NCBI RefSeq assembly: GCF_007097155.1
Contig: NZ_VJWA01000001.1
Location: 1,025,501 to 1,089,500 of the forward strand
Length of the DNA stretch: 64,000 nucleotides
Reading direction: 5' to 3'
From: Glacieibacterium frigidum
GTDB taxonomy: Bacteria > Pseudomonadota > Alphaproteobacteria > Sphingomonadales > Sphingomonadaceae
Position 1 is the stretch's first letter. Every line of letters starts with the position of its first letter. The position numbers and the translations under genes were made by a program. The notes under the pieces are model-generated. The model saw only the letters and a program-made list of their open reading frames with translations. It did not search any database and was not told the origin of the DNA. Positions 1 through 64,000 of this stretch are shown one piece after another.

Positions 1-832
1 GCAGGAAGTGGCTGTTGACCTTGCCCGTCAGCCCGGCGCTGCCCAGCGCGTCGGTCGCCGCCGAGCCGAGCTGCACCGACACGCCGTCGCTGCGCAGCAC
101 GCGCGTCCAGATCACGAAGGCGCGGCTCTGCCCCAGCGCGACGCCGTTCGAGTATTGCCCGATCAGGCGGCTGCCGCGCGGGATCAGGATCTTCGACCCG
201 TCGAACCCGCGCACGTCGCGGCTGACCACCGCGCGTACGAGCCCCGGCAGGTCGGAGTTGATCGCGGTCTCCAGCACGCCGGTGATGATCGTCCCCTGCG
301 GGATGACGAGGTCGGTCGACGACAGTCGGTCGGTGCCGACGGTATCGACGCGGTCGCGCGTGACGCGGTCGAGAAAGGCCTGGTTGCTCGCTACGCGCGG
401 ATTGGTGCGGCCTTCGCTGCCGGTGGCCGCCGCGGTTGCAGCCTCGGGCCTGTCGCCGGGCCGCTCGGGGACGCTCAGGTCGACGACGACGGCAGGTGTT
501 ACCGGGCGGATGACCGGCGGCACCGCGGCGGGTGGCGGCGGCGCGGGGAGCGGGGGCAGGGGGGCGGCGACCGGCGCGGCGATCACCGGCGCGGCGGCAA
601 TAGGAGCGGGGGCCAGCGTCGGCGGCGGCGGCAGGTCGGCGCTCGTCGTCGGCGCGCGCGTCGAGACAGCGAGCGCTTCCTGTGGTTTGGCGCCGGGTTC
701 GTAGACCGCGGCGAAGGTCGCGACCCCCAGCAGCACGACCCCCGCGATGCCCGCCGGCAGCACCCAGCGCGATGGCGGCCGCCCGACCGCGGGGGCGGCG
801 CGGGCACTGGCGCGGGCGAAGTCGTCGCTCAT
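1..832 (-). CDS. virB10: VirB10-family T4SS scaffold protein (C-terminus off the window)
   Basis: Energy-sensing scaffold of a type IV secretion system that spans both membranes and forms part of the outer-membrane core. The 277 visible codons show a short cytoplasmic start, one membrane segment at about residues 23-45, a long Pro/Ala-rich periplasmic linker (about 60-115), and the start of the conserved VirB10/TrbI beta domain with its typical LVIPQGTIITGVLET run. The remainder, including the antenna and C-terminal region, lies beyond base 1. The start ATG overlaps the stop of virB9 (ATGA), so translation is probably coupled. It is the last visible gene of the minus-strand vir operon; virB11 would be expected next but is not in the window. 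Confidence 0.93.
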   Translation of the reverse strand, partial: MSDDFARASARAAPAVGRPPSRWVLPAGIAGVVLLGVATFAAVYEPGAKPQEALAVSTRAPTTSADLPPPPTLAPAPIAAAPVIAAPVAAPLPPLPAPPPPAAVPPVIRPVTPAVVVDLSVPERPGDRPEAATAAATGSEGRTNPRVASNQAFLDRVTRDRVDTVGTDRLSSTDLVIPQGTIITGVLETAINSDLPGLVRAVVSRDVRGFDGSKILIPRGSRLIGQYSNGVALGQSRAFVIWTRVLRSDGVSVQLGSAATDALGSAGLTGKVNSHFL

Positions 833-1629
833 CCGCGCGATCCGAACAGGCCGCGCCGCTTCTTCTCGGGCTCGCGCGGGCGGGGTGCGCCGGCGCCGGG
901 CTCGGGGACGCGCAGCGCGTCGTTGAACACCTGCGTAATTTGGGTGCCCGACCGCAGTACGAATTGCGCGCCGGTCTGCTCGACGACGAAGTAGCGGCCG
1001 CGCGTGGCATGGTTGACCAGCGCCTCCTTGCCGTCCGCGCCGACGGCGAACACCGCGGGCGTGTCGACCCCGGCGGGCCACTGGAAATAGGTGAAGCGCC
1101 CGTCGTCGAAGACCCGCGCCGGCACCAGCCCCTTGGCGCCGGCGTAGCTGTAGGCGAAGTTCCAGCCGTCGGGCGGCGTCGCGTCGCTGACAGGCGTCTC
1201 GGGCACCGCGAGGGTCTGCGCCGCCAGCTCCTCGTTCGGATAGACGAAGCGGATGTCGTAGGTCTGCGTCCGGCGCGCTGTGCGCGCCACGGCGATCAGC
1301 TCGAAATTATAGCGCCGCAGGTTGGTCACCACGGTCATGTTGGTGCTGGGCAGCTTGTCGATGGGCTTCAGGAACAGCAGGTCGGCCTTCTTGTTCGGGG
1401 TCACCTGCCAACCGAGCGAATCGCCGACCGAGATATTCTCGATCCGCTCGTTCAGACCGAACGAGACGACCATCTGGTACCCCAGCTGCCCGGTGATCGT
1501 GACCACCTCGCGCGGGTTGTAAACGACGGTGCGGATGCGCGGATCGACCGGGCCGGGCAGGGGGACCTGCACCGCGGCGGCGGGCGCGGCGATCAGCAGC
1601 GCGGCGACCAGCGCCTTGAGCGGGGTCAT
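829..1629 (-). CDS. virB9: VirB9-family T4SS outer-membrane core protein
   Basis: Periplasmic/outer-membrane core component that pairs with VirB7 and VirB10 in the secretion channel. The product is 266 aa, normal for the family. It has a signal peptide (hydrophobic to about residue 19), then a VirB9/CagX N-terminal beta domain (GQLGYQMVVSFGL) and a C-terminal domain with the family-like FxYSYAGAKGLVPARVFDDG and FTYFQWP stretches. The C-terminus is charged (REPEKKRRGLF). ATG overlaps the virB8 stop, and its own stop overlaps the virB10 start. No small VirB7 lipoprotein gene was found next to it, although VirB9 proteins usually bind one. Confidence 0.93.
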   Translation of the reverse strand: MTPLKALVAALLIAAPAAAVQVPLPGPVDPRIRTVVYNPREVVTITGQLGYQMVVSFGLNERIENISVGDSLGWQVTPNKKADLLFLKPIDKLPSTNMTVVTNLRRYNFELIAVARTARRTQTYDIRFVYPNEELAAQTLAVPETPVSDATPPDGWNFAYSYAGAKGLVPARVFDDGRFTYFQWPAGVDTPAVFAVGADGKEALVNHATRGRYFVVEQTGAQFVLRSGTQITQVFNDALRVPEPGAGAPRPREPEKKRRGLFGSRG

Positions 1630-2384
1630 CGGCGCGGCTCCGGGGTCGTGATTGTCGTGGTGGTGACTGTCGTCGCCGGCAGCGCAGCGGGAACGATCAC
1701 GGTCGGTGCCGCCTCGGCGTCGCGGCGGTAGTGGGTGACCTGGAAGCCGAGCGGGTTGATCAGCCGGTCCTCGAGGGTCAGCGGCCCGCCGGTAAAGCCG
1801 AACTGCAGCACCGCCGCCCAGTCGCTGCGCGTCACCGGCCCGTCGCCCTCGCGCCGGTCGGTCGAGAAGCGCACCAGCGCGCTCGTCGGCGACATCACCG
1901 TGACCTGCTTGACGGCGACCTGCACCAGCGTGGCGGCGGTGGCGCCGATCAGCACGCTCGCCGGGTTGCGGCGGTCCATCAGGCGCAGGTAATCGCTCCG
2001 TGCCGTACCCGCCGACCACAGCCCGACCTTGCGGTAGTTGGCGGCGAGGTCCGTGGCGTCCAATGTCTCGCGCGCGATCACATACTGCGCCAGCGCCGAC
2101 TGGAGCAGTGCATCGTTCTGGCTCATCGGGCCGAGCACGACGCCCCGCGCCAGCTGCGCCGCGCCGGTCTGGCGGTCGACGATGATCGTGTAGGGCACGA
2201 CGGTCTTGAGCGGCATCAGCAGCACGAGTGCGAGCGCCAGCAGCACCGCGACGAACACCGCCGCCCCGGCCACCCACCACGCCCGGCGGCGCGAGGCGCG
2301 CAGGGACGCGTGGACGTCCTCGGCCCAGGTCGCGGCTTCGGCGTAATAAGCCTGGCGCTCGGGTCGGATGGGGGTCTGGTCCAT
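1626..2384 (-). CDS. virB8: VirB8-family T4SS inner-membrane assembly protein
   Basis: Bitopic inner-membrane protein that nucleates assembly of the secretion channel. The product is 252 aa with a cytoplasmic tail (about 1-35), one membrane helix (about 36-58) and a periplasmic NTF2-like domain containing YVIARETLDATDLAANYRKV and the typical QVTHYRR close. A Thr/Pro-rich tail of about 25 residues follows and is longer than in minimal homologues. It starts 3 bp after virB6 stops and its stop overlaps virB9. No virB7-like ORF separates it from virB6, unlike the Agrobacterium order. Confidence 0.92.
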   Translation of the reverse strand: MDQTPIRPERQAYYAEAATWAEDVHASLRASRRRAWWVAGAAVFVAVLLALALVLLMPLKTVVPYTIIVDRQTGAAQLARGVVLGPMSQNDALLQSALAQYVIARETLDATDLAANYRKVGLWSAGTARSDYLRLMDRRNPASVLIGATAATLVQVAVKQVTVMSPTSALVRFSTDRREGDGPVTRSDWAAVLQFGFTGGPLTLEDRLINPLGFQVTHYRRDAEAAPTVIVPAALPATTVTTTTITTPEPRR

Positions 2385-2387
2385 GGG

Positions 2388-3602
2388 TCAGCGCCTCGGG
2401 GCCACGGCGACGGCGAGGCGGCGATAGGTCTGGCCGAGGCGCGGTACGTCGGTGGTGCGGACCTCGGTGGCCGGTCCGGCGATGCTGCGTGTCGCGACGA
2501 TCGCGGCGGGGGTCGTGCCGATGCTGCCCGGCGCGGTGCGGCGGTTGCCGGCGTCGATCGCGGCGACGATGGTCTGCGCGCGGGTCGCGGTCAGAACGCG
2601 TTCGTCGGCGGTCATTGGCGTCGCGGCGCGCGGCGGTTCGGGTACGGGGGCCGGGCCGCCGCGCGGCAGGCGGATGCCGGCAGCGATCCCGCGGCCGAGC
2701 TTCGCCGCCTGCCACATCACCGCGGCGAACACCGCGACGACCAGCAGGATGAGCAGCGCCGGGGAGTCGCGCACCGCCTCGACCGGCGCGTCGAGCGTCG
2801 CGACGACGGGCGCCAGCACTGCGACGACCACGGCGATCATCGGCAGCGCGAATAGCGGCACCAGCGCGAAGCGGACGGTGACGCGCAGCCATCCCTCCGC
2901 CACGCCGCGGGTCGAGCGGAACAGCGCAAACGCGATGAACACGGGTCCGAGAACGAGCAGCAGCGCGAGCACGATACGCACGACGAGCAGTACGCCGACG
3001 CTGGCGGCGACCAGCACCAGCGCACTCGACCACAGGATCGCGGCGACGAATTGCGATGCGCCGAGCGCGAAGGGCAGGGGGACCGCCGCGGGCGGTGCCA
3101 CGGCGGGCGGTGCGCCGGGGACGACGGGCGCGGGCGGTGTCACCGCGACCGGTGCGACCTGCGCCCAGGCGTCGGCGGCGGCGTCGGTCAGCCGCTCGAA
3201 CACCGCCTGCAGCGCCAGCATCGTCTCGCCTTGCCCCGCCGGGCCGCCCGCCTGGCGGACGATGACGTCGGCCAGCTGCTCGGGGCCATCGAACAGCAGG
3301 TCGAAGACCAGCGCCTGATAGCTCGGCCAGCTCGACGCCAGCGCCACGACCAGTCCGATCTTGACGAAATGCGGCACCACCTCGCCCAGCGTCAGCGACG
3401 ACAGGCCGAGCATCAGGCGGTAGCCGAAGACCGCGACATAGATCGTCAGCGCGATAGTCAGCGCGGTCGCGAAACTGCCGCCGGGCGCAAGCAGCGCGGC
3501 ATAGCCCTGCTCGACCTGGGTGCGGATCAGGCAGTCGGCGCCCGCCAGCACGTCGCGCAGCGGCGTGTCGCCGGTAAAAGTCGCGGCGCAGGCGTCGATC
3601 AT
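2388..3602 (-). CDS. virB6: VirB6/TrbL-family polytopic T4SS membrane protein
   Basis: Inner-membrane channel component of the type IV secretion system. The product is 404 aa. A hydrophobic N-terminal half (FATALTIALTIYVAVFGYRL) leads to an Ala/Pro-rich periplasmic stretch (about 195-225), then several strong membrane segments and a hydrophilic, Arg-rich cytoplasmic tail from about 320. The start ATG at 3602 overlaps the virB4 stop. No other Met lies between this start and the frame's overlap with virB4, so the start is well fixed. No VirB5 minor-pilin gene lies between virB4 and virB6, where it often sits. Confidence 0.9.
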   Translation of the reverse strand: MIDACAATFTGDTPLRDVLAGADCLIRTQVEQGYAALLAPGGSFATALTIALTIYVAVFGYRLMLGLSSLTLGEVVPHFVKIGLVVALASSWPSYQALVFDLLFDGPEQLADVIVRQAGGPAGQGETMLALQAVFERLTDAAADAWAQVAPVAVTPPAPVVPGAPPAVAPPAAVPLPFALGASQFVAAILWSSALVLVAASVGVLLVVRIVLALLLVLGPVFIAFALFRSTRGVAEGWLRVTVRFALVPLFALPMIAVVVAVLAPVVATLDAPVEAVRDSPALLILLVVAVFAAVMWQAAKLGRGIAAGIRLPRGGPAPVPEPPRAATPMTADERVLTATRAQTIVAAIDAGNRRTAPGSIGTTPAAIVATRSIAGPATEVRTTDVPRLGQTYRRLAVAVAPRR

Positions 3603-5983
3603 CGCGAGCCTGCCAGTAAAGGTTCGAGCCAGTCGGCGGGGTCGTCGCCCAGTCGCGCGCGCAGTTCGTCGAGGCGGCGGACGCTCGCCTCGCGCCCCGA
3701 CAGCACGGTCAGGATGCGGTCGAGCCCGGTCAGGTCGAGGCGCGCGATAACGCTGTCGTTGCCGTGCTTGACGAGGAAACAGTGCGACGTGTCGGGTAAC
3801 GAACGGATCAGGTCGAGCTCGTGTTCGCTTAAGCCGAAGCCGTCGCGGTAGTCGCTGCCTTGCGCCTTCGGGTTTGGCATGAAGATCTGCGTCGCCGCCT
3901 GCTCGATGATCGCCGGGCCGATGCGACTGTCGAGCGCGTCGCGGGCGTTCTGCGTCGCGAAGCCGACGATGCCGCCGCGCTTGCGGATGGTCTTCTCCCA
4001 GTCGCGGATGCGCGCGACGAAGACCTCGTCGTCGAGCGCCTTCCAGCCCTCGTCGACGACGATGATCGTCGGCGTGCCGTCCAGCCGCTCCTCGACGCGG
4101 TGGAACAGGTACATCATCGCGGGCGTGCGGCTGACGGGATCGTCGAGGATCGTCGTCATGTCGAACCCGAGGTTGGCGCGGTCGATGTCGAGCGTGTCGG
4201 CCTCGTTGTCGAACAGCCAGGCGCGCTCGCCGTCGCCGAGCCACGCGCCGAGGCGGTGCGCGAGGTCGCCCGCGGTCGGGCGGTTGGCGCCGGCGAGCAG
4301 CTCGCGGAAATAGCGCAGGCGACGGAAGGGCGGGGCCTGCTCGAAATTGGCGTCGACCGCGCCCGCCACTAGCTCGCGGTCGGCGGGGCTGAGCCCGCCG
4401 CCGAGCAGCCGCTCGATCCATTCGACGAGGAAGCGGCGGTTGCCCGGGCTGTCGGGCAGCGCAAGCGGATTGAACCCCGTCGCGTGGCCGGGTCGCAGCA
4501 CGGCATAGGTGCCGCCGGTGGCGCGCACGAAGATCTCGGCGCCGCGGTCCTTGTCGAAATAGACGCTACGCGGGTTCAGCTTCGCGGCTTGCGCGAGCAG
4601 GAAGGTCAGCACGACGGTCTTGCCGCTGCCCGACGGGCCGATGACGGTGAAATTGCCGAGGTCGCCGACGTGGAAATTGAAGTGGTACGGCGTGCCGCTC
4701 GTCGTCTCGAGGACGGTGATCGCGTCGCCCCAGAGGTTGCCGGTGGCGCGCCCGACGGGGAAATTGTGGAGCGAGGCGAGGGCGGCAAAATTGCCCGTCG
4801 AGATCAGCGCGCGCCTTGCGATATCCTTGAAGTTGCCCGGGAACTGCGCCCAGAACACCGGCTCCATCGCGACGTCCTCGCGGACCGCGATCAGCCCTAG
4901 GTCGGTGAAGCTCGACAGCACGTCGGCAACCGCGGCGTCGAGGCTGGCGAGGTCGGGGACGCGCACCTGCACGCTCAGGTGATGCTCGCCAAAGCCCGAT
5001 CGCCCGGCGGCGACATTGTCCTTGGCCTGGGTCAGGTCGGTGCGGAGCGACAGCGCGTCGTCATCGGTGGCGCGCATGCGGCGCAGCGCGAGGTTCATGC
5101 GGCCCAGCGCGGCGCTGCGGTCGACGAAGCCGAAGCTCTGGCTGACCACCATCTCGTGCGGCAGGCGCAGCAGATTATCGAGCAGCCCCGGCGCGGTGGC
5201 CGGCGGATAGTCCTTGATCGACAGCATCGCCGCGAAGCGCCGCTCGGCGGCGGTCGCGCCGGTCAGGTCGATCGCGTCGGTGCCGAAGCTGACGCGGCGG
5301 TGCGGCAGGTAATGCCCGATGTCGGCGCGCGGCAGCAGCACGGGGCGAAGCTCGCCGTTGTAGAGGAACGACAGGAACTCCAGCGCCTCCGAACAGTCCC
5401 CCGCGCGCGTCGCATAGACGCCGAGCCGCCGCGCACCATAGGGGGCGAGGCTGCGCAGCATCGCGTCGACTGCGGTATGCAGCTCGCGCCGCCCGACCAG
5501 GTCCTCGCCGTTCGGCTTGCTTCGGAACAGGTCGGCGACACCGTCGAGCAGCCCGGCGCGCCCCTGCAACGGCCGCCGCACGACGGTCAGGAACAGCTCG
5601 TTGACGAACATCTGCTTTGCCGCCAGCCGCGCCCGCCACGCGGTGTCGATCTCGCGCGCGAAGGCGTTCGACGGCTCGCCGGGCAGGACCGCGGTGACGG
5701 GGCGGCGGACGATATGGTGGTAGATCCCGAAGTGCGGGCTCGCGACGGCGCGCAGCATCGTCTCGCGGATCGCGTGGCGATAGTTGAGGTCGTCGGTGTC
5801 CACAGTCTCGAACGGCAGGCCGGCGAGGTGGACGAACTGGCACAGCATGCCGTCGCGCGTCGCCACCGTGAAATCGTCGACGTGGTGCGACCAGGGGAGG
5901 CGATCGCCGACGCTGTTCTCGCGGGCGCTCAGCGCCTTGCGGGCGGAGACTTCGGCGCTGCGCGAGCGGGCCGCACTCGCCAT
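3599..5983 (-). CDS. virB4: VirB4-family T4SS ATPase
   Basis: Inner-membrane-associated ATPase powering pilus assembly and substrate transfer. At 794 aa it is full length. It has a CagE/TrbE/VirB N-terminal domain, a Walker A at about residues 449-456 (GPSGSGKT) and a Walker B at about 640-645 (IIVVDE followed by GWKAL). A QNARDALDS stretch downstream is typical of VirB4. Nothing essential is missing, so the ATPase should be active. It starts 1 bp after the virB3 stop and its stop overlaps virB6. GC and codon use match the neighbours, so composition gives no sign of recent acquisition. Confidence 0.97.
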   Translation of the reverse strand: MASAARSRSAEVSARKALSARENSVGDRLPWSHHVDDFTVATRDGMLCQFVHLAGLPFETVDTDDLNYRHAIRETMLRAVASPHFGIYHHIVRRPVTAVLPGEPSNAFAREIDTAWRARLAAKQMFVNELFLTVVRRPLQGRAGLLDGVADLFRSKPNGEDLVGRRELHTAVDAMLRSLAPYGARRLGVYATRAGDCSEALEFLSFLYNGELRPVLLPRADIGHYLPHRRVSFGTDAIDLTGATAAERRFAAMLSIKDYPPATAPGLLDNLLRLPHEMVVSQSFGFVDRSAALGRMNLALRRMRATDDDALSLRTDLTQAKDNVAAGRSGFGEHHLSVQVRVPDLASLDAAVADVLSSFTDLGLIAVREDVAMEPVFWAQFPGNFKDIARRALISTGNFAALASLHNFPVGRATGNLWGDAITVLETTSGTPYHFNFHVGDLGNFTVIGPSGSGKTVVLTFLLAQAAKLNPRSVYFDKDRGAEIFVRATGGTYAVLRPGHATGFNPLALPDSPGNRRFLVEWIERLLGGGLSPADRELVAGAVDANFEQAPPFRRLRYFRELLAGANRPTAGDLAHRLGAWLGDGERAWLFDNEADTLDIDRANLGFDMTTILDDPVSRTPAMMYLFHRVEERLDGTPTIIVVDEGWKALDDEVFVARIRDWEKTIRKRGGIVGFATQNARDALDSRIGPAIIEQAATQIFMPNPKAQGSDYRDGFGLSEHELDLIRSLPDTSHCFLVKHGNDSVIARLDLTGLDRILTVLSGREASVRRLDELRARLGDDPADWLEPLLAGSR

Positions 5984-5984
5984 C

Positions 5985-6269
5985 TCAGGGCCTGTACGAA
6001 TTGCAGCGCCACAGCGCGAAGCCGCGCGTGCGCTGGGCGCGGCGGGCGCGCAGCAGCCACAGGTCGAAGATGCGCGGCTCGCGCAGGCAGGCGATCGTGC
6101 CGATGCCGTGCAGCACCAGCGCCACGGGCAGCACCCAGAACGACTTGGTGACCAGGAACAGCTCCATCGTCACCACGGCGTTGAGGATGAAATAGGTGTA
6201 GGTCACCCCGCCAAACATCTGCGGCCGCGTCAGCGCGGTGAAGACGGGCTCGCGGACCAGCTCGGTCAT
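5985..6269 (-). CDS. virB3: VirB3-family T4SS inner-membrane protein
   Basis: Small inner-membrane protein that works with VirB4 in pilus biogenesis. The product is 94 aa, the usual size. It contains the family signature LVREPVFTALTRPQMFGGV at the start, two closely spaced membrane segments (about 24-62) and an EPRIFDLWLLRAR motif near the C-terminus. The start codon overlaps the virB2 stop (ATGA), and virB4 begins 1 bp after its own stop. Confidence 0.93.
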   Translation of the reverse strand: MTELVREPVFTALTRPQMFGGVTYTYFILNAVVTMELFLVTKSFWVLPVALVLHGIGTIACLREPRIFDLWLLRARRAQRTRGFALWRCNSYRP

Positions 6270-6574
6270 TGCTGCGTCGCCACGGTGCGAATGCCGCCGA
6301 CGATCGCGCTCGCGCCGAACAGGATGAACAGACCCAGCACCACCGTCGCGCCGAAGCGCCAGTTCATGCGCCCGGTCAGCATCAGCAGCCCGACGCTCGC
6401 CACCGCGATTACCGCCACTGCGGTCGCGACCGAGCCGAGCAAAGTGCCCTGGATCCACGCCAGCGCGCCGGTGATCGCGCCGGACCCCTGCGGATCGAGC
6501 GTCACCGCCTGCGCGAGCAAGGCGCTCGGGCTGAACAGCGCGGCAAGGCCGGTGATCGTGCGCGCCTTCATCAT
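6266..6574 (-). CDS. virB2: VirB2-family major pilin
   Basis: Pilin subunit of the T4SS pilus. The product is 102 aa, with a long signal sequence ending near SALLAQA (about residue 22) and two hydrophobic helices (about 34-66 and 75-97) separated by the short basic loop TGRMNWRFG, the VirB2/TrbC pattern. Two adjacent ATG codons (6574 and 6571) can serve as start; both overlap the stop of the upstream transglycosylase gene. The stop overlaps virB3. Confidence 0.9.
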   Translation of the reverse strand: MMKARTITGLAALFSPSALLAQAVTLDPQGSGAITGALAWIQGTLLGSVATAVAVIAVASVGLLMLTGRMNWRFGATVVLGLFILFGASAIVGGIRTVATQQ

Positions 6575-7104
6575 CGTGCCCCCGCCGCCAGCCGGTCGAG
6601 CACCGCCGCGACATAGGCGCGGGTCTCGGCGTAGCGCGGCACGCCGCCGGCGCGCAGCACCGCCCCCGGTCCGGCGTTGTACGCGGCAATTGTCCGGACA
6701 ACATCGCCGTCGAAGCGGTCGAGCAGCTGGCGCAGATACGCCGTGCCGCCGCGGATATTGGCGCCCGCATCGGTCGCATCGACACCCAGGTCGCGCGCCG
6801 TGCCGGGCATCAGCTGCATGATCCCGCGTGCCCCCGCGCGCGAGACGGCGTCGGCGCGGTAGCGCGACTCGACGTGCGCGATCGCGTCGATCAGCGCGGG
6901 GCTGAGCGCGTAGCGGTCGCCGGCCTGCTTGACCTGCGGGTGGAAGCGGTTGGCGCGGGGTGCCACGGGCGCGGCCGTGACGGGCGTTGCGGCGACGGGC
7001 TGCGTATCGAGCCGGTCGAGCGATCCGTCCGCCCCGACCTCCCATACCGCTGCCGACACCGGGCACGCGGCGGCGAGCAGTAACAGCCCCGCAATCAGAC
7101 GCAT
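6571..7104 (-). CDS. VirB1-like lytic transglycosylase
   Basis: Periplasmic peptidoglycan-cleaving enzyme that opens the wall for T4SS assembly. The product is 177 aa with a signal peptide to about residue 18, an Ala/Pro/Val linker and a Slt-type domain from about residue 52. The catalytic glutamate is visible as HVES (E79), followed by ARGIMQLMPGTA and AYNAGPGAV, the conserved SLT motifs. It is the first gene of the minus-strand vir operon. A candidate promoter (TTGTGA, 17 bp, TAGGCT) lies about 30-60 bp upstream. It could also be called a generic Slt35-like enzyme, but its fixed place before virB2 supports a T4SS role. Confidence 0.92.
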   Translation of the reverse strand: MRLIAGLLLLAAACPVSAAVWEVGADGSLDRLDTQPVAATPVTAAPVAPRANRFHPQVKQAGDRYALSPALIDAIAHVESRYRADAVSRAGARGIMQLMPGTARDLGVDATDAGANIRGGTAYLRQLLDRFDGDVVRTIAAYNAGPGAVLRAGGVPRYAETRAYVAAVLDRLAAGAR

Positions 7105-7233
7105 GCCTACCCCTCCCCAAACCCGTGGGACAGCCTAGACCCCGATCGTTTCCGTCACAATTGCCGTTTCGCTGAATGCGTTGACCCGTGATGGCCGGCC
7201 GTCGCAATCTGCCGGGACCGCTGGGGGGTTTCG

Positions 7234-8088
7234 ATGGACTCGCGCAACCGGATCGACAGGGCGGCGCTCGACCGGGTCGCGGGCGAGTTGCGGCAGCATC
7301 CGGCGTTCGCCGACGCCAAACTGGCGTTCTGCACCGGCGTCACCGACTGGTGGCTAGGCGTGCCGATCAACCGCGCGCTGATGTCCGACACCGGGGCGAT
7401 CGCGGTCGCGGTGACGATCACCGGCCTCAGCCGTACCAGCGCCGAGCGCGGCGCGTCGCTGCAGACGGTCATCGACGCGCTGTCGGCGGGCGGCCTCGCG
7501 AGTGCGACGCGGATCCGAGCGATGATCGACATTTTGGCGGCCAAGGGCGCGGTGGCGATCACCCCCCACCCCAGCGACAAGCGCCGGCTGGTCATCGCGC
7601 CGACCGAGGTCATGCTCGAATCGCTGCGCCTCTGGCTGCGCGCGGTGCTCGATCCGGTGGCGCGCCTGTTCGACCTGCCCGCGGCACCCGACGAGATCGC
7701 GGCGATACCCGGGATCGCCGAGCGCTATTTCACCACCGTCATGCTGCGCTCGGGCGTCGACGGCTTCTCGATCTTCGACAATTGGCCCGAGGCGCAGGTC
7801 TTTTCCGACCGGCGGCAGGGCTATGTGCTGATGCTCCACCTCGCTGCCGCCACCGGGGCCGAGATGGCCGTCCCGCGCGCCGCGCTCGCCGCGCGCTACT
7901 TCGTCTCGGCGTCGCAGATCACGGCGCTGCTGGTCGAGGCCGAGCGGCACGGCTGGCTCGAACGCCTGCCCGGCGGCATGGTGCGCCTGACCCCGGTTTT
8001 CGCCGACCGCCTCGAGCTCTGGGTGGCGCGCGAGATCGCTGTCGTCGGCATGTGGGTCGAGCAGAAACTGGCGCCTCGCCCGGCCTGA
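7234..8088 (+). CDS. Winged-helix (MarR-like) protein of unknown role
   Basis: Not assigned to a named family. The 284-aa protein seems to contain two winged-helix segments. One is at about 50-125 (SLQTVIDALSAGGLAS, TRIRAMIDILAAKGAVAI, then DKRRLVIAP, which reads like a MarR recognition helix and wing). The other is near 210-265 (VPRAALAARYFVSASQI, LVEAERHGWLERL). There are no membrane segments or signal peptide, so a cytoplasmic DNA-binding role is likely. A strong ribosome-binding run (GGGGGG) precedes the ATG. It is transcribed divergently from the vir operon with about 130 bp between them, so it could regulate that operon, but nothing proves this. Confidence 0.75.
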   Translation: MDSRNRIDRAALDRVAGELRQHPAFADAKLAFCTGVTDWWLGVPINRALMSDTGAIAVAVTITGLSRTSAERGASLQTVIDALSAGGLASATRIRAMIDILAAKGAVAITPHPSDKRRLVIAPTEVMLESLRLWLRAVLDPVARLFDLPAAPDEIAAIPGIAERYFTTVMLRSGVDGFSIFDNWPEAQVFSDRRQGYVLMLHLAAATGAEMAVPRAALAARYFVSASQITALLVEAERHGWLERLPGGMVRLTPVFADRLELWVAREIAVVGMWVEQKLAPRPA

Positions 8089-8176
8089 AATATCGCTATC
8101 AATTATGAGGTTGTTCGCCGCCGCGGCCGGATTAGAACCCACTTGTCCGCGGCCAGCAAGCACGGACGCCCGCAGC

Positions 8177-8292
8177 GCCGGCCATGATCAGAGCATGTCG
8201 CGTCCCCGACAGCCGGTCATGGCCAGGTGGCCAAAACATCGCCGGCCATGACCAGTGCATGTCGCGCCCTACGACAGCCGGTCATGGCCAGG
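8177..8292. repeat. Two tandem REP-like palindromic repeats
   Basis: Two copies of a roughly 51-bp unit lie at 8177-8227 and 8241-8292 with a 64-bp period. They differ at only a few positions plus a 1-base length change. Each copy folds by itself: an outer stem of GGCCATGAYC with GGTCATGGCC, and an inner stem of TGTCG with CGACA around a 6-7 base loop. The differences fall mostly in the loop or leave the stems pairable. They sit between the ends of two converging genes, the usual position of REP/BIME elements. Confidence 0.8.
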
Positions 8293-8299
8293 CAGTTCC

Positions 8300-8446
8300 C
8301 TAGCGGCGGTTGGTCGCCCGGCGACGCGACCGCCGCTTCTTGCGCTTCGAAACGACGAGCGTCGCCGCGGTCGAGACCGCTGCCAGCACCGCCAGCTTGG
8401 TGATCAGGCCGGTGCGGTTGTGCTGCCACTCGGCAGCGATCCCCAT
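8300..8446 (-). CDS. Small single-span membrane protein, unknown function
   Basis: A 48-aa reading frame (ATG at 8446; an in-frame GTG at 8467 would give 55 aa). It encodes one hydrophobic helix (about residues 13-33) followed by a strongly basic tail (SKRKKRRSRRR). The gene sits between the REP-like pair and tRNA-Pro. No family was recognised. The amphipathic layout, one helix then a positive cytoplasmic tail, is protein-like, but short basic frames are frequent in GC-rich DNA, so this is tentative. Confidence 0.45.
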   Translation of the reverse strand: MGIAAEWQHNRTGLITKLAVLAAVSTAATLVVSKRKKRRSRRRATNRR

Positions 8447-8535
8447 CTCGGCGGGCACGTTCGGCACGCGGCCCCCGGCGAGATCGCAAGAACGGCGAAA
8501 GGGAGGGCCGGGAACCCTTAATCCCTTGGTTTAGA

Positions 8536-8612
8536 TGGTCGGGGCGAGAGGATTCGAACCTCCGGCCCCTGCCTCCCGAAGACAGTGCTCTACCAGGCTG
8601 AGCTACGCCCCG
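8536..8612 (-). tRNA. tRNA-Pro(CGG)
   Basis: A complete cloverleaf can be read on the minus strand: acceptor CGGGGCG/CGCCCCG, D arm GCTC/GAGC, anticodon stem CTGTC/GGCAG around the loop TTCGGGA (anticodon CGG, reads CCG), T arm GGAGG-TTCGAAT-CCTCT, discriminator A and an encoded CCA. Length is 77 nt. Its 3' end faces the T4SS side of the window. Confidence 0.97.
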
Positions 8613-8656
8613 ACGGCGCGAGCCTATAGACCGCGGCTTTCGGCAGGGCAAGCAAT

Positions 8657-9928
8657 CTAGCGCGCGGCGCGCAATACCGGGTCGCGGTCGAGCAGCGCGT
8701 CGATCCGCCGGACCGCGCCGTCGAAGTCGCGCGTGTCGAGACTGCCGTAGGCCGCGACGAATTCGTCGTTGGTCATGCCTTCGCGCAGGCCCGTCACCGC
8801 GAGCGGCAACAGGGCGGCGTCGCTCGCACCCGCCAGCGCCTTGCGGATCGCCTCGGCCTGTGCCGGCCGGCCGGCGGCGCGCCCGATGCGCAGCCCGGCG
8901 CGGTCGGCGGCAAGATCGACGAACGAGAAGCCCGATCCGCCGGGCAGCGAATCCGACAGTTCCTTCCACTTGCCCATCGCGCCCGTCACATCGTTGCCGA
9001 CTGTCGCGCCGAGTGCCGCCGACAGGCTCCAGTGCTTGGCGAGATCGGCGCGGCCGGCAAGCGTCAGCCCGGGCGGCGCCCGTCGGCAGCGCTGCAGCTG
9101 TTCCCTTGCGCCCTCGGCAAGGTCGGTAGCGCGGTCGCCGACGGTCAGGACCGCCAGCGCGACGAGCAGCGCGCGGTTCTCGGCTGCGGGCTCCGCGTCC
9201 GGCGGGGCGGCCGCGACGCCGCGGCGCACCGCGGACGCGAGGGTCAGGTCGGGCTTGCCGGGCTGCGGCTTTACCATCGCGCAGTACAGGCTGGCGACGC
9301 GCGCGCCGTCGACCGGCGCACTGCCCAGCCCGACGAACTGGCGCACCACGCCCGTGGCGTTGAGCGGCGTGCCGAGGCGGAAGGCGACCGTCCGCTCGCC
9401 GACCGCGGTGCCCAGCACGATCCGGTCGAGCGGCGGCAGTCGGCCACCGCGCAGCACCAGCACGCCGCGCACCGCGCCGATGCCGGCGCGCGTCAACCAG
9501 CGCGGGATGCCGAGATCGCCGACTGCCACGTCGAGGGGCGGAAACCCGGGCGGGCTGGCGGGGACCGTCGCGACGCTCAGGTTGAGCCACAGGCCGAGCG
9601 GCAGGTCGAGGCTTGCCGCCATGCGCGCGCGCCCGCCGGCGATGCCCGCCCCGACGCGCCGCAGCCCCGCGACATCGCCGATCAGCGCGGCGATGCCGGT
9701 CAGGTCGTCGGCGCTGAAATCGACCGTCGCGGACGGGGAGGGCGCACGCATCGCGGTGCGCAGGCGCCGCAGCGCATCGCGCCCCTCGCGCACCTGCGTC
9801 GCGGTCGGCGCTGCAGCGGGCGGCAGGGCCGGCGACAGGTCGATCGCCAGCACGAGCGTCAGCAGGACGAGCAGACCCGCCACGAGCGCCGCAATGCGGC
9901 CCCGCCCCATCCCGCGCCGCGGGCTCAT
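8657..9928 (-). CDS. Membrane-anchored protein of unknown function
   Basis: The 423-aa product has one N-terminal membrane helix or uncleaved signal (about residues 11-30) and a large periplasmic Ala/Arg-rich body. I see no recognisable catalytic motif. A stretch resembling a neutral-zinc-peptidase-like tail (GFSFVDLAADRAGLRIG) was considered but lacks a metal motif. Its ATG at 9928 overlaps the stop of the upstream ferredoxin-reductase gene, so the two are probably co-translated. Function not assigned. Confidence 0.8.
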   Translation of the reverse strand: MSPRRGMGRGRIAALVAGLLVLLTLVLAIDLSPALPPAAAPTATQVREGRDALRRLRTAMRAPSPSATVDFSADDLTGIAALIGDVAGLRRVGAGIAGGRARMAASLDLPLGLWLNLSVATVPASPPGFPPLDVAVGDLGIPRWLTRAGIGAVRGVLVLRGGRLPPLDRIVLGTAVGERTVAFRLGTPLNATGVVRQFVGLGSAPVDGARVASLYCAMVKPQPGKPDLTLASAVRRGVAAAPPDAEPAAENRALLVALAVLTVGDRATDLAEGAREQLQRCRRAPPGLTLAGRADLAKHWSLSAALGATVGNDVTGAMGKWKELSDSLPGGSGFSFVDLAADRAGLRIGRAAGRPAQAEAIRKALAGASDAALLPLAVTGLREGMTNDEFVAAYGSLDTRDFDGAVRRIDALLDRDPVLRAAR

Positions 9929-11208
9929 CGCCCGGCGGCGGTCAGCAGATGGTCGCGCAGGACGAACTTCTCGCGGGGCGCGCCGGGCCGGGCGGCGGCG
10001 ATCTCGGCGGCGTCGATGAGCTGCCAGTCCGCGAAGCAGGTGGCGCGCACGTTGCGCGCGGCGAGCAGCGCGTCGAGGCCCGGGCCGCCCGGCTTGCCGC
10101 TTGGGGCGATCTCGGCGGCGATGCGCGCGGCGACCGCGAAGCCGTCGGGCCGATTGGTGCCAATGGTGCCCGATGGCCCGCGCCGCGCCCAGCCGGTGGC
10201 GTACAGCCCCTCGGCGATCCGCCCCTCGTCGTTCGGAAAGCGCCCGGCGCGCTCGTCGAACGGCACGCCTTCGATCGGGCTGGTGCGATAGCCGATGCAC
10301 GACACGATCAGGCCGCACTCGATGGCGCGCAGCTCGCCGGTGCCGACCGCCGCCTCGCCCTCCAGCCGCGTGCGCTCGACGATCAGGCGCAGGTGGCCGT
10401 CGTGCTGTTCCACCGCCACAGGCCGCGTCAGGAAGTCGAAGCGCACGGCGATCGGCTTGCCCTGCGGGGGCGTCTCCGCGAAGGCGCGCAGGTGGCCGAC
10501 GGTCTTGCGCAGGCCCGGCTCGAGCGCCGCGTCGCCTTCGAGCGGCGGCAGGTGCGCTGGATCGACGAACGGCTGCGCACGCGTCAGGTGGCCCAGCTCG
10601 CCCATCTCCTTGGGTGTGAAGCTCGCCTGGTACGGCCCGCGCCGCCCGATCAGGTGGATGTCGGTGATGCGGCTGTGCTCGAGCGCGTCGCGGGTGTGCT
10701 TCGTGATGTCCGACGCGCCCAGTTCGGCGTCGGTCTTGGCGAGGATGCGCGCGACGTCGATCGCGACATTGCCGTTGCCCACCACGCACGCGCCGGGGTG
10801 GCCGAGCGGCACGGTCAGGTCGGCGAAATCGGGGTGGCCGTTGTACCAGCCGACGAACGCGGCGGAGCCCAGCACGCCCGGCAGGTCCTCGCCGGGCACC
10901 CCGAGTTTGCGGTCGTGCGGCGCACCGGTGGCCAGCACGACGGCGTCGTACAGGCCGTGCAGCTCGGCCATGCTCACGTCCTTGCCGACCTCGACATGGC
11001 CGACGAAGCGCACGCCGGGCAGCTGCGCGGTGACGGCGTAGCGCCTGTCGACCGCTTTGATCGACTGGTGATCGGGCGCAACGCCGGCGCGGATCAGGCC
11101 GAAGGGCGTCGGCAGCCGGTCGATGATGTCGACCTGCGCCCCCGTCTTGGCCAGCGCCTCGGCGGTGTAGAAGCCCGCGGGGCCCGAGCCGATGATCGCG
11201 ACGTGCAT
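9925..11208 (-). CDS. Ferredoxin-NADP+ reductase, adrenodoxin-reductase (FprA) type
   Basis: FAD enzyme passing electrons between NADPH and a ferredoxin. The 427-aa product has an FAD-binding GxGxxG at the N-terminus (IGSGPAGFYTAEAL), the PFGLIRAGVAPDHQ stretch typical of adrenodoxin reductases, a second nucleotide site (VGNGNVAIDVARIL), the ATG-type motif VVLATGAP, and the C-terminal GWARRGPSGTIGTNR block. The gene starts 2 bp after the cyclophilin gene stops and overlaps the following unknown gene. The physiological ferredoxin is not in the window. Confidence 0.92.
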   Translation of the reverse strand: MHVAIIGSGPAGFYTAEALAKTGAQVDIIDRLPTPFGLIRAGVAPDHQSIKAVDRRYAVTAQLPGVRFVGHVEVGKDVSMAELHGLYDAVVLATGAPHDRKLGVPGEDLPGVLGSAAFVGWYNGHPDFADLTVPLGHPGACVVGNGNVAIDVARILAKTDAELGASDITKHTRDALEHSRITDIHLIGRRGPYQASFTPKEMGELGHLTRAQPFVDPAHLPPLEGDAALEPGLRKTVGHLRAFAETPPQGKPIAVRFDFLTRPVAVEQHDGHLRLIVERTRLEGEAAVGTGELRAIECGLIVSCIGYRTSPIEGVPFDERAGRFPNDEGRIAEGLYATGWARRGPSGTIGTNRPDGFAVAARIAAEIAPSGKPGGPGLDALLAARNVRATCFADWQLIDAAEIAAARPGAPREKFVLRDHLLTAAGR

Positions 11209-11210
11209 GC

Positions 11211-11894
11211 TCACCCCCGCCGCGCAGTTGTGATCTTGACCGGCGCCTCGATCATCTGCCCCTTCATCACGCCGACCCCCTTCGTCTTGGACACCGGCAC
11301 GGCGAGGATACGGCGCACCACGTCCATCCCCTCGACGACGTGCCCGAACACCGCATAGCCGTCCTTGTCGCCGCCGCCCGCATCGAGCCCGGTCAGCGTG
11401 CCGACGATGATGAAGAAGTTCGCGGTCGCAGTCCCTGGTGCCGCGCGCGCCAGCGAGATTGCGCCGTCGGTGTGGCTCAGCCCGGTCTTCGACGTCGGCT
11501 CGTGCGCAACCGGCGGCAGCAGCTTCTTCGGGTCGCGCACGCCGCCCTGCACCAGCCCCACCGAGCCATCGGGTGCGACCTTCATCGCCCGGTAGAACTC
11601 CGCCCCGTCGAGCCGCTTGCCGTCGATATACTTCAGGAAATAGGCGGTGCTGACCGGCGCCCGCTGCTTTTCGAGTGCGATGACGATGGGGCCGAGGGCC
11701 GTTTTCAGGGTGACACGGGTGGTGGCGTAGACCTTGGCGGGGGCCGGCGGCGGTACGACGACGGGCGGCGGCGCGGGCGAGGCAGGTGGAGCAGCAGCTT
11801 CTGGCGGTGCCGCGGGCGGGGCAGGCGGTGCCTCGGGTGCCTGCGCGAACGCGGGCGCGGCGGCGAGCAGGGCAAGCAGCAGGGTGCGGATCAT
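11211..11894 (-). CDS. Cyclophilin-type peptidyl-prolyl cis-trans isomerase, exported
   Basis: Protein-folding isomerase of the periplasm. The 227-aa product has a signal peptide to about residue 18, then a roughly 35-residue Pro/Ala-rich linker and a cyclophilin domain from about 58. The domain carries FYRAMK, GLVQGGVRDP, GAISLARAAPGTATANFFI and YAVFGHVVEGMDVV. The bulky Pro-rich linker is unusual and may act as a spacer from the membrane. First gene of a probable three-gene minus-strand operon with the ferredoxin reductase and the unknown membrane protein. Confidence 0.92.
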   Translation of the reverse strand: MIRTLLLALLAAAPAFAQAPEAPPAPPAAPPEAAAPPASPAPPPVVVPPPAPAKVYATTRVTLKTALGPIVIALEKQRAPVSTAYFLKYIDGKRLDGAEFYRAMKVAPDGSVGLVQGGVRDPKKLLPPVAHEPTSKTGLSHTDGAISLARAAPGTATANFFIIVGTLTGLDAGGGDKDGYAVFGHVVEGMDVVRRILAVPVSKTKGVGVMKGQMIEAPVKITTARRG

Positions 11895-11968
11895 CGCTTC
11901 TTTCTACGCATCGTCGCAGCGAACGCCAGCCGCATGACGAGCGCGTCACGGGATGCTAAGCGCCTCCG

Positions 11969-13762
11969 ATGACCGCACCGCTCGACAAAATCCGCAACTT
12001 CTCGATCATCGCGCATATCGACCATGGCAAGTCGACGCTCGCCGACCGGCTGATCCAGCATACCGGCGGGCTGACGGCGCGCGAGATGAGCGAGCAGGTG
12101 CTCGACAATATGGAGATCGAGCGCGAGCGCGGGATCACCATCAAGGCGCAGACGGTGCGGCTCGACTACAAGGGCCATGTCCTCAACCTGATGGACACGC
12201 CGGGGCATGTCGACTTTGCCTATGAAGTGTCGCGGTCGCTCGCGGCGTGCGAGGGCGCGCTGCTCGTCGTCGATGCGGCGCAGGGGGTGGAGGCGCAGAC
12301 GCTCGCCAACGTCTACCAGTCGATCGAGCACGACCACGAGATCATCCCCGTCATCAACAAGGTCGACCTGCCCGCCGCCGAGCCCGAGCGCGTCAAGCAG
12401 CAGATCGAGGACATCATCGGTATCTCGACCGAGCACGCGGTGCTGGCCAGCGCCAAGTCGGGGCTGGGGATCGAGGCGGTGCTCGACGCGATCGTCGCGC
12501 TGATCCCGCCGCCGAAGGGTGATGCGACCGCACCGCTGAAGGCGATGCTTGTCGACAGCTGGTACGATCCGTACCTCGGCGTCGTCATCCTGGTGCGCGT
12601 CATCGACGGGTCGCTGCGCAAGGGCCAGGAAATCACTTTCATGGCGCAGGGGACGAAGCATCTCGTCGATCGCGTCGGTTGCTTCCGGCCGAAGATCGAG
12701 CAGCTCGATGCGCTGGGGCCGGGCGAGATCGGCTTCATCACCGCGCAGATCAAGGAAGTCGCGCAGACCAACGTCGGCGACACGATCACCGACACCAAGA
12801 AGCCGACGACGACCGCGCTGCCGGGGTTCAAAACAGTACAGCCGGTAGTGTTCTGCGGGCTGTTCCCGACCGACGCGGCGGACTTTGAGAAGTTGCGGGA
12901 CTCGCTCGGCAAGCTGCGCCTCAACGATGCGAGCTTCAGTTTCGAGACCGAGAGCAGCGCCGCGCTGGGCTTCGGCTTCCGCTGCGGGTTCCTCGGGCTG
13001 CTGCACCTCGAGATCATCCAGGAGCGGCTGACGCGCGAGTACGATCTCGACCTCATCACCACCGCGCCGTCGGTGGTCTACAAGCTGCTGCTCCGCGACG
13101 GCACGTCGAAGGAGCTCCACAACCCCGCCGACATGCCCGACCCCTCGACGATCGAGCTGATCGAGGAGCCGTGGATCGAGGCGACGATCTTCGTGCCCGA
13201 CGAGTATCTCGGGTCCTTGCTCAAGCTGTGCCAGGACCGGCGCGGCATCCAGAAGAACCTCACCTACGTCGGCGGGCGCGCGCAGATCGTCTACGAATTG
13301 CCGCTCAACGAAGTGGTGTTCGACTTCTACGACCGGCTCAAGTCGATCAGCCGCGGCTACGCGTCGTTCGACTATCACCAGATCGGCCACCGCGAGGGCG
13401 ACCTCGTCAAGATGACGATCATGGTCAATTCGGAGGTCGTCGACGCGCTCAGCATGATCGTCCACCGCGACGCCGCCGAGGCGCGCGGCCGCCACATGTG
13501 CGAGCGGATGAAGGACCTGATCCCGCGTCACTTGTTCAAGATCCCCGTCCAGGCGGCGATCGGCGGCAAGGTGATCGCGCGCGAGACGATCGCCGCGATG
13601 CGCAAGGACGTGACCGCCAAGTGCTACGGCGGCGACATCAGCCGCAAGAAGAAGCTCCTCGACAAGCAGAAGGAGGGCAAGAAGCGCATGCGGCAATATG
13701 GCAATGTCGACATCCCGCAGGAGGCGTTCATCGCCGCACTGCGCATGGGCGACGCGAACTAG
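11969..13762 (+). CDS. lepA: Elongation factor 4 (LepA), ribosomal back-translocase GTPase
   Basis: GTPase acting on ribosomes during translation. At 597 aa it is full length, with G1 [10 protein letters not shown]3 DTPGH, G4 NKVDLP, elongation-factor domains II-III, and the LepA-specific C-terminal region ending [28 protein letters not shown]. Start ATG at 11969, divergent from the cyclophilin gene with a 74-bp gap. The identification is secure. Confidence 0.99.
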
Positions 13763-13798
13763 GCCGCAACTTCCACGAGTCGAACGGGTTGAGCGACG

Positions 13799-15025
13799 AT
13801 GTTCGATACCGCCATCGCCCTTCGGCCGTCGCCCCAACCGGCAACGCCCGGCAATTCCAACCGCCGCGTCGCCGCGCTCAACGGGCTGCTGGCTCGCAGC
13901 TGGGCGTCGGGATTGCTGTCGACGCCGAGCCTCGACCCCGCCGAACTCGTCGCGACCGCGGTGCGCCAGACCGGCCTCGACGACCTGGGGCGCGATCACT
14001 GGCGGCCGGCACTGGAACAGCTGTGCCGCTCGCTCGAGACCGAGGCCGACCTCAACCCGTTTGGGCGGACGGTGGCGCACGGGCAAATCGTCGGCGCGCT
14101 GAAGACCCGGCTGCGGGCGCATGCGCTGTGGCAGCGGCATCCGGAGATCCTCGAGACGCCGCTGTCGGCGCCGATCGTCGTGCTGGGTCAGATGCGGTCG
14201 GGGACGACGCGGCTGCAGCGGCTGCTCGCTTGCGATCCGCGCCTCGATCACACGCGCTTCTTCGAGAGCAGCCACCCGCTGCCGCAGCGCGGTCGGAAGT
14301 TGCGCGCGGCGGTCGCGCTGCAGGCGATGGCGGCGCTGAACCGCGACTTCGCCGCGATCCACCCGACCGGTGCCGGCCTGCCCGACGAGGAGATCGGCCT
14401 GTTCGCGCCTGGCCTGATCAGCTCGCAGTTCGAGGTGCAGTGGCGCGTTCCCGGCTATGCGCGATGGTGCGAGGCGGCCGACACGCGCGCGGCCTACGCC
14501 GAATTCCGCGCCCTGCTGCAGACCTTGCGCTGGCTGCGTGGGCGTCGCGACGACCGGCCGTGGGTGCTCAAGGTGCCGCAGTTCACGCAGGACCTGCCCG
14601 CGCTGCTCGCGAGCTTTCCCGATGCGCGGCTGCTGTGCGTCGAGCGCGACCGCGCGGCGGTGGTCGGTTCCGCCGCGTCGCTGGTCCACAACCAGATGCA
14701 GCTCCAGTCCGACGCCGCCGACCCGCACTGGATCGGCCGCGAGTGGCTGGGCAAGGTCGTCCACCGCGAGGGCGTCGTCGCGCGCACGCTGGCGCAGCGA
14801 CCGTGCGTGCCCCGCCACACCGTCGACTATGCGCGCATGGACGACGACTGGCTGGCTGAGATGCAGCGGGTCTACGATTTCCTCGGCCTGCCGCTCACGG
14901 CGCCGGTCGCGGCGGCGATGACCGCCTACATTGAGCGCAGTGCGCAGGGCCGGCGGCCGCACCGCTACGCCATCGCGGACTTCGGCCTCTGCCCTGACAC
15001 GATCGCCGATCGCCGCGCCGCCTGA
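13799..15025 (+). CDS. Sulfotransferase-family protein
   Basis: Predicted PAPS-dependent sulfotransferase; the acceptor cannot be read from sequence. The 408-aa product carries the 5'-phosphosulfate-binding loop GQMRSGTT at residues 130-137 and a matching downstream segment, LLCVERDRAAVVGSAASL, in the position of the 3'-phosphate motif. The C-terminal region (YARMDDDWLAEMQRVYDFLGLP) is typical of the Sulfotransfer_3 group. It follows lepA by 36 bp but is unlikely to be functionally related. It ends 4 bp before the convergent RpiR gene. Confidence 0.85.
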   Translation: MFDTAIALRPSPQPATPGNSNRRVAALNGLLARSWASGLLSTPSLDPAELVATAVRQTGLDDLGRDHWRPALEQLCRSLETEADLNPFGRTVAHGQIVGALKTRLRAHALWQRHPEILETPLSAPIVVLGQMRSGTTRLQRLLACDPRLDHTRFFESSHPLPQRGRKLRAAVALQAMAALNRDFAAIHPTGAGLPDEEIGLFAPGLISSQFEVQWRVPGYARWCEAADTRAAYAEFRALLQTLRWLRGRRDDRPWVLKVPQFTQDLPALLASFPDARLLCVERDRAAVVGSAASLVHNQMQLQSDAADPHWIGREWLGKVVHREGVVARTLAQRPCVPRHTVDYARMDDDWLAEMQRVYDFLGLPLTAPVAAAMTAYIERSAQGRRPHRYAIADFGLCPDTIADRRAA

Positions 15026-15029
15026 GCGG

Positions 15030-15866
15030 CTACTTCCGCCCCTGGAAGCCGACGAAATCGTCGTAGGCGCCCGACAGCGTCGCCAGCCGCTCGTGCACCC
15101 GCTCCTCGCCGATCGCGCGCACGACGCCGTCGACGAGCAGGTTAAGCAGCGACCCCAGCGCCGAGTTCATGTCCCAGAAGTGCCCGAAGCTGACTTCCGC
15201 CGACAGGATATGGTCGGTCAGGTCGCGCGCCCAAGGGCAATAGGGATCGGTGACCACGACCACGGGCACCCCGCGCGCGTGGCCCGCCTCAGCCAGCCGT
15301 CGGAAATGCTGCGAATACCGGCGGATGTCGATCAGTACGAGCGCGTCACTGGGCCCGGCATCAAGCACCTCCGAGAAGGTCCCCGCGCTCGCATCGACCG
15401 GCCGCACGCCGGGGCGGACATAATCGAGGTGCGCGGCGAAACCCTGCGCCAGCCCCCGCTCGGTCTGGAAGCCCGCGACGAAGACCTGGCTCGCGCTCGC
15501 CAGCAGGTCGACGATCGCCGCCCAGCCCGGCGTCGTCGCCAGCCGGTAGACGTCGGCGAGCGCCGCGGTCTCGGCCTGCAGACGCGTATCGAGATCGGCG
15601 CGCGACGCCGGCTGGACGAGCCAAGGTGCCTCGCCCCCCATGCTGCCGCGCAGATCCGCCTTCAGCGCGCTGAGCTTCGGATAGCCTAGGCCTTTGAGGA
15701 AACGCCCGACGGTCATCGCGCTGACCCCGACGCGGGCGCCGATCGACGCCGCGGTCTCGAACGGCACGGTGCTGAGATTGTCGAGCAGATAGCTCGCGAT
15801 CATCCGCTCCGACACCGTCAGCCGGTCGTAGCGTTCGCGCAGCAAGGCCTCGATACGGTTGGGCAT
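15030..15866 (-). CDS. RpiR/MurR-family transcriptional regulator
   Basis: Sugar-phosphate-type regulator. The 278-aa product has an N-terminal helix-turn-helix of the RpiR type (about 1-77; LTVSERMIASYLLDN, AASIGARVGVSAMTVGRFLKGLGYP) and a C-terminal SIS domain (from about 125; ASQVFVAGFQTERG, DALVLIDIRRYS). Divergent from the amidohydrolase-MATE pair with a 90-bp shared intergenic region, so it probably controls that pair. A small inverted repeat (ATGCT N9 AGCAT) overlaps its own start codon. Confidence 0.92.
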   Translation of the reverse strand: MPNRIEALLRERYDRLTVSERMIASYLLDNLSTVPFETAASIGARVGVSAMTVGRFLKGLGYPKLSALKADLRGSMGGEAPWLVQPASRADLDTRLQAETAALADVYRLATTPGWAAIVDLLASASQVFVAGFQTERGLAQGFAAHLDYVRPGVRPVDASAGTFSEVLDAGPSDALVLIDIRRYSQHFRRLAEAGHARGVPVVVVTDPYCPWARDLTDHILSAEVSFGHFWDMNSALGSLLNLLVDGVVRAIGEERVHERLATLSGAYDDFVGFQGRK

Positions 15867-15883
15867 GCTGCACTGTGTAGCAT
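15865..15883. promoter_or_regulatory. Possible operator at the RpiR start
   Basis: Inverted repeat ATGCT-N9-AGCAT lying across the start codon of the RpiR-type regulator, in the space shared with the divergent amidohydrolase gene. A position like this suits autoregulation, but the arms are short and could be chance. Confidence 0.25.
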
Positions 15884-15956
15884 CGCAAGCGGGCGGGGGA
15901 AGGGTGGCGCTGGCCGCGCGCGCTCGCTAGGTCGGTCGCGAAACAAGGAAATTTCG

Positions 15957-17216
15957 ATGCTGCTTCGCATAATCGCCGCCGCGCTGACCGTCGCCGCACC
16001 CGCGGCCGCCGAGACCGTCGCCTTCACCGCCGCGCGCATGCTCGACGTGACGACGGGCCGGTACGTCGCCTCGCCGGTCGTCGTCGTCACCGACGGGCGC
16101 ATCGTCGCGGCGGGCGCGAAGGTCGTGGTGCCGGTGGGAGCGAAGCGCGTCGACCTGGGCGGGCTGACGCTGCTGCCCGGGCTGATCGACATGCACGTCC
16201 ACCTCGACAGCGTGCCGCGCTGGGGCGGCTATTCGGGGCTGCAGTTCAGCGATTCCTACTTCGTCGTCGCGGCGACGGCGAACGCGCGCGCGATGCTCGA
16301 CAGCGGCTTCACGACGGTGCGTAACGTCGGCTCGACGAACTACAGCGACGTGGGCCTGCGCGAGGCGATCGACGACGGGCTGGTGCCGGGCCCGCGGATC
16401 GTCAGTGCGGCGTATGCGCTGGGCGCCACCGGCGGGCACTGCGACGAGACCTATTTCCCGCCCAGCTTCGCGCGCCAGTCACCCGCGGTGGTCAACGGGG
16501 TCGACCAGGCCCGCGTCCGCGTCCGCGAGCAGCGCAAGTACGGCGCGCAGGTCATCAAGGTATGCGCAACCGGCGGCGTCTTCTCGCGCAACACCGAGCC
16601 CGGCCAGCAGCAGCTTCACGAGGCCGAGCTCGCGGCGATCGTCGACGAGGCGAAGCTGTGGGGCCTGCGCGTCGCGGCGCACGCGCATGGCAGCACAGGC
16701 ATCAAGGCGGCGATCCGCGCCGGGGTGCACACGATCGAGCACGCCAGCCTGATCGATGCCGAGGGCATCGCGCTGGCGAAGGCACGCGGGGCGTATCTGT
16801 CGATGGACATCTACAACACCGACTACACCCAGGCCGAGGGTGCGAAGAACGGGGTGATGGAGGACAACCTGCGCAAGGACCGCGAGGTGGCGCAGATCCA
16901 GCGCGACAATTTCCGCGCCGCGCACAAGGCCGGGGTGAAGCTGATCTTCGGCACCGACGCCGGGGTCATGCCGCACGACCAGGCAGCACGGCAGTTCGCG
17001 ACGATGGTGCAGTACGGGATGACACCTGCGGAGGCGATCCGCGCCGCGACCGCGACCGCCGCCGAAGCGCTCGGCATGGCCGACCGCGGCACCATCGCCC
17101 CGGGCCGCTGGGGCGACATGATCGCGGTCGCGGGCGACCCGCTGGCCGACGTCGGCACGCTCACCAAGGTCGCGGTCGTCATCAAGGGCGGCACCGTGGT
17201 GAAGGACGCCCGTTGA
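15957..17216 (+). CDS. Exported amidohydrolase (imidazolonepropionase-like)
   Basis: Metal-dependent hydrolase, likely acting on a cyclic amide or dipeptide in the periplasm. The 419-aa product has a signal peptide ending after about residue 18. The metal motif is MHVHLD, followed by IKVCATGG (candidate metal-bridging lysine), AHAHG, HTIEHAS and FGTDAGVMPHD, all in the usual order for the amidohydrolase superfamily. Related proteins are annotated as Xaa-Pro or prolidase-like hydrolases; the substrate here is not deducible. Its stop overlaps the TTG start of the MATE gene. Confidence 0.9.
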   Translation: MLLRIIAAALTVAAPAAAETVAFTAARMLDVTTGRYVASPVVVVTDGRIVAAGAKVVVPVGAKRVDLGGLTLLPGLIDMHVHLDSVPRWGGYSGLQFSDSYFVVAATANARAMLDSGFTTVRNVGSTNYSDVGLREAIDDGLVPGPRIVSAAYALGATGGHCDETYFPPSFARQSPAVVNGVDQARVRVREQRKYGAQVIKVCATGGVFSRNTEPGQQQLHEAELAAIVDEAKLWGLRVAAHAHGSTGIKAAIRAGVHTIEHASLIDAEGIALAKARGAYLSMDIYNTDYTQAEGAKNGVMEDNLRKDREVAQIQRDNFRAAHKAGVKLIFGTDAGVMPHDQAARQFATMVQYGMTPAEAIRAATATAAEALGMADRGTIAPGRWGDMIAVAGDPLADVGTLTKVAVVIKGGTVVKDAR

Positions 17217-18631
17217 GCGGCCTGGCGGCGGCGGGCCGCGGCGGCCGCGACCTGACGCAGGGGCCGATTGCCAAGACATTGCTGCTGTTCGCGCTGCCGA
17301 CGCTCGGGTCGAGCATGCTGCAATCGCTCAACGGCTCGATCAATGCCGTCTGGGTCGGGCGCTTCCTCGGCGAGGCGGCGCTGGCGGCGACGTCGAACGC
17401 GACGCTCGTCATGTTCCTGATGTTCTCAGGGATCTTCGGCTTCGCGATGGCGGCGACGATCCTCGTCGGCCAGAACATGGGGCGGCGCGACATCGATTCG
17501 GTGCGCCGCGTCGTCGGCACCGCGGTGACACTGTTCGCCGTCGTCTCGGTGCTGATCGCGGCGCTCGGCTGGATCTTCACCCCCGCATTGCTGCGCCTGC
17601 TCGGCACGCCGGATGACGTCTACCCGCTGGCACTCGCCTATCTGCGCGTCATCTTCCTCGGCTTCCCGTTCAGCTTCCTAACCGTACTGCTGACCATGTC
17701 GCTGCGCGGCACCGGCGACTCGCTGACGCCGCTCTGGTTCTTTCTCGGCTCGGCGGTCATCGACGTGGCGCTGAACCCCGTCTTCATTCTGGGCCTCGGG
17801 CCTGCGCCCGCGATGGGCATCGCCGGGTCGGCGGTCGCGACCTTGATCGCAGGGGCGGTCGGGCTGACCGCGCTGGTCATTTATATCCAGGCACGCGGGC
17901 TGACGATCCGGCTGAAGGGGGCCGAATGGGCGTACCTCCGCCCCGATCCGGCGCTGCTTCGCGTCATCCTGTTCAAGGGCGTGCCGATGGGGCTGCAGAT
18001 GGTCGTGCTGTCGGTCTCGGCACTTGCGATGATCGGGCTGGTCAACCGCCAGGGCGTCGTCACCGTCGCGGCGTACGGCGTCACGTCGCAGCTCTGGGCC
18101 TATATCCAGATGCCGGCGATGGCACTGGCGGCGGCGGTCAGCGCGATGGCGGCGCAGAACATCGGGGCAGGGCGGTGGGACCGCGTCGAGCGCATCGCGT
18201 GGTCGGGGTCGGGCATCAACGTGCTGATGACCGGCGCAATGGTCGTGCTGATCACCCTGATCGACGTACCGGTGCTCGGCCTGTTCCTAAGCGCCGACAG
18301 CCCGGCGATTGGCATCGCGCGCCATATCCATCTGCTGGTGTCGTGGAGCTTCATCCTGTTCGGCGTGTCGATCGTGCTGTCGGGCGTGGTGCGCGCCAAC
18401 GGCTCGGTGATCGCGCCGCTGATCATCCTCGCGGTCGCCGCGCTGCCCGTGCGGCTGGGCCTCGCCTATACGCTGGAGCCGCGCTTCGGCGCCGACGGCA
18501 TCTGGTGGAGCTTCGGTGCCGGGTCGGTCGTGTCGGTGATCCTGATCCTCGCCTATTTCCGCTGGGGCCGCTGGCGCGAGGGCAAGTTGCTGGCGGGCGC
18601 GCCGCCGCTCGCGGAACCGACGACGCCATAG
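17213..18631 (+). CDS. MATE-family multidrug/metabolite efflux transporter
   Basis: Polytopic cation-coupled exporter. The 472-aa product from a TTG start (TTGA overlap with the amidohydrolase stop) begins with a short Gly/Arg tail, then DLTQGPIAKTLLLFALPTLGSS, typical of MatE proteins. About 12 membrane helices follow in two homologous halves, with GTGDSLTPLW and VGQNMGRRD conserved stretches. No ATG is available nearby in this frame, which supports TTG. It may export the product or substrate of the preceding hydrolase; this is inference from coupling only. Confidence 0.9.
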   Translation: MSGLAAAGRGGRDLTQGPIAKTLLLFALPTLGSSMLQSLNGSINAVWVGRFLGEAALAATSNATLVMFLMFSGIFGFAMAATILVGQNMGRRDIDSVRRVVGTAVTLFAVVSVLIAALGWIFTPALLRLLGTPDDVYPLALAYLRVIFLGFPFSFLTVLLTMSLRGTGDSLTPLWFFLGSAVIDVALNPVFILGLGPAPAMGIAGSAVATLIAGAVGLTALVIYIQARGLTIRLKGAEWAYLRPDPALLRVILFKGVPMGLQMVVLSVSALAMIGLVNRQGVVTVAAYGVTSQLWAYIQMPAMALAAAVSAMAAQNIGAGRWDRVERIAWSGSGINVLMTGAMVVLITLIDVPVLGLFLSADSPAIGIARHIHLLVSWSFILFGVSIVLSGVVRANGSVIAPLIILAVAALPVRLGLAYTLEPRFGADGIWWSFGAGSVVSVILILAYFRWGRWREGKLLAGAPPLAEPTTP

Positions 18632-18635
18632 GGGC

Positions 18636-18664
18636 TTGACATCGATGTGCCGATCTGGTACATT
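18636..18664 (+). promoter_or_regulatory. Near-consensus sigma-70 promoter without a downstream gene
   Basis: TTGACA (18636-18641), a 17-bp spacer, then TACATT (18659-18664). It starts 4 bp after the MATE gene ends and reads into a 180-bp region with no convincing plus-strand gene, facing the 3' end of the acylase gene. Confidence 0.6.
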
Positions 18665-18670
18665 TCATGT

Positions 18671-18750
18671 CGGTTGTTCGTGTATGCTCTTTCTCAGGTC
18701 TGCCGACCCGACAGCGACCGCGCGACGAATCTCACTTCATCGCGCGACCG
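18671..18750 (+). ncRNA. Candidate structured small RNA
   Basis: RNA predicted from the promoter just upstream. It would contain a short stem (GTCGG near 18669 with CCGAC near 18703) and a strong hairpin at 18719-18746 (CGCGCGACGAA with TTCATCGCGCG, one mismatch). No U-run follows, so the 3' end is uncertain. Two or three short reading frames (28-44 codons) cross it but none has a ribosome-binding site. No known sRNA family was recognised. Confidence 0.25.
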
Positions 18751-18845
18751 TAAAATTCGTAAAGTTATTCATCTTGGGCTGAGGGATGCGCCTTCGAAGC
18801 GCTGTGCGTGGGCATCGCTTTAGAGTGGACTTCCGCCCGAGCGGA

Positions 18846-20942
18846 TCACGGTCGATAGCTGCGCTCGATATGGCCCGCTAGCGCCTTCTCGTCGAACCAC
18901 AGCGGTTTCCACTGCTCGTTGGCGAACAGGCGCACCTGATCGGCGTAGTGCCGCGAGTCGGTACGCAGCGTCGCCGCGCCGAACTGGTGGATGCTGCGCG
19001 ACGCCAGCGTGCCATCGGGCGCCCATTCGACGAGCTGGATCCAGCTGTCGCCGTTCATCGCATAGCGCACGCCCTTGGCATCGTCCTTCGTGCTGTACAA
19101 CGCGCGCAGCGTGTCGGGGCCGCCATAGACGGGGACGCTCAGCTTGCCGCGCACGATGCGCTGTACGTCGCCGAGTGGCGGGTCGAGCCGGCCGAAGTGT
19201 TTCATCAGCCAGGCGCTCTCGCTCTCCACCACCGTCGCCGCATCGGGCAGCGGATCGCCGCGATAGATCGACCGCGCCGCCGCCCCGATGACCATGGCCG
19301 CCATCGCATCGGCCTTGCCGCGCCCGTCCTGCACCCAGTCCCACTCGCGCAGCAGCACCCGCGCCGCCGCAGCGTCGGACCCGGTCGGTGACGACGCCTC
19401 GATGGCCGCGAACCAGTCGCCGATCGTGCCTTCCCTCGCATAGGCCTTGTCGAACTTGATGCGCAGCAGGTCCTCGCGGCTCACCCGCGCGGGCGCGGCG
19501 GCGAACAGCGTGATCCAGCGCCGCGCGCGGTTGGTCATGTTGGTCTCGATGCCCAGCTCGTCGGCGAAGGCTTCGCGCTTCAGGTCGTCGGCGGGAGCGG
19601 TGGTGTGGAACGGCGTGTTGTTCGAATCCGCCACCCACCCCGACGGCGGGTCGATCACCGCCGGATAGGCCGCGAACGGGACATAGCTCGTCCACACCGC
19701 CTTCGACGTGTCGCCGGGCAGCACGCCCTTCCAGTCGAACCCCTTCGCGCGCGCCGGGAAGCGCGCGTTGTAGAAGCGCGCGACGTGGCCCGCCGCATCG
19801 GCATAGACGAAGTTGGTCGCCGGCACCGCCTGCATCGCCATGATCTGCCGCCATTCGGCGAAGTCGCGTGCCTTGTTGAGCCGGTAATATTGCTCGACCT
19901 GCCGCACGTCGCCGAAGCCGGTGTAGCGCAGCGCGAAATAGCCCAGGTCGTTCTTGATCACCGGGCCGTGCCTCGACCGGTAGATCGTGCGCGGCACCGG
20001 GAGCGTCAGCGGCCCGAACTTGACCCGCAGCCAGACGCGCTTCGTCTCCAGCGGCAGCCATGCGCCATCGTAGCGGTACGACTTGCCGTCCTCGCTCATC
20101 GCGAGCTTGTATGTATCGACCAGGTCGGGCCGGTTGACGGTGTTGGTCCAGCCCAGCACCTTGTTGTGGCCGAGCAGCGGGAAGGGCGCCCCGGGGAAGG
20201 TCGCGCCCGCGAAGTCCCACCCGTCCTGCGAATGGACGACGACCTCCCACCACGCGACCCCGCCGGTCCACGGCTGGTGCGAATTGGAGATCAGGCGCGT
20301 CACCCCGTCGCTCGACTTGCGCGGCGCCAGCGCAAAGGCGTTCGACCCCTTCTCCTCGGCCGGGCCGCTGTCGCGCGGCGGCAGCTTGTTCTCGACCAGC
20401 GCACCGAGCGTCCGGTCGAGGCCGAAGAAAAACGGCGAGCGCAGCGCGAACCCCGTCACCACGTCGCGCCCGGTGACCGGGAACAGCCCGCGAAGCCGCA
20501 TCTCGCCGGGGTGCTTCTCGGCATAGCGGTTGAGGCCCGCGGCATAGGCCTCGACCAGCGCGCGTGTCGCGGGCGACAGCTGCGTCTCGTACCCCCGGTC
20601 CGCATCCCGCCGCGCGTCGAGCAGCGCGAGTGCGAAGTCGAGCGTCGCGCCGTCCTTGCCGCTGATCGCCGCCGCCCGCCCGCGGGTTGCCGCGACCACC
20701 TCCTCCAGCGTCGGGAAGTCGTCCTCGGCATGGGCATAGGCCAAGCCATAGGCGACGTCGGCGTCGGTCTTCCCGAAGATGTGCGGCACGCCGTAGCTGT
20801 CGCGGACGATGCGCACGTCGTGCGTGACCTGGGGGTCGGCCTCGGGCGCCCGCGACGACAGATTGTCCCAGCTCGCCAGGCCGACCAGCACTACGGCGAG
20901 CAGCGCAACGAGCAGCCCCAAGATCTTCAACCAGCCGCGCAT
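18846..20942 (-). CDS. Penicillin-acylase-family N-terminal nucleophile hydrolase
   Basis: Periplasmic amidase of the penicillin/AHL/cephalosporin acylase family, normally self-cleaved into two chains. The 698-aa product starts at ATG 20942, preceded by a GGGGGG ribosome-binding run; the frame is open upstream but that start would lack one. It has a signal/anchor helix (about 7-25). The pro-chain includes DSYGVPHIFGKTDADVAYG and the cleavage/nucleophile motif KGSNAF with Ser200 as the beta-chain first residue. It then has NSHQPW and the RHGPV block. Substrate unknown: beta-lactam side chains, acyl-homoserine lactones and other amides are all possible. Confidence 0.93.
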   Translation of the reverse strand: MRGWLKILGLLVALLAVVLVGLASWDNLSSRAPEADPQVTHDVRIVRDSYGVPHIFGKTDADVAYGLAYAHAEDDFPTLEEVVAATRGRAAAISGKDGATLDFALALLDARRDADRGYETQLSPATRALVEAYAAGLNRYAEKHPGEMRLRGLFPVTGRDVVTGFALRSPFFFGLDRTLGALVENKLPPRDSGPAEEKGSNAFALAPRKSSDGVTRLISNSHQPWTGGVAWWEVVVHSQDGWDFAGATFPGAPFPLLGHNKVLGWTNTVNRPDLVDTYKLAMSEDGKSYRYDGAWLPLETKRVWLRVKFGPLTLPVPRTIYRSRHGPVIKNDLGYFALRYTGFGDVRQVEQYYRLNKARDFAEWRQIMAMQAVPATNFVYADAAGHVARFYNARFPARAKGFDWKGVLPGDTSKAVWTSYVPFAAYPAVIDPPSGWVADSNNTPFHTTAPADDLKREAFADELGIETNMTNRARRWITLFAAAPARVSREDLLRIKFDKAYAREGTIGDWFAAIEASSPTGSDAAAARVLLREWDWVQDGRGKADAMAAMVIGAAARSIYRGDPLPDAATVVESESAWLMKHFGRLDPPLGDVQRIVRGKLSVPVYGGPDTLRALYSTKDDAKGVRYAMNGDSWIQLVEWAPDGTLASRSIHQFGAATLRTDSRHYADQVRLFANEQWKPLWFDEKALAGHIERSYRP

Positions 20943-21037
20943 CGCGTGCCCCCCATTTGCCCGCGACTTAGCGGCAAGGCGCGGCGCGGAGCAATGGGGC
21001 TTGACCGCGGCGGCCGGGCAGGGTGTGACCCTGCGCA

Positions 21038-21937
21038 ATGGCCCACGACCACGCCCACGACCACGCGCCCGCCGACTTCGGCCGCGCCTTTGCGATCGGC
21101 ATCGCGCTCAACGTCGGCTTCGTCATCGTCGAGGCGGGGTACGGGCTGGCGTCCGGGTCGCTCGCGCTGGTCGCCGACGCCGGTCACAATGCGTCGGACG
21201 TGCTCGGCCTGCTGCTTGCCTGGGGCGCCGCCTGGGCGACGAAGCGCCGGCCGACAACCGCCTTCACCTTCGGCTGGCGGCGCTCGTCGATCATGGCGGC
21301 GCTGATTAACGCGGTCGCACTGATGATGGCGGTGGCGGTCATCGCGGTGGAAGCGGTGCAGCGCTTCAACGACCCGCGGCCCATCGCGACGACGACTGTG
21401 ATGGCGGTCGCGGCCGCCGGCATCGCGGTCAACGGCATTACCGCCTGGCTGTTCGCACGTGGCCGCAAGGGCGACCTCAACATTCGCGCCGCCTTCCAGC
21501 ACATGGTCGCCGACGCCGCGGTCTCGGCGGGCGTCGTCGTCGCGGCCTTCGCGATCTCGCGCACCGGCTGGCTGTGGCTCGACCCGGTCGTCAGCATCGC
21601 CATCGCGGCGCTGATCGCCGTCGGCAGCTGGGGGCTGCTGCGCGAGTCCGCGCGCCTGTCGCTCGACGCGGTGCCCGAGGGTGTCGATTGCAAAGGCATC
21701 GAGGCGTACCTGCAGGGCCTGCCCGGCGTCACCGCGGTTCACCATCTCCACGTCTGGCCGATCAGCACGACCGAGGTGGCGCTGACCGTCCACCTCGACG
21801 TCACCGACGCCGGCCCGCACGACGCACTGCTTCACCGCATCGGCGACGACCTCGAGCATCGCTTTAAGATCGCCCACCCGACGATCCAGATCGAAACCGA
21901 CGCCGCCGCCTGCGCCTTCGGGCACGCACACGCGTGA
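21038..21937 (+). CDS. Cation diffusion facilitator (zinc/cadmium efflux)
   Basis: Proton-coupled divalent metal exporter of the inner membrane. The 299-aa product has a His-rich N-terminus (HDHAHDH), about six membrane helices, the metal-site motifs ADAGHNASD in helix 2 and HMVADAAVS in helix 5, and a cytoplasmic C-terminal domain (HHLHVWPIST). Length and motifs fit the CzcD/ZitB group. It heads a tightly coupled operon: its stop overlaps the GTG start of the PAP2 gene. Confidence 0.94.
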   Translation: MAHDHAHDHAPADFGRAFAIGIALNVGFVIVEAGYGLASGSLALVADAGHNASDVLGLLLAWGAAWATKRRPTTAFTFGWRRSSIMAALINAVALMMAVAVIAVEAVQRFNDPRPIATTTVMAVAAAGIAVNGITAWLFARGRKGDLNIRAAFQHMVADAAVSAGVVVAAFAISRTGWLWLDPVVSIAIAALIAVGSWGLLRESARLSLDAVPEGVDCKGIEAYLQGLPGVTAVHHLHVWPISTTEVALTVHLDVTDAGPHDALLHRIGDDLEHRFKIAHPTIQIETDAAACAFGHAHA

Positions 21938-22605
21938 TCCCGCGCCGGTTCGGGGTCCGCAGCGCCGCGCTGGGCGCCGTGACGGTCGCGCTGGCGGGCG
22001 TCGTCGCGCTGGCGGCGCAGATCGCCGACGGCGACACGCGCGCCATCGATCGAGCCATCATGACCGCGCTGCGCCGCAGCGACGACCTTGCGCAGCCGAT
22101 CGGCCCGACGTGGCTGCAGAATGCGATGCTCGACTTCACCGCGCTGGGCGGCGTCTCGGTGCTGACCCTCCTGACCATCCTCGCGGTCGGACTGCTTCTC
22201 GCGCAGCGCAAGTGGTGGCGGGCACTGTTCCTGGTCGGCGCGATCAGCGGCGGCGCGCTGCTCAATGCGGGGCTGAAGATCGGCTTCGCGCGCGAGCGTC
22301 CCGACCTCGTCGCGCACCTCGTCAAGGTTCACGACCTCAGCTTCCCCAGCGGCCACGCGATGAACTCGGCGGTAGTCTATCTGACGATCGGCGTGCTGCT
22401 GGCGCGCGCCGAGAAGGGGCCGCGGGTGAAGGCCTATCTGCTCGGCGGCGCGGTGCTGCTGACGCTGCTTGTCGGCTGCTCGCGCGTCTATCTGGGGGTG
22501 CACTTCCCGACCGACGTGCTCGCGGGCTGGACGGTCGGCGCCAGCTGGGCGACCTTGTGCTGGCTGGTCGCCGAGTGGTGGCGGCAGAGGGGGACGCGCG
22601 TATGA
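21934..22605 (+). CDS. PAP2-family membrane phosphatase
   Basis: Lipid or pyrophosphate phosphatase of the inner membrane with active site facing the periplasm. The 223-aa product from a GTG start (GTGA overlap) has about six membrane helices and all three PAP2 signature motifs: KIGFARERPD, FPSGHAMNS and SRVYLGVHFPTDV. It could be an undecaprenyl-pyrophosphate or phosphatidylglycerol-phosphate phosphatase; sequence alone does not decide. Its stop overlaps the ATG of the next gene. Confidence 0.93.
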   Translation: MIPRRFGVRSAALGAVTVALAGVVALAAQIADGDTRAIDRAIMTALRRSDDLAQPIGPTWLQNAMLDFTALGGVSVLTLLTILAVGLLLAQRKWWRALFLVGAISGGALLNAGLKIGFARERPDLVAHLVKVHDLSFPSGHAMNSAVVYLTIGVLLARAEKGPRVKAYLLGGAVLLTLLVGCSRVYLGVHFPTDVLAGWTVGASWATLCWLVAEWWRQRGTRV

Positions 22606-23780
22606 AGCGGATCGTGCTGGGCCTGCTGCTGATCGCCGCCGCCCCCGAACAGCGCGAGACCGACGCCTACACGCGCTACGAGCTGCTCGCGCCCGCCACC
22701 CACAGCTTCCGCATCCTGTACGACATCACCGCCACGACGCCGGGTGCCACCGCCTATTTCAACCCGATCCGCCCCGGCAGCATCGCACGCGACGAAAGCG
22801 TCCGCGACGCCGCGACCGGCAAGCCGCTGAAGTTCGCGGAGGTCGGCGGCGACGTGGCGCGCGCCGAGGGCCTGCCGCGCGCCAAGTCGGAGGACAAGTA
22901 CATCCGCGTGGCGCTCGCGCAGCCAGTGCCCGCCGGCGGCGGCGCGCGCATCGTCATCGACAAGACGTATGAGGACGCCGCGAGCTACCGCACCGAGGGC
23001 GACGAGATCGTCTTCGACCGCTCGCTCGGCATCAAGCGCAACGCCGTCGTCCTGCCCCCGGGCTATGAGCTGACCGCGTGCAACGTGCCGTCGCAGGTGC
23101 TGCAGGAGCCCGACGGGCGGATCAAGATCAGCTTCTGGAACGCCGCCCCTGGCTCCGCACCGCTGGTGCTGCGCGCCCGCCGCGTCGGACCGCTCGGCAC
23201 CGGCGCGACGTCGGTCAAGCTCGACGAGCGAGCGCGCCAGACGCGCAACATCGTCTACGACCTGCAGCAGCCCGAAACGCACAGCTTCGCGCTGACCCAC
23301 GACTATACCGAGACCCGCCCGGGTGTGGCGACCTACGTCAACATCGTGCGCGCCGGCAGCACGGTCGCGAATCCCTCGGCGCGCGATCTCGATACCGGCG
23401 CGGCCCTCGCGACCGAGACGCTGCGCGGCGCCGCCGCCCGCTTCGCTGCGCCCGACGCAAAGGGGATCGAAGACACGACCGAGGCGGTGATCTTCCGCTT
23501 CGCCCCCGTCGCCGCAGGCCAGACCCGCCGCATACGCATCGCCGAGACGTATACCGACGCCGAACGCTACAGACTGGTGGGCGACGAACTCGTCTGGCAC
23601 CGCAGCTTCGGCCGCCCAGACAACATCGTCGTCCTTCCCGCCGGCTGGGCGCTGACCAACAGCTCGGTCCCCGCGGTGGTGACGATGACGCCCGGGGGCC
23701 GCGTATCCCTGCGCTTCGTCAACCCGCGCACCGACGAGATCGACGTCATCGTCACCGCGCGGCGCCGACCGAAAGTCTGA
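22602..23780 (+). CDS. Exported protein with two tandem homologous beta domains
   Basis: No named family recognised. The 392-aa product has a short signal sequence and then two copies of one domain, about residues 24-194 and 217-389. Corresponding pairs include THSFRILYDITATTPGATAY with THSFALTHDYTETRPGVATY, KTYEDAASYRTEGDEIVFDR with ETYTDAERYRLVGDELVWHR, and NAVVLPPGYELTACNVP with NIVVLPAGWALTNSSVP. Hydrophobic alternation suggests beta-sandwich domains. Third gene of the CDF-PAP2 operon, joined by an ATGA overlap, so it is probably linked to envelope metal or lipid homeostasis (inference). Confidence 0.8.
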   Translation: MKRIVLGLLLIAAAPEQRETDAYTRYELLAPATHSFRILYDITATTPGATAYFNPIRPGSIARDESVRDAATGKPLKFAEVGGDVARAEGLPRAKSEDKYIRVALAQPVPAGGGARIVIDKTYEDAASYRTEGDEIVFDRSLGIKRNAVVLPPGYELTACNVPSQVLQEPDGRIKISFWNAAPGSAPLVLRARRVGPLGTGATSVKLDERARQTRNIVYDLQQPETHSFALTHDYTETRPGVATYVNIVRAGSTVANPSARDLDTGAALATETLRGAAARFAAPDAKGIEDTTEAVIFRFAPVAAGQTRRIRIAETYTDAERYRLVGDELVWHRSFGRPDNIVVLPAGWALTNSSVPAVVTMTPGGRVSLRFVNPRTDEIDVIVTARRRPKV

Positions 23781-23892
23781 GGGGGTTGGTAGAAAGTCCC
23801 GCCTGCCGCATGAGCATGGACTTCATGCCGAGTAGGCATTTCCGCTGACTCCGGCGGCGCCATAGGACGGTTCCCAGTCGGGAGCTGTCACC

Positions 23893-25188
23893 ATGTCCAA
23901 GCATCACGTCGTCATCGTCGGGGCCGGATTCGGCGGGCTTGCGGCGGCGCGCGGGCTGCGGCGCGACGATGTCCGCGTCACCATCATCGACAAGCAGAAC
24001 CACCACCTGTTCCAGCCCCTGCTGTACCAGGTCGCGACCGCCGGCCTGTCGCCGGCCGAGATCGCCGCGCCGATCCGCACCATCGTCAAGGACCATGGCA
24101 ACACCAGCGTACTGCTCGACGAGGTCTGCGGCGTCGATGTCGCGACGCGGCGGGTGCGCCTCGCCAGTGGCGCGACGGTCGAATACGACTCGCTGATCCT
24201 GGCGACCGGCGCGCGGCACAGCTATTTCGGCAACGACGCCTGGGAGGCGCATGCGCCGGGCATCAAGACACTCGACGACGCGGTGCGCGTCCGCCGCTCG
24301 ATCCTGATCGCGATGGAGCGCGCCGAGACGCTGCGGCAGGAGAATATCGGCGAGCGCATGGATTTCCTGACCTTCGTCGTCATCGGCGGCGGGCCGACCG
24401 GCGTCGAGATGGCGGGAGCGATCTCCGAACTGACCCGCCATGCGGCCGAGATGGATTTCCGCCACATCACGCCGAAATGCCTGCGCATCGTGCTGATCGA
24501 GGCGGGTCCGCGCCTGCTCGCGACTTTCCCCGAGGCGCTGGGCGAAGCGGCGCAGCAGTCACTCGAACAGCTGGGCGTCGAGGTGCGCCTTAACTCGCGC
24601 GTCGAACAGATCAGCGCGGGCAGCGTGACCGTCAGTGGCAATATGCTGCGTGCCGCGACGATCGTATGGGCGGCGGGCGTCCAGGCGTCGCGTGCCGCAG
24701 CGTGGCTAGGTGTCACCGGTGACCGCGCCGGTCGGGTGGCCGTTGACCCTGACATGAGCGTGCCGGGCTGCCCCGGCGTCTATGCGGTCGGCGATACCGC
24801 CTCCATCGCGCGCGCCGACGGGCGGCCGGTCCCCGGTATCGCGCCGGCGGCCAAGCAGCAGGGCGGCTATGTCGCGTCCGTCGTCGCGGCGCGCATCGCC
24901 GGCGCCGCACCGCCGCCACCGTTCCGATACCGCGACCATGGCAATCTCGCGACGATCGGGCGGAAGCGCGCGGTCGCCGACTTCGGCCGCGTCCGCCTGT
25001 CGGGCTTTCCCGCCTGGCTGCTGTGGTCGACCTCGCACATCTACTTCTTGGTAGGCTTCCGCAGCCGCGTGACGGTCGGGCTGCACTGGCTGTGGAGCTA
25101 CCTGACCTTCGAACGCGGCGCCCGGCTGATCACCGGCCTCGCCGACATGCCCGACAGTATCGCCGTGCCGCAGCAGCGCGCCGCCTGA
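23893..25188 (+). CDS. ndh: Type II NADH dehydrogenase (NDH-2 like)
   Basis: Single-subunit, non-proton-pumping NADH:quinone oxidoreductase on the cytoplasmic membrane face. The 431-aa product has the FAD motif VGAGFGGLAAARGL at the N-terminus, the quinone-site region LFQPLLYQVATAGLSPAEIA, the NADH motif VVIGGGPTGVEMAGAISEL and a GVYAVGDTAS block. A hydrophobic C-terminal region (WLLWSTSHIYFLVGFRSR) probably contacts the membrane. A GGGAG ribosome-binding site precedes the ATG. It is a stand-alone gene. Confidence 0.93.
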   Translation: MSKHHVVIVGAGFGGLAAARGLRRDDVRVTIIDKQNHHLFQPLLYQVATAGLSPAEIAAPIRTIVKDHGNTSVLLDEVCGVDVATRRVRLASGATVEYDSLILATGARHSYFGNDAWEAHAPGIKTLDDAVRVRRSILIAMERAETLRQENIGERMDFLTFVVIGGGPTGVEMAGAISELTRHAAEMDFRHITPKCLRIVLIEAGPRLLATFPEALGEAAQQSLEQLGVEVRLNSRVEQISAGSVTVSGNMLRAATIVWAAGVQASRAAAWLGVTGDRAGRVAVDPDMSVPGCPGVYAVGDTASIARADGRPVPGIAPAAKQQGGYVASVVAARIAGAAPPPPFRYRDHGNLATIGRKRAVADFGRVRLSGFPAWLLWSTSHIYFLVGFRSRVTVGLHWLWSYLTFERGARLITGLADMPDSIAVPQQRAA

Positions 25189-25259
25189 CTTTCGTGATCT
25201 TGCTATTGCCGCCGGCGCACGCTTGGCGTGCCGCGCCACGCTCGTGCTAGCTGGTCGCG

Positions 25260-26132
25260 ATGGAGATGCATCAGATCCGCTATTTCCTGGCCGTCGCGCG
25301 GACGCTCAATTTCACGCGCGCTGCCGAAGAGTCGAACGTCACCCAGCCGTCGCTGACGCGCGCCATCCAGAAGCTGGAGGATGAGTTCGGCGGGCTGTTG
25401 TTCCGCCGCGAGCGGTCGCTGACCCACCTGACGGACATGGGCCGCCAGATGCTGCCCCACCTCGAGCGTACCTACCAGGCGGCGCAGGCGGCGAAGGACC
25501 TGGCGCGCGGCATCGGCAGGGAGGCGGTCGCGCCGCTCAACCTGGGTCTCGCGACGCCGCTGACCACGCCGCAGCTGGCGGCAGCGTTGGCCGAGGTCGG
25601 GGCGGGCCTGCCGGGGTTCCAGCTGCGCGTCGTCAGCGGGCAGGGCGACGCGCTGCTTGACGACATGCTGAAGGGCGATCTCGACATGGTGATCGCCGCC
25701 GAGCCGCGGGACCGCCACGACCGGCTCGATGCGATCCCGATGTTCGCGCTCGATTACGGTGTCGTCACGCACGAGGGGCACGCGCTGCTGGAAAAAGGCG
25801 AGGCGACGCTGGCGTGCCTGCATGGCGTCTGCTGGATCGCCGTCGGCGGCGACCTCGACGCCGAATTCCGCGAGGTGTGCGCAGCCGAGGGGGTCGAGCC
25901 CGACCATCGCCACGCGGCGGGATCCGAGGCCGATGCCCTGCGTCTCGTCGCGGCACGGCTGGGCAGTGCGCTGGCGGTACGGGCGGCGCCGTTGCCCGAA
26001 GGCGTGCACATGGTCGACGTCGCGGGCGTGCACCTGACGCGCCGCGTCGTGATCGCGACGGTTTCGGGGCGTCAGCGCCCGCCGGCGGGCGACGCGCTGA
26101 TCCGCGCGATCAGGAGTAGGGCCTGGCCGTGA
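25260..26132 (+). CDS. LysR-family transcriptional regulator
   Basis: The 290-aa product has a LysR N-terminal helix-turn-helix (FLAVARTLNFTRAAEESNVTQPSLTRAI) and a periplasmic-binding-protein-like effector domain from about 90. It ends 23 bp inside the convergent peroxiredoxin gene. It does not sit divergent to an obvious target, so the regulon is unknown; oxidative-stress control of the neighbouring peroxiredoxin is possible but unproven. Confidence 0.93.
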   Translation: MEMHQIRYFLAVARTLNFTRAAEESNVTQPSLTRAIQKLEDEFGGLLFRRERSLTHLTDMGRQMLPHLERTYQAAQAAKDLARGIGREAVAPLNLGLATPLTTPQLAAALAEVGAGLPGFQLRVVSGQGDALLDDMLKGDLDMVIAAEPRDRHDRLDAIPMFALDYGVVTHEGHALLEKGEATLACLHGVCWIAVGGDLDAEFREVCAAEGVEPDHRHAAGSEADALRLVAARLGSALAVRAAPLPEGVHMVDVAGVHLTRRVVIATVSGRQRPPAGDALIRAIRSRAWP

Positions 26133-26751
26133 CGCCCAGCGCCTCGACCACCGCGATGACCACGGCGGGATCGGCGCGGATGCGGAAGTCGGGCTCGACG
26201 AAGGCGTAGCGCACCGTGCCGTCGCCTGCGATGACGAAGGTCGCCGGGATCGGCAGCAGCCGCCCGGTGTCGCCGTAGATGTCGGCGAGGTCGAGGCCGG
26301 CGCCGCGATACGCATCGTGGACCGCCTCGCCGACGATGCTGGTCAGGCCCAGCGCGGTCGCGAGACCATGGTCGACGTCGCACAGCATCTCGGCACCGGG
26401 CGCGAGGCTGCAGCGTGTCGTCTCGGCGCGGCCGCCGATCTCGCTGCTGACCGCGATCAGCCGGCCGCCGACGGCCTCCAGCCGCGGGATGGCGGCGGCC
26501 CAGGCGGCGAGCTCGGCGCGGCAATAGGGGCACCAGCCGCCGCGGATGAAGTTGAGGACGATCGGCCCGGCGCCCAGCAGGTCGTCGAGCGCGACGTAGC
26601 GCCCCGACGAGTTGGGCAGCACGAAGGGCTCGAGCCGGTCGCCCAGTCGCGGCGCGCTGCTGCCGGTGCCGCGCGTGCGCAGCTCGGCAATGAAGCCGTC
26701 GTAGAGGCTCGCCCAGTCGGGCGCGGCGGCGGCAGGGGTCATCGTCATCAT
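26110..26751 (-). CDS. AhpC/TSA-like peroxiredoxin with CxxC site
   Basis: Thiol peroxidase of the thioredoxin fold. The 213-aa product from ATG 26751 (a second ATG follows immediately) contains the active-site motif GGWCPYCRAE with C74 and C77, then a DVDHGLATALGL stretch. The C-terminal block IPATFVIAGDGTVRYAFVEPDFR is also typical of this family. Upstream in-frame Met codons exist but precede a low-complexity Arg/Cys run not expected in this family, so the later start is preferred. Convergent with and overlapping the LysR gene by 23 bp. Confidence 0.88.
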   Translation of the reverse strand: MMTMTPAAAAPDWASLYDGFIAELRTRGTGSSAPRLGDRLEPFVLPNSSGRYVALDDLLGAGPIVLNFIRGGWCPYCRAELAAWAAAIPRLEAVGGRLIAVSSEIGGRAETTRCSLAPGAEMLCDVDHGLATALGLTSIVGEAVHDAYRGAGLDLADIYGDTGRLLPIPATFVIAGDGTVRYAFVEPDFRIRADPAVVIAVVEALGVTARPYS

Positions 26752-26903
26752 CGCCCGATAGTGCGGCCGGCGGGCGGGCGAGGGCAAGCACCCGCGCGCG
26801 CATCGGTTCCATGCCCGGCGGCAATGCTGCCGCGTGCCGTGCATCGAAAGCATAGCGCACCGGCATTTCACGCAGCCCTCCCCGACCGGCATTCAGGGTG
26901 ACA

Positions 26904-26942
26904 GGAACCCGGCGCCGTTTCCCCTGGCGGCGACCGGGTTCC
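26904..26942 (+). promoter_or_regulatory. Strong hairpin in the leader of the YHS-DoxX-DedA cluster
   Basis: Perfect 9-bp arms GGAACCCGG / CCGGGTTCC with a nested CGCCG / CGGCG stem separated by one unpaired base. It ends 8 bp before the GAAGGGA ribosome-binding site of the YHS gene. Could be an mRNA-stabilising or attenuating structure, or an operator. Confidence 0.45.
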
Positions 26943-26965
26943 ACCCAACCGAAGGGACGAACCCC

Positions 26966-27415
26966 ATGCGCCTCAAGACCCTCCTCCTGGCCGTCGCACT
27001 TGCCGTCGCGCCCGCCCCGGGCTTCGCCAAGATTGCGCCGGTCTATACCGGCACGTTCAGCAACGTCGCGGTCTCCGGATACGACCCGGTCGCCTATTTT
27101 ACCCAGAAGAAGCCGGTGAAGGGTTCGCCCAGGTTCAGCACCAGCTGGCAGGGTGCCGAATGGCACTTCGCCAATGCCGCCTACCTCGCGGCGTTCAAGG
27201 CGAACCCGACGAAGTACGCGCCGCAATACGGCGGCTACTGCGCCTGGGCGGTCAGCCAGGGCTACACCGCGTCGGGCGACCCGATGGTTTGGAAGGTCGT
27301 CAACGACCGGCTGTACCTCAACTACAACGCCGACATCGGCGCCAAATGGTCGAAGAACATCCCAGGCTTCATCGCCGCGGGCGACACCAACTGGCCCAAG
27401 CTGACCGCGAAGTAA
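26966..27415 (+). CDS. Exported YHS-domain protein
   Basis: The 149-aa product has a clear signal peptide (cleavage near APGFA, residue 22) followed by one YHS domain. YHS domains are short metal- or haem-associated folds. Recognisable pieces are GYDPVAYFTQKKPVKGSP, WHFANAAYLAAFKANPTKYAPQYGGYCAW and WSKNIPGFIAAGD. Function is unknown in general; related proteins occur widely as small periplasmic proteins. A GAAGGGA ribosome-binding site lies 8 bp before ATG 26966. First gene of a six-gene plus-strand run. Confidence 0.88.
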   Translation: MRLKTLLLAVALAVAPAPGFAKIAPVYTGTFSNVAVSGYDPVAYFTQKKPVKGSPRFSTSWQGAEWHFANAAYLAAFKANPTKYAPQYGGYCAWAVSQGYTASGDPMVWKVVNDRLYLNYNADIGAKWSKNIPGFIAAGDTNWPKLTAK

Positions 27416-27452
27416 GCGCGTCCCCCGACCCCTTTGAAGAGGAGTGACCGCG

Positions 27453-27929
27453 ATGGCCACGATCCGCAGATATCAGTTCGTTTTCATTCTCTACATCGCC
27501 TTCGTGTTCATCCAGTCGCTCTTCTTCAAGTTCACCAACTCGCCCGAGACCCAGTACATCTTCGGCACGCTCGACGTCTGGGCCGCCGGCCTGGGCTTCG
27601 GCGGGGTGTTCGCGCCGGGCGGCATCTTCTCGCAATATGTCATCGGCAGCTTCGAACTGATCGCCAGCGTCGCGCTGCTGCTCAGCCTGTTCCCGGCGCT
27701 GCGCCTGATCCGCCCCTATGCCGCGCTGCTTGCGCTCGGCGTCATCTCGGGAGCGATCTTCTTCCACCTGTTCACGCCGCTCGGCGTCGCGGTCCAGAAC
27801 ACCGACGGCACCAGCGACGGCGGCGAGCTCTTCGCCCTCGCCTGCGGGGTCTGGGTATCGGCAGCGTTCCTGGTGGCGCTCAACCGCGACCGGCTGCCGA
27901 TCGTCGGCCGCCGCGCCGCCGCCGCCTGA
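27453..27929 (+). CDS. DoxX-like small membrane protein
   Basis: The 158-aa product has four membrane helices and DoxX-style features (IAFVFIQSLFFKFTNSPETQ in the first helix, FFHLFTPLG in the third loop). DoxX/DoxD-like proteins are thiosulfate-quinone oxidoreductase subunits or uncharacterised membrane partners. The start is ATG 27453, 7-9 bp after a GAGGAG ribosome-binding site; an upstream in-frame GTG at 27444 is too close to that site. It is 37 bp after the YHS gene. Confidence 0.82.
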   Translation: MATIRRYQFVFILYIAFVFIQSLFFKFTNSPETQYIFGTLDVWAAGLGFGGVFAPGGIFSQYVIGSFELIASVALLLSLFPALRLIRPYAALLALGVISGAIFFHLFTPLGVAVQNTDGTSDGGELFALACGVWVSAAFLVALNRDRLPIVGRRAAAA

Positions 27930-27953
27930 CCCCCCGAGAACCGGAGACGCACG

Positions 27954-28526
27954 ATGGACAATTGGCTGATCGCGACCCTCGACAATGCGATGCTGTCGCC
28001 AGTGTTCCTGTTCGTCGCGCTGGTCGCTGCGACTTTCGTGCTGGAGGATGTCGCCACCGTCGCCGCCGGCATCCTGGCGGGGCGCATGTCGATTGATCCT
28101 TTCACTGCGGTCGCTGCGGTGATCGTCGGCACCATCGCCGGCGACCTCGCGCTCTATGCGGTCGGCCGCTGGCTCGGCACGTCGCGTCTCGCGACCCAGT
28201 TCCGCGCGCGCAGCGACGGTCGGCTCGAGGACCGGTTGCGCCGCCATGGCCTTATGGCCGTTGCCGTGGCGCGCTTCGTGCCGGGCACGCGCCTGCCGAT
28301 CTTCTTCGGCAGCGGGGTCGTGCGCACGCCACTCGCCAAGCTGACGCTGGTGATCGTCGGAACGACCTTGGTCTGGACGCCTGCGCTGTTCGTCGCGAGC
28401 AGCCAGGCGGGCGGCGCCCTCTTCACTAACCTGAACGCCGGCACGATCGCACTCGCTGCCGGTGTCCTTGCCGCAGTGATGCTCGCGCCCCGCCTGTTCG
28501 CGCGCCGCAGCGCCGCGCTCGCCTGA
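27954..28526 (+). CDS. DedA-family (SNARE-associated) membrane protein
   Basis: The 190-aa product belongs to the DedA/VTT group of membrane transporters, some of which flip undecaprenyl phosphate or lipids. It shows the amphipathic EDVATVAAGILAGR stretch, GTIAGDLALYAVGRWLG, and the conserved RFVPGTRLPIFFGSG loop. Membrane helices flank these. It lies 24 bp after the DoxX-like gene and 14 bp before the TPR gene. Confidence 0.9.
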   Translation: MDNWLIATLDNAMLSPVFLFVALVAATFVLEDVATVAAGILAGRMSIDPFTAVAAVIVGTIAGDLALYAVGRWLGTSRLATQFRARSDGRLEDRLRRHGLMAVAVARFVPGTRLPIFFGSGVVRTPLAKLTLVIVGTTLVWTPALFVASSQAGGALFTNLNAGTIALAAGVLAAVMLAPRLFARRSAALA

Positions 28527-28540
28527 ACCGGACCCCGACC

Positions 28541-29797
28541 ATGCTGCAACGCTCGAACGGCCTTGTCCTGACCACCGCCGATCCGCGTGACGCGGTCGCC
28601 GTCGACGCCGCGGAGGCGGCGCTGCTGCGCTACGGCAAGGACGTCGCATTGTACCTCGACAGCCCGGCCGCATCGGGTGACTGCGTTTACGGGCTGGCAC
28701 TCGCCGCGGCGTTCAACCTGATGGCGATGACCGCGCCTGCCGCGGCCCGCGCCCGGCCGCTGATCGCCGCCGCCGAGCGCCATGTGCGCGGTGCGACGCC
28801 CCACGAGCGCGCCTTCGTCGCGGCCGTCGCCGACTGGGGCCGCGGCGACCTGACCGCCGCCATTGCTCGTCACCGCCGCATCGCCGAGGCGTGGCCGACC
28901 GACCTGCTGTCGGCGAAGATTTTGCATTTCCACCAGATCAACACCGGCGACTTCGCCGGAATGCTGGCGTCGCTCGGCCCCATCGTCGCGGCGCAGCCGG
29001 GGCTGCATTATGTCCACGGCATGCGCGCCTTCGCGCTCGAACAATGCGGCGAAACTCGCGCCGCCGAGATCGCCGGCCGCCATGCCGCATCGCTGGGCAA
29101 CGATCCCTGGGCGCATCATGCCGTCGCGCATGTCCTCGATACCGAGGGCCGGGCGCGCGAGGGGCGCGACTGGATTGCAGCAACCAGCGCCGGGTGGGAG
29201 GGCTGCTCGTCGTTCATGCTGACCCACAATTGGTGGCATGCGGCGCTGTTCGAGATCACCCTCGGCGATCATGACGCCGCGCTCGACATCTTCGACACGC
29301 GCGTTTGGGGCGTGCGGCGCGACTGCTGCCAGGATCAGGTCAACGCCGTGTCGCTGCTGGCGCGGCTTGAGCTCGTCGGGCTCGACGTCGGCGACCGCTG
29401 GCACGACCTTGCGCCCCATCTAGCGGCGCGCATCGACGACCGCGCCAATCCGTTCGTCGACCTGCATTATGCCTATGGCCTGGCGCGGGCCGGGGCAGAC
29501 GAACCGCTAGGTGCGCTGTTCGCCGATCTCGCCATCAGGGCGGAGCTGCGACGGCCGCTCGATATCGCGGCGGCTACCGCGGCGCGGGCGATGACCGCGC
29601 ACGCGCGACGGCGCTATGACGAGGCGGCGGAGGCCTTCGCGACACTCGGCCCCACGATCGGGCTGGGCGGCAGCCACACGCAGCGCCAGCTGATCGACCT
29701 CTGCGCCGTCGATGCCCGCGCACGCCGCACCGACAGCGGCCGCGTCATTCATGGCGGCTGGTCGCGCCCTTACCGGCCCACCGCATGCGCCGCCTGA
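28541..29797 (+). CDS. Tetratricopeptide protein, TTC38-like
   Basis: The 418-aa cytoplasmic product is built of alpha-helical repeats rich in Ala, Trp and His. The pieces HDxAxHAVAHVLDTEGR-like (AHHAVAHVLDTEGRAREG) and HNWWHAALFEI match the uncharacterised TTC38 family found in bacteria and animals. No signal peptide or membrane segment. Role unknown; TPR proteins usually mediate protein contacts. No strong ribosome-binding site precedes the ATG, which fits translation coupling to the DedA gene 14 bp upstream. Confidence 0.8.
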   Translation: MLQRSNGLVLTTADPRDAVAVDAAEAALLRYGKDVALYLDSPAASGDCVYGLALAAAFNLMAMTAPAAARARPLIAAAERHVRGATPHERAFVAAVADWGRGDLTAAIARHRRIAEAWPTDLLSAKILHFHQINTGDFAGMLASLGPIVAAQPGLHYVHGMRAFALEQCGETRAAEIAGRHAASLGNDPWAHHAVAHVLDTEGRAREGRDWIAATSAGWEGCSSFMLTHNWWHAALFEITLGDHDAALDIFDTRVWGVRRDCCQDQVNAVSLLARLELVGLDVGDRWHDLAPHLAARIDDRANPFVDLHYAYGLARAGADEPLGALFADLAIRAELRRPLDIAAATAARAMTAHARRRYDEAAEAFATLGPTIGLGGSHTQRQLIDLCAVDARARRTDSGRVIHGGWSRPYRPTACAA

Positions 29798-29846
29798 TCA
29801 TGGGCACACGACCCGCCTACAGGATGCTCGCCAGGGAGGCCGCGCC

Positions 29847-30947
29847 ATGCTGATCGCCGAGCCCAATCGCGGCATGCCGCCGCTCGCGCCCGCGCCGGCG
29901 CTGTCGTTCTTCGAATTCTGGCCGGCGAAGCTCTTCTATCTCCCCGTCTGGGTCTGGGTGCTGTGGCTGTCGCTGCGCCATGGCGGGCTGCGCTTGCCGC
30001 TCGTCGCCAATCCGCTGTTTCCGGCGGGCGGGCTGTTCGGTGAGGTCAAGTCCGACATCCTCGATCAAATTGGGGGATCGGCGCGGCGCTGGGTGGCGCG
30101 CTACGTGAAGATCGCGCGCGGCGACGGGTTGAGCGACACGGTGGCGGAGAAGGCGATCGCGGCCGCGCGTGCCGACGGCCTCGACTTCCCGCTCGTCGCG
30201 AAGCCCGAGCTCGGCTGCCGCGGCGCGGGCGTCCGCCCGGTGCATAGTGCCGCCGACCTCGCCGCCTATGTCGCGGGCTTTCCGCACGGCGAGAGCTTCC
30301 TGCTCCAGCAGCTGATCGACGTCGAGGGCGAGGCGGGCGTGTTCTACGTGCGCGAACCCGGCGCAGAGCGCGGCGAGATCATCTCGCTGACCCTCAAGTA
30401 TTTCCCGTATGTCATCGGCGACGGCCGCCGCACGCTGGCGAAGCTGATCCGCGCCGATCCGCGCGCCGGTCGGCTGGCGCACCTCTATCTGCCGCGCCAC
30501 ACCGCGCGGCTGGGCCAGGTGCTGGGCGACGGCGAGACCTTCCGGCTGGCGTTCGCGGGCAGTCACAGCCGCGGCGCGATCTTCCGCGACGGCACACCGC
30601 TCGTCACCGAGGCGATGCGCGCGCGCTTCGACGCGATCGCGCGCGAGGTGCCCGAATTCTGGTTCGGCCGCTTCGACGTGCGCTTCGCCAACTTCGCCGA
30701 CCTGCAGCGAGGGCAGGGCTTCACCATCCTCGAATGCAACGGCGCCGGCTCGGAATCGACCCACGTCTGGGACAGCCGCACGACGTTGTTCAGTGCCTAT
30801 GCGGCGCTGTTCCGACAGTATGCATTGCTGTGGCGCATCGGCGCCGCGAACCGCAGGCGCGGCTTCCGGCCCGAAGGCTGGGGTGCCTTCCTGGCGCGCC
30901 GCCGCCGCGAGCTCGACGCGACGCCCGCTTATCCGATGACCGCGTGA
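29847..30947 (+). CDS. Membrane-anchored ATP-grasp ligase
   Basis: ATP-dependent carboxylate-amine/thiol ligase of unknown product. The 366-aa protein starts with FFEFWPAKLFYLPVWVWVLW, an amphipathic to hydrophobic N-terminus that should hold it at the membrane. An ATP-grasp fold follows. PLVAKPELGCRGAGV and ESFLLQQLIDV mark the ATP site. FGRFDVRF and ILECNGAGSE are the metal- and ATP-binding acidic segments seen in D-Ala-D-Ala-ligase-like enzymes. A clear AGGGAGG ribosome-binding site precedes ATG 29847. Its stop overlaps the GTG start of the serine hydrolase. Confidence 0.85.
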   Translation: MLIAEPNRGMPPLAPAPALSFFEFWPAKLFYLPVWVWVLWLSLRHGGLRLPLVANPLFPAGGLFGEVKSDILDQIGGSARRWVARYVKIARGDGLSDTVAEKAIAAARADGLDFPLVAKPELGCRGAGVRPVHSAADLAAYVAGFPHGESFLLQQLIDVEGEAGVFYVREPGAERGEIISLTLKYFPYVIGDGRRTLAKLIRADPRAGRLAHLYLPRHTARLGQVLGDGETFRLAFAGSHSRGAIFRDGTPLVTEAMRARFDAIAREVPEFWFGRFDVRFANFADLQRGQGFTILECNGAGSESTHVWDSRTTLFSAYAALFRQYALLWRIGAANRRRGFRPEGWGAFLARRRRELDATPAYPMTA

Positions 30948-32002
30948 CGCGCCCCGCGGGCATGACGGCCGCCAACTGGCGGGCTCATCCGTACGCGCCC
31001 TGGGCGTTCCGCAACGTCGCGGCGTTCCTGCCGGTGGCGACGGTGCCCGCCGGGCGCGCCACGCCGCTGCCGGATGGGCGGCCGCTGGACGGCGTCGACC
31101 TCGCCGGCACGCATGTGGACGGCCTGATCGTCGTGCACCGCGGCGCGGTGGTGCAAGAGACCTATGCCGAAGGAATGACGGCGGCGACGCGGCACCTGTG
31201 CTTCTCGGTCACCAAATCGCTCGTCGGGCTGCTCGCCGAGCTGCTAATCGCCGACGGCGCGATAGACCCCGCCGCGACGGCGGACACGCTGGTCCCCGAG
31301 CTGGCGGGCACGGCGTTCGGCGGCGCGACGCTGCGCGCCCTGCTCGACATGGTCGATGGCGTGCCGTTCGACGAGACCTATGCCGACGACAGCGCGCAGA
31401 TCCACCATTACTCGAAGCATTTTTGGGGCGACGGCGAGGGCGGCGTGCTCGCTGCCCTGCAGGCGCTTCCGAGTGCCGCTCCGGGCGCGGGCTTCGCCTA
31501 TCGCACCGCGGTCAGCGACGTCGTCGGGCTGATGCTCGAACGATCGACCAACCAGCCGCTCGAGGTACTGGTCGCGCGCCACATCTGGGGCCCGGCGGGC
31601 GCGGCCGACGACGCGCACTGGGTCCGTGACACCGGCGGGCGGGTGATCGCGTCGGCGGGCTTCGCGTGCACGCTGCGCGACCTCGCGCGCGTCGGGGTCT
31701 GGTTGCTGGGCCTCGGCGGACCTGCCGCTGCGTCGATCGCACGCGGCGGCGACCGCGCCGCCTTCGCCGCGTCGGGGCAGTGCACGCGGCCGGGCTATTC
31801 GTACCGCAGCCATTGGTGGATCGACCATGCGGCAGGTGCGTGGAACGCGCTCGGCGTGTTTGGCCAGCGGCTGCATGTCGTGCCCGATGCCGACCTCGTC
31901 ATCGCGCGCTTCGGCTCGCACCCGGTGGCGAGCAACGTCGGCACCGACGCCCTCCACGCCCGCGCCTTCGCCGCTGTCCGCGCTGCCCTAGAAGCGCAAT
32001 GA
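30944..32002 (+). CDS. Beta-lactamase-fold serine hydrolase
   Basis: Serine hydrolase of the class C beta-lactamase / 6-aminohexanoate-dimer hydrolase group, likely an amidase or esterase. The 352-aa product from GTG 30944 (an alternative ATG lies at 30962) has the nucleophile motif SVTK (S88, K91) and the Tyr motif region FAYRTAVSDVVG. No signal peptide is visible, so it may act in the cytoplasm. Translationally coupled (GTGA) to the ATP-grasp gene, suggesting a make-and-break pair acting on related amides; that is inference. Overlaps the convergent barrel gene by 15 bp. Confidence 0.88.
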   Translation: MTRPAGMTAANWRAHPYAPWAFRNVAAFLPVATVPAGRATPLPDGRPLDGVDLAGTHVDGLIVVHRGAVVQETYAEGMTAATRHLCFSVTKSLVGLLAELLIADGAIDPAATADTLVPELAGTAFGGATLRALLDMVDGVPFDETYADDSAQIHHYSKHFWGDGEGGVLAALQALPSAAPGAGFAYRTAVSDVVGLMLERSTNQPLEVLVARHIWGPAGAADDAHWVRDTGGRVIASAGFACTLRDLARVGVWLLGLGGPAAASIARGGDRAAFAASGQCTRPGYSYRSHWWIDHAAGAWNALGVFGQRLHVVPDADLVIARFGSHPVASNVGTDALHARAFAAVRAALEAQ

Positions 32003-32785
32003 TACCCCGACGAAGGGCGCGAAGCGGTCGGCGTCGCCGCTGACGCCGACCTGGACGCCGGTGTCGAACTGCAGGTCGTCGCGCGCCTGCCAGGTGATGC
32101 CGGTGTTGAGGCTGGTCGATGCCTGCCCGTCGCCGATCTCGGCTGCGGCCTCGAAATAGCTGCCGACCGTGTCGCTCCAGTCGACCGACAGCGAGGCGGT
32201 GGCGATGCCGAAGGCGCGGTAGCCGCGGTCTGCATCGGGCCGCCGTGCCACGACGCCGCCGTTGAGGCCGAGGCCCAGTCCGCCGCCGAAATCGAGCGCC
32301 AGCGGCACCAGCACGCCATATTCGACATCGTCGGGGCCGACGCCGCTGCCGGGGTCGAGCGGGATGCTGACGAAGGGCAGCAGCGCCAGCGCAGTCGGCC
32401 CGCCGTCGTCTCCCCAAAGGTTCAGCTTGGGCCGCAACTCGATTGCGCCGACGCCCTGCCGGCGCGGCCCCGTGCCGGGATCGAAGATGCCGTACGGTGC
32501 GATGCCGACATCGATCTCGAGCGCCGAAGTCACGCCGAAGCGGACGTTGGTCGTCGCGAACTCGTACGACCTCGGGCGGGCGCCATCCTCGCGCTTGCCC
32601 AGCGCATAGCCGAACAAGGTCGTCTCAACCTGGAAATGCCCGGGCTCGACGGTGAACGGGCTCTCGGTCGTGTCGGGACGGTCGGTGGTGAAGTCGCGCC
32701 GCGCCGGCTCGGCGGCAAAAAGCGGGGCGGCGCCGATCAGCGCCGCCCCCAGCAGGGCAATGACAGGGCGGGGGTTCGGTGCCAT
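31988..32785 (-). CDS. Outer-membrane beta-barrel protein, MetA-pathway-transporter-like
   Basis: The 265-aa product has a signal peptide ending near LFAAEPA, then a series of amphipathic strands rich in Gly and aromatic residues and a terminal Phe (FVGVSLRF), as expected for an outer-membrane barrel. The DRPDTTESPFTVEPGHFQVET start is typical of the family annotated as phenol MetA-pathway-degradation transporters. ATG 32785 is preferred; a GTG lies 9 bp upstream. It is 14 bp downstream of the unknown secreted gene and probably in its operon. Confidence 0.82.
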   Translation of the reverse strand: MAPNPRPVIALLGAALIGAAPLFAAEPARRDFTTDRPDTTESPFTVEPGHFQVETTLFGYALGKREDGARPRSYEFATTNVRFGVTSALEIDVGIAPYGIFDPGTGPRRQGVGAIELRPKLNLWGDDGGPTALALLPFVSIPLDPGSGVGPDDVEYGVLVPLALDFGGGLGLGLNGGVVARRPDADRGYRAFGIATASLSVDWSDTVGSYFEAAAEIGDGQASTSLNTGITWQARDDLQFDTGVQVGVSGDADRFAPFVGVSLRF

Positions 32786-32799
32786 GTCTGCCACTTAGC

Positions 32800-34011
32800 C
32801 TAGTTGATGCGGTAGACCACCGGGCAGTTGACGACGAAGCCGACAGCCCGGAACGCCCCGCCGTCGAGGCTCTTCAGGAAGCCTCGCGTCGCCATCTCGG
32901 CCGCCTGCAGTGCGCTCGTCATGCGGTAGCGATAGCCTTTCTGGATCGCCTCGTCGGTCCACACCGCCGGGAACAGCCGCCACATCGGCGAATAGTCGAG
33001 GTTGATCGTCGGGATGCCGCCCAGGATGTTGAGCGGCCCGCGCCCGTCGGTCAGCGCGCTGACCAGCCCCTGGCGGTGCGGGTTGTCGAGGCCGACGGGC
33101 CCGTTGACGACGACGACGATACGCTCCGCCGATTCACCCGGCGACGCATCCTCCAGCGCGAAGGGCAGGTCCTGCAGCGCCGGCGCATAGGTCGCATTCT
33201 CGAGGGCGGCGACGAGCGGGTTGTTCGCCTCGGTCGACAGATACTGGATCGGCTTGTCGAAGGTGAAGCCGAGCGTCAGGCTGAGCGTGACCGTCTCGTC
33301 GCGCGGGCAGATCGCGACGACCTTGTCGTGCACCTTGGCCTTGTCGACGTTGCCGTCGCACATCGCGTTCAGTTCGGCTTCCGACGCCTGCGAGACGACG
33401 GGGGCGTTGAGGATCACCGACTTGGCCGAGTTCTCGACGTACACCATCGGCGAATAGGTCGCGTCGCCGACGCTGCCGGGCTGGAAGCTCTTGGGCGGGA
33501 AGGGCGCCTCGGGCGGGCCGGGCACCACCGACAGCACCGGCTTGAAGTCGACCGATCCGGTCGCGAACAGGAAGACGCCGTCCTTGCCGATCGTCGCCTT
33601 GCGCGCGCCGTTGCCGGTCAGGCCATACGCCATCTTGGGCGAGTAGTTGACGCCGTGGAGGTTCGACAGGTTCTCGTCGGTGGTGTCGGTGATGATGAAC
33701 CACACCGGCGTGCCGTTCTTCAGCCTGCCCTTGCGCAGCGGCACCGTCGCGGTGCCCTTTTCCAGGTCGATGTGCGCCGACTTCATCATCACCACCGGCC
33801 CGAGGAACTCGGGCTTGATTTCCGACGGCGACGGCTGCGCGACGATCGTGCGCAGGTCGGGATAGATCGACCCCGGCGCCTGGCGGATCTCGTCGAGCGG
33901 CTTGCCCTCCTTGCCGCGCACGACGACCTCGGCGGAGGCCGACGCGGCGCAGGCGACGATCGCCGCGGTTCCGGCAAGATGGATCGACCTGGTCAGACTG
34001 TTTCTCGGCAT
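32800..34011 (-). CDS. Exported protein of unknown function
   Basis: The 403-aa product has a signal peptide to about residue 27 (ACAASASA) and a soluble periplasmic body. I do not recognise the family. Visible features are a long N-terminal beta-rich region (GPVVMMKSAHIDLEKGTATV, TPVWFIITDTTDEN), two cysteines near CDGNVDKAKVHDKVVAICP that could form a disulfide, and a C-terminal cysteine (VVNCPVVYR). The region GINPRRDE-like (ICPRDETVTLSLTLGF) carries alternate hydrophobics. It is co-oriented with, and 14 bp before, the outer-membrane barrel gene, so it may be a partner of a transport or surface system. Confidence 0.8.
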   Translation of the reverse strand: MPRNSLTRSIHLAGTAAIVACAASASAEVVVRGKEGKPLDEIRQAPGSIYPDLRTIVAQPSPSEIKPEFLGPVVMMKSAHIDLEKGTATVPLRKGRLKNGTPVWFIITDTTDENLSNLHGVNYSPKMAYGLTGNGARKATIGKDGVFLFATGSVDFKPVLSVVPGPPEAPFPPKSFQPGSVGDATYSPMVYVENSAKSVILNAPVVSQASEAELNAMCDGNVDKAKVHDKVVAICPRDETVTLSLTLGFTFDKPIQYLSTEANNPLVAALENATYAPALQDLPFALEDASPGESAERIVVVVNGPVGLDNPHRQGLVSALTDGRGPLNILGGIPTINLDYSPMWRLFPAVWTDEAIQKGYRYRMTSALQAAEMATRGFLKSLDGGAFRAVGFVVNCPVVYRIN

Positions 34012-34253
34012 GGCTTGCTCCCGCTCCTTGGACCCCGATGGCGCGGTCGATGCCGGGAGGGCCCGGTCGGCGCGCTGGTGCAGAGGACCAGAAGCCGTGC
34101 GCGCTGGCTTTCATGTCGCAGCGCTTTTTGCGCGCGCTTGCGGCGGCGTCGGAGCCCGCCCGTCGTGCGCCGCCGGGCTGGCGCAGCGCCCGCAATAATC
34201 CGATAGCGTGGCCTGTGGCTCGGCCGTATCGTGCCGCATCGGGAGCCGTGCCA
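34012..34253. other. Divergent intergenic region without a gene
   Basis: A 242-bp divergent spacer between the exported-protein gene and the small plus-strand gene. It must carry both promoters, but I could not pick a convincing -35/-10 pair. A GGGAG ribosome-binding site near 34241 serves the plus-strand gene. Confidence 0.6.
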
Positions 34254-34613
34254 ATGCCGTGGAATGACCTGCCCGCATGGTACGCCCGGGTGCACGACAC
34301 GCCCCGCGACGCCGGACCGACCCTGACCATGGTGACGCTGCGCACCGTCGCGGGCGTCACGGCGGCGGACGTTGACTGGCACCGCGACACCGAGTTCGGC
34401 ACCTTGGTGGACTGGGCCAAGGCCGGCTTTTTCGTGCTCGGCTTCACCGCGGTCGACCGCGCCGAGCTCACCCTGTTCTGCGCGCTCGAACCGGACGAGA
34501 TCACCGCCCGCGTGGCGCAGCTGCCGCTGGTCGCCGCGGGCCTCGCTCACGCCGACATCCGCGCGGTGTCGAGCCTGCGCCTGACCCGGCCGCTGGAACT
34601 GGCGCGGGGCTGA
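34254..34613 (+). CDS. Small protein, possible dimeric alpha-beta barrel
   Basis: The 119-aa product, with a GGGAG ribosome-binding site 8 bp before ATG 34254, has no signal peptide. It contains LTMVTLRTV, AGFFVLGFTAVDRAELTLFCALEPDE and ADIRAVSSLRL, a pattern of alternating strand and helix resembling YCII or muconolactone-isomerase-like alpha-beta barrels. No catalytic residue stands out. The upstream open frame lacks a ribosome-binding site and reads as biased Arg/Ala sequence. Followed 108 bp later by an AraC regulator gene. Confidence 0.65.
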   Translation: MPWNDLPAWYARVHDTPRDAGPTLTMVTLRTVAGVTAADVDWHRDTEFGTLVDWAKAGFFVLGFTAVDRAELTLFCALEPDEITARVAQLPLVAAGLAHADIRAVSSLRLTRPLELARG

Positions 34614-34721
34614 CGCCGCCGGCTTGCCGGATATTGCCGTTTTATCGGCGTAACGGTCTCTGCCCATCTCGGAAGGGTGCCGCTGCGATGCTAGCTATGG
34701 GGTCGTAAGCGGAGACCCCCG

Positions 34722-35630
34722 ATGCTCGACAGCGCGCGTCCCGGACCGGCCTTCCACGCCAGCGTGGGGCATGCCGCCTTCGACGCCATCCGCTTTTCGG
34801 AAAAGCCCGTCGCACAGCTCGTCGCGCGCCCGTCGCAGCCACTGGCGATCGTCCGCCATGTCGGGTCCGCCCATGACGGCATCGTCTCGGCGGCGACCGA
34901 GCCGAACGGCTTCGACACATTGGTTCTGAACGTCACCAGCGGCGGGCGCTACCGCGGGCGCGTCGGCGGGGCGCGCGTCGACCTTCCGTTGCAGCGCGGC
35001 CAGATGAGCTTCGTCCCCGGCACCCAGGACTTCGACATCGATTATCCCGCGTCGAACGGCGTCGTGCTGCTGATGCTGCCCCAGACGCTCGGCGCGCAGC
35101 TTGGCGCGGCGATGGGCACCGGCGTGCCGTCGCCGATGTTCTCGGAGCGCCACGACCGGCTGGCGCAGCTGTTCCTGATGACCGAGCGCGAGCTGGTAAT
35201 GCCCGGCTTCGCTTCCGACCTGATGATCGACGGGCTGCTGCGCGCGATGTTCACCATTCTCGCGCGGCGCGAGGGCGGCGGGCCGCCGCCGCCGTCGCGC
35301 GTCCACCTGCCGCCCGCCAAGCTGAAGCGCGTCACCGACTTCATCGAGGCGGAGCTGGGGCGCGGCATCAGCCTCGACGACATCGCCGGCGTCGCGGGCC
35401 TTTCGCCATTCCACTTCTCGCGCGTCTTCAAGATGGCGACCGGCGAGACCCCCTATCGCTTCCTCGGCGCGCGGCGCCTGGCGCGGGCGCGGGCGCTGCT
35501 GGCGGGCGCGATGCCGCTCGCGGAGATCGCGCTGGCGTGCGGCTTCGCGAGCCAGTCGCACTTCACCGCCGCCTTCACCAAGGCGTTCGGCCTGTCGCCG
35601 GGCCGCTATCGCCGCCAGCTCGCCGACTGA
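34722..35630 (+). CDS. AraC-family transcriptional regulator
   Basis: The 302-aa product has an N-terminal ligand/cupin-like domain (about 1-190) and two helix-turn-helix units at the C-terminus (ISLDDIAGVAGLSPFHFSRVFK and LAEIALACGFASQSHFTAAF, ending GLSPGRYRRQ), the AraC signature. It directly precedes the outer-membrane barrel gene at 35724 (93-bp gap) and may regulate it. Contrast the broken AraC gene at 36539-37478. Confidence 0.93.
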   Translation: MLDSARPGPAFHASVGHAAFDAIRFSEKPVAQLVARPSQPLAIVRHVGSAHDGIVSAATEPNGFDTLVLNVTSGGRYRGRVGGARVDLPLQRGQMSFVPGTQDFDIDYPASNGVVLLMLPQTLGAQLGAAMGTGVPSPMFSERHDRLAQLFLMTERELVMPGFASDLMIDGLLRAMFTILARREGGGPPPPSRVHLPPAKLKRVTDFIEAELGRGISLDDIAGVAGLSPFHFSRVFKMATGETPYRFLGARRLARARALLAGAMPLAEIALACGFASQSHFTAAFTKAFGLSPGRYRRQLAD

Positions 35631-35723
35631 GCTTCGAAGCAATCCGCCGACAATCGCGCGCGTCTTCGAAATACCGCACGCAGCCCACCGCCTATCCCCG
35701 CCGCATCAGCCGGGGAGACGTCG

Positions 35724-36542
35724 ATGAAACGCCGATCAAAATACCTGCTCGGGCTCGCCGCCCTGCTCGCCGCACCGCTGCAGGCACAGGACGCCGAATG
35801 GACTCCGCTCAGCGGCGCGCGCTTCGGTGCCGAGCTCGGCGAGAAATGGATCCCCGTTCCCAACGGCGACAGCGGCGCGCCGCGTCAGGGCTGGCTTGCG
35901 ACCGCCGACGGCTTCTTCACGCGCGAGGCGCATCTCGCCTACGATTATGTCGAGTTCGATGGCGGCGGCGCGCACGAGGTGCTGGCGCGCTTCAACCACC
36001 CGCTGTCGCGTCGCCTCTGGGCCGGTATCGAGGTGCCCTTCTACCAGCGCGCGGGCGGGCGCAGCGATTTCGGCGACGTGTCGGTGAACACGCTGGTGAT
36101 GCTCGCCGAGACGCGCAACCTGTCGGTCAACGCCGGCGTCGGCTGGCGGCTGCCGACGGGGTCGGTGCGGCTGGGTAACAACGTGTTTGCCGCGCAGCCG
36201 CAGATCAACCTGTGGAGCGATGTCGGCGGCGGCTTATCGCTGCGCGGCCGGGTCGGGTACGAATTCACCGACTCCGGCCGTGCCGACGCCTTGGTACTCA
36301 ACGCCGCGATCGGCCAGACGGTGACGCCGCACGACCGCGCGCCGCTTGGCGACCTGACGTGGTACGTCGCGGGCAACTGGCGCGAGCCGTCGCAGAGGCG
36401 CAGCTTCGTCAGCGTCACGCCGGGCGTGCGCACCCATGTCGGCGGCAATCTGTTCTTCCTGGCGGGCGTCGAGTTTCCGCTGACCGACCGCGATGCGTCG
36501 TTCGACCGGCGCTATATCGTCCAGCTCGTGCAGGGCTTCTAG
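35724..36542 (+). CDS. Outer-membrane beta-barrel protein, second copy of the same type
   Basis: The 272-aa product has a signal peptide (LLAAPLQAQ) and a run of amphipathic beta strands closing with a terminal Phe (QLVQGF). The general layout (PRINLW-like QPQINLWSDVGGG, GNLFFLAGVEFPLTDRD) is the same type as the barrel at 31988-32785, though they are clearly different genes. A GGGGAG ribosome-binding site precedes the ATG. Its stop overlaps the stop of the convergent AraC pseudogene by 4 bp. Confidence 0.8.
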   Translation: MKRRSKYLLGLAALLAAPLQAQDAEWTPLSGARFGAELGEKWIPVPNGDSGAPRQGWLATADGFFTREAHLAYDYVEFDGGGAHEVLARFNHPLSRRLWAGIEVPFYQRAGGRSDFGDVSVNTLVMLAETRNLSVNAGVGWRLPTGSVRLGNNVFAAQPQINLWSDVGGGLSLRGRVGYEFTDSGRADALVLNAAIGQTVTPHDRAPLGDLTWYVAGNWREPSQRRSFVSVTPGVRTHVGGNLFFLAGVEFPLTDRDASFDRRYIVQLVQGF

Positions 36543-37478
36543 CTGCGGTGGCGGCGCCGGTATTCGGCGGGGGTCGACCCGACGGTCTGGCGGAAGCGCG
36601 TCGAGAAATGCGCGTGCGTGGCAAAGCCCGTGCGGCGCGCGATCTCGACGATCGGCAGCGCGCCGCCCTTCAGCAGCTCGCGCGCCACGCCGATCCGCTG
36701 GTCGAGCAGATAGCCATAGGGCGGCAGGCCCGTCGCTTGCCTGAAAGCGCGGACGAAGTGATAGCGGCTGTACCCCGCGACGCCTGCAAGATCGTCGAGC
36801 GTCGAGCGTCACTGCGGCGTCGAGGTTGGCGTGGATGAAGTCGCGCACCTTGGTGATCGTATGGGGCGTCAGTGACAGGCGCGCCTGACCGCGGAAGCGC
36901 CCGCCCCAGGCTGATGTCGCCGCCAGCCGGGCGATCAGTGCGTCGAGATAGACGTCGCCGATCGTCGCCCAGTGCGGGTCGCCGCGGCTGGCGATCATCA
37001 GCTCGAACAGGTTGGCGGCGTGGGGGTCGGGGCGGCCGATCACCTCGGCGCAGCGCACCGTCGCGGGGTCGCGGTCGAAGACCTCGGCGACCAGCTGCGC
37101 GAAACGCTGCGGCTCGACATAGATGTGCGCGAACGCGATCGGCCCCTCGGTCTGCCACTTGTAGATGCTGCCCGCCTCGATCGTCGTGATCGCGTGGTGC
37201 GCGACGTCCACGGTTCGCCGCCGGTCGCCGCCGCTCCGGTGGACGCGCTTGGCACCGCCCTGGTGCAGGACAATGACATGATGGTCGAGCGCCGGCTGAC
37301 GCATCGTCGCCGCAGTGCCGCTCCACGACTGGAGGTAGCCGCCGGTCAGCGCGACGGGCGCACTCGCGGCGGCGCTGTCGGTCGATGTCCAGTCGCGCCA
37401 CAGCCGCGAATCGAGCGTATTTGCGACGTGCCGGGCGGTCATCGGCTTTTCGAATTCGGCCTGCGCATGCCCATTCAT
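36539..37478 (-). pseudogene. AraC-family regulator broken by a 7-bp tandem duplication
   Basis: The 5' part reads as a normal AraC protein of about 224 codons: N-terminal sensing domain, then ITKVRDFIHANLDAAVTLD where the first helix-turn-helix begins. At 36793-36806 the 7-mer CGTCGAG (plus strand) occurs twice in tandem, shifting the frame. If one copy is removed, the frame continues directly into DDLAGVAGYSRYHFVRAFRQ, then IVEIARRTGFATHAHFSTRF and the stop at 36539-36541, giving a full 310-aa AraC regulator. As written, both helix-turn-helix units are lost and a long Arg-rich tail is made instead. Confidence 0.9.
36793..36806. repeat. 7-bp perfect tandem duplication (frameshift site)
   Basis: CGTCGAG repeated twice at 36793-36799 and 36800-36806, followed by CGTC. 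It is the only change separating the two halves of the AraC gene. It may be a slippage event, and reversion by loss of one unit would restore the gene. Confidence 0.9.
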
Positions 37479-37611
37479 TATCCCGGCGCTGCATGGGCGT
37501 AAACACGGCGAGCGGGGTGAGGTGGCCAGGCGAGGCGGTTTGCTTACCGGCTGGTATCAACCGGGCGAGGCGGACCCTACGCCGGTCTCATCGCTTCATC
37601 TTGAGGAGTAA

Positions 37612-37687
<76 letters not shown>

Positions 37688-37889
37688 ACGCCCTTGCGGG
37701 AGGCGGGCAGTTAGCAGTGCCTCCCGGCGCCGTCAACGGCCTGTGTAGCCTGCTCCCGCGATGCGGCGAGCGCGGCGCATGACCGGCAGGCGGCGAGACG
37801 CGCCACCGGGCTTCGCCACGCCGCCCGCATTTCGGGTACCGAACGGCGCGAGCTTTGCGCGATAGGCGTGCATGGGCGAGGGCAGGTCG

Positions 37890-39254
37890 ATGCCAGTGAC
37901 ACTCTACGACCGGTTGTGGGATGCGCACGTCGTCGCGGCAGAGGCCGACAGTGGCGCGCTGCTCTATATCGACCGCATGCTGCTCCACGAGGTCAGCAGC
38001 CCGCAGGCATTCGCCGGGCTGAGGGAGCGCGGACTTAGGCCGCGCCGGGCGGCGGCGCACCTCGCGGTCGCCGACCATGCCGTGCCGACGCGGGCGCGCC
38101 ACCCGATCGCCGACCCCCAGGCGCGGGCGCAGGTCGCGCTGCTCGAGGCCAATTGCGCGGCGGCGGGCATCGAATATCTGGCGCTCGACGATGCGCGGCA
38201 GGGCATCGTCCACGTCATCGGGCCCGAGCTGGGCTTCACGCTGCCGGGCATCACTCTCGTCTGCGGCGACAGCCACACCGCGACGCACGGCGCGTTCGGC
38301 GCGCTGGCGTTCGGCATCGGGACGAGCGAGATCGAGAGCGTGCTGGCGACGCAGGTGCTGCGCCAGCAGCGTGCACGGACGCTGCGTGTGCGGATCGACG
38401 GGGTATTGGGGCAGGGCGTGTCGGCGAAGGATGTCATCCTGACGCTGATCGGCCGCATCGGCGCGGGCGGCGCGGCGGGTTTTGCCATTGAATATGCGGG
38501 GTCGACCGTGTCGGGGATGTCGATGGAGGCGCGCATGACGCTGTGCAACATGACCATCGAGGCGGGCGCGCGCATCGGGCTGATCGCACCCGACGACACC
38601 ACCTTCGCCTATCTGAAGGGCCGCCCGCGTGCGCCGGTGGATGCGGTGTGGGAGGCGGCGGTGGCGTACTGGCGGACGCTGGCGAGCGACCCGGTCGCCG
38701 TCTTCGACCGCGAGATCGCGCTCGATGCTGCCGCTATCGCCCCGCAGGTCAGCTGGGGGACGAGCCCCGATCAGGTCGTCGCAGTGGACGGCGTCGTGCC
38801 CGCCGGCGCGGGGAAGGGGGCACTCGCGTACATGGGGCTGAGCGCGGGCGCGCCGCTCGCCGGGCTGGCAATCGACCGGGTGTTCATCGGCTCGTGCACC
38901 AACGGGCGGATTGAAGACCTGCGCGCTGCTGCTGCCGTGGCGCAAGGCCGACGCGTCGCCGACGGGGTCACCGCGATCGTCGTGCCGGGGTCGGGGCTGG
39001 TCAAGCGCACCGCCGAGGCCGAGGGTCTGCGCGACATCTTCATCGCCGCGGGCTTCGAGTGGCGCGAGCCCGGCTGCTCGCTGTGCGTCGCGATGAACGA
39101 CGACCGGCTCGACCCCGGCCAGCGCTGCGCCTCGACCTCCAACCGCAATTTCGAGGGGCGGCAGGGCATCGGCGCGCGCACCCATCTGATGAGCCCGGCG
39201 ATGGCGGCGGCAGCGGCGGTCACCGGTGTCATCACCGACGTGCGCGCGCTGTGA
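37890..39254 (+). CDS. LeuC-like aconitase-family dehydratase, large subunit
   Basis: Iron-sulfur hydro-lyase subunit resembling 3-isopropylmalate dehydratase LeuC. The 454-aa product starts at ATG 37890 after GAGGGCAGG (an upstream ATG at 37872 lacks that spacing). The three cluster ligands are C336 (GSCTNGR), C396 and C399 (GCSLC), with the spacing of E. coli Leu[26 protein letters not shown] is the conserved substrate region. The gene is followed with overlaps by a LeuD-like subunit and a C-C lyase. It may therefore hydrate an alkylmaleate-type compound in a degradative pathway rather than make leucine; the canonical leuB is not nearby. Confidence 0.88.
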
Positions 39255-39850
39255 CGCCCTTCACCACCCTTTCGTCGCGCGCGGTGCCGCTGCCCGAGGC
39301 GAACATCGACACCGACATCATCCTGCCGGCGCGCTTCCTGCTGCACACCGAAAAGCACGGGCTGGGCCGCTTCGCCTTTTTCGAGCGGCGGCAGGGCGGC
39401 GGCTTCATCCTCGACGACCCGCGGCTGACAGGCGCGCAGATCCTCGTTGCGGGCGAGAATTTTGGCTGCGGGTCGAGCCGCGAGCAGGCGCCATGGGCGC
39501 TCGCCGACCTCGGCATCCGCTGCATCGTCGCGCCGTCGTTCGGCGAGATCTTCCGCGCCAACTGCATCCGCAACGCCATGCTGCCGGTGACACTGGGCCG
39601 TGCCGACTGGCTGCGCGTCCTCGAAGCGGCGCAGCGGTTCGAGGTAATGGCCGTCTACCTCGCCACCGGGCGCCTCGACCTCGCCAACACGAGCATCGGC
39701 TTCAGCCTGCCGCCGCGCGAGCGCGAGGCGCTGCTCGACGGCCGCGACGAGATCGACCTGATCCTCGCGCATCACGCCGCGGCGATCGCCGCTTTCGAAA
39801 CCCGCCAGCGGCACGACCAGCCGTGGCTCTGGGAGACACATCATGGCTGA
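39251..39850 (+). CDS. LeuD-like aconitase-family dehydratase, small subunit
   Basis: Swivel-domain subunit partnering the LeuC-like protein. The 199-aa product from GTG 39251 (GTGA overlap with the previous stop) contains [31 protein letters not shown] and [17 protein letters not shown], all LeuD hallmarks. The LeuD specificity loop region ([18 protein letters not shown]) differs from the usual leucine-pathway sequence. The stop lies 8 bp inside the following lyase gene. Confidence 0.9.
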
Positions 39851-40703
39851 CCCCCGCCTGCGCGCGCTGCTCGACGCGAAGACCTTCTTCGTTGCGCCCG
39901 GCATCCAGGACATGATCACCGCGGTGATCGCCAACAAGGTCGGGTTCGAGATCGTCTACGGCACCGGCTATTGGATGACCGCGTCCGCCCACGGGCTGCC
40001 CGACGCCGGGATCGCCAGCTACACGCAGATGCTCGACCGAATGGCGACGCTGGTGCGCGCGGCGGATGCGCCGGTGATCGCCGACGCCGACACCGGCTTC
40101 GGCGGGCTGCTCAACGTCCATCACACGGTGCGCGGCTATGAAGATGCCGGCGTCACCGCGATCCAGATCGAGGACCAGGAATTCCCCAAGAAATGCGGCC
40201 ACACGCCCTACAAGCGGCTGATCCCGGTGCAGGACATGGTCGACAAGGTGCGGGTCGCGGTCGCGGCACGGCGGTCGCCAGATTTCCTGATCATCGCGCG
40301 CACCGACGCGCGCCAGTCGGAGGGGCTGGAAGGCTCGATCGCGCGCGCACGGGCCTATGCGGAAGCGGGAGCCGACGTCCTGTTCTGCGAGGCGCTGACC
40401 AGCGCCGACGAGATGCGCGCGGCGTGCGCGGCGATCGACCGGCCGATGATGGCGAACATGTCGAACGGCGGGCTCACGCCAGTGCTGTCGGCGCGCGAAC
40501 TCGCGGACATCGGCTATGCCTTCGCGATCTACCCGTCGCTGACCAGCCTGATTGCGTCGGCCGCGATGGAGACCGCGCTGCGCCGCCTGAAGGACGACGG
40601 CGACGGTCAGCCCGCCGACCTGCCGATGTTCGATTTCAACGAGTTCTGCGGCCTGATCGGCTTCCAGGAGGTATGGGACTTCGAGGCGAAGTGGGGGCGG
40701 TGA
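39843..40703 (+). CDS. Isocitrate-lyase/PEP-mutase-family C-C lyase
   Basis: Mg-dependent lyase cleaving an alkylmalate-like acid, related to 2,3-dimethylmalate and 2-methylisocitrate lyases. The 286-aa product has the metal/substrate motifs DADTGFGG (81-88) and IEDQ, and the lyase signature KKCGH with C118. This cysteine is present in lyases but not in PEP mutases, so a lyase is expected. The start ATG lies 8 bp inside the LeuD-like gene. It reads as the third enzyme of a hydrate-then-cleave pathway; the exact acid is unknown. Confidence 0.9.
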   Translation: MADPRLRALLDAKTFFVAPGIQDMITAVIANKVGFEIVYGTGYWMTASAHGLPDAGIASYTQMLDRMATLVRAADAPVIADADTGFGGLLNVHHTVRGYEDAGVTAIQIEDQEFPKKCGHTPYKRLIPVQDMVDKVRVAVAARRSPDFLIIARTDARQSEGLEGSIARARAYAEAGADVLFCEALTSADEMRAACAAIDRPMMANMSNGGLTPVLSARELADIGYAFAIYPSLTSLIASAAMETALRRLKDDGDGQPADLPMFDFNEFCGLIGFQEVWDFEAKWGR

Positions 40704-40716
40704 CCGGGTCGTCGGG

Positions 40717-41823
40717 TTAGGGCGTCAGCGTCTCGCGGGCCTCGCGCGAAATGCCGATCAATATGCCGAGCAGGATCAGCACGGTCATCATCGCCGACCC
40801 GCCATAGCTGATCAGCGGCAGCGGGATACCGACGACGGGGGCTAGCCCCATGACCATCATCATATTGATCGCGAGGTAGAAGAACAGGGTGCAGGTCAGC
40901 CCCATCGCCGCGAGGCGCGAGAAGGGTGCCCGGGCGCGCAGCGCGACGCGGACACCCCAGGCAAGGATGATGCCGAACCCGATAATGATGAACGCGCCGC
41001 CCAGCAGCCCCCATTCCTCGGCCATCGTCGCGAAGATGAAGTCGGTCTGCGGCTCGGGCAGGTAATCGAGATGGCTCTGGGTGCCCGACAGGAAGCCCTT
41101 GCCGAAAAGGCCGCCGCTGCCGATCGCGATCTTCGACTGGGTAATGTGATAGCCCGCACCCAGCGGATCGCTGGCGGGGTCGAGGAAGATCGCGATGCGC
41201 CGCTTCTGGTAATCGTGCAGCATCGTCCATGCGATCGGGGCCGCGGCGACGATCGCTGCGCCCGCGCTCAGGAACAGCCACAGCCGAACGCCCGCCAGGA
41301 ACATGATCGAGACCCCGCCGAAGCAGATCGCCAGCGCCGTCCCCAGGTCGGGCTGGGTCATCACCAGCGCGGCCGGCAACGCGATGATGAGCAGCGGCGG
41401 CCACAGCCCGACGAAGCGCGTCACGAACGGCCGCGGCACGTAATGATAGAAGCGGGCGAGCGCGAGGACGATCGCGATCTTCATGAACTCCGACGGCTGG
41501 AGCTGAATGAACCCCAGGTCGAGCCAGCGCTGCCCGCCGCCCTTGATCGCGCCCAGCGCCTCGACGCCGATCAGCGCGACGAGCACCGCGCCGTACAGCA
41601 CATAGGCATAGTCGATCCACATCCGCAGCGGCACCTGCGCAACGACCAGCATGACCAGCAGCAGCACCGCCAGGCGGACGCTGTGCCGCGACGCCCAAGG
41701 CTCGAAGCTGCCCGCCGCCGCCGAATAGAGGATGACCAGGCTGAACCCGCCCAGCGCCATCACGGCCAATATGATGCCCCAAGGGTACTGGCGCAGCCGC
41801 TGGAGCCAGGGGGCGTCGAGCAT
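40717..41823 (-). CDS. rodA: RodA peptidoglycan glycosyltransferase (SEDS)
   Basis: Polytopic peptidoglycan polymerase for cell elongation, partner of PBP2. The 368-aa product has about ten membrane helices and SEDS motifs (IQLQPSEFMKIAIVLALARFYH, MTQPDLGTAL, FIFATMAEEWGLLGG, GIPLPLISYGGSAM). Last gene of the mreB-C-D-mrdA-rodA operon; its start lies 2 bp after the stop of mrdA. It ends 13 bp from the convergent lyase gene. Confidence 0.97.
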   Translation of the reverse strand: MLDAPWLQRLRQYPWGIILAVMALGGFSLVILYSAAAGSFEPWASRHSVRLAVLLLVMLVVAQVPLRMWIDYAYVLYGAVLVALIGVEALGAIKGGGQRWLDLGFIQLQPSEFMKIAIVLALARFYHYVPRPFVTRFVGLWPPLLIIALPAALVMTQPDLGTALAICFGGVSIMFLAGVRLWLFLSAGAAIVAAAPIAWTMLHDYQKRRIAIFLDPASDPLGAGYHITQSKIAIGSGGLFGKGFLSGTQSHLDYLPEPQTDFIFATMAEEWGLLGGAFIIIGFGIILAWGVRVALRARAPFSRLAAMGLTCTLFFYLAINMMMVMGLAPVVGIPLPLISYGGSAMMTVLILLGILIGISREARETLTP

Positions 41824-41825
41824 CC

Positions 41826-43763
41826 TCAGGTCACCACCGGCGGAGGCGCGGGAGCGGGCGCGGCTGCGGCAGCTGCATCCGCCGCGGCCTTCGCCGCCGC
41901 TTCGTTGGCTGCCTTGCGCCGCGCTGCATCCGCCTCGATGATGCGCAGCGTCGCATTGGCGCGCTCGGGTTCGAATAAATAGGTCAGCACGTCGCGCGCC
42001 ACCGGGGCGGCGGCGGTGCCGCCGTGCATGCCGTGCTCGACGATCACGCTGACCGCGTAGCGCGGGTTGATCACCGGCGCATAGGCGACGAACAGCGCGT
42101 GATCGCGGTACTTCCACGGCATCTGCTCCTGCCGGGTCACGCCGCGCCGCCGCTCGGCCATGGTGATGCGCTTGACCTGCGCGGTGCCCGTCTTGCCGGC
42201 CATGACGATGCCGTCGACCATGACCCGGCTACGCGTCGCGGTGCCGCCGCGCCCGTTGACGACATCGACCATGCCCTGGCGAACGATCGCGAGATGCTCC
42301 TCCGGAATACCGAGCGACGGTGCGGCGGCACGCGGGCCGTCGGCGAGCAGCCGCGGCTCGACCGCGCGCCCCGTCGCGAGCCGCGCCGCCATCACCGCCA
42401 GCTGTAGCGGATTGGCGATCAGGTAACCCTGGCCGATCGAGGCGTTCAGCGTTTCGCCGATGGTCCAGTCCTTGCCGTAGCGCTTTTCCTTCCACGCCGC
42501 GTCGGGAACGATGCCCTTCGCCTGGCCGGGCAGCGGCAGGTCGAACTTCTGGCCAAGCCCGAAAACCCGCGCCATGTCGGCGATCGCCTGGTTTCCCGCC
42601 GCCCGGCCGTAGGTGTAGAAATATACGTCGCAGCTCTGCGGGATGGCGGAGTGCAGGTCGACATGGCCGTGCCCGCGCCGCGAATGGCAGTGCCACAGGC
42701 CGCGCCCGTAGCGGTACACACCGCGGCAGACGACCGCGTCCTCGGGGCTGATCCCGGCCTTCAACGCGGCGAGCGCGGTGACCATCTTGAAGGTCGATCC
42801 GGGCGGATAGAGCCCCTGCGCGCTCTTGTTGATCAGCGGGTGCGCGTCCGATGACTGGAGCGACTTCCACAGCTTGGTCGGCACGCGCGTCGAGAAGACG
42901 TTGGGGTCATAGGCAGGCGACGACAGCATGCACAGCACGTCGCCGGTCTGGCAGTCCATGACGATGACGCTGGCGGACTCGTCGCCCAGCCGCCGCGCGG
43001 CATAGCTCTGCAGGCCGCGATCGATGGTCAGGCGGACGTTGGCGCCGGGCTCGTCGGCCTTGGTGTCGAGCTCCCGGACGATCTTGCCGCGCGCATTGAC
43101 CTCGACGCGCCGGGCGCCGGGCTTGCCGCGCAGCACCGCGTCCTGCGTGCGCTCGATGCCGTCCTTGCCCAGCTTGAAGCCGGGGAAGACCAGCAGGGGG
43201 TCGCGCTCGCGCTGATACTGCTCGGGCGTCGGCGCGCCGACATAGCCGAGCAGGTGGGCGAACGCCGGACCGCCCGCATAGACGCGGCCGAAGCTCTGGA
43301 CGGGAACGACGCCGGGCAGGTCGGGCAGGCGAACGTTTAGCGCCGCGAACTGCGGCCACGCCAGCCCGCTGGCGACCGCGACGGGCATCGCGCCGGGCAG
43401 GCGCGCGACATCGGCGCGGATGCGCGTTAGGTCCTCCAGCGTCAGCGGCAGCACGCCCATGATGGCGCGCAGCGTCGCCTCCAGGTCGCGAACCTGCTCG
43501 GGGATCAGCTCGAGGCCATAGTCGGGGGCGTTGGCCGCCAGCGGCAGCCCCGCGCGGTCGACGATCCAGCCCCGGCGCGGCGGGATCAGGCGCAGCGAGA
43601 CGCGGTTGTCCTCCGACGCGAGCCGGTATTTCTCGCCCTCGAACAGCGACAGATAGGCCATGCGGGCGCCCAGTGTCGCGCCGACCAGCGCCATGCCGCC
43701 GCCCAGCAGCACGGCCCGTCTGGCGAACACCTGCTCGCGTTCGGCCTCGGTGCGGAAGTTCAT
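41826..43763 (-). CDS. mrdA: Penicillin-binding protein 2, elongasome transpeptidase
   Basis: Peptidoglycan transpeptidase of the elongation complex. The 645-aa product has an N-terminal membrane anchor (about 15-40), a PBP2 dimerisation/pedestal domain and a transpeptidase domain. The SxxK is STFK (S323, K326), the second motif SCD and the third KTGTAQ. The C-terminus ends in an Ala/Pro-rich tail. ATG 43763 overlaps the mreD stop (ATGA), and its stop is 2 bp before the rodA ATG. Confidence 0.97.
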   Translation of the reverse strand: MNFRTEAEREQVFARRAVLLGGGMALVGATLGARMAYLSLFEGEKYRLASEDNRVSLRLIPPRRGWIVDRAGLPLAANAPDYGLELIPEQVRDLEATLRAIMGVLPLTLEDLTRIRADVARLPGAMPVAVASGLAWPQFAALNVRLPDLPGVVPVQSFGRVYAGGPAFAHLLGYVGAPTPEQYQRERDPLLVFPGFKLGKDGIERTQDAVLRGKPGARRVEVNARGKIVRELDTKADEPGANVRLTIDRGLQSYAARRLGDESASVIVMDCQTGDVLCMLSSPAYDPNVFSTRVPTKLWKSLQSSDAHPLINKSAQGLYPPGSTFKMVTALAALKAGISPEDAVVCRGVYRYGRGLWHCHSRRGHGHVDLHSAIPQSCDVYFYTYGRAAGNQAIADMARVFGLGQKFDLPLPGQAKGIVPDAAWKEKRYGKDWTIGETLNASIGQGYLIANPLQLAVMAARLATGRAVEPRLLADGPRAAAPSLGIPEEHLAIVRQGMVDVVNGRGGTATRSRVMVDGIVMAGKTGTAQVKRITMAERRRGVTRQEQMPWKYRDHALFVAYAPVINPRYAVSVIVEHGMHGGTAAAPVARDVLTYLFEPERANATLRIIEADAARRKAANEAAAKAAADAAAAAAPAPAPPPVVT

Positions 43764-44284
43764 CGCAGCAGGCGGCGCTGTACGCGGCCGCAGATCAGCA
43801 CGACGAACGGGTAGGACAGGGCGGTCGCCGCGGCCTGGACGAGCAGCGGCGTCAGCGGCGCCTCGACCCCCGCCAGCACGAGCAGCTGCTGGCCGACGAG
43901 GGCATAGGCGAGCGACAACAGGCCCAGCACGACCCAGTCGAAGCCGAAGCGGTGGTGGCCGAAGCGCCGCTCGAACAGCCGCACGAACAGCGCGGTCAGC
44001 GCGTACAGCGTCGCCGACACGCCGAAGGGCGCACCGGTCAGCGCGTCTGCGGCCAGTCCCAGCACAAAGGCGAGCCACGGCGGCATCAGCCCGGGCTGAA
44101 AAGTTGTCCAGACAAATACCGCGACGAAGCCCAGCGCGGGCAGAACCGGCCACGGCAAGATGATCGGCGCGGTGGTCAGCACGACGAGCAGCAGGACGGT
44201 CGTGCCGGGCACCAGCCAGCGCCACGCGCTCGTCACCCACGAGAAGCGGTCGGCGGCCGAGCGCAGCCGGTAATCGGTGCTCAT
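43760..44284 (-). CDS. mreD: MreD rod-shape-determining membrane protein
   Basis: Inner-membrane component of the elongasome. The 174-aa product has five to six membrane helices and the loose MreD pattern (AFVLGLAADALTGAPFGVSATLYALTAL). The family is weakly conserved, so the identity rests mainly on position between mreC and mrdA, with overlaps at both ends. Confidence 0.92.
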   Translation of the reverse strand: MSTDYRLRSAADRFSWVTSAWRWLVPGTTVLLLVVLTTAPIILPWPVLPALGFVAVFVWTTFQPGLMPPWLAFVLGLAADALTGAPFGVSATLYALTALFVRLFERRFGHHRFGFDWVVLGLLSLAYALVGQQLLVLAGVEAPLTPLLVQAAATALSYPFVVLICGRVQRRLLR

Positions 44285-45174
44285 TTGGGCGGGGCCGCGG
44301 CGGTCGCCGGGGCGGCAGCGGGCGGTGCTGCGGGGATGGGCAGATAGGGCGTCTCGACGCTGACATAGCCCAGCCCCTGCGGGCTCGCGGCGGGGCGGGC
44401 CTGCGGCGGCTCGGCGGCGCGGACGATCGTCGCGACGGGGATGCCGGGGCCGTAGACGCCGCCGTCGCCCGAGGTGACGAGCCGGTCGCCGGGACGCAGC
44501 GGCACCTCCGCCCCGACACGGTCGCGGATTTCGAGGAGCGGCCCGCCGTTGCCGACGGCGAGCGCCGGCTGGCCGGTGCGCTCGACGATCACCGGCACCC
44601 GGCTGGCGGCGTCGGTCAGCAGCAGGACGCGGGTCGCGCCGTCGCCCGCGTCGAGCGTGCGGCCGACGAGGCCTGCCGCGACGCGCACGGGCTGGCCCGG
44701 TCTAACCCCCTGCGCGCGGCCCGCCGAGATGATCGCCGAACGGATCGTGCCGCCGCTCGACGCGCCCGCGATGCGTGCGGTGGCGACCAGGCGAACGCGC
44801 GGCTCGACGACGCGCATCAGGGCTTTCAGCTGCCGGTTCTCGGCAGCGAGCGCGCGCGCGCGCTCGACGGCACGGCGACCGGCATCGCGCTCGGCGGTGA
44901 CGGCGCGCAGCTTGGCCACCGCGCCCAGATAGTCGCCGGCATCGTTGCTCAGCGCGGCACCGCCGTCGAACGGCGCACGCACGACGCTCCAGATCGGCGC
45001 GACGGCATCGAGCGCGGCCTCGCGGATGCGCGAGCCGGCCTCCGGATTGACCCGCGCGACGAGCAGCAGCAACAGCCCGAAGGCGATCACCGCGCCCGAC
45101 AGCACCGCGCCGATCAGGGCGAAGTTCTGCTCGCGGCGACGCGGCGAATTCAGTGATGGGGGCGACCAGTCCAC
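44281..45174 (-). CDS. mreC: MreC rod-shape-determining protein
   Basis: Periplasmic scaffold linking MreB to PBP2. The 297-aa product has one N-terminal membrane helix (about 20-43), a short coiled coil (about 80-115; AERDAGRRAVERARALAAENRQLKAL) and two beta-barrel domains with the usual GDRLVTSGDGGVYGPGIPV. The Pro/Ala-rich C-terminal tail is common in alphaproteobacteria. The mreD ATG overlaps its stop; mreB ends 21 bp upstream. Confidence 0.95.
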   Translation of the reverse strand: MDWSPPSLNSPRRREQNFALIGAVLSGAVIAFGLLLLLVARVNPEAGSRIREAALDAVAPIWSVVRAPFDGGAALSNDAGDYLGAVAKLRAVTAERDAGRRAVERARALAAENRQLKALMRVVEPRVRLVATARIAGASSGGTIRSAIISAGRAQGVRPGQPVRVAAGLVGRTLDAGDGATRVLLLTDAASRVPVIVERTGQPALAVGNGGPLLEIRDRVGAEVPLRPGDRLVTSGDGGVYGPGIPVATIVRAAEPPQARPAASPQGLGYVSVETPYLPIPAAPPAAAPATAAAPPK

Positions 45175-45195
45175 GCCCCGTCTCCTACCGGAACC

Positions 45196-48141
<2,946 letters not shown>

Positions 48142-48408
48142 TCAGCGCGGCTCGCCGCGGTCGCTGCCGGGGGCGAGGATCAGGCGGTCGTCATGCTGGC
48201 GCGCACGGCATTCATCGGCGAAGGTCCGCGCCGCAAGCCCGTCCGCCTCGAACCGGCGCGCCTCGTCTTCGCTCAGCCGGTAATATTCCTCGTAATCGAC
48301 CATGCGGTTGGCGACCGGGATCGACAGGAAGGGCGCCGCCGTCTCGGCATCGGCGCCGAGCGACCAGCGCCCCTCGCGATCGACCTTGGTATCCATGAAA
48401 CGCGGCAT
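48142..48408 (-). CDS. Small conserved-looking protein of unknown function
   Basis: The 88-aa product is preceded by a GGAGG site 10 bp before ATG 48408 (an ATG 12 bp further in is a less likely alternative). It is hydrophilic and acidic, without signal or membrane segment. It contains DREGRWSLGADAETAAPFLSIPVA and EDEARRFEADGLAAR. I cannot assign a family. It abuts the mutL stop convergently. Confidence 0.6.
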   Translation of the reverse strand: MPRFMDTKVDREGRWSLGADAETAAPFLSIPVANRMVDYEEYYRLSEDEARRFEADGLAARTFADECRARQHDDRLILAPGSDRGEPR

Positions 48409-48450
48409 TACTCGAAGACCTCCGCTGGAAAGACCGGATGACCGAGGCAA

Positions 48451-48489
48451 CATTGGCACCCGGCGGCACGAGCCGCCAAGGTGCCAATG
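48451..48489 (-). terminator. Large hairpin after the PEP-CTERM gene
   Basis: Arms CATTGGCACC / GGTGCCAATG with an inner GGCGG / CCGCC stem, 11 bp past the stop of the minus-strand PEP-CTERM gene. No long U-run follows, so it may act as a weak terminator or mRNA 3' end protector. Confidence 0.5.
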
Positions 48490-48499
48490 CGCTCCCCGG

Positions 48500-49204
48500 T
48501 CAGGCCGCCTTCACGGCGCGCCTGTGCCGGCGGGCCCCCGCCCCAACCAAACCGAAACCCGCAATCATCAGCGCCCAGGTGCCGGGCTCGGGCACCCCTG
48601 CCGCCAGCGGAGCGTAATTGACCGAGTAGTAGAAGGTGTCGATCCCGATCGAGCTGATCGGGATGCTGTAGCTGCCGGTCGAATAGATGAGCTCGCTCGT
48701 CAGCGCGGTATCGCCGTTGCTCAGACTGGTGCGCGGGTCGATAGTTGCAGGGCCAGCCGCGCCGCTCACCGCAGCGAACTGACTGATCGGCGTCAGCGGG
48801 CTGACGAAGTCAAGCGTGTCGCCGGGGCTGTAGGTGCCGATGATAAGATTATAGGCGACGACGACATCGCCGTTGATCTCCGCATCGAATAGGAAGTTCT
48901 CGGGCGTCCGTAGAATGATTTCCGCGATCGTCTCGCCGCCGTTGGTGGTCTCACCTGAGTACACGGTGATGTCCTGGCCGTTATAGCCTGCTCCGCCGAA
49001 CGTCACGACGCTGCCGAACGCCGTCGACGCCGCAAACAGCGTGTAGGTGTTGAAACGTGTGTAGCCGAGCAGCGTAAGATAGAAATTGTCGTTCGGGACG
49101 ACGCTGGTCCCGGCCGACGGCGGTGCCGCCGTAGCGGGTACCGCCGTGAGGGCGGTGAGCGCGGCGGCGACCGTGATAGTGGAAATGCGAAACGCTGAAA
49201 TCAT
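48500..49204 (-). CDS. PEP-CTERM (PEPxxWA) sorted exported protein
   Basis: Surface or exopolysaccharide-associated protein processed by exosortase. The 234-aa product has a signal peptide ending near TAAPPS and a beta-rich body. Its C-terminal sorting signal is VPEPGTWALMIAGFGLVGAG followed by RRHRR, the classic PEP-CTERM layout of PEP, hydrophobic helix and basic tail. No catalytic domain seen. The exosortase gene is not in the window. Confidence 0.9.
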   Translation of the reverse strand: MISAFRISTITVAAALTALTAVPATAAPPSAGTSVVPNDNFYLTLLGYTRFNTYTLFAASTAFGSVVTFGGAGYNGQDITVYSGETTNGGETIAEIILRTPENFLFDAEINGDVVVAYNLIIGTYSPGDTLDFVSPLTPISQFAAVSGAAGPATIDPRTSLSNGDTALTSELIYSTGSYSIPISSIGIDTFYYSVNYAPLAAGVPEPGTWALMIAGFGLVGAGARRHRRAVKAA

Positions 49205-49319
49205 GAATGCCCCCTGTTCGCCGGCGCAGTGTCGTGCCGGGCCAGCTCTCGTACCGAAAACTTAAGCTGTGGCGTGGACTTGGCACCCCAATTTGGGTCA
49301 GTTACGTTTGATATCCGTC

Positions 49320-50267
49320 ATGATCTGCGACCTGCGCCTCGACCCGCCTGCCGCGCCCGGTCCGGTGCAGCCACGCCTCGTCGGTCATCACTTCACCGAA
49401 TTCACGCAAGGTCGCGTGACGCGCTGGCAGGCGGTCACCGGGGCCGACCGGCTCGAAGCGTTGATCTTCGGCGTCGTCATGGCCGCCAATCTCGCGCATC
49501 TGCCCTTCACGACTGCGGAGGGCTGGCTCGGCATCGACGCCCCTGACGATTTGCGCCGACCGGTTAGCATGGCGGCGATCGCGGCATCGATGAAGCTACC
49601 GATCGAGACCGTCCGACGCCGCGCCCACGGCGCCATGCGTGCCGGGCTGGTGACGATCGGCGAGCGCGGTTGCATCGCCCCCGCCGGGCTGTTCGCAACG
49701 CCCGCCATGGTGGAGGTCATGCGGATCGATGCCGCCGCATTGTTGGACTGCTGCAACGCGCTCGCCGACGAGGGTCACGGCCCGGCACGTGCGGCACTCG
49801 CCGCGGGCTGCGCGGCGGTGCCATCGACGGTGGTGGCGCGGCTGGTCGTCGATACCGGGATCAGGCTGATGGAATTTGTCGTCGAGCGCTACGGCCATGT
49901 GATCGACGCCGCGATCTGCATCGGGACCGTCGCAGCGAACGTCCGGCCGATGCGCGCCGATCCGCTGCTCTCGCGCGCCTATGCCGAATACGACCGCCCG
50001 CCGCCCGACGCGCTGCGTCAGCCGGTGACGCTGCGGCAACTGGCGCGCGAGTTGCAGCTGCCCTTTGAAACGGTGCGGCGGCGAATCGCCCCGCTCGTCG
50101 CGCGCGGTGAGCTCGCAGCCGTAGGCCGCGGCTTCATCGTTCCCGCTGAGGTCTTGGCGGGCGATGCCTATCGCGCAGAATCATATTCCGCGATGCGTGC
50201 TTTCGACAGGCTGGTGCGCGACATGGAGCGGGCGGGTGCGATGTCGGTCAGCGTGCAGCCCGTCTAG
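49320..50267 (+). CDS. Regulator-like protein with a duplicated winged-helix domain
   Basis: A 315-aa cytoplasmic protein made of two copies of one domain, about residues 46-125 and 196-279. Matching pieces are SMAAIAASMKLPIETVRRR and TLRQLARELQLPFETVRRR, each followed by a wing (AGLVTIGERGCIAPAGLF, GELAAVGRGFIVPAEVL). This looks like an ancient tandem duplication of a helix-turn-helix unit. No ligand domain seen. Start at ATG 49320; a GTG 51 bp upstream cannot be excluded. Function unknown. Confidence 0.78.
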   Translation: MICDLRLDPPAAPGPVQPRLVGHHFTEFTQGRVTRWQAVTGADRLEALIFGVVMAANLAHLPFTTAEGWLGIDAPDDLRRPVSMAAIAASMKLPIETVRRRAHGAMRAGLVTIGERGCIAPAGLFATPAMVEVMRIDAAALLDCCNALADEGHGPARAALAAGCAAVPSTVVARLVVDTGIRLMEFVVERYGHVIDAAICIGTVAANVRPMRADPLLSRAYAEYDRPPPDALRQPVTLRQLARELQLPFETVRRRIAPLVARGELAAVGRGFIVPAEVLAGDAYRAESYSAMRAFDRLVRDMERAGAMSVSVQPV

Positions 50268-50279
50268 AGTCCATGCTAG

Positions 50280-50328
50280 TGCGAACGACTTGCAATCCTC
50301 GCTTCAATCACCGATAACGACTCGCAAC
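50280..50328 (+). promoter_or_regulatory. Two Fur-box-like sites before bfd-bfr
   Basis: TGCGAACGACTTGCAAT at 50280-50296 and GATAACGACTCGCAAC at 50313-50328 each resemble the dyad TGCGAATGATTCGCA seen in Fur-type sites of other proteobacteria. They lie 23-70 bp before the bfd start, a plausible operator position for iron control. The match is imperfect. Confidence 0.4.
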
Positions 50329-50350
50329 AGCGGGACGGGAGAGCGAATCG

Positions 50351-50515
50351 GTGATCGTCTGTGTGTGCAACGGCCTCGGCGAGCGGCAGGTCAAGTCGGC
50401 GTCGCGCAACGGCCCGCCGACGGGTTGCCCGGTCGCTGCCTACGCCCGCCTCGGCTGCAAACCCAAGTGCGGCCAGTGCCTGAGCTTCGCGCGCGAGGTG
50501 CTTCGCGCTGCTTGA
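50351..50515 (+). CDS. bfd: Bacterioferritin-associated ferredoxin (Bfd)
   Basis: [2Fe-2S] protein that reduces stored iron in bacterioferritin so it can be released. A 54-aa frame from GTG 50351, with GGGAG upstream. Four cluster cysteines follow the Bfd pattern: CVC near the start and CKPKCGQC (C36, C40, C43) later, with C4 and C6 in the first cluster. It lies 64 bp before bfr in the same direction, which supports the assignment. Confidence 0.92.
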   Translation: MIVCVCNGLGERQVKSASRNGPPTGCPVAAYARLGCKPKCGQCLSFAREVLRAA

Positions 50516-50579
50516 ACGGACTGGGCCTGATTGACTTGAGCCCCGCCGCTGCTTCACAGCAGTCGAAAGGGAGCGGCAC

Positions 50580-51062
50580 ATGCGCGGCGATGCCAAGGTC
50601 ATCGAATATCTGAACGCCGTCCTTAAGGGCGAGCTGACCGCGGTCAATCAATATTGGCTGCACTACCGCATGCTCGACAACTGGGGCATCGCGAAGCTGG
50701 CGGCCTACGAGCGCCACGAATCCATCGACGAGATGAAGCACGCCGACAGGCTGGCCGAGCGGATCCTGTTCCTCGACGGCCTGCCGGCGATGCAGCAGCT
50801 CGGTCGCCTGCGCATCGGTGAGAACGTCCCCGAGATCCTCGCCGCTGACCTGGCGCTCGAATACGAGGCGCTCGCGCTGCTCAAGGAAGCGATCCCCCAC
50901 TGCGAGAAGGTCAGCGACTTCGCCACCCGCGAACTGTTCGTCGCGATCCTCGAAGCCGAGGAGGAGCACGTCGACTTCATCGAGCGCCAGCAGCAGATGA
51001 TCGAGGCGATGGGCCTGCCGAACTACATCCAGCTGCAATCGAAGGCGGCGACAGAGGACTGA
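50580..51062 (+). CDS. bfr: Bacterioferritin
   Basis: 24-subunit haem-containing iron store. The 160-aa product retains the ferroxidase residues E18, E51, H54, E94, E127 and H130 and the haem ligand M52, in the same numbering as E. coli Bfr. Downstream of bfd, with two Fur-like sites upstream. The adjacent gene at 51079 may be co-transcribed. Confidence 0.97.
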
Positions 51063-51078
51063 GGCAAAAGGGCGAACC

Positions 51079-51543
51079 ATGCGGTGGGCGGTCGGCATCG
51101 CTGTGGCGCTGATCGCCGGATCGAGCGCCTATGCTAGCACGGCCGCACCGCGCGCCATCGTACCCGACCCCGGCGACGAGCTCGATCCGCAGGTCGTGCC
51201 GGCGGACCTTGCGGTGATCGCGCGCGCCCGGCAACTGCTCGACACCGAGGCGCGCTGGAACCGTGCCGACAATCGGCAGTGCCCGGCCGCAGCACAGAAA
51301 TTCAGCCTCTATTGCGCGCTCCAACAGGCGCAGGTCGACGTGCTGGGCAAGGCGGCGCATCGCGGCGCGGCTCTACAGCAGGTGCGCTTCGTCATCGACG
51401 GCCTGACCGCCGACCGTCAGTACCAGCACCGACTGATGGACTATAATAACGATCCGCGCACCAGCTTCGCCGATATCGGAAGCGTCCTCGACCGCGCCGA
51501 GCAGCGGCTGCGCGTCCGGCTTGCCGCGCAGCCGCAACGATAG
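51079..51543 (+). CDS. Small exported protein of unknown function
   Basis: A 154-aa product with a signal peptide (ending near SSAYAS) and a helical, Arg/Gln-rich body ([35 protein letters not shown]). One cysteine pair (C68, C79) could form a disulfide. An AAGGGCG ribosome-binding site lies 16 bp after bfr stops, so it may be the third gene of the iron-storage operon. Family not recognised. Confidence 0.75.
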
Positions 51544-51546
51544 GCG

Positions 51547-53082
<1,536 letters not shown>

Positions 53083-53089
53083 GATGGGC

Positions 53090-53180
53090 CTGCTGAGTAT
53101 CGGGTTCCGGGAAGCGGCGGGAAGACCCTCAGGCGTGCAAGGCTCGCGCACGCGAGCATCTGCGTCACGCCCGAGGGCGT
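53090..53180 (-). promoter_or_regulatory. leuA attenuator: mutually exclusive hairpins
   Basis: Downstream of the leader peptide, the RNA can form ACGCCCTCGGGCGT (53167-53180) and GCTCGCGTGCGCGAGC (53142-53157) hairpins. Alternatively, CCCTCGGGCGTG (53166-53177) can pair over 12 bp, with one G-U, with CACGCCTGAGGG (53126-53137). Both cannot form at once. There is no classical U-run, so control might act on termination or on access to the leuA start. Confidence 0.6.
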
Positions 53181-53212
53181 GTAAGTCGCAGGAGCAGGCC
53201 GGTGCCGATCAT
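53165..53212 (-). CDS. leuL: Leucine leader peptide
   Basis: A 15-residue reading frame, MIGTGLLLRLTRPRA, ending 82 bp before leuA. Four of its 15 codons are Leu, three in a row, as expected of a ribosome-stalling sensor. The start ATG lies only about 7 bases after the predicted -10 box, so it may be translated from a leaderless RNA, as known for some alphaproteobacterial trp leaders. Confidence 0.75.
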   Translation of the reverse strand: MIGTGLLLRLTRPRA

Positions 53213-53219
53213 CGCCCTT

Positions 53220-53248
53220 ACGCTAACCCATCCCCCGCGCCGGCTCAA
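53220..53248 (-). promoter_or_regulatory. Candidate leuA operon promoter
   Basis: TTGAGC (53248-53243), a 17-bp spacer and TAGCGT (53225-53220) on the minus strand. The -35 overlaps the stop codon of the PPK2 gene. The predicted start of transcription falls at the leader-peptide ATG. Confidence 0.5.
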
Positions 53249-54171
53249 TAGGTGTTCGGCACGTGCAGGTCGGCGGGTACCGGGTGGCGGACATAGTCGG
53301 CGTGGCGGATGCGCGCGGGCAGCACGACCTCGGGCTGCTCGACGTCCTGATAGGGGATCTGCGCGAGCAGATGCGCGATGCAGTTGAGGCGCGCGCGCTT
53401 CTTGTCGTCGCCGTCGACGACCCACCAGCGTGCCTCCGGAATATGCGTGCGCGCGAACATCTCCTCCTTGGCGGCGGTGTACTCCTCCCAGCGGCGGCGC
53501 GATTCGAGGTCCATTGGCGACAGTTTCCACTGCTTCATCGGGTCGTGGATGCGCATGTTGAAGCGCAGCTCCTGCTCGGCGTCGCTGACCGAGAACCAGT
53601 ATTTGAGCAGCACGATGCCCGATCGCACCAGCATGCGCTCGAAGGCCGGCACGTCGTCGAAGAACTGCTCGACCTGCTCCGGCGTCGCGAAGCCCATGAC
53701 GCGCTCGACCCCGGCGCGGTTGTACCAGCTGCGGTCGAACAGCACGATCTCGCCGGCGGCGGGCAGGTGGGGGACGTAGCGCTGGAAATACCATTGGGTG
53801 CGCTCGCGCTCCGACGGGGCGGGCAGGGCGACGACCCGCGCGACGCGGGGGTTGAGGCGCTGGGTGATACGCTTGATCGCGCCGCCCTTGCCCGCCGAAT
53901 CGCGCCCCTCGAACAGCACGAGGACGCGAAGGCCCTTCGCCTGGACCCAGCTCTGCAAGCGGATCAGCTCGTGCTGCAGCCTGAATAGCTCGCGGAAATA
54001 GGCCTTGCGGTCGAGCTGCTCGCGCGCTGGATGGTCCGACATGTCGTTGATCAGCGCCTGCAGCCGGTCGTCGTCGAGCTCAAGCTCCAGCTCCTCGTCG
54101 AAGCTGTCGGCCAGTTCGGCCTTGATGCGGTCGACGACCGACTGCGGGGGCGGGGGAGCGGGATCGGCCAT
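53245..54171 (-). CDS. Polyphosphate kinase 2 family (PPK2) nucleotide phosphotransferase
   Basis: Transfers phosphate between polyphosphate and nucleotides. The 308-aa product has a Walker A at about residues 88-97 (GRDSAGKGG), a Walker B region LFDRSWYNRAGVERVMGF and lid-type Arg residues (KQWKLSPMDLESRRRWEEY). ATG 54171 is used; a TTG 6 bp upstream has no better ribosome-binding site. The acidic N-terminus (EELELELDDD) is unusual but tolerated. It lies upstream of leuA, which has its own promoter. Confidence 0.94.
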   Translation of the reverse strand: MADPAPPPPQSVVDRIKAELADSFDEELELELDDDRLQALINDMSDHPAREQLDRKAYFRELFRLQHELIRLQSWVQAKGLRVLVLFEGRDSAGKGGAIKRITQRLNPRVARVVALPAPSERERTQWYFQRYVPHLPAAGEIVLFDRSWYNRAGVERVMGFATPEQVEQFFDDVPAFERMLVRSGIVLLKYWFSVSDAEQELRFNMRIHDPMKQWKLSPMDLESRRRWEEYTAAKEEMFARTHIPEARWWVVDGDDKKRARLNCIAHLLAQIPYQDVEQPEVVLPARIRHADYVRHPVPADLHVPNTY

Positions 54172-54238
54172 CGGCAATTGTTACGGCGCGGGCGTGACGG
54201 GGACGTGACAGCTTGCCCGCGCCGCGCGCGGCCCCCAC

Positions 54239-54694
54239 ATGGCGGGCATGGCATTGCCGCTCCCCGTCGACGCGATCGCGCACAATATCCAGCTGGCGAC
54301 CGCGCCGGTGTTCCTGCTCGCGGGCATCGGGTCGTTCATGAACGTGCTGACGACGCGGCTCGGGCGGGTCATCGACCGCGCCCGGCTGATCGAGGCCGAG
54401 ATCCACGGATACGACATCGACCTTGCCGCCCGTGCGCGCACCGAACTGCGGGTGCTCGGCCGGCGGATGACCGCGGCGCACTGGGCGATCGGCCTGTGCA
54501 CGCTTTCGGCGCTGCTGGTCTGCGTCGTCGTCGCGGCGCTGTTCGTCGGCGACCTCATCCCGCTGCGCGGCTCGGTGATCGTCGCGGCACTGTTCGTGGG
54601 TGCGATGATCCTGCTGATCGGCGGGCTGCTGCTGTTCCTGATCGAGGTGCAGATCGCGATGCGGTCGGTGAAGGTGCGCGGCGAGATGCTCTGA
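54239..54694 (+). CDS. DUF2721-type small membrane protein
   Basis: The 151-aa product has an N-terminal membrane helix (about 20-40), a charged cytoplasmic stretch (RLGRVIDRARLIEAEIHGYD) and two adjacent helices at about 85-108 and 115-140, as in the DUF2721 family. Function unknown. Starts could be ATG 54239 or 54248. Divergent from the PPK2 gene and ending 19 bp from convergent ilvC. Confidence 0.8.
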   Translation: MAGMALPLPVDAIAHNIQLATAPVFLLAGIGSFMNVLTTRLGRVIDRARLIEAEIHGYDIDLAARARTELRVLGRRMTAAHWAIGLCTLSALLVCVVVAALFVGDLIPLRGSVIVAALFVGAMILLIGGLLLFLIEVQIAMRSVKVRGEML

Positions 54695-54712
54695 CCGCGC
54701 ACCCTCCGCGCC

Positions 54713-55876
<1,164 letters not shown>

Positions 55877-55881
55877 GCGTC

Positions 55882-56391
55882 TCATACCGCCTCCGCCCCC
55901 CGCGCGATCGCCACCACGCCGGTGCGCGCCACCTCGACCAGCCCGACCTCGCGCATCAGGTCGACGAAGCTCTGCACCTTCGACGTGCTGCCGCTGATCT
56001 CGAAGACGAAGCTGCCTGTCGTCGTGTCGACCGCGCGGGCGCGGAAGATGTCGGCGAGGCGCAGGGCCTCGACGCGCTTGTCGCCGGTGCCGGCAACCTT
56101 CACCAGCGCCAGCTCGCGCTCGACGTGCGGGCCGAGTGCGGTCAGGTCGAGGACGCGGTGGACGGGCACCAGCCGGTCGAGCTGCGCCATGATCTGTTCG
56201 ATGACGTTTGGCGGGCCGCTCGTCACCACGGTGATGCGGCTGACAAGATGGTCGTCCGACACGTCGGCGACGGTCAGGCTCTCGATGTTGTAGCCGCGCG
56301 CCGAGAACAGCCCGACGATGCGCGCGAGGACGCCGGCCTCGTTGTCGACGAGGATCGAGAGGGTGTGACGTTCGGCAGGTTCGGATTTCAT
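55882..56391 (-). CDS. ilvN: Acetolactate synthase small (regulatory) subunit
   Basis: ACT-domain subunit that gives the enzyme valine feedback control. The 169-aa product begins ERHTLSILVDNEAGVLARIVGLFSARGYNIESL, the ACT hallmark, followed by a C-terminal ACT-like half. Also called ilvH in many genomes. ATG overlaps the stop of the small membrane-protein gene. Its stop lies 5 bp from the ilvC -35 box. Confidence 0.96.
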   Translation of the reverse strand: MKSEPAERHTLSILVDNEAGVLARIVGLFSARGYNIESLTVADVSDDHLVSRITVVTSGPPNVIEQIMAQLDRLVPVHRVLDLTALGPHVERELALVKVAGTGDKRVEALRLADIFRARAVDTTTGSFVFEISGSTSKVQSFVDLMREVGLVEVARTGVVAIARGAEAV

Positions 56392-56711
56392 GTGCTTACC
56401 TGTGCTTTGGCGAGGCGCGTGCCCAGCGCCTTGACCAGCCGCCCGACGATCATGCCGAGCAGGCCGAGTGCCAGCGGCAGCCCGATCTGCAGCAGCAGGC
56501 CGAACCGCGGGTCGTCGGGCAGATACTCGCGCACCGTCAGCGCCGCCTTGAGCAGGATGGCGAGGTTGAGGACGAACGCCACCCCGTTGGCGAGGCGACG
56601 CAGGATCACGTCGCCGCGCGTCTCATGCGCATACTGCAGGAAGCCGATGACGAGCAGCGTCGGAAGCGCGACCGTCAGCAGCCATTCTAGCCAGTCGAGG
56701 AGGAGGGACAC
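56388..56711 (-). CDS. Small membrane protein between ilvB and ilvN, unknown function
   Basis: The 107-aa product has three likely membrane helices (about 10-25, 42-60, 70-93) with a short charged loop (HETRGDVILRRLAN). No family assigned. Its stop overlaps the ilvN start (ATGA), so the two are probably co-translated. An AHAS large/small pair normally has no gene between. Confidence 0.75.
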   Translation of the reverse strand: MSLLLDWLEWLLTVALPTLLVIGFLQYAHETRGDVILRRLANGVAFVLNLAILLKAALTVREYLPDDPRFGLLLQIGLPLALGLLGMIVGRLVKALGTRLAKAQVST

Positions 56712-56725
56712 CGCGCTACCCCGAC

Positions 56726-56816
56726 GTCATGCTGGCGAACGCCAGCACCCACGGTCGAGCGAACCCCGACCGCCGTTGCCCGCACAGCCATCGGTGCTGG
56801 CGTTCGCCAGCATGAC
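56726..56816. repeat. Perfect 24-bp inverted repeat (REP-like) between ilvB and the small gene
   Basis: Arms at 56726-56749 and 56793-56816 are exact inverted copies, separated by 43 bp. Each arm is itself a hairpin: GCTGGCG-AA-CGCCAGC and GCTGGCG-TT-CGCCAGC. It lies in the 122-bp gap between ilvB and the next gene of the same operon and may protect or process the ilvB mRNA, or reduce downstream expression. Confidence 0.85.
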
Positions 56817-56833
56817 GAGGTCAGGGTTGAGCA

Positions 56834-58582
56834 CTAAACCAGCGCCTTCGCGTCTTCGTCCGCCTCGCCGACGGTCTCGCCCGCGTGCAGCATCATGTCG
56901 GTGTGCGCCGCGCCGCTGGGGATCATCGGGAAGCAGTTGGCCATCTTCGACACGCGGCAGTCGACGAACACCGGGCCGTCGGCGGCCAGCATCGCGGCGA
57001 TGCCGGCGTCGAGTTCGTCGGCGGTCTCGATGCGGATGCCCGTCCAGCCATACGCCTCCGCCAGCTTGACGAAGTCGGGCAGGCTGTCGCTGTAGCTTTC
57101 GGAGTACCGGCCGCCGTGGTTCAGTTCCTGCCACTGGCGGACCATCCCCATATATTCGTTGTTGAGGACGAACACCTTGACGGGCAGCCGGTACTGGGTG
57201 GCGGTGCCGAGCTCCTGGATATTCATCTGGATCGACGCCTCGCCGGCGATGTCGATCACCAGGCTGCCCGGGTTGCCGAGCTGCGCGCCGATCGCCGCCG
57301 GAAGGCCGTAGCCCATCGTGCCGAGGCCGCCGCTCGTCAGCCACTTGTTCGGGCCGTCGAAGCCGAAGTGCTGCGCCGCCCACATCTGGTGCTGGCCGAC
57401 CTCTGTCGTGATGATGGGCTTCAGGTGATGCGTCGCCGCCCACAGCCGCCTGATTGCATGCTGTGGCGCGATCGCCGGGCCGGTCTGCTCGAACCCAAAC
57501 GAGTTGCGCGCACGCCAGCCGTCGATCTGCGCGAACCAGGGCTTCAGGTCCTGTGCGCGGTGGCCGCGGGCCTTCCACAGGCGCAGCATGTCCTCCAGCA
57601 CATGGCCGACGTCGCCGACGACGGCCAGGTCGACGCGCACCGTCTTGTTGATCGATGAACGGTCGATATCGACGTGGATCTTGCGGCTGCCCGGCGAGAA
57701 GGCGTCGAGGCGGCCCGTCACGCGGTCGTCGAAGCGCGCGCCCAGGCAGACCATCAGGTCGCACTGGTTCATCGCCATGTTGGCCTCGTATGACCCGTGC
57801 ATGCCCAGCATGCCGAGGAACTGCGGATGCTCGTTCGGCATCGTGCCGAGGCCCATCAGCGTCGAGGTGACGGGCGCACCGGTGAGCCGCGCCAACTCGC
57901 GCAGCAGCAGCGACGCACCCGGACCCGAATTGATGATGCCCCCGCCGGTGTAGAGGATCGGGCGTTCGGCCGCGGCGATCATCTCGACCGCCGCCTCGAT
58001 GGCTGACAGCTCGCCCTTGACCTGCGGCTGATAGGTCTTGTGCTTGATGACGCCGGGCTTGACGTAGGTGGCGCGCGCCACCTGCACGTCCTTGGGAATG
58101 TCGACGACGACCGGCCCGGGGCGGCCGGCGGTGGCGATGTGGAATGCCTCGTGAATCACGTCGCCCAGCCGCGCGGTGTCCTTCACGAGATAATTATGCT
58201 TCGAGCAGTGGCGCGTGATGCCGACGGTGTCGCATTCCTGGAAGGCGTCGGTGCCGATCAGGTGCGTCGGCACCTGGCCGGTCAGCACGACGATCGGGAT
58301 CGAGTCCATCAGCGCGTCGGCGATGCCGGTGACCGCATTCGTCGCGCCGGGGCCGCTGGTGACGAGCGCGACGCCGGGCTTGCCGGTGCTGCGCGCATAG
58401 CCTTCGGCGGCGTGGATCGCCCCGGCCTCGTGGCGGACGAGGATGTGGCGGATACGCGACTGGTTGAACAGCGCGTCATAGATCGGCAGGACGGCGCCGC
58501 CGGGATAGCCGAAGACGGTATCGACGCCGAGGTCGCACAGCGCCTGAACGACGATCTCGGCACCGGTGGGTTGGGCAGGCAT
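56834..58582 (-). CDS. ilvB: Acetolactate synthase large (catalytic) subunit
   Basis: Thiamine-diphosphate enzyme making acetolactate or acetohydroxybutyrate, first common step of branched-chain synthesis. The 582-aa product has the catalytic glutamate region [36 protein letters not shown] and the ThDP/Mg region [13 protein letters not shown]. The AGEASIQMN form, as I recall, is usual in alphaproteobacteria instead of GDGSFQMN. Length normal. ATG 58582. Confidence 0.97.
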
Positions 58583-58631
58583 TTTGGCGACTCGCTAACT
58601 TACGTTGGCGGTCGGGTACGGCATTAAAATT

Positions 58632-58651
58632 GCGCGGTCAACCGACCGCGC
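58632..58651 (-). terminator. Intrinsic terminator of the GDSL PEP-CTERM gene
   Basis: Minus-strand hairpin GCGCGGTC / GACCGCGC with a 4-base loop, followed by AATTTTAAT, located 16 bp past the stop of the gene at 58668. Confidence 0.75.
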
Positions 58652-58667
58652 GCAATAAAAAATCTCT

Positions 58668-59624
58668 TCAGGCAGGCTGTGCGGTGCGGCGGCGGACGGC
58701 CAGACCGGTCATGCCGAAGCCGATGATCATCAGCGCCCAGGTGCCGGGTTCGGGCACCGTCGGCAGGCCCGCCTGGGTCAGCACGGCGCGCGCGATCTCG
58801 AATTGGACGGGTTCGGTGACGTGGATGCCGTCGAAGCTGAAGAAGCCGGTGCAGTCGACCGATCCGTTGATCACCGGGCGCGCCGCGAGGCACGGCGTCG
58901 TGAAATCGACGTCGGCGGTCAGGCCATAGCTTTGCGGGCTGGCGCGCAGGGCGTTGAAGAAGGCGAAGAAATCGAAGCGCGTCAGGTCGGCGGTCAGGCT
59001 CGGCTCGATCAGGTCGAGCGCCGCATCGAGCTGCGCCTGCAGCGCCTGGCCCTCGACCTCGTCGGGGTTGGGCACGCCGAGGATGACGATACGCGTCGCG
59101 CCGCCAGCGTTGAGCAGGCCGATCGTCTGGACGATGTTGGTGACATAGGCAGCGCTGTACTGCGGCACGGTCAGCCCGCCGATGTCGCCGCTCTGGATCG
59201 CGTTGACGTCGTTGTTGCCAAAATTGATGATGTACAGGCCGTTCGGGTCGACGAAGTTGCCGTACTTCGAGGCGTAGAAGGTGCGCTGCGACGGCAGGCC
59301 GGGGACGACGAACGGCCCCGACATCGAGTCACCGCCGGCGCGCGCGCCACCGACCGAGAAATTGTCGCCGCCCGCGAGGAAGGGGGTGGCGTACTCGCCG
59401 GTCAGGCGCTTGGAGATGAAGTCGGCGAAGTTGTAGCCGTCGCCGAAGCGGCCCTGGAAATAGCCCTGGGCTGCGTTCGCGGCCGCGCCGCCGGTGCCGA
59501 TGTTGGCGTTGCCTGAATCGGTGAAGCTGTCACCGAAGACATAGACCTTGGTCGGCAGCGCCGCCGCGGCGGGCAGGGCGAGCATCGCGGCAACCGCGCC
59601 CGCCAGAATGACACGAAGCTTCAT
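58668..59624 (-). CDS. GDSL-family lipase/esterase with a PEP-CTERM tail
   Basis: Exported ester hydrolase or acyltransferase. The 318-aa product has a signal peptide to about residue 21, then the GDSL block FGDSFTDSGN with the catalytic Ser, FGNND (block III) and DGIHVTEP carrying the catalytic Asp/His pair. It ends VPEPGTWALMIIGFGMTGLA plus RRR, a PEP-CTERM signal. Candidate roles are surface polysaccharide or lipid modification. A strong hairpin just before the ATG may hide its ribosome-binding site. Confidence 0.93.
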   Translation of the reverse strand: MKLRVILAGAVAAMLALPAAAALPTKVYVFGDSFTDSGNANIGTGGAAANAAQGYFQGRFGDGYNFADFISKRLTGEYATPFLAGGDNFSVGGARAGGDSMSGPFVVPGLPSQRTFYASKYGNFVDPNGLYIINFGNNDVNAIQSGDIGGLTVPQYSAAYVTNIVQTIGLLNAGGATRIVILGVPNPDEVEGQALQAQLDAALDLIEPSLTADLTRFDFFAFFNALRASPQSYGLTADVDFTTPCLAARPVINGSVDCTGFFSFDGIHVTEPVQFEIARAVLTQAGLPTVPEPGTWALMIIGFGMTGLAVRRRTAQPA

Positions 59625-59628
59625 GGAA

Positions 59629-59658
59629 ATGTCCCCCCATCTTTCGACAGGGGGACAT
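59629..59658 (-). promoter_or_regulatory. SD-sequestering hairpin before the GDSL gene
   Basis: On the minus strand, ATGTCCCCC and GGGGGACAT form a perfect 9-bp stem with a 12-base loop. The right arm contains the GGGGGG ribosome-binding site, 8 bases before the ATG. Folding would block translation initiation. Confidence 0.7.
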
Positions 59659-59693
59659 GGTAGACGTTTCGGATGAAGAATTTATGATCGCGG

Positions 59694-60446
59694 TTACGCG
59701 GCGACCGACTTGCGGCGGCGCAGCGACACGCCGGTCATGGCGAAACCCGCGATCAGCAGCGCCCAGGTGGTGGGTTCGGGCACCAGCGCCGGCGTCGGCG
59801 GGATGACCACCGTCGCAGGGTCGTTGGTGGCGACGGCAAAGACGCGGTCGATCACGACGTCCTTCGACGGGAACTGGTTCGAGTTGAACACGAAGCTGGT
59901 GCGATAATGGCCGGCCAGCGTGATCTGCGCAACGCCGCTGGCGTACAGCCAGGTCTGCGCGGTCGATGCGCCGGTGATCATGGTCGACGCGACCTCGACG
60001 CCGATGATAGTCGCCTGCAGGCTCGAGTTGCCGACATTGGCGAGGCCGTTGGCGGTCAGGTAATAGCTGAAGCCCATCCGGTAGTTGCCCGGCGTCAGGT
60101 AGGTCAGCTGGTTGATCGACTCGTTGACCGAGAAGTCGCCGACGAAATAGGCGGCCTGGTTGCCGACCGCGTCGGGGCTGCCCGACGGGGTGTTGTCGGG
60201 GGTGACCGACTCGCCGTACGCGCCGGTCGGATAGCTGTTGGTGTTGTTATAGCCGATGATGCTGGCGGCCTGGTCCTGCGCCGGGACGCCATCGGGGGTG
60301 TTCAGCAACGTGTAGTTGGTGAAGCCGCCGGTGCCGAGGGCACCCAGCTCGAAGCTGCCGTTCTTGATCAGGTTGGTGACCGCGGCCGCCGGGGCGGCGG
60401 CGCCGATTGCGAGCACGGCGCTCGCGAGGATGAGAGTCTTGGACAT
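59694..60446 (-). CDS. PEP-CTERM exported protein
   Basis: The 250-aa product has a signal peptide (ending near APAAAVT), a beta-rich body (TNLIKNGSFELGALGTGGF, typical of secreted carbohydrate-binding modules) and the tail VPEPTTWALLIAGFAMTGVS plus RRRK. A GGAGATC ribosome-binding site precedes the ATG. It lies 36 bp after the choice-of-anchor gene, so probably in the same operon. Ligand unknown. Confidence 0.88.
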   Translation of the reverse strand: MSKTLILASAVLAIGAAAPAAAVTNLIKNGSFELGALGTGGFTNYTLLNTPDGVPAQDQAASIIGYNNTNSYPTGAYGESVTPDNTPSGSPDAVGNQAAYFVGDFSVNESINQLTYLTPGNYRMGFSYYLTANGLANVGNSSLQATIIGVEVASTMITGASTAQTWLYASGVAQITLAGHYRTSFVFNSNQFPSKDVVIDRVFAVATNDPATVVIPPTPALVPEPTTWALLIAGFAMTGVSLRRRKSVAA

Positions 60447-60482
60447 GTTGATCTCCGAATAAGGATTGGATGACAGGTAATT

Positions 60483-61976
60483 TCAGGCGGCGACGCTGCG
60501 GCGGCGGCGCATGGCGGCCCCGGTCAGGCCGAAGCCGGTGATGAGCAGTGCCCAGGTTGCGGGCTCGGGCACGGTGCCGACGTGGTCGGGGATGATATCG
60601 ACGTTGCGCGCGTAGGTGCCGAGGTGAACCTCCGCCTGCATCGTGAAGATCTTGGCGATGACGCTGCCGTTGATGTTCGCGGTGTTGGTCACCACTGCAT
60701 TCGCAGCGAGCACCGAGCCATAGACTTCGCGATTGATGTTCAGCGTCGTCGCGTCGGTGAAGTTGTAGATGATGTTCTGCGAATAGGCCTGCAGCGTATC
60801 GCCGCCGAAGTTCGCGGCGGTGGCGCCCCAGTTGTAGACGCCGTCGGCAGCGCCGCTGATGTTGATGATCACCGGCTTGTTGAGGCTGGCGAAGCTGAAC
60901 TGAAATTGCGTCGCGGTGTTGAACTCGACCGCGCTCAGGTTGAACACGGCGGCCGTGTTGGGATTGGTGTCGGCGACGGTGAAGGTCAGGCGCGTCGCGT
61001 TGTCGGCCGCGGTCGACGCAATGTTGGTCACCGCCAGCCCGCCGAGCGCGCTCGACAGCGCCAGCACGTCGGCCTTGATCTGCGCGGTCGACGCCGTCAG
61101 GCCGTCCACGACCGGCGCGTCGGGCGTCGTCGGCGCGGTGACGACGTTGTTGAAGCTGTAGAATTCGCTGACTGCGGCGCCGTTGCCGTTCCCGGTGAAA
61201 TCGCCGGCGGTGTAGATCGTCGAGCCGCCCGAACCGTTGACGTTGACGTTGCCGTTCGCCCTGAGCGTCGTGTTGTTGCCCAGGTTGCCGTTGCCGACCG
61301 TGCCGACGACCGACACGTTCATGTTGTTGCCACCGTTCAGGTTTCCGACCGCGCCGCCGACGCGCACGGTGCCCGTGCCGATGCCGAGGTCGCCGACGCT
61401 GCCGCGCACGTCGAGCACGACATTGTTGTTGCCGCTGTTGAAGCCCGTCGCGTTGCCGCCGATCCGCGTCACGCTGTTGTCGCCCAGCCCGATCGTGGTG
61501 AGCGTGCTGCCCGCCACATCGAGGCGCGTGCCGTTCGTGTAGTTAATGTCCTGCAGGTTGCCGCCGACGCGCACCGTCGCGGCATTGCTGTTCAGGTTGA
61601 GCCGCTGCGTGACGCTCCCGACGACATAGGCGCCGTAGTTGTCGATCGTGGAGCTGACGCCGCCGTTGGGGCCGTTCGACAGCTGGATGCCGGCGGTCAG
61701 GTTGCCGCCGACGGTGAGCGTCGAATAGGCGTTCTGCGCCTGGCCGTACTGCGAATTGCCGAAGCCGATCTGCGTGCTGGTGCCGCCGAGGTTGCCGCCG
61801 ACATAGGTCTTCCCTTCGACCTCGCCGCCGCTGACCGTCATGTTTTCGAGGACGATGAGGTTGATGCCCTTGATCAGCATCAGGCCATCACGCGCGTTGC
61901 CAGTTGCAGCATGCGCGCCGGTTGCGATCAGCGCGCTCGTGGCGAGCGCCATGCCAAGTGTATTCAACTTCATCAT
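60483..61976 (-). CDS. Choice-of-anchor A type PEP-CTERM surface protein
   Basis: A large exported protein, 497 aa, with signal peptide (ATSALIATGAHAA), a Gly/Asn-rich repetitive middle (GGN-type units such as VRVGGNLQDINYTNG and GGNATGFNSGNNN) and a globular region from about 270. The C-terminal tail is VPEPATWALLITGFGLTGAA plus RRRR. This layout matches choice-of-anchor A proteins, which display on the cell surface or matrix. The two adjacent ATG codons at 61976 and 61973 are alternative starts. A sigma-54 promoter lies 55 bp upstream. Confidence 0.88.
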   Translation of the reverse strand: MMKLNTLGMALATSALIATGAHAATGNARDGLMLIKGINLIVLENMTVSGGEVEGKTYVGGNLGGTSTQIGFGNSQYGQAQNAYSTLTVGGNLTAGIQLSNGPNGGVSSTIDNYGAYVVGSVTQRLNLNSNAATVRVGGNLQDINYTNGTRLDVAGSTLTTIGLGDNSVTRIGGNATGFNSGNNNVVLDVRGSVGDLGIGTGTVRVGGAVGNLNGGNNMNVSVVGTVGNGNLGNNTTLRANGNVNVNGSGGSTIYTAGDFTGNGNGAAVSEFYSFNNVVTAPTTPDAPVVDGLTASTAQIKADVLALSSALGGLAVTNIASTAADNATRLTFTVADTNPNTAAVFNLSAVEFNTATQFQFSFASLNKPVIINISGAADGVYNWGATAANFGGDTLQAYSQNIIYNFTDATTLNINREVYGSVLAANAVVTNTANINGSVIAKIFTMQAEVHLGTYARNVDIIPDHVGTVPEPATWALLITGFGLTGAAMRRRRSVAA

Positions 61977-62030
61977 TTTGACCCCGAACAAGCTCGTTAC
62001 CAAGGCGACTAACCCGCCCGTTAACGACTT

Positions 62031-62047
62031 AGCAATATTCGTGCCAA
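62031..62047 (-). promoter_or_regulatory. Sigma-54 (RpoN) promoter of the PEP-CTERM operon
   Basis: Minus strand TTGGCACGAATATTGCT: -24 TGGCACG, 4-bp spacer, -12 TTGCT, with the exact 10-bp GG-to-GC spacing of the consensus TGGCACG-N4-TTGCW. About 55 bp upstream of the choice-of-anchor gene start. RpoN control of PEP-CTERM genes through PrsK/PrsR is known in other bacteria. Confidence 0.85.
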
Positions 62048-62112
62048 AAGCATTACCTAGGTTAATTTAGGGGCCGGAACGGTTTCTTGTAAAGATTTCC
62101 GACACTATTTCG

Positions 62113-63051
62113 TTAACCGATATGAACGGTACGGATTGTCGCACGCGCTGCGTCGGCGCTGTCGACACGCCACCATCCGGGGGTCTGGTTGCGAAACCAG
62201 GTCTGCTGGCGCTTGGCGTAGCGCCGCGTCGCGTGACGCGCGTCGTCGGCGGCGTCGGCCAGGCTCAGCGTGCCCGCGAGATGCGCCAGCAGCGGGGGCA
62301 CGCCGATAGCGGTCATCACGGGCAGGCCGGGATCGAGCCGCCGCGCCGCCAGCGTGCGCACCTCCTCAAGACCCCCCGCCGCGAGCATCGCATCGAAGCG
62401 CGCGTCGCAGCGGGCGCGGAGCTCGTCGCGGGGCAGATCGACGATCATGCCGCAGATATCGGCAGTGGCGGCGAGGCCGTTCGTTGCGGTCGCCTGCCAG
62501 GCCGCGAGCGACCGCCCGGTCCCACGCACCACCTCGAGCGCGCGCTGCACCCGCTGCCGGTCGGCAGGGTTGAGGCGCGCGGCCGCGGCGGGGTCCTCAT
62601 CGGTCAGCGCAGCATGGGCAGCGACACCGTCGAGCGCGCGTACCGCCTCACGGACCTCCGCGTCGATCGGCGGTACCGCGGCGATGCCGTCGAGCAGGGT
62701 GCGCAGGTACAGCCCGCTGCCGCCGACGAGGATCGGCAACCGGCCTACCGCGAGCGTATCGGCGACCGCAGCCCGTGCCAGCGCCGCCCATGACGCCGCC
62801 GACCCCGCCTCGCTCCCGTCGAGCACGCCGTACAAAAGGTGCGGCACGCGCGCCATGTCGGCATCGCTCGGCCGCGCCGTCAGGATTCGCAGGTCGGCAT
62901 AGACCTGGCTCGCGTCAGCGTTGATGATCGTCCCGTTAAGCGCTTCCGCGACCTCAAGCGCGAGCGCCGACTTGCCGCAGGCGGTCGGTCCCGCGATGAT
63001 GGCGACGCGCGGCCGGTCCGCCGCGGGAGGTTCGATGCTCGTCACGCTCAT
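62113..63051 (-). CDS. miaA: tRNA dimethylallyltransferase
   Basis: Adds an isopentenyl group to A37 of tRNAs reading UNN codons. The 312-aa product has a P-loop at about residues 20-27 (GPTACGKSA; most homologues have S where this has C), DASQVYADLRILTARP, and GTGRSLAAWQ, with ARRYAKRQQTWFRNQ at the C-terminus. ATG 63051. Its 5' end overlaps the divergent serB 5' end by 17 bp. Length normal. Confidence 0.95.
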   Translation of the reverse strand: MSVTSIEPPAADRPRVAIIAGPTACGKSALALEVAEALNGTIINADASQVYADLRILTARPSDADMARVPHLLYGVLDGSEAGSAASWAALARAAVADTLAVGRLPILVGGSGLYLRTLLDGIAAVPPIDAEVREAVRALDGVAAHAALTDEDPAAAARLNPADRQRVQRALEVVRGTGRSLAAWQATATNGLAATADICGMIVDLPRDELRARCDARFDAMLAAGGLEEVRTLAARRLDPGLPVMTAIGVPPLLAHLAGTLSLADAADDARHATRRYAKRQQTWFRNQTPGWWRVDSADAARATIRTVHIG

Positions 63052-63907
63052 TGCCGCGCGCTTGTCGCCGGGGGATGTCACCGCTGCAAGCGACGCGTTG
63101 CGGGGCCTGGGCGCAGTGCCCGCCGCCGTGACATGGCTCGACCCAAGCGAGGCGGTCGACATCCCGGTGCGCGGCGGCGCTCAGCCGGCGTTGCGTGCCG
63201 CGGTCGAGGCGGCGGTGCCGCACGCCGATGTCGTGGTGCAGCCGATGGGCGCTGAGCGGCGCAAGCGGCTGCTGATCGCCGACATGGATTCGACGATGAT
63301 CGGGTGCGAGTGCATCGACGAACTCGCCGACTATGCCGGGCTGAAGTTGGAGGTCGCGGCGGTCACCGAGGCGGCGATGCGCGGCGACCTCGACTTCGCC
63401 GGTGCGCTCAGGGCGCGGGTGGCGCTGCTGAAGGGGCTCGACGAAAGCGTCATCGCGCGCTGCCTCGCGGAGCGGGTCCGCGAAACGCCGGGCGGTTCGA
63501 CGCTGCTCGCGACGATGCGCAAGGCGGGCGCCCGCGCGATTCTTGTATCGGGCGGCTTCTCCGCCTTCGCCGAGCCCGTCGGCCGCGCGCTGAGCTTCGA
63601 CCGCATCGTCGCCAACCGGCTGGGGATCACGAACGGCAGGCTCGACGGGACAGTGGGCGAGCCGATCGTCGATGCCGCGACCAAGCGTACCGAACTGCTG
63701 GGGGCCGGGGTGCCGCTGGAGGAGACGCTGGCGGTCGGCGACGGCGCCAACGACATCCCGATGCTCGAGGCGGCGGGACTGGGCATCGCCTTCCACGCCA
63801 AGCCGCGCGCCGCCGCCGCCGCCGACGCCCATATCCGCCACGGCGACCTGAGTGCGCTGCTATGGGCGCAGGGCTATGCGCGGCGCGACTGGGAGATGCG
63901 GACGTGA
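63035..63907 (+). CDS. serB: Phosphoserine phosphatase
   Basis: HAD phosphatase for the last step of serine synthesis. The 290-aa product has the nucleophile motif DMDST (D83, D85), SGGFSAF, and DGANDIPML for Mg binding, with an N-terminal regulatory region. GGGAGG lies 4 bp before ATG 63035. The start lies inside the miaA coding region. Stop overlaps the ruvB GTG start. Confidence 0.95.
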   Translation: MLVTLIAARLSPGDVTAASDALRGLGAVPAAVTWLDPSEAVDIPVRGGAQPALRAAVEAAVPHADVVVQPMGAERRKRLLIADMDSTMIGCECIDELADYAGLKLEVAAVTEAAMRGDLDFAGALRARVALLKGLDESVIARCLAERVRETPGGSTLLATMRKAGARAILVSGGFSAFAEPVGRALSFDRIVANRLGITNGRLDGTVGEPIVDAATKRTELLGAGVPLEETLAVGDGANDIPMLEAAGLGIAFHAKPRAAAAADAHIRHGDLSALLWAQGYARRDWEMRT

Positions 63908-64000
63908 CCGACGACCGGCTCGCCACGCCGCTGCGCCGTGCGGAGGACATCGACGCCGCACTGCGCCCCAAGTCGCTTGACGAGTTCGTCGGCCAGGCGC
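63904..64000 (+). CDS. ruvB: RuvB Holliday-junction helicase (N-terminus only)
   Basis: The first 32 codons from a GTG start (GTGA overlap with serB) read TDDRLATPLRRAEDIDAALRP then KSLDEFVGQA, the conserved N-terminus of RuvB, the AAA+ motor of recombination repair. The ATPase motifs are beyond the window. Confidence 0.92.
   Translation, partial: MTDDRLATPLRRAEDIDAALRPKSLDEFVGQA

Follow-up and report, generated by a model that had tools for sequence, protein, structure and literature searches.

A widespread ATP-grasp ligase and DedA gene pair within a six-gene run of Glacieibacterium frigidum: a possible aminolipid-modifying system

Introduction

Aminolipids are common in bacteria. The synthesis of ornithine lipids by OlsBA or OlsF is a described system close to the locus analyzed here, and relatives carry OlsB- or OlsF-like genes within the run or next to it; however, the ATP-grasp ligase, DedA, YHS and DoxX-like proteins are additions of the ligase set, and both systems are unlinked in the genome under study. 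Aminolipids with two headgroups, ornithine-taurine and glycine-serine, have been reported, and the enzyme for the second amide is not named in the accessible parts of these reports. One such lipid, the ornithine-taurine lipid (cerilipin) of Gluconobacter cerinus, is a known lipid that requires the type of second amide proposed below; the portions of its literature available to us name no enzyme for this lipid and no gene for the 'taurine transfer' to ornithine lipid. In planctomycetes, the GH3-type enzyme OlsH joins a fatty acid to ornithine and OlsI is an alpha/beta hydrolase, so that, as proposed here for the ligase set, an ATP-dependent amide ligase and an alpha/beta hydrolase lead to an aminolipid, but OlsH is adenylate-forming and not of the ATP-grasp type, and the accessible part of that report places no OlsB or OlsF next to it (PMC12493201). 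Ligation of a fatty acid to an amino acid by an ATP-grasp enzyme has a precedent in the acyl-histidine of Legionella, according to the section available (PMC11631085). Here, we analyzed six genes within a stretch of 64,000 nucleotides of the Glacieibacterium frigidum genome, hereafter the window. Our literature search returned no description of this gene set, in agreement with a preliminary description of the locus, which knew of no pathway containing it.

Results

Organization of the six-gene run

The run occupies positions 26966-32002 of the window, and the reading frame check reproduced exactly the arrangement previously described, i.e., six co-directional genes, all open and on the forward strand, with gaps of 37, 24, 14, 49, and -4 bp. 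Scanning of positions 26700-32200 for promoters and terminators gave no signal above shuffled sequence: no sigma-70-like promoter match was detected (0.4 in shuffles), and the only terminator-like match (29886-29901; shuffle mean 2.1) sits inside the ATP-grasp gene. The preliminary description had spotted no internal terminator.

The ATP-grasp ligase and its DedA partner

The core enzyme, of 366 aa, is encoded at positions 29847-30947. It gave no match to Pfam at E <= 0.1, and its identity as an ATP-grasp protein was backed by a profile search and an AF2 model (pLDDT 95.2), with the fold and the ATP- and metal-binding residues of the superfamily; K119, E162, D277, E296, and N298 were invariant among 46 sequences. 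The best fold match of the model was CphA1 (Z 16.9), and the ATP-grasp part of the cyanophycin synthetases CphA1/CphA2 showed the same fold over 273-275 residues with an rmsd of 4.2-4.5, with a profile match to CphA2 at 6.4e-12. Despite this likeness, membership of the cyanophycin synthetases was rejected, as the ligase scored 15.6 bits where the curated cut-off is 850; the curated model spans 862 positions, whereas the ligase of the window is far shorter and is tied to DedA. The peptide ligases RimK and Ddl were also among the fold neighbors, but RimK membership was likewise discarded (TIGR00768, 13.2 bits versus a cut-off of 143.4), and Pfam RimK matched 6 of the 46 relatives, with a best E of 8.8e-4. 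In a sample of 398 genomes across the phylum, 14 carried a member of the ligase family (E <= 1.2e-131; next match 8.7e-13); so did 100 of 249 genomes of one family, probably Acetobacteraceae, through which the likeness to cerilipin is drawn. In plasmid records, such genes are labeled 'hypothetical protein', 'D-alanine--D-alanine ligase', or 'VTT domain-containing protein', or are unannotated, and the label 'ATP-grasp domain-containing protein' was found once among these records.

The DedA/VTT membrane protein (190 aa) is encoded at positions 27954-28526 and scored 49.8 bits with Pfam VTT (cut-off 33.9), with additional weak matches to the UptA-type DedA model. Conserved acidic and arginine residues have a functional role in DedA/VTT proteins, and E31, D64, and R107 were conserved in 100%, and R113 in 93%, of 92 linked relatives. 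A DedA gene accompanied the ligase gene at a distance of up to 6 kb in 70/75 loci, and of up to 300 bp in 59 of these, and in two loci of the probable Acetobacteraceae (L169 and L178) DedA alone stands beside the ligase; the Komagataeibacter and Celeribacter loci had no DedA at the ligase locus. Moreover, both proteins were fused in 9/99 loci, as in Azospirillum lipoferum, where the fusion is a single CDS, and VTT scored above its cut-off in six of the eight fusion reading frames scanned. This fusion makes an amide reaction at the membrane plausible. The core of the set is thus the pair formed by the ATP-grasp ligase and DedA.

The remaining genes of the run

The first gene (26966-27415) encodes a YHS-domain protein of 149 aa that scored 161.5 bits with NCBIfam YHS_seleno_dom (cut-off 70) and 28.7 with Pfam YHS, just below the cut-off of 30.3, and C92 was kept in 32/32 linked relatives. 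Its presence profile was discarded as a link to the ligase: YHS proteins occurred in 37 of 118 related genomes, with many paralogues, and in 17 of the 21 ligase-positive ones. The second gene (27453-27929, ATG start, with an in-frame GTG ahead at 27444) encodes a DoxX/MauE-like membrane protein with a weak match to Pfam DoxX_2 (16.7 bits versus a cut-off of 26.3, E 0.008); one relative matched MauE weakly, and K29, E71, and H108 were 100% conserved in 48 linked relatives. Within the same 118 genomes, this DoxX type and the ligase shared 18 of 19 genomes, even where the genes are not adjacent (G008 and G075).

The TPR protein (28541-29797, 418 aa) showed no Pfam match at E <= 0.1; its profile retrieved TPR proteins at 1.7e-8, the AF2 model was all-helical (pLDDT 88.6) and Foldseek gave TPR matches, three lines that agree on a helical repeat fold. 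In 15/75 loci its gene and that of the ligase were 6 kb or less apart, and 5 of the 10 TPR-positive genomes among the 118 lacked the ligase, so its presence profile was rejected as a link. In the following 49-bp gap (29798-29846), relatives such as L031 and L051 carry an alpha/beta hydrolase gene preceding the ligase, which is missing from the operon of the window; relocation of this gene was rejected, as only matches of 27-33% identity were found elsewhere in the genome.

The last gene (30944-32002, GTG start) encodes a beta-lactamase-fold serine hydrolase (Pfam Beta-lactamase 90.4 bits, cut-off 27) with an SxxK motif whose S88 and K91 were conserved in nine linked relatives. Its best-scoring solved relatives were 6-aminohexanoate-dimer hydrolases (1.2e-33), and the similarity to NylB covers residues 8-328, with the SxxK residues in common; the gene setting differs from that of NylB, and the protein is NylB-like as judged from its sequence. 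No more than 6 kb separated this gene from the ligase in 10/75 loci; in L083, one of these, the distance is about 6 kb and the strands differ. The -4 bp overlap with the ligase gene recurs in L051, L057, L069, and L072.

Conservation of the run in relatives

All six proteins were matched (tblastn, 1e-4) in L031, which belongs to the same genus, and beyond the genus in L051, L052, L055, L057, and L100, with the YHS gene on the opposite strand in L057. The neighborhood comparison proposed in the preliminary description, i.e., whether the set travels together, therefore gave a positive answer. Jointly with the aminolipid-modifying role set out below, and with the same tentativeness, we read the run as the Sphingomonadales form of a widespread gene set with the ligase and DedA at its core; the serine hydrolase and the TPR protein are lineage extras. 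M14 carboxypeptidase genes were within 6 kb in 16/75 loci, mostly of Kordiimonadales or near them, and none was within 300 bp, so they were treated as shared gene order and rejected as partners, as was DUF2336. Genes for a LysR protein and a peroxiredoxin recur beside the operon in relatives.

Linkage to aminolipid genes

PF13444 denotes an N-acyltransferase, either of the OlsB type or as part of an OlsF-like synthase. The 6-kb neighborhood of the ligase contained such a gene in 24/75 loci, with 0.3-0.45 expected, and these neighbors thus point to aminolipids; none was present at this distance in the other 51, and the nearest one lay on the other strand in 9 of the 24. The layouts vary: in Vibrio and Photobacterium (L194 and L193) the order is DedA-ligase-DinB-TANGO2-YHS-DoxX-OlsF in one direction, with the OlsF-like gene last; in Burkholderiales OlsB is divergent from the run; in Mariprofundus the OlsF-like gene is upstream; and in L110 OlsB-like and PlsC-type genes are downstream. 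The OlsB-like protein scored 139.9 and the OlsF-like proteins 435 and 404.9, below the curated cut-offs of 350 and 620, respectively. These acyltransferases are the informative neighbors, and they are absent beside the operon of the window, which itself contains no OlsB or OlsF gene; the sole PF13444 gene of this genome (C1:256061) is about 0.8 Mb away. Ignoring relatedness, PF13444 was present in 21/21 ligase-positive genomes versus 64/118 overall, and within the family of the window organism in 4/4 versus 22 of about 71 (p 0.0075). The presence profile in the probable Acetobacteraceae was set aside as uninformative, because PF13444 is near-universal there (237/249 genomes; 97/100 with and 140/149 without the ligase).

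Discussion

We tentatively propose, at somewhat under an even chance, that the run is an aminolipid-modifying system, in which the ligase would attach a second headgroup, through an amide bond, to an ornithine-type aminolipid, and DedA would move the lipid. The proposal is built on gene order, recurrence, fusion, the conserved ATP-grasp active-site residues, and the linkage to OlsB- or OlsF-like genes in relatives; from these we infer the substrate. The first step would be the production of ornithine lipid, or of a comparable lipid based on an amino acid, by an OlsB-type N-acyltransferase or by an OlsF-like synthase that includes an O-acyltransferase part as well; the only PF13444 gene of the window organism would act in this step from elsewhere in the genome. 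At the inner membrane, where it would be retained, the ATP-grasp enzyme would then use ATP to form a carboxyl phosphate and couple this to an amine. The headgroup of the lipid would thereby gain a second amide, e.g., through attachment of taurine or an amino acid to the carboxyl of ornithine. DedA may present the lipid to the ligase or carry the product across the membrane, and the YHS, DoxX-like, and TPR proteins and the hydrolases would be accessory parts.

Alternatively, the substrate of the ligase and DedA could be a different envelope component, for instance a lipid carrier, a protein tail, or a precursor of the cell wall, and a common membership in envelope stress responses would explain why the OlsB and OlsF genes are found nearby. 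The DedA-ligase pairs of the 51 loci with no PF13444 nearby, the peptide ligases among the fold neighbors, and the weak UptA-type matches are in keeping with this explanation; we consider it unlikely, as the OlsB/OlsF linkage is far over expectation and occurs in several layouts and lineages. It is quite unlikely that the substrates of the ATP-grasp enzyme are a free fatty acid and an amine or amino acid, which would yield a second type of N-acyl amino acid in addition to that of OlsB/OlsF: both precedents, as far as their accessible parts go (PMC11631085, PMC12493201), and the alpha/beta hydrolase near the ligase in 21/75 loci, a class to which OlsI also belongs, would fit, but N-acylation is already offered by the OlsB/OlsF-like genes at linked loci, and the nearest fold to the ligase uses amino-acid or peptide acids. 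A loose envelope-stress gene set with no single common reaction would explain the accessory genes that vary by lineage and the recurrent LysR and peroxiredoxin genes, and is rendered very unlikely by the DedA-ligase fusions and by the DoxX type that accompanies the ligase even at a distance. Finally, the preliminary suggestion of a cycle in which an amide formed by the ligase is cleaved again by the SxxK hydrolase at the membrane keeps its plausible membrane amide reaction, the recurrent gene overlap, and the amide-splitting relatives of the hydrolase, but is highly improbable as a whole, as the ligase and hydrolase pair is not the core (hydrolase in 10/75 and TPR in 15/75 loci versus DedA in 70/75).

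Under the aminolipid-modifying reading, an amide-making enzyme and a membrane lipid transporter, often located by aminolipid genes, may make a new or long-unexplained bacterial lipid, and the ligase is a candidate for the 'taurine transfer' to ornithine lipid. A broader version, which we regard as doubtful, is that the ATP-grasp and DedA proteins form a widespread inner-membrane enzyme that makes and exports two-headgroup aminolipids, providing the missing step of cerilipin and of related amide-extended lipids, with DedA proteins that would carry a built-in lipid-modifying enzyme. The function of the ligase, once known, could correct many annotations, and its fusion to DedA offers a handle on the cargo of such DedA proteins.

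The six-gene operon and its proteins

As the preliminary description had stated, the six genes all lie on the plus strand, separated by 37, 24, 14, 49 and -4 bp. They encode a YHS protein (26966-27415), a DoxX-like protein (27453-27929), a DedA protein (27954-28526), a TPR protein (28541-29797), an ATP-grasp protein (29847-30947), hereafter the ligase, and a serine hydrolase (30944-32002). Curated cut-offs were reached by the YHS protein (NCBIfam), DedA and the beta-lactamase-type hydrolase. The TPR protein had no Pfam match; its profile matched TPR proteins at 1.7e-8, and its all-helical AF2 model (pLDDT 88.6) matched TPR structures (best E 1.1e-4). Relatives of this protein were also present in ligase-free genomes of the window's family (G012, G018 and G058; loci L180-L182). 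The DoxX-like protein matched its family model weakly; K29, E71 and H108 were kept in all 48 linked relatives, and the ligase and this DoxX type occurred together in 18 of 19 genomes, suggesting a distinct DoxX-like subfamily.

A sigma-70-type promoter scan of the operon region gave zero promoter-like matches, and the single terminator-like match was below the shuffle mean. Immediately upstream lie a LysR-type regulator (25260-26132, plus strand) and a peroxiredoxin-like gene (26110-26892, minus strand). Their clusters, c21 (8 loci) and c24 (7 loci) respectively, adjoin the operon in several cases among relatives.

The ligase had no Pfam match of its own, and any one ATP-grasp model was matched by at most 6 of 46 relatives (E <= 0.01). 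Its profile matched CphA2 at 6.4e-12, and the best structural match of its AF2 model (pLDDT 95.2) was CphA1 (Z 16.9, rmsd 4.2-4.5 over 273-275 residues). Since K119, E162, D277, E296 and N298 do not vary across the alignment of 46 sequences, the protein is probably an active ligase. In locus L049 (lower-quality genome G008, 86% complete), the gene is broken across several frames, reflecting either a disrupted gene or a sequencing error.

Recurrence of the set and its DedA-ligase core

Of 115 pattern matches returned when named genomes of bacteria and archaea were scanned, 75 were loci with a relative of the ligase; 21 of 118 relatives were ligase-positive, G088 weakly (E 1.9e-4). The neighbourhood comparison called for by the preliminary description showed that the genes keep together, all six proteins having matches in L031 (same genus), L051, L052, L055, L057 and L100. 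The identical match positions and identities of L052 and L053, differently named Sphingomonas species, led us to count only one; one record may be mislabelled.

Neighbours were counted in a pool of the window and loci from several searches, including L167-L178, with 106 carrying the ligase (104 once duplicates were removed). The count used the 75 in which the ligase was flanked by 6 kb or more in each direction; 29 short-flanked loci were excluded. Within 6 kb of the ligase, these 75 mutually related loci carried DedA (70), DoxX (42), YHS (32), the N-acyltransferase family PF13444 (24), alpha/beta hydrolase (21), DinB-like c15 (20), M14 (16), TPR (15), TANGO2/NRDE (13), the OlsF N-part (12), serine hydrolase (10) and LPLAT (6). 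Label changes on a FastTree of 99 ligases, inflated because this set takes in short contigs, numbered 14 for alpha/beta hydrolase, 10 for DoxX, 9 each for PF13444 and YHS, 7 each for c15 and DedA, 5 for fusion, 4 for TPR, 3 for NRDE and 2 for the hydrolase.

DedA and the ligase formed a single ORF in 9 of 99 loci, and the Azospirillum lipoferum fusion is one CDS in the public record. Six of eight scanned fusions passed the VTT cut-off; L125 fell below it and L108 had no Pfam match, and a custom profile detected a DedA-like N-part in both. In 92 linked DedA proteins, E31, D64 and R107 were 100% conserved and R113 93%. The Paracoccus denitrificans locus holds the ligase, an alpha/beta hydrolase and a convergent DedA, and a Komagataeibacter plasmid locus had neither DedA nor other recurrent neighbours of the ligase.

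Probable aminolipid genes beside the ligase

PF13444 (neighbour cluster c8) had OlsB models as best curated matches, below cut-off (139.9, 144.8 and 113.4 vs 350). Its 24 occurrences compare with 0.30 expected by chance at about one PF13444 gene per genome, or 0.45 at 1.5 genes. All 21 ligase-positive genomes carried PF13444, vs 64 of 118 overall (4e-7, genomes treated as unrelated); in the window's family the figures were 4 of 4 vs 22 of about 71 (p 0.0075).

Locus L168 reads DedA, ligase, DinB-like (21.0 bits, under the 24.8 cut-off), TANGO2-like, YHS, DoxX and OlsF-like (435 bits, under 620). Its genus is probably Vibrio, because the ligases of G214 and G437, of the same genus as L168, share 81% and 76.5% identity with that of Vibrio L194. 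A profile search found this order repeated in Vibrio sp. THAF191d and Photobacterium sp. GJ3, where the records are unannotated. In Mariprofundus (L113) an OlsF-like gene (404.9 bits) precedes the fusion, and L110 reads c15, TANGO2, fusion, OlsB-like and PlsC-type acyltransferase. Salinivibrio has DedA, ligase, a small hypothetical gene and NRDE, with no adjoining OlsF. The DinB-like and TANGO2/NRDE pair, the latter family named after an animal protein, adjoins the ligase in distant bacteria (L168 10250-11544, L110 6070-7402, L189 9165-10480). In Vibrio cholerae, PMC12186959 describes the OlsF homologue VCA0646 as the last of four genes in a putative operon, with a role at low salinity.

The family of G428 is probably Acetobacteraceae, because, each other aside, the nearest relative of the G428 and G455 ligases is that of Lichenicoccus L103. 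The ligase was present in 100 of its 249 genomes and PF13444 in 237. This PF13444 presence was uninformative as support for an aminolipid link, being near-equal in ligase-positive (97 of 100) and ligase-negative (140 of 149) genomes. At least two ligase matches, one second match being partial, occurred in 14 of the 100, which suggests a second substrate type.

The window genome's sole PF13444 gene (C1:256061; ORF L187:7933-8775) is separated from the operon by about 0.8 Mb. Between TPR and ligase, where relatives carry an alpha/beta hydrolase, the window has only the 49-bp gap, and a search for a moved copy of that gene elsewhere in the genome gave only distant matches. The aminolipid link thus rests on relatives and not on the window, which is the main weakness of this reading.

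Proposed reaction

In the ATP-grasp family, catalysis goes through an acyl phosphate that is then joined to an amine, and DedA proteins move lipids. In ornithine-taurine lipid, the carboxyl group of ornithine carries the taurine. With a neighbouring enzyme attaching an amino acid to a lipid, the simplest reaction for the ligase would be to make a second amide on the headgroup. Two-headgroup aminolipids, including ornithine-taurine and glycine-serine, are described in PMC12493201 and PMC10191378; passages of PMC11001654, PMC12493201 and PMC4484230 mention 'taurine transfer' to ornithine lipid and name no gene. Searches of mainly open-access literature found nothing for ornithine lipid with DedA or for the DedA family with aminolipid, and only papers listed under apparently unrelated topics for DedA and ATP-grasp with DoxX or with acyltransferase and lipid.

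Alternatively, the ATP-grasp enzyme itself could join a free fatty acid to an amine or amino acid, for which PMC11631085 (section 4) and PMC12493201 (OlsH/OlsI) offer precedents. The aminolipid reading, with a putative substrate, is the best supported for the DedA-ligase system. The six-gene set of the window is real, conserved and functionally coherent, and is one lineage's form of this system.
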